A DNA stretch of 34,168 bases from an uncultured Bacilli bacterium (GTDB lineage: Bacteria; Bacillota_I; Bacilli_A; RF39; UBA660): assembly GCA_944359085.1 (NCBI GenBank), contig CALVSQ010000011.1:1-34168 (forward strand), in the 5' to 3' direction. Numbering within the stretch: the stretch's first letter is position 1; each line of letters begins with the position of its first letter. Below are positions 1 through 34,168 of this stretch, piece by piece. The notes beneath the pieces are model-generated. The model did not search any database and was not told the DNA's origin. It saw only the letters and a list, made by a program, of their open reading frames with translations. The translations under genes and the position numbers were made by a program.

Positions 1-7
1 AAAAGAA

Positions 8-30
8 AAAAATGCTTATTCAGCATTTTT
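8..30 (-). terminator. Intrinsic terminator of spoVG
   Basis: A 9-bp stem (8-16 with 22-30) and 5-nt loop, followed on the minus strand by a U-rich run. The stem overlaps the spoVG stop codon. Confidence 0.85.
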
Positions 31-273
31 GTAAGCTTCTAATATTTTATCTTGGAACATCTTACGAGTTTCTTGGTTAATTGGATGAGCTATATCACGA
101 TATTCCCCATTTGCTTTTTGACGGCTAGGCATAGCGATGAATAAACCATCATTACCTTCGATAATTCTAATATCATGAATTGCAAAACAATCATCAATTA
201 GAACAGATGCTTTTCCTCTCATTCTTGAATTTTCTTTTTCTTCTTTACGAACTGTAACTGATGTAATTTCCAT
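16..273 (-). CDS. spoVG: SpoVG family regulator
   Basis: An 85-aa protein that matches SpoVG along its full length: the core includes FAIHDIRIIEGNDGLFIAMPS (split here as FAIHDIRIIEG, then NDGLFIAMPS) and YRDIAHPIN. SpoVG is a small cytoplasmic nucleic-acid-binding protein that affects sporulation, septation and virulence genes in Firmicutes. The ATG is preceded by a strong Shine-Dalgarno (GGGAGAGG). It has its own sigma-A-like promoter and its stop codon lies inside a terminator hairpin, so it is probably monocistronic. SpoVG also occurs in non-sporulating Firmicutes, so alone it does not prove sporulation. Identification is confident. Confidence 0.96.
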   Translation of the reverse strand: MEITSVTVRKEEKENSRMRGKASVLIDDCFAIHDIRIIEGNDGLFIAMPSRQKANGEYRDIAHPINQETRKMFQDKILEAYKNAE

Positions 274-305
274 TTAAAAACCTCTCCCTTCAGTATTACA
301 ATTTA

Positions 306-334
306 AGTATATCTTATTTTTTCCAAAATTGCAA
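306..334 (-). promoter_or_regulatory. spoVG promoter
   Basis: A TATACT -10 (306-311) and TTGCAA -35 (329-334) are separated by 17 bp. This looks like sigma-A, unlike the sigma-H promoter of B. subtilis spoVG; no sigma-H-like element was noticed. Confidence 0.5.
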
Positions 335-355
335 TAGTTTAATTATTTTTTTTAA

Positions 356-1285
356 CTATTTGACTTTTTCAATTAACTTTTTAGGATTTTCTATTAATAT
401 TAAATTAGCAATTTCTTTTGAGTAATTTTTTTCAATTAATTTAAATAATTCTGCTTTTATTTTAAAAATATTAAACACGTCTTTATTATAAAATTTATTA
501 TTCCAGCTCACATCATCACTAGATATAAATATTTTATTAATTGGAAATTTAATTACATCAATCAAATATTTTAAATGTTTAATAAAATTTTCTTGTTTTT
601 CTCGATAATTCATATTTTCATTATCTAGTGACACAAAATTAACATATCCAACTAAGCCAATATACCCACCTAATTTTTTTAATCTAATTAATTGTTCATC
701 TGATAAATTTCTTTTATTATCACATAAAGATTTTACATTAGAATGAGAAGCAATTATATTAGAATATTTTTCTTTTTCTATAATATCTAAAATATCATCA
801 AATGTTTTTTCATTAGCATGTGAAACATCAATAATCATATTTAAATCTATAGCTTTTTTTATTAATTCTTTACCTAGTTCAGTTAATCCTTTATCGCTTC
901 TAATACCAGAACCAAATTTATTTTCTTCATTCCAAACTGGTAATATCGATCTAAGGCCTAATTTATATAAATGTTCTAATTCTAAAATATCTTTTAAATA
1001 ATCACAACCTTCAATACTATATATAAAATTAATATCTTTAGAAATTACATTATTTTGTTTTAATATTTCTAAATATTCAATACTTTCTTTAAACATTTTA
1101 GTTACATCAAAATATTCAATATTTAATTGTTCTTTCATTTCTTGTTTACTCATAAAATATAAATTAACAATTCCGCCGATTACATTATTATCATATATTT
1201 TTTTTATATAATTAATATCTATATTTATTTTTTTATTAAAGACACAATAAAGTATCGTTAATAAATCATAATGCATATCATACAT
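356..1285 (-). CDS. Membrane dipeptidase-like peptidase, family M19
   Basis: A 309-aa protein of the M19 (renal dipeptidase) zinc amidohydrolase-fold family, which hydrolyses dipeptides. Expected metal-site motifs are visible: HxD at H5-D7 (MHYD), bridging glutamate E92 in SIEG, H156 in DVSH, H181 in SHSN, RN at 192-193 and the C-terminal SSDD at 256 on. No signal peptide is seen, so it is predicted to be cytoplasmic. The ATG has an AGGGGA Shine-Dalgarno. It is the last gene of the operon with the VirD4-like ATPase (21-bp gap). The family is confident; the physiological dipeptide is unknown. Confidence 0.9.
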   Translation of the reverse strand: MYDMHYDLLTILYCVFNKKINIDINYIKKIYDNNVIGGIVNLYFMSKQEMKEQLNIEYFDVTKMFKESIEYLEILKQNNVISKDINFIYSIEGCDYLKDILELEHLYKLGLRSILPVWNEENKFGSGIRSDKGLTELGKELIKKAIDLNMIIDVSHANEKTFDDILDIIEKEKYSNIIASHSNVKSLCDNKRNLSDEQLIRLKKLGGYIGLVGYVNFVSLDNENMNYREKQENFIKHLKYLIDVIKFPINKIFISSDDVSWNNKFYNKDVFNIFKIKAELFKLIEKNYSKEIANLILIENPKKLIEKVK

Positions 1286-1306
1286 ATTTATCCCCTAATA
1301 ATTATA

Positions 1307-2332
1307 TTACAAATTATTAGTTACATATTCTTCAATATTAAAATATTCTACTTCATTTTTCTTAAATATTGGATATTCATTATAATTTCCAATTTCATTA
1401 TATTCAGTTACTTCTTTATTTTCAACTATATTTTCAAAGCAATCAATAATCGTTTTTCCATATTTAGACACAAATTCTTCTTTATTTCTAGTTGCAACAT
1501 AAACTTTTAATTTAATATCTAACATATTTTTAAGTTCTAATATAAGTGGCATATTATCTATATTATCTAAATAATAAGTCATTTCTATGTTAGTATTAAC
1601 CAATTGATTAATCATAATATTACCAATATTATTTAAGCCTAATTTATTAATTACAAATATAGCTGTTTTAGATTCAATATTCATTAAGTCAATATCATTA
1701 CCACATAAATTATTTAATAATTGTTCTCTTAAACAATATATATTTAATTTTTGTTTCATTACTGATATAATGCTCTCTCTTGTTTCCATAGGAGCATAAA
1801 CAACTGATGAACCAACTTTATAAATAATATCGTTTATATCTAAATTATTGAAATATTTTTTTATAACAAAAGTATCTTCAATGTTACGACTTCCTAAAGT
1901 AATCATAGTTTGAATACTTCCTAAATTAATTTCTTTAATACTTGCTTCTTTAAATAATATTAAGGTTAAAGCTGTAAAATAATCAGCTGCTGAATTTTCC
2001 CAAAATGGATCAATATTTGAATTATCAGTTTTAAATATTTCTAATCCTAGTTCAGCAATAGATTCAATAGCTTTATCAATATTACCATTTTTATAATAAT
2101 TATATGGTGCCATTAAAGGATTAAAACTATTGCTTTTAGAAGTATCTTTTAAGTTTAATACATAAACTTTATATCCATTATCATCTAATTGTTTTTTAAA
2201 TGTTTTATAATATTCTTCCTTTTCATCTAATATAAATAAATTTTCCTTATTTGCAATTGATTTTTTAAATTCATTAAATAATATTCCCCTTGTTTTTCCA
2301 CTATTAATTTTTCCTATTATTAAATTTGTCAT
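1307..2332 (-). CDS. Compact VirD4/TraG-like P-loop ATPase
   Basis: A 341-aa protein with a Walker A at residues 7-14 (GKINSGKT), followed by features of type IV coupling proteins: LDEKEEYYKTF (35-45) in the place of the family's D-x-KGE segment, SFNPL (69-73) and PFWENSAADYF (109-119), then a C-terminal region like the VirD4 R-x(n)-YG segment (RNKEEFVSKYG, 282-292). It lacks N-terminal membrane helices and a clear Walker B DE, so it would be soluble and possibly not a true translocation motor. The start has an ideal GGAGGA site. It lies 12 bp after the MerR gene. No relaxase or conjugation gene is nearby. Function unknown; family placement is moderately sure. Confidence 0.65.
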   Translation of the reverse strand: MTNLIIGKINSGKTRGILFNEFKKSIANKENLFILDEKEEYYKTFKKQLDDNGYKVYVLNLKDTSKSNSFNPLMAPYNYYKNGNIDKAIESIAELGLEIFKTDNSNIDPFWENSAADYFTALTLILFKEASIKEINLGSIQTMITLGSRNIEDTFVIKKYFNNLDINDIIYKVGSSVVYAPMETRESIISVMKQKLNIYCLREQLLNNLCGNDIDLMNIESKTAIFVINKLGLNNIGNIMINQLVNTNIEMTYYLDNIDNMPLILELKNMLDIKLKVYVATRNKEEFVSKYGKTIIDCFENIVENKEVTEYNEIGNYNEYPIFKKNEVEYFNIEEYVTNNL

Positions 2333-2344
2333 CTTTCATTCCTC

Positions 2345-2734
2345 CTAATATAAACTTTTAGTTTTTACATTTTTATTTGTTTTTTCAATTTTATTTTTAC
2401 CTATTTTACCATTAACTATATTACTTCTTAATTCATCTATTTTTTTTATAGCTTCTTTTTTACTTTCTATTTCTTTTAATAATTCATTTTTCTTTTTTAA
2501 AAACAAATCATTACTAAAATTATCCCAATTATTTTTTATTTCTTCTAAAGAAAAACCAATTTCTTTTAATTCATTGATAAGTTTTAAATCATCTAATTGT
2601 TCTATAGTATAATAACGATAATTAGTAAATAAATCTACTTCTTTTGGTTTAAATAAATCAATATCATCATAATACCTAATTGTCCTTATTGATATACCTG
2701 AAACATTGGAAAAATCTCCTATTTTATACAGCAT
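2345..2734 (-). CDS. MerR-family regulator, BmrR-like DNA-binding part only
   Basis: A 129-aa protein. The winged-HTH (2-69) has the MerR signature IRTIRYYDDIDLFKP and NYRYYTIEQLDDL, close to the BmrR/BltR/Mta subgroup. A dimerisation coiled coil (about 72-110) follows, then a short Lys-rich tail. The usual C-terminal drug/ligand-binding domain of BmrR-type proteins is missing. An upstream GTG at 2743 lies inside the Shine-Dalgarno (AAGGTGA), so the ATG at 2734 is chosen. It sits between a 53-aa ORF and the VirD4-like ATPase. The operon promoter (2963-2993) has the 19-bp spacer and dyad of MerR targets, so autoregulation is likely. Confidence 0.88.
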   Translation of the reverse strand: MLYKIGDFSNVSGISIRTIRYYDDIDLFKPKEVDLFTNYRYYTIEQLDDLKLINELKEIGFSLEEIKNNWDNFSNDLFLKKKNELLKEIESKKEAIKKIDELRSNIVNGKIGKNKIEKTNKNVKTKSLY

Positions 2735-2763
2735 AATTATCACCTTATTTTTAGTACATTAAA

Positions 2764-2772
2764 ATTATATCA
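2764..2772 (-). promoter_or_regulatory. Possible internal promoter before merR-type gene
   Basis: Extended -10 TGATATAAT between the 53-aa ORF and the MerR-type gene; no convincing -35. It could give extra expression of the regulator. Confidence 0.4.
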
Positions 2773-2780
2773 TATATATT

Positions 2781-2942
2781 TTAATTATGAAAGTTGTATG
2801 GTTTTCTATTTAATGTTAAAACTTTAACTTTTTGTTTAACCTTAGGTTCTTCTACTTTATTTCTTTCTATTATATTTGGTAATTCATTTAACAAGAAATT
2901 TTTCATATTTTTAAGCATAATTATTTGATCTTTTTTACTCAT
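2781..2942 (-). CDS. Small 53-aa basic protein, first gene of the MerR operon
   Basis: A short ORF with an ideal ribosome binding site (AAGGAGG, 6 nt before ATG). The product starts MSKKDQIIMLKNMKNF and ends in a basic tail containing VKQKVKVLTLNRK. No signal peptide or membrane helix and no recognised family. It is the first ORF after the MerR-type promoter at 2963-2993 and lies 46 bp before the MerR-type gene. I see no homology and infer no function; the ribosome site and position make it probably real. Confidence 0.6.
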   Translation of the reverse strand: MSKKDQIIMLKNMKNFLLNELPNIIERNKVEEPKVKQKVKVLTLNRKPYNFHN

Positions 2943-2962
2943 AGTATTCCTCCTTCTCTTAA

Positions 2963-2993
2963 ACTATAACACTCTAGTTAAGTAGAGAGTCAA
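2963..2993 (-). promoter_or_regulatory. MerR-type promoter/operator with 19-bp spacer
   Basis: A TTGACT -35 (2988-2993) and TATAGT -10 (2963-2968) are separated by 19 bp instead of 17. A dyad lies in the spacer: CTCTA/TAGAG arms at 2972-2976 and 2983-2987, with overlapping ACTCT/AGAGT arms at 2971-2975 and 2986-2990. A 19-20-bp spacer with a central dyad is the hallmark of MerR-family activated promoters. The encoded MerR-type protein is the obvious binder. Confidence 0.75.
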
Positions 2994-3010
2994 TACAAAA
3001 AAACAAAATA

Positions 3011-3047
3011 TTAAAAAAATAAGCAGTTAACATTTAATCTGCTTATT
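3011..3047 (-). terminator. Intrinsic terminator of the fic gene
   Basis: Arms at 3018-3026 and 3039-3047 form a 9-bp stem (AATAAGCAG/CTGCTTATT) followed by a U run on the minus strand. It includes the fic stop codon. Confidence 0.88.
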
Positions 3048-4026
3048 TACTAACTTTATAATACATTTGATTCTTACTGGTTGGTTTATCTGGAATAGTT
3101 AATTTAACATAGCCAGCATCAATTGCAGGATCTAAATAATTATTTCTTAAAGTTTCTTTAGATTTTATCTTTAATTTTTTCATTATTTCTTTAGAAGTCA
3201 TAGGTTTATTTATTTCCATCACATTCAATAAATTATTTATATTTATTGTATTATTATCTATTGGCATTATAGATACCTCATCCAATGACTCGCTAATCAT
3301 TTTTAACATAAATTCAATAAAAACATTAGAATCACCATTTACATGACATTTGGCAATAGCCTCATAATATTCTTCTTGATATTTATAAATTCTTGATTCA
3401 ATAGGTAAATATTCAAATATATTTTTCCAATTATATAATATTATATTTTGCCATAATCTTGCTATTCTTCCATTACCATCACTAAAAGGATGAATAAATA
3501 CAAATTCATAATGAAAAATACTTGATAATATTAAAGGATGGATATCATTATTTTCTTTCATCCAATTAAATAAATTATTCATAAGTTCATTTACTCTATC
3601 AGCAGGTGGACAAATAAATATACATTTTTCTCCATCAAATACACCTTCAGGACCTTTTCTAAATTCTCCCGATTCTTCAATTGTTAAAAACGTCATAACC
3701 CCATGTACTTTTTTCAAATCTTCTATTGAATATGGATCAACTTTAGTAAGCATTTGATAAGCATTATAAGCATTTTTAACTTCTTGGATTTCTTTTTGTG
3801 GACCTATAACAAATTTATCATTAATAACATCCATAACTTGATCGTAACTTAATTTATTATTTTCTATCGCTAATGAAGAATGAATTGAATTAATTCTATT
3901 TTGTTTTCTTAATCTAGGATTTTTATCTAAATTTAGTGAATTTAATTTTCCTATTTTTTCCATAATATCTGAAACTAAACTTAACATATTATTATTTATT
4001 TTGAATGGTGGAATATAATTATTCAT
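3043..4026 (-). CDS. Fic-domain protein (class II, N-terminal inhibitory motif)
   Basis: A 327-aa Fic protein. The core motif HPFSDGNGR (179-187) is intact, with catalytic H179, predicting transfer of AMP or a similar nucleotide group to a target hydroxyl. An N-terminal inhibitory helix motif S-x-x-x-E-N is present (S51, E55, N56), typical of self-inhibited class II Fic proteins. A C-terminal winged-helix-like part (about 262-327) may bind DNA or a partner. The start has a GAGGTG site and a good promoter. Three 11-bp repeats lie just upstream of the -35. It has its own terminator and is monocistronic. Target unknown; a separate antitoxin is neither seen nor needed. Confidence 0.93.
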   Translation of the reverse strand: MNNYIPPFKINNNMLSLVSDIMEKIGKLNSLNLDKNPRLRKQNRINSIHSSLAIENNKLSYDQVMDVINDKFVIGPQKEIQEVKNAYNAYQMLTKVDPYSIEDLKKVHGVMTFLTIEESGEFRKGPEGVFDGEKCIFICPPADRVNELMNNLFNWMKENNDIHPLILSSIFHYEFVFIHPFSDGNGRIARLWQNIILYNWKNIFEYLPIESRIYKYQEEYYEAIAKCHVNGDSNVFIEFMLKMISESLDEVSIMPIDNNTININNLLNVMEINKPMTSKEIMKKLKIKSKETLRNNYLDPAIDAGYVKLTIPDKPTSKNQMYYKVSK

Positions 4027-4046
4027 AAACCTTTCACCTCATATAT

Positions 4047-4075
4047 ATTATAACATTTAATCTGTTTTTTATCAA
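4047..4075 (-). promoter_or_regulatory. Promoter of the fic gene
   Basis: TTGATA -35 (4070-4075), 17-bp spacer and TATAAT -10 (4047-4052) with an upstream TGT giving an extended -10. Confidence 0.7.
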
Positions 4076-4079
4076 TATT

Positions 4080-4112
4080 ATCTTACTTAAATCTTGCTTA
4101 AATCTTACTTAA
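4080..4112. repeat. Three tandem 11-bp repeats upstream of the fic promoter
   Basis: Units at 4080-4090, 4091-4101 and 4102-4112 read ATCTTACTTAA, with one G-for-A change in the middle copy. The array ends 4 bp before the fic -35. The period is one helical turn, so all copies face the same side of the DNA, as in a tandem operator. Confidence 0.85.
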
Positions 4113-4150
4113 TTTAATGTATACTTATTACTTATAATTCTCTTTAATTA

Positions 4151-4360
4151 TTAATAATCTATTTTAATAGTTTTAGTTATTACATCAGTATAAGTAAAAG
4201 ATTTTTTACAGTTATTATTTAACTCCACCAAAAAAACATTTTCATATAATTCTTTAATAGTTACTTTATATTTTTCATACTTATTTCTACCTAAATTATA
4301 TTTAATTGTCACTTCTTCCCCTATATAATCATTTAATTTACCTCTTATTTGCCCTATCAT
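4151..4360 (-). CDS. veg: Veg family protein
   Basis: A 69-aa protein matching the Veg family: GKLNDYIGEEVTIKYNLGRNK, then VFLVEL and a C-terminal SFTYTDVITKTIKI like the SYSYADILTETVEL segment of B. subtilis Veg. Veg is a small beta-rich protein linked to biofilm matrix expression in B. subtilis. The ATG overlaps the yabG stop (ATGA), so the genes are translationally coupled. yabG followed by veg is also the order in Bacillus, which supports both calls. It is shorter than the roughly 86-aa Bacillus protein, mostly at the C-terminus. No clear terminator follows. Confidence 0.85.
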   Translation of the reverse strand: MIGQIRGKLNDYIGEEVTIKYNLGRNKYEKYKVTIKELYENVFLVELNNNCKKSFTYTDVITKTIKIDY

Positions 4361-5136
4361 CTTGGATACCCCGTATACATTGTTCCTTTAGTAATAACAC
4401 CACCTATACCATTTTTACCATACTTTGTATTTTCAATTATATCTTTTAAATCAATATCTTTTCTAACATCAGATAAACTCATTTTGGTAGCTATTATAGC
4501 TGGATCTAGAGCATGAATATTAACTCTTTTAGGAGAAGAAGCAAAATTAGCACCTGCTTTTATTAATTCTTCATAATCCGATTGGCAAGCACCAGCAATT
4601 ATAATTAATTTATCATGACTTTTTTCAAATTTTCTAGCTTCTTTAATTGCTTTAACAAAATTATTACTATTTTTATAAGCACTTAAATTATTTTGACTAC
4701 CTTTTTTCTTATAATAAGCATCATGACCTGTTATAACTATAATATTAGGATTATATTCTTCTAACCAATCTTTAATATATAATGGGACATTTTCTTCTGT
4801 TTCATTTATTCCCATTGCCCATATATTAGCTTCTTTATAATAATCCAAACATCTATTTAAATAATCTAAATCACTATCAATATGTAATATTTTACCAGGA
4901 ATATAAAAATAATCATCTCTATTTAAATCAACATTAGGCTTTACTCTTTCTTCAAATTCTTTATCTTCTTCATCAACACTTTCAAACTTAACCAAATCAT
5001 CTTCAAAACTATCAGCACATAATCTAACATTCGCACCTTTTAAATAATAAACATTATCAATTATATCTGTTATTTTAAATACTATATCATTGTTGTATGA
5101 TTTTCTAGTAACTAAATCTCCTATGTCAAATTTCAT
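4357..5136 (-). CDS. yabG: Sporulation-specific protease YabG
   Basis: A 259-aa protein of the YabG peptidase family, which processes coat proteins (and, in Clostridioides, CspBA and preproSleC) during spore formation. Family marks: N-terminal MKFDIGDLVTRKSY, VITGHDAYY with H138, and IIAGACQSDYEE with C184, the likely catalytic His/Cys pair, then SPKRVNIHALDP. It is slightly shorter than the 290-aa B. subtilis protein. A longer frame runs upstream, but the ATG at 5136 has a GGGTGA site and starts exactly at the family N-terminus. It overlaps veg. This is the most sporulation-specific gene in the window. Confidence 0.92.
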   Translation of the reverse strand: MKFDIGDLVTRKSYNNDIVFKITDIIDNVYYLKGANVRLCADSFEDDLVKFESVDEEDKEFEERVKPNVDLNRDDYFYIPGKILHIDSDLDYLNRCLDYYKEANIWAMGINETEENVPLYIKDWLEEYNPNIIVITGHDAYYKKKGSQNNLSAYKNSNNFVKAIKEARKFEKSHDKLIIIAGACQSDYEELIKAGANFASSPKRVNIHALDPAIIATKMSLSDVRKDIDLKDIIENTKYGKNGIGGVITKGTMYTGYPR

Positions 5137-5151
5137 ATAATCACCCAAATA

Positions 5152-5157
5152 AGTATA
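5152..5157 (-). promoter_or_regulatory. Possible -10 of yabG-veg
   Basis: TATACT about 15 bp before the yabG start region; no convincing -35, and no full sigma-K consensus (CATA-N3-TA) recognised. Tentative. Confidence 0.3.
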
Positions 5158-5179
5158 TGAAAACAATAATATAAATATG

Positions 5180-5205
5180 AAAAAAAGATTGTTTTTAACA
5201 ATCTT
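5180..5205 (-). terminator. Terminator of the 108-aa gene
   Basis: Arms 5185-5193 and 5197-5205 (AAGATTGTT/AACAATCTT) with a U run on the minus strand, overlapping the stop codon. Confidence 0.85.
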
Positions 5206-5530
5206 AATCTCTTTCATAAATAGCATTACTATATTGCGGACAATTTGTCCCATTTCCAACTATTTGTAATTTATTGACATTAATAATCTTAATTTGAAAT
5301 ATATCTTTTTTATATTCTCCTTCACCCATATACAAAATAATTTTATTTCCAGAAACTTCATATGTTCCTTCTTCAAATCCACAACCTTTTAAACTATAGG
5401 TTCCATCTGTACGCAATTCTAAATCTCCAAATGTTCCTGGTTTAAAAGTTGTAAAAAATTGTATTAAACAAAATGCAATAATGATAATAATAACTAAAAT
5501 TAAACTAAATATTATAACTTTCTTTTTCAT
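5204..5530 (-). CDS. Membrane-anchored 108-aa extracytoplasmic protein
   Basis: A 108-aa protein with a single N-terminal hydrophobic helix (about 4-26, rich in I/L/V) after a KKK start, then a small beta-type domain (GTFGDLELRTDGTYSL, GTYEVSGNKIILYM) containing two cysteines (50 and 97 approx.) that could pair outside the cell. The DGTYxL...GTYxxxGNxI pattern resembles small lipocalin-like lipoprotein domains, but the Cys within the helix is not in a good lipobox. An AGAGGTG site precedes ATG. It has its own promoter and terminator. No confident family. Confidence 0.72.
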   Translation of the reverse strand: MKKKVIIFSLILVIIIIIAFCLIQFFTTFKPGTFGDLELRTDGTYSLKGCGFEEGTYEVSGNKIILYMGEGEYKKDIFQIKIINVNKLQIVGNGTNCPQYSNAIYERD

Positions 5531-5548
5531 AATACACCTCTACAAATA

Positions 5549-5577
5549 ATTGTATCAAATATTTTTTGATATAGCAA
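5549..5577 (-). promoter_or_regulatory. Promoter of the 108-aa gene, with dyad in spacer
   Basis: TTGCTA -35 (5572-5577), 17-bp spacer, TACAAT -10 (5549-5554) with upstream TGA. A 7-bp inverted repeat (TATCAAA/TTTGATA, 5553-5559 and 5565-5571) fills the spacer and could be an operator or a weak terminator of the gene before it. Confidence 0.6.
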
Positions 5578-5579
5578 AT

Positions 5580-6968
5580 TTATTTAACTAAAACTGCGCG
5601 AGTTGAACCACTAACACTAATTCCACCATTATAACGATAGAAGAGAAACACTCCTCCAACAGCATTAGGTCCACCACTATAATCTCCACCACGCCAAATC
5701 CAAGAATTAGTCAAATCAAGCAAAACTGATGCATCACCATACCATCCACCATGTTCAATTCCAAATGTTTTTAATGTTTCTTTTGTTGCATCACCTAATT
5801 TTCCACGTCCATGGGTTGTATATGATGTACTATATGTATAAAAATTAAAATACTTACTATTTGGAATATTTTGAGTAGTAAATCCAGCATTACTTGAATA
5901 AAATATTCCACTACTATTTGCCATATTTCCCATGACATATTCCCATGCACCACCAATCATATCATATACACCATATATATTTTGTGTAGTACTTGCTAAC
6001 ATTCCTATTGATGTATTATATGCATTGCAACTACTTGATGATGAACTTCCTGATGTTGCTCCACATCCTGTTATATAACTACTATTATTATTTATTCCTA
6101 CTTCTACACACTTCCCATTTGTACATGTCCCATATTTACTATGTGAAAGGTATGCTACTGCTCCCCACTCCATATTCTTCATCATATGACTATCTCCATT
6201 TAATGAATATGTTGTACTCATATTTTGAATTGCTGTAAAAAATGCTGAAACTGTTTGATTTCTTAAACTTGTTATATTTGGTTTTATTGTTATTTGACTT
6301 GTGCTACCACTTATCTCAAATTTTCCTACCCAAAATCCTGTTAACTCTTGGTTTCCAAATGTAAAGGCAGGATGAGTATACGTACTTGTTCCATTTAATA
6401 TACTTCCATTTATTTCATCTGTACATACCTCACTACTTGTTCCAGAGCCACTCACTGCATCTACACATTTGACTGTTCCACTACTATTAGTTTCACTTTC
6501 AAATTTTATTTGTATTTCTAATGGATTTACACTGCCATTATTACCATTAAATATTGTATATGTATATCTTGGTATCCATACATACCATAATGCTATTTCT
6601 TCTTCGGTTATTGTATCACCAACATTTTTAGTAATACCACTATTTAACACTACGGCATTAGCCCATTCTTTTTTATCATAATCATACCATTCTTCTTTTA
6701 TGTCTGCATATACCCAATTATTTCCATCATAATATACTGGTATCATATTATTTAATAATTCTGGACTATTTGCTCCGCTACTATCTCTATAAGTAGTTTC
6801 TTCTTTTTCTAATTCGTTTCCATATATTTTATCCAATGTATCACTTTTAAATTTATCTATTATTAGTTTGCGACTTCCTAAGATTGCTAAAATACTAAAT
6901 ACAAGTAACAAGAATAATATCAAAATTGAGTATATTATTCCTGATACGGCAAAACCCTTTTTATTCAA
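5580..6968 (-). CDS. Pilin-like anchored protein with FGE/C-type-lectin-like tail; candidate DGR target
   Basis: A 462-aa surface protein. The start is taken as TTG at 6968 (site AGAAGGTG); a longer frame reaches the -35 hexamer and cannot be translated from this promoter. The N-terminus MNKKGFAVSG plus a hydrophobic stretch (about 7-32) resembles a type IV prepilin leader (KKG before F), but residue 5 after the cut is Gly rather than Glu. A linker and a large domain follow, with GFWVGKFEISG, MKNMEWGAVAYL, YDMIGGAWEYVMGN and SWIWRGGDYSGG, the pattern of FGE-sulfatase/C-type-lectin-fold proteins. The last ~38 residues have codons unlike the rest (CTC, CGC, CGT, TTC) and mostly end in T or C, as in variable regions of diversity-generating retroelements. 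Ligand unknown. Confidence 0.8.
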   Translation of the reverse strand: MNKKGFAVSGIIYSILILFLLLVFSILAILGSRKLIIDKFKSDTLDKIYGNELEKEETTYRDSSGANSPELLNNMIPVYYDGNNWVYADIKEEWYDYDKKEWANAVVLNSGITKNVGDTITEEEIALWYVWIPRYTYTIFNGNNGSVNPLEIQIKFESETNSSGTVKCVDAVSGSGTSSEVCTDEINGSILNGTSTYTHPAFTFGNQELTGFWVGKFEISGSTSQITIKPNITSLRNQTVSAFFTAIQNMSTTYSLNGDSHMMKNMEWGAVAYLSHSKYGTCTNGKCVEVGINNNSSYITGCGATSGSSSSSSCNAYNTSIGMLASTTQNIYGVYDMIGGAWEYVMGNMANSSGIFYSSNAGFTTQNIPNSKYFNFYTYSTSYTTHGRGKLGDATKETLKTFGIEHGGWYGDASVLLDLTNSWIWRGGDYSGGPNAVGGVFLFYRYNGGISVSGSTRAVLVK

Positions 6969-6993
6969 TTTAAGCACCTTCTTTACTATGTAA

Positions 6994-7022
6994 ATTATAT
7001 CAAATATAAAATAAAAATACAA
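6994..7022 (-). promoter_or_regulatory. Promoter of the pilin-like gene
   Basis: TTGTAT -35 (7017-7022), 17-bp spacer and TATAAT -10 (6994-6999) with upstream TGA. It lies upstream of the TTG start and inside the longer frame, which decides the start. Confidence 0.78.
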
Positions 7023-7024
7023 TC

Positions 7025-7050
7025 AAAAACAGCTAAAAAAATTAGCTGTT
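7025..7050 (-). terminator. Terminator downstream of yihY-like gene
   Basis: Arms 7028-7036 and 7042-7050 (AACAGCTAA/TTAGCTGTT) followed by U-rich sequence on the minus strand, about 97 bp after the YihY stop. Confidence 0.75.
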
Positions 7051-7110
7051 ATACATTAATACTTATAAGTTTAAAAATGAAACTTCATCGGTACTAAATG
7101 TAGTCTATGT

Positions 7111-7132
7111 AATTGAATATATATATTCAATT
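7111..7132. repeat. 22-bp perfect palindrome
   Basis: AATTGAATATA followed directly by its reverse complement. It is about 15 bp downstream of the YihY stop and has no U run after it, so it is not a normal terminator. It could be an RNA hairpin or a protein-binding site. Confidence 0.6.
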
Positions 7133-7146
7133 ATAATATGTTCATT

Positions 7147-7971
7147 TTATTTTTTATTATTCATTTCAATTTCATAATAATTATGATTAATAGCTATTCC
7201 TAAAACAATTATATATGAAATAATATAAATCAACAACATTAAAATTGCTATATTGGCTAATCCACCATAAATAATATCATAATGAGCTACATTATTTACA
7301 TATATTGAATAAAACGTTGTAATAATTATAATTGCGAAAGTAGCAAATAAAGCACCATAATTAACATATTTACTTTTAATTGTTTTATCAGGAGCAATAG
7401 TATATATAACTTTTATAGTTATAAATATAATTATAAAAGCAATAACAGTTTTAATTAAAATAATTATTATATAGTTATTAGAAATAAATTCTCCTAATAC
7501 ACCAAACGATAATAATTTATTTAAAATAAATGAACCAAAGGCTAAAACAATTAAAACAAATACAAATAATAATAATAGCCAAAAAGTCATAAAAATTGCT
7601 TTAACTCTTCTGTAAATATAATTTTTGTTTTCTGTTTTATATAAGAAATTAGAAGCTGTTATAATACTATCTGGACCATTACTAGCAACAAAAAATCCTA
7701 TAATAACTAATACGATATTAGTGATATTAATGCCACTTCCATCAATAAAAGGTAATAATATTTCTATAACTTCTTTGGGTAAAAAATTACTTACATAATT
7801 AGTTATACTACTAGTTGATAATGACAAACTTGAAGCAACAAGTCCAAATAAACTTATAAGAGGAGCTAAGGAAAGAATTAAGAAAAATGCTAAGTTACCA
7901 GGTAAAATTAGCATTTCTGGTAACCTTAGCACATGCCATAAATCAATTAAAAATTTTTTTATTTTTTTCAT
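7147..7971 (-). CDS. YihY/BrkB family membrane protein
   Basis: A 274-aa integral membrane protein of the YihY (former RNase BN/BrkB) family. About six helices are visible (roughly 22-48, 84-102, 130-155, 163-190, 200-224, 236-260), with the family's LAFFLILSLAPL in the first helix and the GGLANIAILMLLIYIISYIIVLGIAIN end. The molecular role of the family is unsettled; some members have been linked to transport. The start overlaps the stop of the SBP-GGDEF gene by ATGA, so the two are coupled. It is the last gene of a three-gene operon. Confidence 0.92.
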   Translation of the reverse strand: MKKIKKFLIDLWHVLRLPEMLILPGNLAFFLILSLAPLISLFGLVASSLSLSTSSITNYVSNFLPKEVIEILLPFIDGSGINITNIVLVIIGFFVASNGPDSIITASNFLYKTENKNYIYRRVKAIFMTFWLLLLFVFVLIVLAFGSFILNKLLSFGVLGEFISNNYIIIILIKTVIAFIIIFITIKVIYTIAPDKTIKSKYVNYGALFATFAIIIITTFYSIYVNNVAHYDIIYGGLANIAILMLLIYIISYIIVLGIAINHNYYEIEMNNKK

Positions 7972-9995
7972 TCTTTAAAAAATTCTTCTTTATTATTTTT
8001 CATATCTAAAGTTGCTTCATTTATAGCATCATCAATTGTTTTAATTGCATCATTAATCATACTATAACCAATAGCAGCACCAAAACCATGTTTTAATTCT
8101 TTTAATTCTTTTCCTAATTTTCTCATGTAAGTAATTACTTGTTTTTCTTCATAACCTACTAAATATATTAAGAATTCATTACCGTTAGTTCTTATTATTT
8201 CACTATGCTCAATTTGATTTAAAATTAACATATTAGCAGCTTGCTTAATAACAAAATCTCCTTCAGTATGTCCATAGTTATCATTAATATATGATACATT
8301 ATTTAAATCAATTATAATTATAGTTTGTGGATATGTTTCATTACTATCCCATTTTTCAATACATTTATTTAAGTAATTTCTATTTTTTAAAGAAGTTAAA
8401 TTATCTATATATCTTAATTTGTCTTCTTTAGAAAGATTAACCTTTTTCTTTTTTGGTTTTATTTTAATAATAGCTAAAACTATTAATAATATACCAACAA
8501 TACTACCTAAAATAACTGCAACATTTTTCAAAATAATTGGTGCCTTATCAATCAATAATAAATCACTTAAACCTAACGTTATAAATTTTTGTGTATCATT
8601 AAATCTAATATAAAAATCAAAAAATTCATTAAATATTTTATTATCAGAAATATTTCTACTAACAAATGAATAATTGTCAGTATCAAATTGGTATGCTATA
8701 ATAAAATCAGTTAATTTATCGGCATAATAATTATAATTATATAAATCCATAACAATTATACTATCATTATTAAGATTATTAATTAAATCATTCATATTAC
8801 CATAAGCAGTTACTGTTATATTGTTGTTAGTAAAATATTCTGATAACTTACTGTTTTCTAACGATACAATATTATCAACTGATTTTATTGAATTAATTAT
8901 TCTATTATTAGAAGAATGTTTCAAAATAATTGCACTATTTTCATAAACAGGAACTGTATTATAAACATCTAATTTATATTCAGTAGTAGAATTAATTCCA
9001 TAAAATAAATCAATTTGATTAGAATTAAATGCTTCTAACAAACTATTTATATTATTAAATTTTTTATAACTAATCTCAGCATTAGTTAATTTAGAAAAAC
9101 TAGATAATAATTCATAATTTATACCGGTTAATTTATTATCAAATAATGTATCATAAGGAGCATTTTCAACAAAACCATAAACATATCTTTTACTTCTAAA
9201 TTTTACTGTTTCAGAATCATTTATACCTTTGAAAGTTAAATAATTTTTTGCTAAATATTTATTATATAAATCTTCATAATTATTACTAGACCATTTATTA
9301 TAATATTTTGTTAAAATTGTATTTAACTTTTCAGTACTTCCTAAATCTAATACAAAATATTTTTTATAATCACTTATATTATAAGCAATTTTATAATTGT
9401 TATCAATTAATTGTTTTAAATTTGTAGTTTTTAATAAAACGATAGCATTTAAAGTTGAATCGGTTTTATTAAATTCATTTATCAATTCTTCTTCAGTTTC
9501 AAAAGTTTTATAAGTTACATCAGCATTATGTAAATAATTATTAACATTACTTAAATTATTATTTAAAACGCCGATAGTTAGTCCTTCTAAAGAATCTATT
9601 GTTAAATAAGTTCCTTGTTTAGTAGCTAAAATGTAATTATCTTCATAAATTAAAATATTATCTTCTGCTACACTATCAACTAATTTAAATGCATATTCAG
9701 ATTTAACTTCATCACCTAATTTATAAGATACTTTATTAAATGATAAATTAGTTTCTTTATTTAGTGAATCTAAAAAATCTAATATAATTCCTTCGCCATT
9801 ATAACTTAAAATAGGAATACCATCGATTATTGACATATCAATAACATTATTTTTATTACTTTCAATCCATTGTTTTTCAAACAAATTTAAAGTTGTTATT
9901 TTATCTTCTTTAGTTAAAAAATTATATACTAAAAATCCAATTATTAGTAATACTACAACTATTGCACTTATTATAATTATTTTTTTATTCTTCAT
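7968..9995 (-). CDS. Tandem SBP_bac_3-like sensor with degenerate GGDEF domain
   Basis: A 675-aa membrane protein: N-terminal helix (about 5-27), two solute-binding-protein family-3-like lobes outside the cell (about 32-247 and 267-472; the second starts YVYGFVENAPYD and has LTGINYELL), a second helix (about 486-511), and a cytoplasmic GGDEF domain (about 531-670). The GGDEF start (DNLTSLKNRNYL) and first metal Asp (D563 in IDLNN) are kept, but the signature reads RTNGNEF (604-608 NGNEF), losing the third-position acidic residue. It is therefore probably inactive as a diguanylate cyclase. The ATG at 9995 (site AGGTGA) is chosen over a GTG at 10004. It overlaps the upstream gene by 11 nt. Confidence 0.88.
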   Translation of the reverse strand: MKNKKIIIISAIVVVLLIIGFLVYNFLTKEDKITTLNLFEKQWIESNKNNVIDMSIIDGIPILSYNGEGIILDFLDSLNKETNLSFNKVSYKLGDEVKSEYAFKLVDSVAEDNILIYEDNYILATKQGTYLTIDSLEGLTIGVLNNNLSNVNNYLHNADVTYKTFETEEELINEFNKTDSTLNAIVLLKTTNLKQLIDNNYKIAYNISDYKKYFVLDLGSTEKLNTILTKYYNKWSSNNYEDLYNKYLAKNYLTFKGINDSETVKFRSKRYVYGFVENAPYDTLFDNKLTGINYELLSSFSKLTNAEISYKKFNNINSLLEAFNSNQIDLFYGINSTTEYKLDVYNTVPVYENSAIILKHSSNNRIINSIKSVDNIVSLENSKLSEYFTNNNITVTAYGNMNDLINNLNNDSIIVMDLYNYNYYADKLTDFIIAYQFDTDNYSFVSRNISDNKIFNEFFDFYIRFNDTQKFITLGLSDLLLIDKAPIILKNVAVILGSIVGILLIVLAIIKIKPKKKKVNLSKEDKLRYIDNLTSLKNRNYLNKCIEKWDSNETYPQTIIIIDLNNVSYINDNYGHTEGDFVIKQAANMLILNQIEHSEIIRTNGNEFLIYLVGYEEKQVITYMRKLGKELKELKHGFGAAIGYSMINDAIKTIDDAINEATLDMKNNKEEFFKE

Positions 9996-10446
9996 CTTCT
10001 TCACCTACATTATTAGTCCAACTAAATGAAGAAGCACTTTTTGAATGATATCCAATAGATGGATATTGTTTATTATTTTCATTTGTTAAATAAATTTCTA
10101 TATCATAAAAGCTAGTCACTTTAGTACTCAAAGTATCTAATATAATATCACCTAATTTTTGAGCATCAGCTAATTTAGTACTATCTTTTACACTTATAAA
10201 AAATTTCATAACTGCCACATTTGTTTCGTATTTTACCTCTTCCACTAAATTTGAATCAATTATCTTTGATTTTATTTGTTCAATTACAGCATTATCAATT
10301 TCTGGAGCATTATCTAATCTATCACCATATACACTTCCACTACTTGGATAAAACATACGATAAACTGCAAAAGCCATCAAAATAAATAACACTAAACAAA
10401 TAATTCCTACAATTACAATTGTTTTATTTTTTTTCATAAACTTCAT
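9985..10446 (-). CDS. Membrane-anchored 153-aa protein of unknown function
   Basis: A 153-aa protein with one N-terminal helix (about 9-30, after KKNK) and an outside domain of mixed alpha/beta character (residues 45-135), ending in a polar GEEDEE tail. The segment VEEVKYETNVAVMKFFISVKD and the following helix/strand pattern look like a small compact fold, but I do not recognise the family. AGGAG precedes the first ATG. It is the first gene of the operon with the SBP-GGDEF sensor and YihY, overlapping the sensor by 11 nt, which suggests a shared envelope job. Confidence 0.78.
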   Translation of the reverse strand: MKFMKKNKTIVIVGIICLVLFILMAFAVYRMFYPSSGSVYGDRLDNAPEIDNAVIEQIKSKIIDSNLVEEVKYETNVAVMKFFISVKDSTKLADAQKLGDIILDTLSTKVTSFYDIEIYLTNENNKQYPSIGYHSKSASSFSWTNNVGEEDEE

Positions 10447-10467
10447 ATCTTCACTCCTAACAATAAC

Positions 10468-10496
10468 ATTATACTATAAATATATGATTTAATCAA
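10468..10496 (-). promoter_or_regulatory. Promoter of the 153-aa/SBP-GGDEF/YihY operon
   Basis: TTGATT -35 (10491-10496), 17-bp spacer, TATAAT -10 (10468-10473). Confidence 0.75.
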
Positions 10497-10552
10497 TATT
10501 TAAATAATTATTAAAAAATCTTATTTTATTATATTTTAAGCCTTTATTTTAT

Positions 10553-10589
10553 AAAAAAATAGATTTAAATTAATATTAAAATCTATTTT
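10553..10589 (-). terminator. Terminator of the 213-aa gene
   Basis: 11-bp arms at 10556-10566 and 10579-10589 (AAAATAGATTT/AAATCTATTTT) with a U run on the minus strand, about 20 bp after the stop codon. Confidence 0.75.
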
Positions 10590-10607
10590 CAACGTGTATA
10601 TTTTTTA

Positions 10608-11249
10608 TTACTTTCTTTTTACTAAAGTTTTAGGCATAGAAGTATAATATCTATTCAATAATTCTTGTGCTTGATCAATAGAATATAATCTTATTCTTTC
10701 TTGTTCATTCTCTATCGAATGTAATTTTTTCATTATTTCAAATATATCTTTATTATTTCCTTCTGAATTTATTAATAATGCTAATTTATATAATAATCCT
10801 GGATGTTCTGTATATAACACTTCATCACTTATCAAATTTAAACGTGAATTATTAAAACTTTTCATACCCCTAGTATAAAATTTTTCAAATATTTTATCAA
10901 ACATTTCGCTTTCTAAAGTTCTTTTATTATAGCGTGTAAATGAAGGAATCATACCACTGAAACTTTTAGTAAATTCATTATAATTTTCGCTCAATAAAAA
11001 TTCAAGTGCTTTAAATTTGTTTGTCAACCCACAATGAACGCATTCTACAGCATCTGCTTCTTTAGTATAATCAGACGAATGAAAACCAAATGTTTCTTGA
11101 CCTTTTTTTAACACAACAAATAAATGTTCACAATTTTTCATTTCTTCTCTTCTTTTTTCAGTAATATTTTCAGGATAAATTCTTAATTTTCGTAAACATT
11201 GTCCAAATGTGTCATTAACTGGTAATTTTCTTAATTCAATTTCATTCAT
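10608..11249 (-). CDS. Unknown 213-aa protein with possible zinc-binding site
   Basis: A 213-aa soluble protein. The ATG at 11249 has a GAGGTG site; a longer frame extends upstream past an extended -10 at 11272-11280 and is rejected. The N-terminal half has C40-x-H42 and C70-x-x-C73 followed by GL (NCEHLFVV ... ECVHCGLTNKF), a layout that could hold one zinc ion. The C-terminal half is helical and ends basic (TLVKRK). It has its own promoter and terminator, so it is likely monocistronic. I do not recognise the family. It may bind nucleic acid or a partner, but that is inference only. Confidence 0.7.
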   Translation of the reverse strand: MNEIELRKLPVNDTFGQCLRKLRIYPENITEKRREEMKNCEHLFVVLKKGQETFGFHSSDYTKEADAVECVHCGLTNKFKALEFLLSENYNEFTKSFSGMIPSFTRYNKRTLESEMFDKIFEKFYTRGMKSFNNSRLNLISDEVLYTEHPGLLYKLALLINSEGNNKDIFEIMKKLHSIENEQERIRLYSIDQAQELLNRYYTSMPKTLVKRK

Positions 11250-11271
11250 ATTTTCCCACCTCGTACGATAT

Positions 11272-11280
11272 ATTATAGCA
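11272..11280 (-). promoter_or_regulatory. Promoter of the 213-aa gene
   Basis: Extended -10 TGCTATAAT with no clear -35 at the right distance. Confidence 0.55.
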
Positions 11281-11361
11281 TATATTCTTTTATTTTCATA
11301 AATTTTTTCAATTATTTCAATCAAATATTACTATAGAAAATAATTTAATTATAATAATTTC

Positions 11362-11389
11362 AAAAAAAATCCTAAATTTTAGGATTTTT
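11362..11389 (-). terminator. Terminator of the camS-gatCAB operon
   Basis: Arms 11365-11374 and 11380-11389 (AAAAATCCTA/TAGGATTTTT) with a U run on the minus strand; it overlaps the gatB stop. Confidence 0.88.
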
Positions 11390-12773
11390 TTAATACTTCA
11401 ATTAAAGTTTGATTAGCTAAACTTGGATTAATTTTACCTTTACTTTCTTTCATTATTTGGCCCATTAAATATTTAACAGCTCTATCTTTTCCTTCTTTAA
11501 AATCTTTTATTGAATCAGGATTAGCACTAACAACTTTATTAACTATTTCAATAACAAAATTATCATCACTTATTTGTTCCATATTGTTTTCTTTGATAAT
11601 TAAGTCAACATCTTTATCATTTTCTAAAATAATAGATATAATTTCTTTTCCTTGTTTACTAGATATACTTTTTTTATCTAACTTATTTACTAATTTAATA
11701 AAGTTATCTTGACTTAACTTAGTATCCTCTATTTTAATAATATTTTTATTTAAATAAGATAATACATCACCCGTTAATAAATTACTTGCAATAACAGGAT
11801 TACATTTATCAATTACTGATTCTAAGAAATTACAAATATTTTTATTAGAAATAATTGTTTTAATATTATTATTATTTATACCTAATTCAACATATTTATT
11901 CTTTAATTCATCTGTTAAAATAGGCATATTATCACTTATTTCTTTTAACCATTCATCATCAATATAAACAAATGGAATATCTGGTTCTGGAAAATATCTA
12001 TAATCATTTCCTGTTTCTTTATAACGCATTAAAATAGTTGTTTTTGTTTTATCATCAAATCTTCTTGTTTGTTCTACTATTTTCTCGCCTTTTTTAATTA
12101 ATTCTTCTTGCCTTTTAATTTCATAATCAATAGCTAGTCCAACTGAAGAAATAGATCCAATATTTTTAACTTCACATTTTGTTCCTAACTTGTCACTATC
12201 ACTTACTGAAACATTAACATCACAACGCATACTTCCTTCTTCAATTTTAACGTCACTAATACCTAAATATAATAAAGTTTCTCTTAATTTTTCTAAATAT
12301 TCCATAGCTTCTTTTCCATTATTTATACATGGTTTAGTAACTATTTCAATTAAAGGTACACCTGCTCTATTAAAGTTTAATAAAGTATCAGTTGTATGAA
12401 TACTTTTACAAGTATCTTCTTCAATATGCATTCTTTCTAAATATATTTTTTTATTAGAAATTTCGACATATCCATCATAACCAATTGGTGTATCTTGTTG
12501 TGTTATTTGATAACCTTTTGGTAAGTCTGGATAAAAATAATTTTTACGATCAAAATGCATTAACCTATTTATTTTACAATTAAAAGCTAAACAAGCTTTT
12601 AAAGCAAAATCAATTATTCCTTTATTTAATCTTGGTAAAGTTCCAGGATAACCCAAATCTAAAACATTAATATTAGTATTCACTTCATCATTAAAATTAT
12701 TTTTACTTAAGGAAAAAGCTTTAGCCATTGTTTTTAATTCAACGTGTACTTCAATTCCGATTGTTGGTTTCAT
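11379..12773 (-). CDS. gatB: Asp-tRNA(Asn)/Glu-tRNA(Gln) amidotransferase subunit B
   Basis: A 464-aa GatB, the tRNA-binding and kinase subunit that activates Glu or Asp on mischarged tRNA(Gln)/tRNA(Asn). It starts MKPTIGIEVHVELKT and contains LDLGYPGTLPRLN, DRKNYFYPDLPKGYQITQ, NFNRAGVPLIEIVT, SMRCDVNVSV and RYFPEPDIPFV. The C-terminal YqeY-like tRNA-binding tail is present (GQIMKESKGKINP). The cysteine zinc ligands seen near the N-terminus of some GatB proteins are absent. The start overlaps the gatA stop by one base (TAATG) after an AAAGGAGG site. Last gene of the operon. Very confident. Confidence 0.98.
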   Translation of the reverse strand: MKPTIGIEVHVELKTMAKAFSLSKNNFNDEVNTNINVLDLGYPGTLPRLNKGIIDFALKACLAFNCKINRLMHFDRKNYFYPDLPKGYQITQQDTPIGYDGYVEISNKKIYLERMHIEEDTCKSIHTTDTLLNFNRAGVPLIEIVTKPCINNGKEAMEYLEKLRETLLYLGISDVKIEEGSMRCDVNVSVSDSDKLGTKCEVKNIGSISSVGLAIDYEIKRQEELIKKGEKIVEQTRRFDDKTKTTILMRYKETGNDYRYFPEPDIPFVYIDDEWLKEISDNMPILTDELKNKYVELGINNNNIKTIISNKNICNFLESVIDKCNPVIASNLLTGDVLSYLNKNIIKIEDTKLSQDNFIKLVNKLDKKSISSKQGKEIISIILENDKDVDLIIKENNMEQISDDNFVIEIVNKVVSANPDSIKDFKEGKDRAVKYLMGQIMKESKGKINPSLANQTLIEVLKKS

Positions 12774-14197
12774 TACTTTTCCTCCTTTAAGTTATTTTCA
12801 ATATAAGAAGCTAATTGATAAATTTTATCTTCTTCAAAATAATTTCCAATTATATGCATACCAACTGGCAAATTATTTTTATATCCAACTGGTAAACTTA
12901 ACGCTGGTAATCCTGCCATATTAACAGGTATTGTTAATAAATCATCATAGAAGCTTTTTAAAGCATCATCTTGTTTTGTTCCTAATTTGTAAGCAACATC
13001 AGTATTAGTAGGTCCAATAATTAAATCATATTTACTTAAAACACTCACAAAACTATCAGTCATTTCTTTTCTTAATTTTAAAGCTTTATAATAATATACA
13101 TTAGCATTTTCACCACTTAAAATATAAGATCCAATCATAATTCTTCTTTTTACTTCATTACCAAATCCAATATTTCTAGTATTTTTATATAATTCATCAA
13201 CATTTTTAAAATCATCTACTTTTAAACCATATCTAATACCATCATAACGCGCTAAATTACTACTTGCTTCACCTAAAGCAATAACTTGATATAAAGGTAT
13301 TGCATATTCTAAATAGTCAATATCAACATAATCAACTTGGCAACCTTTTTCTTTTAATAAATTAATTATATTTATTATTTTTTCTCTTACAGTTTTATCA
13401 ATTACTTCACTCATATAGTAATTTGGAACAGCTATTTTTAAATTAGTTATATCTTTACCAATTAAAGAAGTATAATCTTTCACTTCTTTATTAGATGAAG
13501 TTAAGTCATTTTTATCTTGTCCACTTATAACATTTAATAATAAAGCATTTTCATAAACATTTCTTGTAATAGGTCCTACTTGATCTAAACTAGACGCAAA
13601 AGCAATTACACCATATCTTGATACTCTACCATAAGTAGGCTTTAACCCTACTAAACCGCAAAAACTAGAAGGTTGTCTAATAGATCCACCAGTATCGGTA
13701 CCTAATGAAAAAGGAGTAATACCAGTGGCTACACAAGCAGCCGAACCAGATGATGAGCCACCAGGTACTAAAGTATTATCAATTGGATTTAAAGTATTAC
13801 CAAAATAACTAGTTTCACCAGTTGAACCCATCGCAAATTCATCCATGTTAGTTTTACCAATTATAATCATGTTTTTTTCTTTTATTTTTGTAATTACAGT
13901 TGCATCATAAATTGGAATAAAATCTTCTAAAATATGACTAGCAGCAGTTGTTCTTAAATCCTTAGTTACGATATTATCTTTGATAGCAATAGGTAATCCA
14001 AATAATATATTATCTACTTCTTTATCTTCTAATTCTTTAGCTTTTTTAATTGCATCTTCTTTATTTAAAGTTATAAAACAATTTAAATTAGTTTCTTCAA
14101 TTCTATCAAAAGCTTCATTAACTAAATCAATTGGTTTTATTTCTTTATTTTTCAATTTTTCATTTATTGTTTTTATATCTAAATCTAAATATCTCAT
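12773..14197 (-). CDS. gatA: Glutamyl-tRNA(Gln) amidotransferase subunit A
   Basis: A 474-aa amidase-signature enzyme that releases ammonia from glutamine for the GatB reaction. The Ser-cisSer-Lys triad is intact: K73 (LPIAIKDN), S148 (PGGSSSGSAAC) and S172 (DTGGSIRQPSS), with the same spacing as in S. aureus GatA. GLVGLKPTYGRVSRYG and the C-terminal GLPALSLPVGY are conserved. The start overlaps gatC by ATGA with an AAAGGTGAT site. Order C-A-B as in Bacillus. Presence of GatCAB suggests indirect Gln-tRNA and/or Asn-tRNA synthesis. Confidence 0.98.
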   Translation of the reverse strand: MRYLDLDIKTINEKLKNKEIKPIDLVNEAFDRIEETNLNCFITLNKEDAIKKAKELEDKEVDNILFGLPIAIKDNIVTKDLRTTAASHILEDFIPIYDATVITKIKEKNMIIIGKTNMDEFAMGSTGETSYFGNTLNPIDNTLVPGGSSSGSAACVATGITPFSLGTDTGGSIRQPSSFCGLVGLKPTYGRVSRYGVIAFASSLDQVGPITRNVYENALLLNVISGQDKNDLTSSNKEVKDYTSLIGKDITNLKIAVPNYYMSEVIDKTVREKIINIINLLKEKGCQVDYVDIDYLEYAIPLYQVIALGEASSNLARYDGIRYGLKVDDFKNVDELYKNTRNIGFGNEVKRRIMIGSYILSGENANVYYYKALKLRKEMTDSFVSVLSKYDLIIGPTNTDVAYKLGTKQDDALKSFYDDLLTIPVNMAGLPALSLPVGYKNNLPVGMHIIGNYFEEDKIYQLASYIENNLKEEK

Positions 14198-14478
14198 TCT
14201 ATCACCTTTGGAACTATAATATAATCGCCTTTTACTCTTTTGGCATTTTTTAATGCATCAGATTTGCTTATATGACTTTCAATAACATCTTCACTATAAC
14301 AATTTCTATTATTACTTGGACTGATCATTATTTCTTCATTTTTAATATCAACTTTTAATATTTTATCTATTTCTGTTAAAATATCAGTTAATTGTTGTTG
14401 ATACTTACTCATTTCTTCACTAGTTACATTTAACTTAGCTAAATCTGCAATATGTTTTACTTTTTCTTCACTTATCAT
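14194..14478 (-). CDS. gatC: Glutamyl-tRNA(Gln) amidotransferase subunit C
   Basis: A 94-aa GatC, the small subunit that wraps around GatA and stabilises the complex. Recognised from HIADLAKLNVTSEEM, the LTDILTEIDKI helix and the C-terminal DALKNAKRVKGDYIIVPKVIE. GGAGGATT precedes the ATG. It begins 2 bp after the camS stop and its own TGA stop overlaps the gatA start, which also shows that TGA is read as stop here. Confidence 0.95.
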   Translation of the reverse strand: MISEEKVKHIADLAKLNVTSEEMSKYQQQLTDILTEIDKILKVDIKNEEIMISPSNNRNCYSEDVIESHISKSDALKNAKRVKGDYIIVPKVIE

Positions 14479-14480
14479 TT

Positions 14481-15446
14481 CTAATCCTCCAATATATATG
14501 TTGCTATTTTTGTATCATTTCTATTTTTATTTATAAAAGCTTTAGTATCATTATTACTTTTAAAATAAATTTTAATATCAATATTACTAAAATTATTTAA
14601 ATTAGTTGTCAGTATTTTACTAATATCTAATATTTCAGATTTTTTAAAATAATTTTTATTAAGTATAATACTTACTTCATTTAATGTTTTATTTTGATAT
14701 AATCCATATGAATTCATATATAAATTATAGTTATTTAAGCTATTTTTAATTGCTAAAATAGTATTATATGTTTTATTATCATTTGTCATAACATAATTAC
14801 TTTCTAATAATTGATAGTTATAATTAACATGTTCCATTTTTATACTATTACTGTTAGTGTAACCTAAATACTTAAAACTTCCTTTATAATCATTCTCTAA
14901 ATATATTCCTACAACTATATCAACTTTTTTTAATTCTTCTTTACTTCTAACATAACTAATTAAACTATTTACTTTTGATAGTGCATAATCTAATACTATT
15001 TTTTCATCTATTATTTTATAATTATTATCATAATATTGTTTATTATCAACTACCATAGCCAAAGATATTCCTTTTAAAACATTGTTAGTAGCTAAATAAT
15101 TTTGTTCATATATAGTAGTTATATAACTAGGTTTGATTGTTACATCATCTACTTTTATCTCTTCAGTATTATTATAATCAGTAACTAATTGTTTTATTTC
15201 CTCACTAGTTAAGTATTGTCCTTCTTGATATAAAGAATTATTAGTTTTAAAATATTCTGTTGACAATTTCATCAACATTGATTCAACTTCTTCTTTATCA
15301 TAATCTCTAATACTATAACTACCAATACTTTCTTTATATGGTGTAGCAACTTGATAATACGTATTATCATAATTTATTTCTATTTTATTTTCCTGTTTAT
15401 TACACCCTACTAATAATATTAATAAAATTAAAAATTTTTTTTTCAT
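14481..15446 (-). CDS. camS: CamS-family lipoprotein
   Basis: A 321-aa predicted lipoprotein. The ATG at 15446 gives MKKKFLILLILLVGC, a signal peptide with lipobox LVGC; the longer frame starts with a GTG without a better site. The body has CamS marks: LYQEGQYLTSEEI, then PSYITTIYEQNYL. CamS (YerH in Bacillus) is the sex-pheromone-precursor lipoprotein family of Firmicutes, and its gene lies directly upstream of gatCAB in staphylococci and bacilli, as here. No distinct catalytic motif is seen. The role in this organism is unknown. Confidence 0.87.
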   Translation of the reverse strand: MKKKFLILLILLVGCNKQENKIEINYDNTYYQVATPYKESIGSYSIRDYDKEEVESMLMKLSTEYFKTNNSLYQEGQYLTSEEIKQLVTDYNNTEEIKVDDVTIKPSYITTIYEQNYLATNNVLKGISLAMVVDNKQYYDNNYKIIDEKIVLDYALSKVNSLISYVRSKEELKKVDIVVGIYLENDYKGSFKYLGYTNSNSIKMEHVNYNYQLLESNYVMTNDNKTYNTILAIKNSLNNYNLYMNSYGLYQNKTLNEVSIILNKNYFKKSEILDISKILTTNLNNFSNIDIKIYFKSNNDTKAFINKNRNDTKIATYILED

Positions 15447-15461
15447 ACACATCACTACATA

Positions 15462-15470
15462 ATTATACCA
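15462..15470 (-). promoter_or_regulatory. Promoter of camS-gatCAB
   Basis: Extended -10 TGGTATAAT about 16 bp before the camS start; no convincing -35. Confidence 0.6.
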
Positions 15471-15477
15471 TAATTAT

Positions 15478-15507
15478 AAAAAAACTAATCATTATAATGA
15501 CTAGTTT
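15478..15507 (-). terminator. Terminator of the comN-recX operon
   Basis: 12-nt arms at 15482-15493 and 15496-15507, with one G-U pair on the minus-strand RNA, followed by a U run. It contains the recX stop codon. Confidence 0.8.
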
Positions 15508-16250
15508 CTTGGAATATTTTCAATTTCTTCTTTAGTAAATCCCTTATTATATAATTTAATGTTTATTTTATATTCTAATTCTTTATCTTGATATTTTTTA
15601 CTTAACTTATTATATAATTTCTTATACTCTTTCATAATCACATCATCATTTTTAATATTCAAATTATCATATATTTCAACAATTCTTGATTTATCGTATC
15701 CTAAATTAATTAATTCATTTACTACTTTATATTTCAACTTAAATCCAGAATAATTACTATTTTTTGTTTTTTTAATGATTAATTTTTCTATTTTTTGATC
15801 AATTAAATCATTATCTATTTTAGATATTTCTTCCATAATTAAATTTATATCAATATTATGCTTTAATAAATCATTTTTAATTTTATCTAACCCATCATTT
15901 GATAAATTTATTCTATCTGAAATATATGCTTTAGCAAACATTTTATCATTTATTAAATTGATACTTTTTAATTTATCTACTATTTTATTTTTATCAACGT
16001 TATATTTATCTAAAAATTCATTTATTTCTTTTTCACTTCTTATTTTTTTTGATATCAAATTAAGAACTTTATTATAAACATCATAATATTCATTTTCTTT
16101 ATTTATCTTTTCTAATAATTCATCATCAATAGTTTTATTATATAATAAGTTATTATTAATAATAACATCATCAAATGTTTTTATTTCTAAACCATTATCT
16201 AAAATTATTTTATATTTTTTACCATTTTTTTTAATTTTATTAATTTTCAT
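15501..16250 (-). CDS. recX: Regulatory protein RecX
   Basis: A 249-aa RecX, which binds and limits RecA filaments. Three-helix repeats are recognisable: VLNLISKKIRSEKEINEFL, then LKSINLINDKMFAKAYISDR and the KIKNDLLKHNI segment, with a second repeat set to the C-terminus (GFTKEEIENI). The N-terminal beta part (INKIKKNGKKYKIIL) matches longer Firmicute RecX proteins. It overlaps the nitroreductase gene by 11 nt and ends the comN-relA operon. Its location away from recA and lexA is usual for Bacilli. Confidence 0.9.
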   Translation of the reverse strand: MKINKIKKNGKKYKIILDNGLEIKTFDDVIINNNLLYNKTIDDELLEKINKENEYYDVYNKVLNLISKKIRSEKEINEFLDKYNVDKNKIVDKLKSINLINDKMFAKAYISDRINLSNDGLDKIKNDLLKHNIDINLIMEEISKIDNDLIDQKIEKLIIKKTKNSNYSGFKLKYKVVNELINLGYDKSRIVEIYDNLNIKNDDVIMKEYKKLYNKLSKKYQDKELEYKINIKLYNKGFTKEEIENIPRN

Positions 16251-16737
16251 TTAATAAAACCTCATCTAATGTTAATCTAGGCCTTTCAAGTGGATTTTCA
16301 TTTTTTACACCTATTGCAATTGCAGAAACTAGTTCATGATCAATATTAACTAATTCTTTAACATAATCTTCTATTTTTTTTATATAACCAATCCATAAAG
16401 TTCCTAACCCAATATTTTCTGCTTCTAACAAAATATTTTCAATAGCTGCTCCAATTGATAAATGATTAAAATATTCGTTATCTTTATTATAAACCAAAAT
16501 TAAATAAGGAACAGTTTTAATAACTTCAGCAGTTTTATTAGGACCATAAATTTCTATCATTTTATCACTTATTTTATTTTTGATATCACTATTAACTATT
16601 AAAAATCGCCAAGGTTGATTATTTTTAGCAGACGGAGCTTTAATGCCCGCATTTAAAATATCAAATATTATTTTTTTATCTATATTATCATTTTTATAAT
16701 TTCTAATACTTCTTCTATTTTCTATTTCCTTTAGCAC
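16240..16737 (-). CDS. Nitroreductase-family FMN protein
   Basis: A 165-aa nitroreductase-fold flavoprotein. N-terminal RRSIRNYKN (FMN phosphate-binding arginines), APSAKNNQPWRFLIV, and GLGTLWIGY are typical. Such enzymes reduce nitro compounds, quinones or other acceptors with NAD(P)H; the substrate is unknown. GTG start with GGGAGGAAATAA before it. It overlaps the permease gene upstream by 23 nt and recX downstream by 11 nt, so it is translated from a polycistronic message. The short length fits the small nitroreductase subgroup. Confidence 0.9.
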   Translation of the reverse strand: MLKEIENRRSIRNYKNDNIDKKIIFDILNAGIKAPSAKNNQPWRFLIVNSDIKNKISDKMIEIYGPNKTAEVIKTVPYLILVYNKDNEYFNHLSIGAAIENILLEAENIGLGTLWIGYIKKIEDYVKELVNIDHELVSAIAIGVKNENPLERPRLTLDEVLLNEN

Positions 16738-17761
16738 TTATTTCCTCCCTATAAAATTTTAATGAACTTAATACTATTATTGAAAGTGGTAAAGCGATAA
16801 TAACACCTATAAAGCCAAATAATATACCACCACCAAAAACAGCTGCTATAACGATAATTGGATGAACTTGATTACTTTTACCATATACTAAAGGATTTAA
16901 AATATAAGAATCTATTGTTGAAGATATGAGTGTTGCAATTATTACACTTATACCTAATGCTGGACTTAAAGTAAATCCTGTTATAACACCAATCACTTGA
17001 ACAAATATGCCACCAAAATAAGGAACAAAATTACCCAAAGCGGATAAAATACCTAATAATAAAGCATTCGGATGACCAATTATATAATAAAGTAAAGTAT
17101 ATTCAAAAAAACTTATAAAAACAATTGTTAAAAAACCTTTAATATAATTTTTTATTTCATGATCTAGCAAAGAAATATAACGATATAATTTATCAGACTT
17201 GCTTTTTAAATATTTTTTTATTCCTTCTCTTATCTTATCCATATCAATTAAAAAATATATTCCTGAAGCTAATGCAATAAAAACATTTGATATCACATTT
17301 ATTGAAGTGTTAATTGTCTTAACAGCTCCATCAGATACATACTTACCAACATTACTAATTATTTCATTAAATGTTTTAATTAAAGTATCACCTAAACTAC
17401 CCAAATCAATATTAAAATTGGTTGTTATATCTTTAATAAATATAATTAATGAATCAATTAAACTAACAATTTGTGTTGATAATAATGGTATCAACAGTAT
17501 AATTATTGTTACTACTATAGCAATTATAGAAGCTATTATAATGCCTATTCCTAACCCTTTAGGTATTTTTTTATCTTTTAATGTTTCTAAAATTGGATAT
17601 AAAGCATAAGCAATAACAAATCCAGCAAATAAAGGTAATACTATTTTTAATATTTTATCTAATATACCTAACCATAAAGGACTTGCTTGGTAAATAAAAA
17701 AACATATAACTGCTATTAAAGCAATATTAATCAACTTAAAATCTAGTTTATTCTTTATCAT
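16715..17761 (-). CDS. AI-2E/PerM family transporter
   Basis: A 348-aa membrane protein of the AI-2 exporter (PerM/YtvI) family, with about eight helices: pairs at the N-terminus (10-60), a long amphipathic middle region (about 100-200), and the conserved C-terminal block LLGILSALGNFVPYFGG, then IDSYILNPLVYGKSNQVHPI and the GGGILFGFIGVIIALPLS end. Family members export small molecules or act in Na+/H+ exchange; the substrate here is unknown. The start overlaps the dtd stop by ATGA. Confidence 0.92.
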   Translation of the reverse strand: MIKNKLDFKLINIALIAVICFFIYQASPLWLGILDKILKIVLPLFAGFVIAYALYPILETLKDKKIPKGLGIGIIIASIIAIVVTIIILLIPLLSTQIVSLIDSLIIFIKDITTNFNIDLGSLGDTLIKTFNEIISNVGKYVSDGAVKTINTSINVISNVFIALASGIYFLIDMDKIREGIKKYLKSKSDKLYRYISLLDHEIKNYIKGFLTIVFISFFEYTLLYYIIGHPNALLLGILSALGNFVPYFGGIFVQVIGVITGFTLSPALGISVIIATLISSTIDSYILNPLVYGKSNQVHPIIVIAAVFGGGILFGFIGVIIALPLSIIVLSSLKFYREEISAKGNRK

Positions 17762-18204
17762 AAATTCTCACTTTCTAATATAATAGTAACTGGTCCATCA
17801 TTATTAATTTCAACTAACATATCTGCTTGAAAAATACCAGTTTCTAAATATATATCATATTTTTTTATTTCTTCATTAAATAATTCATACAATTTTCTAG
17901 CATCATCAGCTCTCATCGAATTTATATAACTTGGTCTATTTCCCTTTTTACAATCAGCATATAAAGTAAATTGTGAAACAGATAAAATTTCTCCTTTTAC
18001 ATCTAATATTGATTTATTCATAATATGATTTTCATCATCAAAAATCCTTAAATTAACTAATTTTTTAGTTAATTTTTTTATATCTTCAATAGTATCAGTA
18101 TGAGTAAATCCTACCAAAACAACTAATCCTTTATCTATTTTACCAACTATTTTATTATCAACTAATACTTTAGAATTTTTACTTCTTTGAACTATTAATT
18201 TCAT
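17758..18204 (-). CDS. dtd: D-aminoacyl-tRNA deacylase
   Basis: A 148-aa DTD, which removes D-amino acids wrongly attached to tRNA. The two signature motifs are intact: SQFTLYA (77-83) and the Gly-cisPro motif GPVT (137-140). The length is normal. It overlaps relA upstream and the permease downstream by ATGA each. relA-dtd adjacency is conserved in Firmicutes. Confidence 0.97.
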   Translation of the reverse strand: MKLIVQRSKNSKVLVDNKIVGKIDKGLVVLVGFTHTDTIEDIKKLTKKLVNLRIFDDENHIMNKSILDVKGEILSVSQFTLYADCKKGNRPSYINSMRADDARKLYELFNEEIKKYDIYLETGIFQADMLVEINNDGPVTIILESENL

Positions 18205-20339
18205 TTTATTAACCTTTCTACAGATAAAACATTAGGTATCATATTTAAATCATTCATATATTTTACTAATCTTTCCTTATTTTCAACTAATACAGTAATT
18301 TGATAAATATAATCATTACCACTTGATAAAGATTTAATACTTTGAATAGTTATATCAGTATTTGATGTTTTAGCTACTATATTCATTAATATATTATTAT
18401 CCAAAGATTTAATTAATAAACTAGTTGGATATTTTTTATTAGTATCATTCCATTTAACATCAATTAATCGTTCATTTAAATCACTTACATTTGGACATAC
18501 CATGCGATGAACTGTTATACCATTTCCCTTAGTAATATATCCTACTATTCTATCCCCTTTAATTGGTTTACAACAAGAAGCAATATTTACTTTAATGTCA
18601 TCAATTCCTTCTACCATAATATCATTTTTTAAAGTTGGTAATATTACTTCTTTATCTTTAGTTTTATTTAAAATAATTTCTTCTTTAGTTATATTTTCAT
18701 CAGTTACAATATTAACAGCTTGCGTAGCAGTATATTTATTACTTCCTATGTTTATATAAAGTTCATTAATATCTACACATTTTAATTCTTCTAATACCTT
18801 ATCAATATTATCTATAAAAATAGCATTAGATATTTTTCTTTTTCTTAATTCTTTATTTAATAAATCTTCACCTTTATTATAATTATCTTCCTTAGACGTT
18901 TTGTTAAAGAATGCTTTTATTTTATTTTTTGCTTGTGATGTTTTAACAAAATTTAACCATTCCTGACTAGGAGTTGAACTTTTGTTAGTATTTATTTTTA
19001 CAATATCATTATCTTTTAATTTATAATCAAGTGGTACTATATTATTATTTACAATAGCTCCAACTGTTGTATCACCAACTTTAGAATGTACTCGATAAGC
19101 AAAATCAATTGGTGTTGATCCATTTGGTAATTCTATAACATCTCCCATAGGTGTAAATACATATATTGTATCTTTTAAAACATCCTCTTTTACTGAATCA
19201 ACAAAATGTTCTTCACTTTCCTCATTTTTAAGTTCCATAATAACTCTAAAAAATTGTAATTTTTGTTCCATCTCACTTTGCATATTAGATTTACCTTCTT
19301 TATATGACCAGTGAGAAGCAATACCACATTCAGCCACTTTATCCATTTCATAAGTTCTTATTTGAATTTCAAATAATTGTCCGTCAATACCAAATACAGT
19401 TGTATGAAGTGATTGATACATATTTGTTTTAGGCATTGCGACATAATCTTTAAATCTTTTAGGAATTGGTCTAAATTTAGAATGGATAAGACCTAAAACT
19501 TGATAACATTCTGCTTCAGTATCAACAAAAACTCTTAAAGCTAATAAATCATAAATTTCGTTAAATGACTTACCCTTATCCAACTTTTTATAAATACTAT
19601 AGATACTCTTACTTCTACCTTTTATTTCATGTTTGATGTTGTGTTCATTTAATAATTTAGAAACACTATCCATCATTTCAACAATATAATTATCTCGTTC
19701 TACTTTAGTTTTATTTAATTTTTCTACTATTTGATAATAAGCATCTGGTTTTAAATATCTTAAAGATAGGTCTTCTAATTCAGATTTTATTGTATTAATA
19801 CCCAATCTATGAGCTATTGGAGTAAATATATCTAATGTTTCTTTAGCATTAGCTTTTTGTCTTTTTTCTGATAATGCCCATAATGTACGCATATTATGAA
19901 GACGATCTGCTAATTTTAAAATAATTACTCTAACATCTTCTGTCATTCCGACTAATATTTTTCTTTGATTAGCAATTAAAGCTTCAGTATCTCCACTAAA
20001 ATTTAATTTATTTATTTTAGTAATACTTTCCACTAATTTAGTAACTTCTTCCCCAAATAAATTTTCTATTTCTTCTTTTGTTACACCACAATCTTCAATG
20101 GTATCGTGAAGTAATGCCGCTTCGATAGTTTTACTATCAGCATGAATTTCACTTAATATATAAGCAACATTTAAAGGATGAATAATATAGTCATCACCAC
20201 TATTACGTTTTTGGCCAAAATGTTTAATACTAGCAAAATCATAAGCCTTTTTAATTTCACTTATTTCATCTTCATTTCTAATATATGTTTTTAATTTATC
20301 TTCTAATTGTTCATATTTACTTATTTTTGTTACTTTCAT
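18201..20339 (-). CDS. relA: Bifunctional (p)ppGpp synthetase/hydrolase RelA/SpoT (Rel)
   Basis: A 712-aa Rel protein controlling the stringent response. Domains in order: HD hydrolase (about 30-180; H54, HDTIED at 79-84), synthetase (about 240-345; RFKD at 295-298, YQSLHT, EIQIRT), TGS (388-450), the zinc-finger/RIS region with NIASCCKPIKGDRI, and a C-terminal ACT domain (about 640-712). Both catalytic halves keep key residues, so it should make and break (p)ppGpp. A GAAGAGTGAT site precedes the ATG, 4 bp after the comN stop. NMYQSLHT replaces the usual NGYQSLHT. Confidence 0.97.
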   Translation of the reverse strand: MKVTKISKYEQLEDKLKTYIRNEDEISEIKKAYDFASIKHFGQKRNSGDDYIIHPLNVAYILSEIHADSKTIEAALLHDTIEDCGVTKEEIENLFGEEVTKLVESITKINKLNFSGDTEALIANQRKILVGMTEDVRVIILKLADRLHNMRTLWALSEKRQKANAKETLDIFTPIAHRLGINTIKSELEDLSLRYLKPDAYYQIVEKLNKTKVERDNYIVEMMDSVSKLLNEHNIKHEIKGRSKSIYSIYKKLDKGKSFNEIYDLLALRVFVDTEAECYQVLGLIHSKFRPIPKRFKDYVAMPKTNMYQSLHTTVFGIDGQLFEIQIRTYEMDKVAECGIASHWSYKEGKSNMQSEMEQKLQFFRVIMELKNEESEEHFVDSVKEDVLKDTIYVFTPMGDVIELPNGSTPIDFAYRVHSKVGDTTVGAIVNNNIVPLDYKLKDNDIVKINTNKSSTPSQEWLNFVKTSQAKNKIKAFFNKTSKEDNYNKGEDLLNKELRKRKISNAIFIDNIDKVLEELKCVDINELYINIGSNKYTATQAVNIVTDENITKEEIILNKTKDKEVILPTLKNDIMVEGIDDIKVNIASCCKPIKGDRIVGYITKGNGITVHRMVCPNVSDLNERLIDVKWNDTNKKYPTSLLIKSLDNNILMNIVAKTSNTDITIQSIKSLSSGNDYIYQITVLVENKERLVKYMNDLNMIPNVLSVERLIK

Positions 20340-20343
20340 ATTA

Positions 20344-20619
20344 TCACTCTTCTTTAAAATATATTTCTCTATTTTTTAAATTTAACTTTTGTTTTAAATA
20401 ATCATCAATTAATAAATCATCAACATTTAAAACATCACTTACCATTTCATATAATGATAAATCTTTAGCTTTTTTCCATTTTACTTCTTTTAAATAATTC
20501 CAAATATCTTCTATTTCAATATATTTGTAACCACTTCTATTCATTTCGTTTTTTTTAGTTATCAATGCTGGCTTTAATCTATTATATAATTCTTCTAAAC
20601 TATTAAATTCTACTTCCAT
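20344..20619 (-). CDS. ComN-like post-transcriptional regulator family protein
   Basis: A 91-aa protein resembling the ComN (YrzD) post-transcriptional regulator family: LKPALITKKNEM, GYKYIEIEDIWNYL and VKWKKAKDLSLYEMVSDVL follow the GY-x-EDIW-x-L-x-KWKK-x-LVNDI pattern of that family. In B. subtilis ComN affects comE mRNA and its gene sits near spoVB and the relA region; here it is divergent from a spoVB-like gene and 4 bp before relA, which supports the call. First gene of a six-gene operon. The ribosome site is weak (GAGTGAG). Confidence 0.78.
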   Translation of the reverse strand: MEVEFNSLEELYNRLKPALITKKNEMNRSGYKYIEIEDIWNYLKEVKWKKAKDLSLYEMVSDVLNVDDLLIDDYLKQKLNLKNREIYFKEE

Positions 20620-20696
20620 TTTTACTCACTCATTTCTAAACAAAACTTATTATACATATATTATATAAGAAAAATTAATATTTTTAAAGGTGATTT
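20620..20696. promoter_or_regulatory. Divergent promoter region, comN-like/spoVB-like
   Basis: An AT-rich intergenic stretch holding two overlapping minus-strand TATAAT hexamers (20649-20654 and 20660-20665) and plus-strand TATATT (20657-20662). The -35 elements are poor, so exact start sites cannot be assigned. Confidence 0.4.
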
Positions 20697-21986
20697 ATGA
20701 AAAAAAATAAATTTATTGTATCAACTATTATTTTAATTATTGGTGGATTTATAACAAAAATATTAAGTATGGTTATTAAAATAGTTATGACTAGATTAGT
20801 TGATACCGAAGGAATCGGTTTATATATGTTAGTTAACCCTACTTTTATGTTATTTATAGCTATATGTACCTTAGGATTACCTACTGCTATATCAAAATTA
20901 GTATCCGAAAATAAAAGAAACAATAAAAAATTAGTTTTTTCTAGTTTGTTTTTAATAATTATTATCAATATTTTTGTTATGTTATTTATATTTTTGTTTG
21001 CCAAATTTATTTCAAATAATTTATTACATGAAAATAGAGCATATTATTCTATCATAGCTATTGCTTTAGTATTACCATTCATCTCAATATCAGGAATATT
21101 AAGAGGTTATTTTTTTGGAAAGCAAAGAATGTTTCCACATGTTTTATCTAATATTTTAGAAGATGTAACAAGATTGATTAGTATTATTTTATTTACGCCT
21201 TTCTTTTTACTTAAAGGTTTAGAATTCGCAGTTGCATTTTTAATTTTATCAAATATTATAAGTGAATTAACTTCAATATTTATATTATTTTTCTTTTTAC
21301 CTAAAAATTTTAAGTTATATAAAAAAGATATTACTCCTTCATTAAGTAATATCAAAGACATATTAGAAATAAGTTTACCAACAACCGGATCTAGATTAAT
21401 AGGCACGATTGGTATGTTTTTTGAACCAATTATTTTAACTTATTTTTTAATAAAAACTGGTTTTTCAAATCAATACATTTTAAACGAATATGGTATTTTA
21501 AATGGCTATGTTATGCCATTAATACTATTACCTTCATTTTTTACAGGAGCAATATCACAAGCATTACTTCCAATCGTAAGTAATGGATACGCTAATAAAC
21601 ATTATAAATATACTAGAAATAAAATTAAACAAGCTATTTTTATTTCATTATTAATAGGCATTCCAGCTACAATTATATTTGTTTTAATACCTGAAATACC
21701 TTTAAAATTAATATTTAATACAAATGAAGGTATTACTTATATTAAAGTATTAGCCCCTATTTGTTTATTACATTACATTCAGTCACCATTAACAACATCG
21801 CTACAAGCAATGGGTAAAAGTAATAGTGCTATGATGGGAACATTAGTTGGAATGATTTTAAGAACTATCGTTTTAATAATTTGTTGTTTGTTTAAATTAG
21901 GTATTTATAGTTTAATAATAGCAAGTTGCGTTAATATTTTATATGTTACTATTCATCATATAATAAAAGTTAAAAAATTAATATAA
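20697..21986 (+). CDS. SpoVB-like lipid flippase (MATE/MOP superfamily)
   Basis: A 429-aa polytopic membrane protein of the MOP superfamily, about 12-14 helices, similar to SpoVB/MurJ-type flippases that move lipid-linked envelope precursors. Family marks: RLVDTEGIGLYMLVNPTF, TLGLPTAISKLVSE, GILRGYFFGKQRMFPHVLSN, LPTTGSRLIGTIGMFFEPI and LTTSLQAMGKSN. In spore-formers SpoVB is needed for cortex, but close paralogues act in vegetative cells, so the exact role is open. An AAAGGTGA site precedes the ATG. Location beside a comN-like gene matches Bacillus. No clear terminator follows. Confidence 0.88.
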   Translation: MKKNKFIVSTIILIIGGFITKILSMVIKIVMTRLVDTEGIGLYMLVNPTFMLFIAICTLGLPTAISKLVSENKRNNKKLVFSSLFLIIIINIFVMLFIFLFAKFISNNLLHENRAYYSIIAIALVLPFISISGILRGYFFGKQRMFPHVLSNILEDVTRLISIILFTPFFLLKGLEFAVAFLILSNIISELTSIFILFFFLPKNFKLYKKDITPSLSNIKDILEISLPTTGSRLIGTIGMFFEPIILTYFLIKTGFSNQYILNEYGILNGYVMPLILLPSFFTGAISQALLPIVSNGYANKHYKYTRNKIKQAIFISLLIGIPATIIFVLIPEIPLKLIFNTNEGITYIKVLAPICLLHYIQSPLTTSLQAMGKSNSAMMGTLVGMILRTIVLIICCLFKLGIYSLIIASCVNILYVTIHHIIKVKKLI

Positions 21987-22129
21987 TTGACACAACTATT
22001 AATTCTATCAAGATTAAAACAATATTTTATAAATGCCTCAATTTTGCAAATAATTACTTTTTTGATACTATCTAATTTTAATATTTTTATTAAATTAAAT
22101 ATTATATAATCAAAATTACAAAACTGATA

Positions 22130-22158
22130 ATAAAAAAACTGAATTAAATTCAGCTTTT
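22130..22158 (-). terminator. Terminator of the YfcC-type gene
   Basis: Arms 22134-22145 and 22147-22158 form a hairpin with one G-U pair on the minus-strand RNA and a U run. It overlaps the stop codon. Confidence 0.8.
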
Positions 22159-23605
22159 AAGACAACATTGTTGCGATAGCAGAAATCACTACTACTACAC
22201 CAAACATAATAAGTGTAAATTTCCAAATATATTTTACCCAATCTTTATATGAAATATTCAAGTAAGATAATCCAACTAATAAGAAAATACTAGTAGGAGC
22301 AATAACCATAACAATTCCATATATAGCTTGGAAAATTAAAGCAATAATTGGTATTACATTAGAATCATATACACTAAAGAATCCCATAAAATAACTAACT
22401 AATGAATAAAAATCATTATAAGTTACAGAAGTTATAACTGCACTACCAATTGTTGCAGGAAGTGAAAATTGTTCATTAGTAGAAACAAAATTATTAACAA
22501 TTGTGTAAACAAAATTACCTGAAACATTTAAGAATGCAGCAAAAATGATTGATGCTAACATACCGTATATAGCTGGAATTAACATTTGTTTCATTCCATC
22601 CATAAATCCATCAACTATATCTCTTATTTTAATACTATAAACCCATCCAATAACTAATGAGAAAATAACTAATAATGTAGAAATATCATAATTTCCCCAA
22701 TAACCAATTTCAGAAGTTGTTCCTAATACATTAGCAAATATTTTAAAATCACCAATTGAAGCTGTTGTAATTGCTTCATATATATTGCTAAATATATCAA
22801 TGTTAAATGTATATGTCCAATTATATACACCAATAACAAAGAATACAAATATAATTACACATATAATAATTAATGGCATTGTACCTTTTTTATTATCTAA
22901 TTCAGAATATAAAGGAATTTCTTCTTCATTTATTGTACTTTCTTTACTAGCTTTTTTTGTCTTTTTTTTGTCAACAACTAGTTCTTTAGTATTTTTGCTT
23001 ATAAGTAAAACATAAAGAGCTGTAGCAATTACAAATAAAACAATTCTAACTAAAATTAAACTAAACATAGAAAGACCATCACCTAATTGGTCAAAAATAA
23101 TTTTTAAATATCCCCATGTTCCAAATCCTAGTGTTGTACCAATTTGACCTACCAACATAGATCCAACAGTCATAGCTAAAGCATTTATTTTACTATAACC
23201 TAATTTTAATAAAACTGCTACAAAAAATGGTACCAAAATAAATATAACACTATTTAATCCTAATACTGATGATAATAAAGCAAATGCAATTACAGTTATT
23301 ATCATAAATTTTTCACGTTTTTTCTTCCACTTATCAACAACGTTATCAACTAGTTTTGAATATACTCCAGTTTTATTCAAAACACCATAAAATCCACCTA
23401 TAGCTAGAAACAATATACCGTATTGAATAAAAGTCGCTATAGTAATTGCAGGCATTCTAATAATATCATATAATCCAATTGGAGCTATTGTTTCCATTGA
23501 TGTAAATGATCCATTAGAATAATATCCCGCTGGAATAACCCAACTCATTAAAACAATGACTAAAAAAGATATTCCAAGAACTTTTAATAAATCATATTTT
23601 TTCAT
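22157..23605 (-). CDS. YfcC-family (DcuC/ArcD-like) carrier
   Basis: A 482-aa membrane protein with about 12 helices, of the YfcC/C4-dicarboxylate anaerobic carrier-like family. Marks: SWVIPAGYYSNGSF after the first helix, GGFYGVLNKTGVY, SSVLGLNSVIFILVPFF, GFMDGMKQMLIPAIYGM and VIAPTSIFLLVGLSYLNI with a cytoplasmic Lys/Glu-rich loop near 215-245. Members are predicted amino-acid or peptide-related antiporters; the substrate is unknown. The start is the ATG at 23605 with GGAGGTT; a 20-residue upstream extension overlaps the extended -10 and is rejected. Monocistronic. Confidence 0.88.
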   Translation of the reverse strand: MKKYDLLKVLGISFLVIVLMSWVIPAGYYSNGSFTSMETIAPIGLYDIIRMPAITIATFIQYGILFLAIGGFYGVLNKTGVYSKLVDNVVDKWKKKREKFMIITVIAFALLSSVLGLNSVIFILVPFFVAVLLKLGYSKINALAMTVGSMLVGQIGTTLGFGTWGYLKIIFDQLGDGLSMFSLILVRIVLFVIATALYVLLISKNTKELVVDKKKTKKASKESTINEEEIPLYSELDNKKGTMPLIIICVIIFVFFVIGVYNWTYTFNIDIFSNIYEAITTASIGDFKIFANVLGTTSEIGYWGNYDISTLLVIFSLVIGWVYSIKIRDIVDGFMDGMKQMLIPAIYGMLASIIFAAFLNVSGNFVYTIVNNFVSTNEQFSLPATIGSAVITSVTYNDFYSLVSYFMGFFSVYDSNVIPIIALIFQAIYGIVMVIAPTSIFLLVGLSYLNISYKDWVKYIWKFTLIMFGVVVVISAIATMLS

Positions 23606-23624
23606 TTCTTTAACCTCCAAGATA

Positions 23625-23633
23625 ATTATATCA
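23625..23633 (-). promoter_or_regulatory. Promoter of the YfcC-type gene
   Basis: Extended -10 TGATATAAT, 20 bp before the ATG; -35 is weak (TTTAAT at 23648-23653). Confidence 0.6.
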
Positions 23634-23668
23634 AAAATAATATAAATATTAAATAATTTTACCAAAAT

Positions 23669-23697
23669 TTCACAATATTTTTACAAAATGGTATAAT
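23669..23697 (+). promoter_or_regulatory. Promoter of the radical SAM gene
   Basis: TTCACA -35 (23669-23674), 17-bp spacer, TATAAT -10 (23692-23697) preceded by TGG (extended -10). Confidence 0.78.
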
Positions 23698-23712
23698 GGA
23701 TGTGGTGATTTT

Positions 23713-24630
23713 ATGAAATTTAAATATTCATTAGATAATAAAAGATATCATACATTAAATTATTATTATAAAAACTTATTTAATGAAAAAATTATTAAAA
23801 TAAGTTTAAATGCAGGTTTTAGTTGTCCACATTTAAAAAGTGGTGGATGTATTTATTGTAGTAATTTAGGAAGTGGTGAATATGCCGGAAATAAAAATGA
23901 TGATTTAGTTACTCAATTTAATGAAGGAAAAAAATTAATGAATAAATGGCAAGGTAAATATATAGGATATTTCCAAGCTAGAACTAATACATACGCTCCT
24001 GTAAATATTTTAAAAGAAAAATATGAAACAATTTTAAAATTAGATGATGTAATAGGATTAGCTATAGCTACAAGACCTGATTCAATATCAGAAGAATGTT
24101 TAGAATATTTAAGCGAATTAAATAAAAAAACATTTCTAACAGTTGAGTTAGGTTTACAAACTATTCATGAAAAAACAGCTCTATTAATAAATAGAGGTCA
24201 TAGTTTAGACTGTTTTGTAGATATGGTTAATAAATTAAGAGAAAAAAATATTAATGTTGTCGTTCATATAATTAATGGTTTACCTTACGAAACAAAAAAT
24301 ATGATGATTGAAACAGTAAAATTTTTAAATAAATTAGATATTCAAGGAATCAAAATTCATATGTTACATATTTTAAAAAATACAAAATTAGAAAAAATTT
24401 ATCAAAACAATCCATTTCCGTTATTAACTAAAGACCAATATATTGAAATAGTTTGTGAGCAATTAAGATATTTAAGACCAGAAATAGTTATTCATCGACT
24501 AACAGGTGATCCTAAAGAAGAAGATTTAATTGAACCAAAATGGACTTTAAAAAAAATAGATGTTTTAAATGGTATAGACAAATATATGAAAAAAAATAAC
24601 ATTTTTCAAGGAGATTATATAAATTTATAA
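23713..24630 (+). CDS. TIGR01212-family radical SAM protein (YtqA/YhcC type)
   Basis: A 305-aa radical SAM enzyme. The [4Fe-4S] cysteines are C38, C46 and C49 (CPHLKSGGCIYCSN), the extended spacing typical of TIGR01212. Other marks: GYFQARTNTYAP, GLAIATRPDSIS, VELGLQTIHEKTALLINRGH and HIINGLPYET. In B. subtilis the family member YtqA is next to ytqB, a tRNA methyltransferase gene; no such neighbour is present here, so the substrate cannot be read from context. GGTGA precedes the ATG and a strong promoter lies upstream. Confidence 0.92.
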   Translation: MKFKYSLDNKRYHTLNYYYKNLFNEKIIKISLNAGFSCPHLKSGGCIYCSNLGSGEYAGNKNDDLVTQFNEGKKLMNKWQGKYIGYFQARTNTYAPVNILKEKYETILKLDDVIGLAIATRPDSISEECLEYLSELNKKTFLTVELGLQTIHEKTALLINRGHSLDCFVDMVNKLREKNINVVVHIINGLPYETKNMMIETVKFLNKLDIQGIKIHMLHILKNTKLEKIYQNNPFPLLTKDQYIEIVCEQLRYLRPEIVIHRLTGDPKEEDLIEPKWTLKKIDVLNGIDKYMKKNNIFQGDYINL

Positions 24631-24734
24631 ATTAAATTAATAAATAATAATAAATATAATAAAATATTAAAAATTAATTTAATCAATTATTAAAATTAGA
24701 ATTATATTTTATATTAATTTTAAAAATTAGTCAT

Positions 24735-24762
24735 TTGATTAATTTTTTATTTTATTTATAAT
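24735..24762 (+). promoter_or_regulatory. Promoter of the 68-aa gene
   Basis: TTGATT -35 (24735-24740), 16-bp spacer, TATAAT -10 (24757-24762), then an AAGGAGG site 20 bp downstream. Confidence 0.65.
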
Positions 24763-24783
24763 GAAATGTGAAGGAGGAATTTT

Positions 24784-24990
24784 ATGGAAAAATTTATTTT
24801 AAAAAAATCTCATTTAACAGAAAATGAGATAAATGAGTTATTATATTATTATAAGGAAGGAATTAATATCGGAAAAGAAGAAACAATGACTAAATTAATT
24901 AATAATATGATTAAATGTTCATTAGACTTAAAAACAATCTCTAAAATTACTAATAAAAAATTAACTCAAATCAAACAATATTTAAATTAA
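24784..24990 (+). CDS. Small 68-aa protein resembling the tail of Rpn/transposase-family proteins
   Basis: A 68-aa protein with an ideal AAGGAGG site, its own promoter and a terminator, so it is very probably expressed. The segment GINIGKEETMTKLINNMIKCSLDLKTISKITNKKL resembles the C-terminal helical tail of Rpn-type PD-(D/E)XK nuclease/transposase proteins (G-x-E-rich, then K-x-I-x-NML-x-G-x-x-x-x-x-I-x-x-x-T). The nuclease domain is absent. It may be a free-standing small helical or HTH-like protein. Function unknown. Confidence 0.7.
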   Translation: MEKFILKKSHLTENEINELLYYYKEGINIGKEETMTKLINNMIKCSLDLKTISKITNKKLTQIKQYLN

Positions 24991-25018
24991 AAATAGCGTA
25001 AATCGCTATTTTTTTTCA
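24991..25018. terminator. Bidirectional terminator between 68-aa gene and herA-like gene
   Basis: 8-bp stem (24991-24998 with 25004-25011, AAATAGCG/CGCTATTT), loop TAAAT, with T runs on both sides. It serves the plus-strand 68-aa gene and contains the stop codon of the minus-strand ATPase. Confidence 0.9.
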
Positions 25019-26772
25019 ATAAACCAAGTGCTACTAATATCACAACTATTACTAGATGGTGCTGGATTTGGCATCTCCATTTTTATCATAACAGGCACTT
25101 TAAATGCAGTTCCAAAAGCAATACAATTTCCAGGTTGTAAAATTCTCAATCTTTTTACTATTTCATTAGTTATATTAGGAACCATTTTTTGAATATATTC
25201 AACATCAACAGGATGTAACATTTTAAATATTAAGAAGTTATTACATTGTGATAATGAAGTTTCTGATAATTCGCTTGGTCTTTGACTTATTAATCCTAAC
25301 ATTACTCCATATTTTCTTCCTTCTTTTGTTATACGATCAAATATATTATACCCTAATAAATTTATATCATTATCATTTTGAACATATCTGTGAGCTTCTT
25401 CCAAAATAATATGAAATGGCATAGTTGCCCTATTTTTTAATTCCTTAGCATAATCAAATAATAATTTTGAATAAATTTTAGTTATACTTTTAGCTAATCT
25501 ATCATCAATATAGTTAATATTAAAATTAATTATTTGAGCTTTTCTACCATTTGGAGCCGTTAACAATTCTTTTATGTATTGTTCTCTAGTAACAAATTTA
25601 TCATATTCAAAATATTTTCTAGCTTCACTATTAACTAAAGAATGCAATCTAACTTTTAAAGTATTTGAATCTTCATATATCTTTTCACTATTTAAAGTTC
25701 CTTCACTGATAAGTGCGAAATCTAAAGCTTTTTCAATATCTTCTAATGTATACATACATTCTTCATCTGGTAAACTAATTTTTAAATCTTCTTGAATATA
25801 TTTTTGAATAAAATTTGTTAGTAACTCCATTTCTCTAATTTTACCAGATGCATCAATTAATAAACATTGTTTTAATGGTCTAGTATAACCTGGTTGAAAA
25901 ATAGGAGTTTCCAAATTTAATTCTGGAGTGTTATAGTATGATAAAATAGAAAATATTTGATCTCTTATTTGAGCTGGCGGATTACCACTTGATAAAATAT
26001 CTACAATAGCTCTTGCAATAATATCATTTTTTAATTTTACAACATTTTCACCATTTCGAGCAAAAATATTTACTAATTTTAATGATTTTTCAATAATAGG
26101 TAATTGTGATAACTTATCAGCATTTAATAAAAGAGCTAAATCATCAACTCCTAATAACCAAGTAGGTATTCTTAATACTTCAGTTTCACTAAAATTTAAA
26201 TTTGTTGTATAAGATTTAAATGATATTTCTTCACTACCTATATTTTTAAATGCACTATGATATTCTCCATAAGCATCAAAAATAAATAAACTGGCACGAT
26301 ATGGAATAAATCTTTTTTTATCAAAAATATTTTGAATTATTCTAGCAACACCACATGATTTACCAGATCCAGTAGAACCTAAAATAGCAAAATGATTACT
26401 AAAAAATTTATTTATATTAGCACCTATTTTAACACCTTGATAAATTGGACTATTTCCTAAATAAATATCTACATTTTCTTGATAATTTTCTACACCTACT
26501 ATCATTGGTATCTTTTCTTTAGAAATAAGTTTTACAACTGAATTAAAAGAAGGTTTTACCATAACACCAAATATAAATTTATTATCAACTATTTCACCTA
26601 ATAAATTTATGTAGGCTATATTATCCCTTATGTCAATTATTTCCCCTACTATTTTTCTATTGCCATCATCCATAATAACATGAATATTAATCAAATTTTC
26701 AAATCTATTTAAGTCGATAGCTAATTTTAATAAAACTTGATTTTCTACTACTCCAACTATATTACCTAACAT
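25006..26772 (-). CDS. HerA-like hexameric ATPase
   Basis: A 588-aa protein of the HerA/FtsK superfamily (DUF87 type). An N-terminal beta HAS-barrel (about 1-110) precedes the RecA-like core with Walker A GSTGSGKS (132-139), Walker B FHIILEEAH (453-461) and an arginine-containing ITKEGRKYGVMLGLISQRPSELS segment. HerA proteins form ring ATPases that pump DNA, often with NurA nuclease in archaea or with SIR2/DUF4297 effectors in bacterial defence. No such partner is seen here. Strong promoter and GGAGGG site. A role in DNA processing is likely; partner unknown. Confidence 0.9.
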   Translation of the reverse strand: MLGNIVGVVENQVLLKLAIDLNRFENLINIHVIMDDGNRKIVGEIIDIRDNIAYINLLGEIVDNKFIFGVMVKPSFNSVVKLISKEKIPMIVGVENYQENVDIYLGNSPIYQGVKIGANINKFFSNHFAILGSTGSGKSCGVARIIQNIFDKKRFIPYRASLFIFDAYGEYHSAFKNIGSEEISFKSYTTNLNFSETEVLRIPTWLLGVDDLALLLNADKLSQLPIIEKSLKLVNIFARNGENVVKLKNDIIARAIVDILSSGNPPAQIRDQIFSILSYYNTPELNLETPIFQPGYTRPLKQCLLIDASGKIREMELLTNFIQKYIQEDLKISLPDEECMYTLEDIEKALDFALISEGTLNSEKIYEDSNTLKVRLHSLVNSEARKYFEYDKFVTREQYIKELLTAPNGRKAQIINFNINYIDDRLAKSITKIYSKLLFDYAKELKNRATMPFHIILEEAHRYVQNDNDINLLGYNIFDRITKEGRKYGVMLGLISQRPSELSETSLSQCNNFLIFKMLHPVDVEYIQKMVPNITNEIVKRLRILQPGNCIAFGTAFKVPVMIKMEMPNPAPSSNSCDISSTWFIEKK

Positions 26773-26795
26773 TGTATCCCTCCAATTATAATATA

Positions 26796-26824
26796 ATTAT
26801 ACATTTTTTTTAATAATTGGTCAA
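26796..26824 (-). promoter_or_regulatory. Promoter of the HerA-like gene
   Basis: TTGACC -35 (26819-26824), 17-bp spacer, TATAAT -10 (26796-26801). Confidence 0.78.
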
Positions 26825-26849
26825 TAAAAAAAATAGTTTTCACTATTTT
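26825..26849 (-). terminator. Terminator of the SOS small-protein operon
   Basis: 8-bp stem (26830-26837 with 26842-26849, AAAATAGT/ACTATTTT), 4-nt loop, then a U run on the minus strand. It includes the 46-aa gene's stop codon. Confidence 0.88.
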
Positions 26850-26983
26850 AAATTATAAGATATATATTCCTCTGTAATATCTTTAGTTTCTTCTAATTTG
26901 GTACTAGGCGTACTAATAATAGTTATCCCCAACATAATAACAATAAAGGCAATAATAGTTTTATTTTTTAACATTTCTTTCAT
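26843..26983 (-). CDS. Small 46-aa single-span membrane protein in an SOS operon
   Basis: A 46-aa protein: MKEMLKNK, a hydrophobic span (about 9-25, TIIAFIVIMLGITIIS) and a charged tail (EETKDITEEY). The ATG overlaps the stop of the 60-aa HTH gene (ATGA), with a GGAG element 8 nt upstream, and a terminator holds its stop codon. The operon promoter overlaps a LexA-box-like site and is divergent from lexA. That position matches yneA, the SOS cell-division inhibitor of Bacillus, which also has an N-terminal membrane helix, but the LysM domain of YneA is absent. A similar role is an inference. Confidence 0.7.
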   Translation of the reverse strand: MKEMLKNKTIIAFIVIMLGITIISTPSTKLEETKDITEEYISYNLK

Positions 26984-27162
26984 AATTCAAACTCCATTCT
27001 CTTAATAAAATAAATTTTTTCAATTTTGTCATCAAATATAACAGGATTATATTTTTTATATTGACCTAATTTTTCTTTGTTTAATTTTTTTATAATTGAA
27101 CAAATTTTTTTCTTGCTATATCCTGTTAATAATTGAAGATCTTTAACTGTATAATATTCCAT
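26980..27162 (-). CDS. Small 60-aa HTH-like protein, divergent from lexA
   Basis: A 60-aa protein, MEYYTVKDLQLLTGYSKK to the tail IYFIKRMEFEL. Residues 4-32 look like a helix-turn-helix (TVKDLQLLTGYSKKKI, then CSIIKKLN). A longer in-frame ORF begins at 27201, but that lies upstream of the -10 (27186-27191), so the ATG at 27162 with AAAGGA is chosen. It is the first gene of a two-gene operon with a 46-aa membrane protein and is controlled by a LexA-box-like site. No named family recognised; excisionase-like small HTH proteins are a possible relative. Confidence 0.7.
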   Translation of the reverse strand: MEYYTVKDLQLLTGYSKKKICSIIKKLNKEKLGQYKKYNPVIFDDKIEKIYFIKRMEFEL

Positions 27163-27185
27163 AGCACCATTCCTTTCATGATTTA

Positions 27186-27214
27186 ATTTTATCACGAACA
27201 AATATTCGTGTCAA
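27186..27214 (-). promoter_or_regulatory. Promoter of the small-protein operon divergent from lexA
   Basis: Consensus TTGACA -35 (27209-27214), 17-bp spacer and TAAAAT -10 (27186-27191) with upstream TGA. The LexA-like box fills the spacer. Confidence 0.82.
27195..27208. promoter_or_regulatory. LexA box-like operator 1
   Basis: CGAACAAATATTCG fits the Gram-positive SOS box CGAAC-N4-GTTCG with one mismatch. It lies exactly between the -35 and -10 of the leftward promoter. Confidence 0.75.
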
Positions 27215-27232
27215 CATATTTTTATAAAAAAA

Positions 27233-27246
27233 CGAAAATTTGTTTG
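27233..27246. promoter_or_regulatory. LexA box-like operator 2
   Basis: CGAAAATTTGTTTG matches CGAAC-N4-GTTCG with two mismatches and overlaps the lexA -35, as expected for autorepression. Confidence 0.7.
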
Positions 27247-27272
27247 ACAAATGTAAAATTATATGTTAAGAT
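27244..27272 (+). promoter_or_regulatory. lexA promoter
   Basis: TTGACA -35 (27244-27249), 17-bp spacer, TAAGAT -10 (27267-27272) with TGT before it (extended -10). Confidence 0.78.
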
Positions 27273-27303
27273 GTTAATAGAAAGTTAAAAGGAGGTAATT
27301 AAC

Positions 27304-27921
27304 TTGGAAAAATTAACTAATCAACAAGAAAAAATGTTAGATATAATTAAAAAATATGTTGTTAATCACGGATATGCACCAACAGTTAGAGAATTATGCC
27401 AAGAAATGAATTTATCAAGTACTGCTACCGTTCAAGTTCATTTAAATAATTTAGAAAAAAAAGGATATATTAAAAAGGAAGAAAGTAAAAATAGAACTAT
27501 TGAAATTTTAGTTGATAATGAATATGAAATTAAAAATGAATTAATTACCGAAGTACCACTACTAGGTAAAATTACTGCAGGAAATCCTATTGAAGCAATT
27601 GAAAGACCAGATGAATACTTTAGTTTGCCATCATATTTAATCCCCAAAAACAAAGATGTATTTACATTATTAGTAAGTGGTGAAAGTATGATTAATGCTG
27701 GTATTTTAGATGGTGATATTGTTATTGTTGAAAGAAAAAATACCGCTAATAATGGAGAAATAGTTGTAGCAATGACTGATGAAAACGAAGTTACATTAAA
27801 AACATTTTATAAAGAAAAAGATCATTTTAGATTACAACCTGAAAATGATACTATGGAGCCATTTATTATGGATAATGTTACAATTTTAGGTAAAGCTATT
27901 GGATTATATAGAAAAATATAA
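27304..27921 (+). CDS. lexA: SOS repressor LexA
   Basis: A 205-aa LexA. The N-terminal winged HTH (TNQQEKMLDIIKKYV, YAPTVRELCQEMNLSSTATVQ) is followed by the S24 self-cleaving domain: Ala92-Gly93 cleavage site (ITAGNP), catalytic S128 (SGESM) and K166 (VTLKTF). All residues for RecA-stimulated self-cleavage are present. The start is TTG with GGAGGT. Two SOS-box-like sites lie upstream, one over its own -35. Very confident. Confidence 0.98.
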   Translation: MEKLTNQQEKMLDIIKKYVVNHGYAPTVRELCQEMNLSSTATVQVHLNNLEKKGYIKKEESKNRTIEILVDNEYEIKNELITEVPLLGKITAGNPIEAIERPDEYFSLPSYLIPKNKDVFTLLVSGESMINAGILDGDIVIVERKNTANNGEIVVAMTDENEVTLKTFYKEKDHFRLQPENDTMEPFIMDNVTILGKAIGLYRKI

Positions 27922-27948
27922 AATCAGGATTTTATTCCTGATTTTTTT
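27921..27948. terminator. Bidirectional terminator between lexA and ftsK
   Basis: 9-bp stem (27921-27929 with 27936-27944, AAATCAGGA/TCCTGATTT), 6-nt loop, T runs on both sides; it contains the stop region of both convergent genes. Confidence 0.92.
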
Positions 27949-30130
27949 CTAATTTAACTAAAACTTCTCTAGGTTTAGAACCATTAGAAGGACCAATTAT
28001 TCCTCTTTCTTCTAATAAATCAATTGCCCTAGCAGCTCTATTATATCCTAATCTAAATCTTCTTTGTAATAATGAAGCACTTGCTTTTCCTTGTGTTACA
28101 ACAAATTCAACAATTTCATTATATAAAGGTTCTTCCATTGCATCATCAGTCATTGTTGTAGCTCCTTTGACATCTTCAGAAGCAACTGTTAAAGATTCAT
28201 CATACCTTGCTTTTTGTTGTGAAATAGTATAATCTGCTACTGCTTTAATTTCTTCATCAGATATAAATGTACCTTGAACTCTTATTGGAACATTTTCTCC
28301 TTGTGGTAAAAATAACATATCACCTTTACCCAATAGTTTTTCGGCTCCAGTCATATCTAAAATTGTTCTTGAGTCAATACTTGAAGATACAGCAAATGAA
28401 ATACGAGATGGAATATTAGCTTTTACAACACCAGTAATTACATCTGTAGATGGTCTTTGAGTTGCTACTATTAAATGAATTCCTGCAGCTCTTGCCATTT
28501 GGGTTATTCTCATAATAGACTCTTCAACTTCTTTTGCAGCTACTAACATTAAATCTGCCAATTCGTCGATTATTACTACAATATATGGTAATTTTTTAAT
28601 ATCACCATTAGTATTTTTTTTCTCTAAATAAGCATTGTACCCTGCTATATTTTTAGTTCCAGATTGCTCGAACAAATCATAACGATGTTCCATTTCTGTA
28701 ACTATTTTTTTAAGTACTATATTAGCTTTTTTAGGATCAGTTACAACAGGTGTTAGTAAATGTGGAACACCATTATACATTGATAATTCAACTTTTTTAG
28801 GATCAACTAATACTAATTTAACTTCATCAGGTTTAGCCCTCATCAATATTGATATCAACATACTATTAATACAAACAGATTTACCAGATCCAGTAGAACC
28901 TGCTACTAATAAATGTGGTGTCTTATTTATTTCACAATAAATAGGTTTACCCATAATATCTTTACCTAAAGTTACTAATAATTTAGAATCTTCCATTCCT
29001 TTAGGAACACTTTCTAATATTTCTCTTACACTTACCATTGTAACAGCTTTGTTTGGTATTTCAACACCAACAGTTTTTTTACCAGGAATAGGAGCTTGAA
29101 TATGAACACTTTTAGCAGCTAGTGCTAAAGCAATTTCTTTATCTAAACTTACTATTCTACTTAATTTAGTTCCAGCTTTGATATCTAATTCATATTGTGT
29201 TACAGCAGGTCCAATATTAATTGCTACAACTTTAGCTTCAATACCAAAATCATGAAATACAGTTTGTAATATATCAACAGTATCTTTAATTGCATCTTGA
29301 TTTTCTTTATTATTTTTCTTAGTAGGCTTTGAAAGTAAACTTATAGGAGGATATTTATAATTTATATTTGTATCTCCAACTTCTTTTATTTCATCTAACT
29401 CAATTGTTTCAATATCATCCTTTTTAACTTCTTCATTTTGAATTATCTCATCCATACTAGAAATTACAATTTTATCATCTTTTTCGTATTCATCTTCAAC
29501 TTTTTTAATATGTTCTTTATCTTTTGTTTTGTGAGCTAAATTAACGGTTCCTTGAACTGTTTTTTTAACACCATTTTCTAAAGATTTAATAACATCATAT
29601 ATAGTAATACCGGTAAATAAAATAAAACCACATATTATTAAAGCCACACTAACTACATTTGCACCTTGTAATGACACTAATTTTACCATAGTTACACTAA
29701 GTATTGCTCCTATCATTCCGCCACCTTGAATATCCATAGTACCATCAATAAAATAATTTAAATTATTAAACGTTTCTTCAATAACTGTTCCATAACTTAT
29801 AGTATCATTAACAGCTAATTGTTTTATGTAACCTAAATGAAATAAACATAATATACCTAAAACAATTATATATAATCCAATTAATTTTGAAGTTAATAAA
29901 TCAGGTTTAGTTCTTTTTACAATCATAAATCCACCAATAATACCTACTATTATTAATAAAATTGACCATAAAACTCCAACTAAGAATCCTGAAAAACCAA
30001 CTATAATATTAGCTAGTAATCCAAATCTACAACAACCTATTATAGCTGCTAAAATAAGTAATATTCCATATATTTCAACTTTAGCATTATTATCTTTCTT
30101 TACTTCTTTTCTTACCTTTTTCTTAGTCAT
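27932..30130 (-). CDS. ftsK: DNA translocase FtsK/SpoIIIE
   Basis: A 732-aa FtsK/SpoIIIE/SftA-type translocase that pumps chromosomal DNA through the septum. About four to five N-terminal helices (20-70, 83-100, 138-175), an acidic/basic linker (190-275), then the motor: beta-subdomain with GPAVTQYELDIKAGTKLSRI, Walker A GSTGSGKS (411-418), Walker B IIDEL (520-524) and ATQRPSTDVITG. The C-terminal gamma winged helix (RRFRLGYNRAARAIDLLEER) recognises oriented DNA. Membrane helices fit FtsK/SpoIIIE rather than soluble SftA. AGAAGGTGA site and an extended -10 upstream. Monocistronic. Confidence 0.96.
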   Translation of the reverse strand: MTKKKVRKEVKKDNNAKVEIYGILLILAAIIGCCRFGLLANIIVGFSGFLVGVLWSILLIIVGIIGGFMIVKRTKPDLLTSKLIGLYIIVLGILCLFHLGYIKQLAVNDTISYGTVIEETFNNLNYFIDGTMDIQGGGMIGAILSVTMVKLVSLQGANVVSVALIICGFILFTGITIYDVIKSLENGVKKTVQGTVNLAHKTKDKEHIKKVEDEYEKDDKIVISSMDEIIQNEEVKKDDIETIELDEIKEVGDTNINYKYPPISLLSKPTKKNNKENQDAIKDTVDILQTVFHDFGIEAKVVAINIGPAVTQYELDIKAGTKLSRIVSLDKEIALALAAKSVHIQAPIPGKKTVGVEIPNKAVTMVSVREILESVPKGMEDSKLLVTLGKDIMGKPIYCEINKTPHLLVAGSTGSGKSVCINSMLISILMRAKPDEVKLVLVDPKKVELSMYNGVPHLLTPVVTDPKKANIVLKKIVTEMEHRYDLFEQSGTKNIAGYNAYLEKKNTNGDIKKLPYIVVIIDELADLMLVAAKEVEESIMRITQMARAAGIHLIVATQRPSTDVITGVVKANIPSRISFAVSSSIDSRTILDMTGAEKLLGKGDMLFLPQGENVPIRVQGTFISDEEIKAVADYTISQQKARYDESLTVASEDVKGATTMTDDAMEEPLYNEIVEFVVTQGKASASLLQRRFRLGYNRAARAIDLLEERGIIGPSNGSKPREVLVKLEKNQE

Positions 30131-30154
30131 TTAACTTCACCTTCTACAATTAAA

Positions 30155-30163
30155 ATTATATCA
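30155..30163 (-). promoter_or_regulatory. ftsK promoter
   Basis: Extended -10 TGATATAAT, 24 bp before the ATG; no good -35. Confidence 0.6.
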
Positions 30164-30171
30164 CATTTAAA

Positions 30172-31864
<1,693 letters not shown>

Positions 31865-31868
<4 letters not shown>

Positions 31869-33193
31869 TTTAAACCATTAACTACTTTCTTAAATTCGTC
31901 TCCCCTATCTTCAAATTTGGCATATTGATCCCAAGAAGCACAAGCAGGACTTAACAAAATAACACTGTTATCAATTGATAATTCATAAGCTTTTTTAATT
32001 GATTCTTCTAAATTATCTTTTTTATAACATTCTATATTATTTTTATTGCAAAAATCTAATATTCTATCTTTAGTTTCTCCATAACATACAACTGCTTTAA
32101 CATTTTTCATATGTGGTAATAATTCATCAAAAGAATGTCCTCTATCTAATCCACCTAATAATAAATATGTTGGTTTATTAAATGAATCTAAGGCAATATT
32201 AGTTGACACAACGTTTGTTGCTTTTGAATCATTATAAAATTCTCTTGTATTTAATGTTCTTACATATTCTAATCTATGTGCAACACCACCAAAAGTAGTC
32301 AACACTTTTTTTATTATTTCATTTGAAACATTAAATTGTTTAGCAACAATAACCGCGCACATAATATTTTCATAATTATGATTACCTTTTAATTTTATTT
32401 CATCTAATTTAATAATTTCTTCTTTATAGTAAATTGCATTGTTTTTAATACAAGCATCACAATCTTTGTAAGCAGAAAAGTATATTTTATTTGATTTTAT
32501 ATCTTTTGTATTATTTATTACATCTAAATTATTACCATTTAATATTGCGATATCATTATTATTATGATATTTAAATATTCTTACTTTATTTTTAATATAA
32601 TTTTCATAAGTTCCAAAATGATCTAAATGAGTTGGGGACAAATTAGTCATAACACCAATATCAATTTTAAAATCTTTAAAATCATGCATTTGATGTCCTG
32701 AAACTTCTAAAACTAAAATATCATTTTCTTTGACACTTTCTAGCAATGAACAAACTGGATAACCTATATTTCCACCCAAATGAACAGACAAACCTGCTTC
32801 TTTTAATATATTATAAGTTAATGTTGTTGTAGTTGTTTTACCATTACTTCCTGTAATACCAACTATTTTTACATTTTTAGGTAAATAATGATAAGCTACT
32901 TCTAATTCGTTTATAACAGGAATATTTAAATCATTTGCTTTTAAACAAACTGGATGATCTAATTTAATTCCTGGGTTTTTAACAACAAAGCTAAAACTAT
33001 CATCTAATAAATCAACTGGTTTATCAGTTATTATTAAATTAACTCCCAACTCTTTTAATTCTTTTACTTTTTCTTCATCTTGTTCTTTCATATCAGTAAT
33101 AACAATATCACAATTATGTTTAGCTAAAACCTTAGCTACTTCATAACCAGATCTTGCCATACCTAATATAAATATTTTTTTATTATCATACAT
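31865..33193 (-). CDS. murD: UDP-N-acetylmuramoylalanine--D-glutamate ligase
   Basis: A 442-aa MurD that adds D-Glu to UDP-MurNAc-L-Ala in peptidoglycan synthesis. N-terminal dinucleotide-like fold (IFILGMARSGYEVAK), ATP-binding GITGSNGKTTT (113-122), TNLSPTHLDHFGTYENYIKNK, GVAHRLEYV and YNDSKATN are present. EVSGHQMHD replaces the common SSFQL segment, as in some related Firmicutes. ATG at 33193 is chosen because the upstream GTG lies inside the AGGTGAT ribosome site. First gene of an operon with PEBP and eno. It implies a cell wall, unlike true Mollicutes. Confidence 0.97.
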
Positions 33194-33209
33194 TTTTATC
33201 ACCTATTAC

Positions 33210-33218
33210 ATTATATCA
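33210..33218 (-). promoter_or_regulatory. Promoter of murD-PEBP-eno
   Basis: Extended -10 TGATATAAT, 16 bp before the murD ATG; -35 weak. Confidence 0.62.
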
Positions 33219-33230
33219 TTTTTTTATAAA

Positions 33231-33265
33231 AAAAGAAAAAATTGTAATATTTTATACAATTTTTT
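33231..33265 (-). terminator. Terminator of rpsU-yqeY
   Basis: 11-bp stem (33236-33246 with 33255-33265) with a U run on the minus strand, overlapping the yqeY stop. Confidence 0.82.
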
Positions 33266-33707
33266 ATAAATTATTTAATTTTTCTTTTACTAATTTATTA
33301 ACTAATGACATATCAGCTTTACCTTTTAATAAAGGAGAAATCTTACCCATAATTTTTCCTGTATCAGCTTGACTTGTTGGATTTACTTCATTAAATACTT
33401 CATCAATAACTTTATTAATTTCTTCTTCACCCATCATAGCAGGCATATATTTTTCTAGAATACTTATTTCTTTTTCTGTTTGTTTAATTAAATCAGTTCT
33501 ACCGCTTTTTTCTAAATCACTGATAGTTTCTTTTCTTGTTTTAATTTGTTTGGCTATTACAGCTACTACTTCATCATCTGTTAAATCTCTTTTTTTATTG
33601 ATTTCCTCTAATTGAATAGCTCCTTTAACCATTCTCACAACATTTAATAAATCTTTGTTTTGATTTTTCATTGCATTTTTTAAATCAATCATTATTTTTT
33701 CTTTCAT
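33264..33707 (-). CDS. yqeY: GatB/YqeY domain protein
   Basis: A 147-aa YqeY protein: helical, with LLNVVRMVKGAIQLEEINK, VVAVIAKQIKTRKETISDLEKSGR and the C-terminal DTGKIMGKISPLLKGKADMSLVNKLVKEKL, homologous to the tRNA-binding tail of GatB. Its own function is not established. It lies after rpsU, a conserved Firmicute pair, with AAAGGGA before ATG. An rpsU terminator hairpin lies between them, so yqeY may be partly attenuated. Confidence 0.95.
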   Translation of the reverse strand: MKEKIMIDLKNAMKNQNKDLLNVVRMVKGAIQLEEINKKRDLTDDEVVAVIAKQIKTRKETISDLEKSGRTDLIKQTEKEISILEKYMPAMMGEEEINKVIDEVFNEVNPTSQADTGKIMGKISPLLKGKADMSLVNKLVKEKLNNL

Positions 33708-33726
33708 ATATTATCCCTTTCTTATA

Positions 33727-33747
33727 TTAAAAAAGCCCAAAGGCTTA
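33727..33747 (-). terminator. Terminator/attenuator after rpsU
   Basis: Short GC-containing hairpin AAGCC/GGCTT (33733-33737 with 33742-33746) then a U run. It ends rpsU but yqeY follows without a seen promoter, so partial read-through is likely. Confidence 0.8.
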
Positions 33748-33936
33748 ATTATAATTTCTTTCACGACGACGACTATTTTTAATAGCTTCTTTTTTAGCTT
33801 CTCTTCTTCTTTCTCCTGGTTTACTATAGTGTTCTCTTTTTCTTACTTCTTTTAGGAGGCCATCTTTAACATTTTTTTGTTTAAACATTTTTAATGCACC
33901 ATCAACATTACCATTTTTAACTACAACTTTTGACAT
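33745..33936 (-). CDS. rpsU: Ribosomal protein bS21
   Basis: A 63-aa S21 of the 30S subunit: MSKVVVKNGNVDGALKMF, then REHYSKPGERRREAKKEA and the basic tail RRRERNYN. The start is ATG at 33936 after GGAGGGAT; a short upstream extension is rejected. A strong promoter lies at 33967-33995. Followed by yqeY. Confidence 0.97.
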   Translation of the reverse strand: MSKVVVKNGNVDGALKMFKQKNVKDGLLKEVRKREHYSKPGERRREAKKEAIKNSRRRERNYN

Positions 33937-33966
33937 ATGATCCCTCCTTCCACACAACTACTTGAG

Positions 33967-33995
33967 ATTATATCACTTTTTTCTTTATTTTACAA
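33967..33995 (-). promoter_or_regulatory. rpsU promoter
   Basis: TTGTAA -35 (33990-33995), 17-bp spacer, TATAAT -10 (33967-33972) with upstream TGA. Confidence 0.8.
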
Positions 33996-34009
33996 TAGTT
34001 TTTTATTAA

Positions 34010-34044
34010 AAATAAAGAAAAAGAATGATTTTCACCATTCTTTT
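34010..34044 (-). terminator. Terminator of the right-edge gene
   Basis: 9-bp stem (34019-34027 with 34036-34044, AAAAGAATG/CATTCTTTT) and a U-rich tail on the minus strand; it overlaps the partial gene's stop. Confidence 0.82.
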
Positions 34045-34168
34045 ATACCGGACAAGAAGTCAAACATCTAATAGAAGAACCTATTAAATTACCCCAAGTT
34101 TGACAGTTTTTGAATAAAAAAGCAAAATAACCTATATAAAATATAGTTTTTTTATGTTTTAGGTATTG
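34043..34168 (-). CDS. C-terminal end of a small Cys-containing protein (partial)
   Basis: The frame is open from the right edge to a TAA at 34043-34045, giving 41 residues: a hydrophobic part (TIFYIGYFAFLF) and then FKNCQTWGNLIGSSIRCLTSCPV with three cysteines. A terminator follows at once, which supports a real 3' end. The start is outside the window. It could be a small membrane-associated or Cys-rich peptide; I do not recognise the family and cannot exclude a chance frame. Confidence 0.5.
   Translation of the reverse strand, partial: QYLKHKKTIFYIGYFAFLFKNCQTWGNLIGSSIRCLTSCPV

Follow-up and report, generated by a model that had tools for sequence, protein, structure and literature searches.

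The window gene and its protein

The window, a stretch of 34,168 nucleotides that spans positions 1 to 34,168 of contig CALVSQ010000011.1 in an assembly of an uncultured Bacilli bacterium (GCA_944359085.1), contains a reverse-strand gene whose 3' end had been read, from the sequence alone, as a variable region (VR) targeted remotely by a diversity-generating retroelement (DGR). The features at this locus are listed below, where NNY denotes codons ending in C or T and TR denotes a template repeat.

5553..5571 (-): AT-rich inverted repeat of 7 bp, located just beyond the stop codon of the window gene
5580..6968 (-): window gene, a member of the target family; TTG start, 462 amino acids, prepilin-like N-terminus and FGE-type C-type-lectin ectodomain
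5583..5729 (-): probable former VR, from a codon-by-codon alignment with the TRs of the genus
5583..6791 (-): ectodomain, AlphaFold2 model from 81 family sequences, pLDDT 95.8
5607..5684 (-): NNY-rich core of the VR, 21 of 26 codons
6864..6968 (-): prepilin-like segment LNKKGFAVSGIIYSILILFLLLVFSILAILGSRKL, without the usual Glu5
7147..10004 (-): upstream syntenic neighbours, which mark the positional orthologue in sister species
7147-7971 (-): YihY-like membrane protein, name predicted by sequence reading
7968-10004 (-): GGDEF-like protein, name predicted by sequence reading

The TTG start is preceded by AAGAAGGTG, and the open reading frame (ORF) extends to 7022. At the other end of the gene, the VR scaffold SW..RGG......AG.F.F....G......S.RAVL is retained. 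The part of the tail that can be aligned with TRs covers approximately 5583-5729 and is slightly shorter than the 5580-5770 originally assigned to the VR. The codon bias described for this region was reproduced: codons ending in C or T make up 0.81 of the core at 5607-5684, versus 0.45 of the gene body and 0.50 of other genes, and 31 of 9585 windows of 26 codons in other genes (0.3%) are equally rich in them. CTC, CGC, CGT, and TTC, which had been singled out as rare elsewhere, account for 0.0002, 0.0004, 0.0023, and 0.0030 of the codons outside the tail, and all four are present in it. A search of the window itself found neither a reverse transcriptase (RT) nor a TR, in agreement with the sequence-only reading. 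The gene is fast-evolving over its full length, with 72% identity to its orthologue in the related genome G015 versus 94-97% for the neighbours. Its identity to the C2 paralogue drops along the gene from 92% to 40%, a gradient that suggests segment exchange among paralogues.

A first AlphaFold2 model, of the full-length protein, was poor (pLDDT 54) and was discarded. The ectodomain model adopts a C-type-lectin fold, that of DGR variable proteins, and ends C-terminally in the VR, as had been claimed. Its best match among solved structures is TaqVP (Z 21.8 over 245 residues), followed by TvpA (Z 13.0); Mtd of BPP-1 scores a Z of approximately 10 and true FGE enzymes approximately 11. TaqVP is also recovered in a sequence search with the family profile (E 2e-5), and the Pfam FGE-sulfatase model reaches 17.9 bits over 32 residues of the window protein versus a cut-off of 23.3 bits. 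The window gene is a member of the DGR variable-protein family.

The N-terminus of the window protein (KKGFAVSGIIYS...) has Gly-Phe and a hydrophobic helix, with Glu5 missing. Classical prepilin starts of the KGFTLIELL type are found in many paralogues, and genes for a prepilin peptidase and an ATPase of the PilB/GspE type are present in the genome. Because of these features, the ectodomain is likely displayed outside the cell.

The DGR of the genome and the target family across the genus

The genome from which the window comes (G000) is represented by 59 contigs and 1.13 Mb in an assembly that is 68% complete. A search of all contigs found two RTs, one on contig C32 and one on contig C42. The former lies in a DGR cassette composed of the following features.

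C32:8641-9660: DGR RT (RVT_1, E 1.6e-16), with IGNYTSQ in the translation
C32:9645-9989: bAvd (PF22296, E 4.9e-18, above the cut-off)
C32:9967-10356 (-): stand-alone MutS domain I (MutS_I) ORF at locus L003, between the TR and Avd
C32:10648-10796: TR
C32:11079-12794 (-): target gene, a paralogue of the window gene
C32:11082-11230: VR of this target
Stop codon of this target: hairpin TAGCAAAC-GTCA-GTTTGCTA

The SQ form of the RT motif ([I/L]GxxxSQ) is typical of DGR reverse transcriptases. The Avd scores 68.8/80 bits with NF033474 (DivGenRetAVD). The prediction that a DGR with an RT and an Avd-like gene would be found elsewhere in the genome is thus confirmed by C32, which carries both together with a TR and a paralogous target. 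All differences between the C32 VR and the C32 TR fall on adenines: 10 of the 37 adenine sites are changed, and the 104 other sites are identical. MutS I (PF01624) is known as the DGR accessory MSL (PMC10053308), and ORFs related to the one on C32 lie next to RTs of both lineages in the genus. The RT on C42 was rejected as a DGR enzyme because of its retron-type score and because scans with the window VR found no template on its contig; it lies at C42:3253-3828 (-) (L004), and its closest NCBIfam model is retron St85 (225/235 bits). A search of the genome based on the sequence that flanks the C32 TR on its 3' side yielded no second TR. Scans of IMG/VR revealed, at their sensitivity, no relatives of the target or the RT, and a viral origin was accordingly set aside.

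Eight members of the target family are encoded in the genome, with a conserved body and divergent last 50 residues. The C32 copy, to which the window gene is 75% identical over residues 75-478, is the only one of the eight that matches the TR. Among the seven unmatched paralogues, pairwise differences amount to 0.44, 0.41, and 0.45 at codon positions 1, 2, and 3, respectively; third positions differ as much as first and second positions, indicating that no template is common to these genes.

The window protein has a match in all 18 genomes of the genus, and a positional orthologue, defined by its order behind the YihY-like and GGDEF-like genes, was found in approximately 12 other genomes. One TR of G007, on C76, is matched by eight genes, each on its own contig. 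They differ from it at 13-22 of its 38 adenine sites and 2-9 of its 100 remaining sites (Fisher p as low as 1e-12). Pairwise differences among these matched genes at codon positions 1, 2, and 3 are 0.27, 0.21, and 0.08, a signature of mutated AAY codons. TR-matched genes are present on three contigs of G003, where one more is partly decayed.

The gene at the syntenic position is itself matched to a TR of the genus in G007, with changes at 21/38 adenine and 4/100 other sites. For G006, G016, and G017, in which no TR of their own was found, the G014 TR was used for comparison, and changes were found at 17/33 adenine and 7/90 other sites, 17/33 and 7/96, and 15/33 and 5/96, respectively. The concentration of differences at adenines is significant for the positional orthologues in all four genomes. 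The locus is partly decayed in G003 and G010 and unmatched in G000, G008, G009, G012, and G015. The TR-matched VRs at the same syntenic position in sister species indicate that this locus was a DGR target within the genus. The neighbours of the window gene are 91-97% identical in G008 (92% complete) and G015 (87% complete), and in these two assemblies every VR was unmatched and a C32-lineage RT was not found, which disfavours the idea that the template is merely missing from our assembly.

A second DGR lineage is widespread in the genus (L098, L101, L104, L105, L106, and L108; G006, G003, G015, G014, G016, and G017). Its RT is approximately 40% identical to the C32 RT, its TR/VR pairs are of another type (L098, for example, has 19 adenine differences and no others), and several of its loci include an Avd-like and a MutS_I ORF. 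We considered these DGRs as a source of the window template and rejected them because their TRs (L098, L101, L104-L106, L108) encode a different target type. G010 contains at least 13 family members (L122, L129, L134, L139, L145-L147, L151, L155-L158, and L171) whose VRs range from closely TR-matched to decayed, and no RT of either lineage was found in its assembly, which is 81% complete. At L121 (G005:C4), a second VR-like stretch (RGGNYNNGASAGLFYFGTYIGGSDFDFSARAVLVL) is located approximately 320 bases beyond the stop codon of the positional orthologue; it may represent either an ancient copy of the VR or what is left of a template.

Origin and present state of the variable region

Compared with the C32 TR, the window VR has changes at 22 of the 37 adenine sites, and 46 of the 104 remaining sites are changed as well. 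With the nearest TR, the differences fall on 18/33 adenine and 37/90 other sites, which is not significantly unequal (p = 0.22). We then derived a strict TR pattern of 78 bases from the window VR, in which A stays A and every other base is either itself or A, and allowed at most 3 mismatches. The pattern gave no further match in the genome itself (68% complete) or in its 17 relatives, so that a TR differing from the window VR at adenines only, as the remote-target proposal predicted, was not recovered there. In a positive control on the eight TR-matched genes of G007, patterns of this kind produced 0-3 mismatches for seven; the eighth produced 9 mismatches, probably because of a wrong anchor.

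In BPP-1, a hairpin just past the VR, with a GRNA loop, is required for efficient homing (PMC3240598). Scoring a hairpin as a stem of at least 8 bp that starts at the stop codon, we found one behind 15/23 of the matched VRs, 6/18 of the intermediate ones, and 4/31 of the unmatched ones (p = 1.2e-4, a value to be taken as a guide because the genes are not independent). Most matched VRs have stems of 9-13 bp from the stop codon, and the loops of the G007-type matched VRs are GAAA or GAGA. A hairpin as a strict test of activity was rejected, given that 8 of the 23 matched VRs have none and 4 unmatched VRs have one. After the window VR, no stop-codon hairpin is present.

Because neither a template match nor a hairpin was found when both were looked for, the window gene is not to be called an active target. 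The proposal of a remote target survives in part: it is supported by the DGR in the genome, the variable-protein fold, and the TR-matched orthologues, whereas present-day activity finds no support, given the mismatches at non-adenine sites (46/104), the failure to find a compatible TR in the 18 genomes, and the missing hairpin. Our preferred reading, to which we assign a probability of roughly 0.78, is that the tail at 5583-5729 is the VR of a former remote DGR target that is now frozen.

The gene might instead be a still-active remote target of a second TR with AT-rich codons, located in the missing third of the genome. Such a private TR could indeed sit in the missing part of an assembly that is 68% complete, the VR scaffold is intact with NNY codons at template AAY sites, and more than one DGR is present in other species of the genus. 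We nevertheless consider this improbable, as the seven unmatched paralogues share no template (0.44/0.41/0.45), G008 and G015 are also devoid of a matched VR and a C32-lineage RT, a compatible TR was found in 0/18 genomes, and the window VR has no hairpin.

With the adenine contrast of the window VR itself nonsignificant, its template origin is argued from codon composition and from the relatives. We examined the sites that are AAC or AAT in the templates, taking residues that can be encoded by either NNY or NNR codons and using the codon usage of the same residues in gene bodies as the expectation. In the seven unmatched VRs of the genome, NNY codons occupy 42 of 52 such sites versus 23.7 expected (z 5.8), and in the window gene alone they occupy 7 of 7 versus 3.3 expected. 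Lys, Glu, Gln, Met, and Trp cannot be encoded by NNY codons; these residues are found at 1 of 91 template AAY sites in the seven VRs versus 16.5% in the bodies. An NNY excess is also seen at other VR positions, as would follow from the persistence of the NNY-rich scaffold codons of the templates. The codon test thus supports descent from a template but cannot alone show which sites were mutated. The variable positions of the VRs are those that are AAY in the templates.

These results bear on a third reading, in which the tail, belonging to an FGE-like family, was never targeted by a DGR: it would have diversified only by point mutation, by selection, and by recombination between paralogues, and its codon bias would stem from the composition of loops. 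Several observations fit it: the whole gene evolves fast (72% versus 94-97% for its neighbours in G015), the paralogue comparisons are mosaic, and the adenine contrast of the window VR alone is nonsignificant. A tree of the gene bodies does not separate the loci cleanly, probably because segment exchange among paralogues blurs it. We regard ordinary diversification alone as very improbable, since the same syntenic gene is TR-matched with adenine-concentrated differences in several sister species, the codon test still gives z 5.8 with amino acids matched, and the variable positions coincide with template AAY sites. That the tail is a plain AT-rich coding end with a pattern due to chance has a negligible probability: NNT codons are common in an AT-rich genome and 0.3% of windows elsewhere are equally NNY-rich, but the paralogue, template, and orthologue evidence all speaks against it, and the reading is already refuted by the DGR together with the TR-matched paralogues.

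According to the preferred reading of a frozen former target, one DGR of the genus, comprising the RT, bAvd, the MutS-domain accessory, and the TR, would act by adenine-mutagenic retrohoming on several genes, scattered through the genome, that encode pilin-like surface proteins of the C-type-lectin type, and the window gene would descend from such a dispersed target. In its lineage, the VR and the template would have separated, the stop-codon hairpin would have been lost, and the GC-rich codons of the template would have drifted toward the AT-rich usage of the host. What is left would be a fixed binding surface in which template codons are still visible, as NNY codons at AAY sites and as residual TTC, CTC, CGC, CGT, and GTG. 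We infer the order of hairpin loss and drift, the surface display, and the continued use of the frozen surface for binding.

Relation to known systems and implications

This arrangement has close precedents, the closest of which is Treponema denticola, where one RT and one TR are accompanied by up to seven dispersed FGE-type C-type-lectin targets (the TvpA family), leftovers are found in strains without the DGR core, and the VRs of some targets carry 'excessive mutations' (PMC4891356). The two systems are alike in having one TR, dispersed FGE-fold targets, and leftover and over-mutated copies. Most of the targets in T. denticola are lipoproteins, and HRDC proteins have been considered there as accessories (PMC4891356), whereas the targets described here have prepilin-like anchors, the cassette includes bAvd and a MutS-domain ORF, and the host belongs to an uncultured Bacilli lineage.

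In cyanobacteria, C-type-lectin paralogues occur genome-wide and are divided into TR-matched remote variable proteins and 'VP homologs' that are too diverged (PMC7517822). Scattered paralogues, some matched and some diverged, are common to that system and ours. The cyanobacterial variable proteins are mostly predicted to be cytosolic, in contrast to the prepilin-like anchors found here, and the genes are reported to be sorted by an identity threshold, with no single locus known to be traced there from the matched to the unmatched state, as is done here (PMC7517822).

TaqVP of Thermus aquaticus (PDB 5VF4, PMC6328139) is the closest solved fold, and the alignment extends to the C-terminal VR. 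Unlike the window protein, TaqVP is encoded by a prophage with a BPP-1-like DGR arrangement and is a single domain without a prepilin-like anchor (PMC6328139). BPP-1, whose variable protein is Mtd, and the DGR of the genus share adenine mutagenic homing and a hairpin past the VR, with GRNA and GAAA/GAGA loops, respectively. In BPP-1, a phage tail protein is diversified by an adjoining DGR (PMC3240598), whereas here chromosomal surface proteins are targeted in trans and the window copy is without the hairpin. What our analysis adds to these precedents is the uncultured Bacilli host, the prepilin-like anchors, and a single locus in three states across related species.

Our results suggest that the codon composition of a DGR target can give it away when its link to the template is already gone. 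They also suggest that many trans-acting targets are overlooked by metagenome surveys that require a VR near the RT; such surveys are stated to miss remote targets (PMC8144416). A more speculative and, on present evidence, doubtful extension is a two-state repertoire, in which the DGR would keep scattered pilin-like receptors hypervariable while selected copies would be frozen through loss of the hairpin and of the template match, the window gene being a frozen specificity kept by selection for binding. If this were true, each genome would hold a set of fixed DGR-made binding specificities along with a few variable ones. One syntenic locus in matched, partly decayed, and unmatched states constitutes a natural series on the recruitment and retirement of DGR targets, and it allows hairpin loss to be asked about as a switch.
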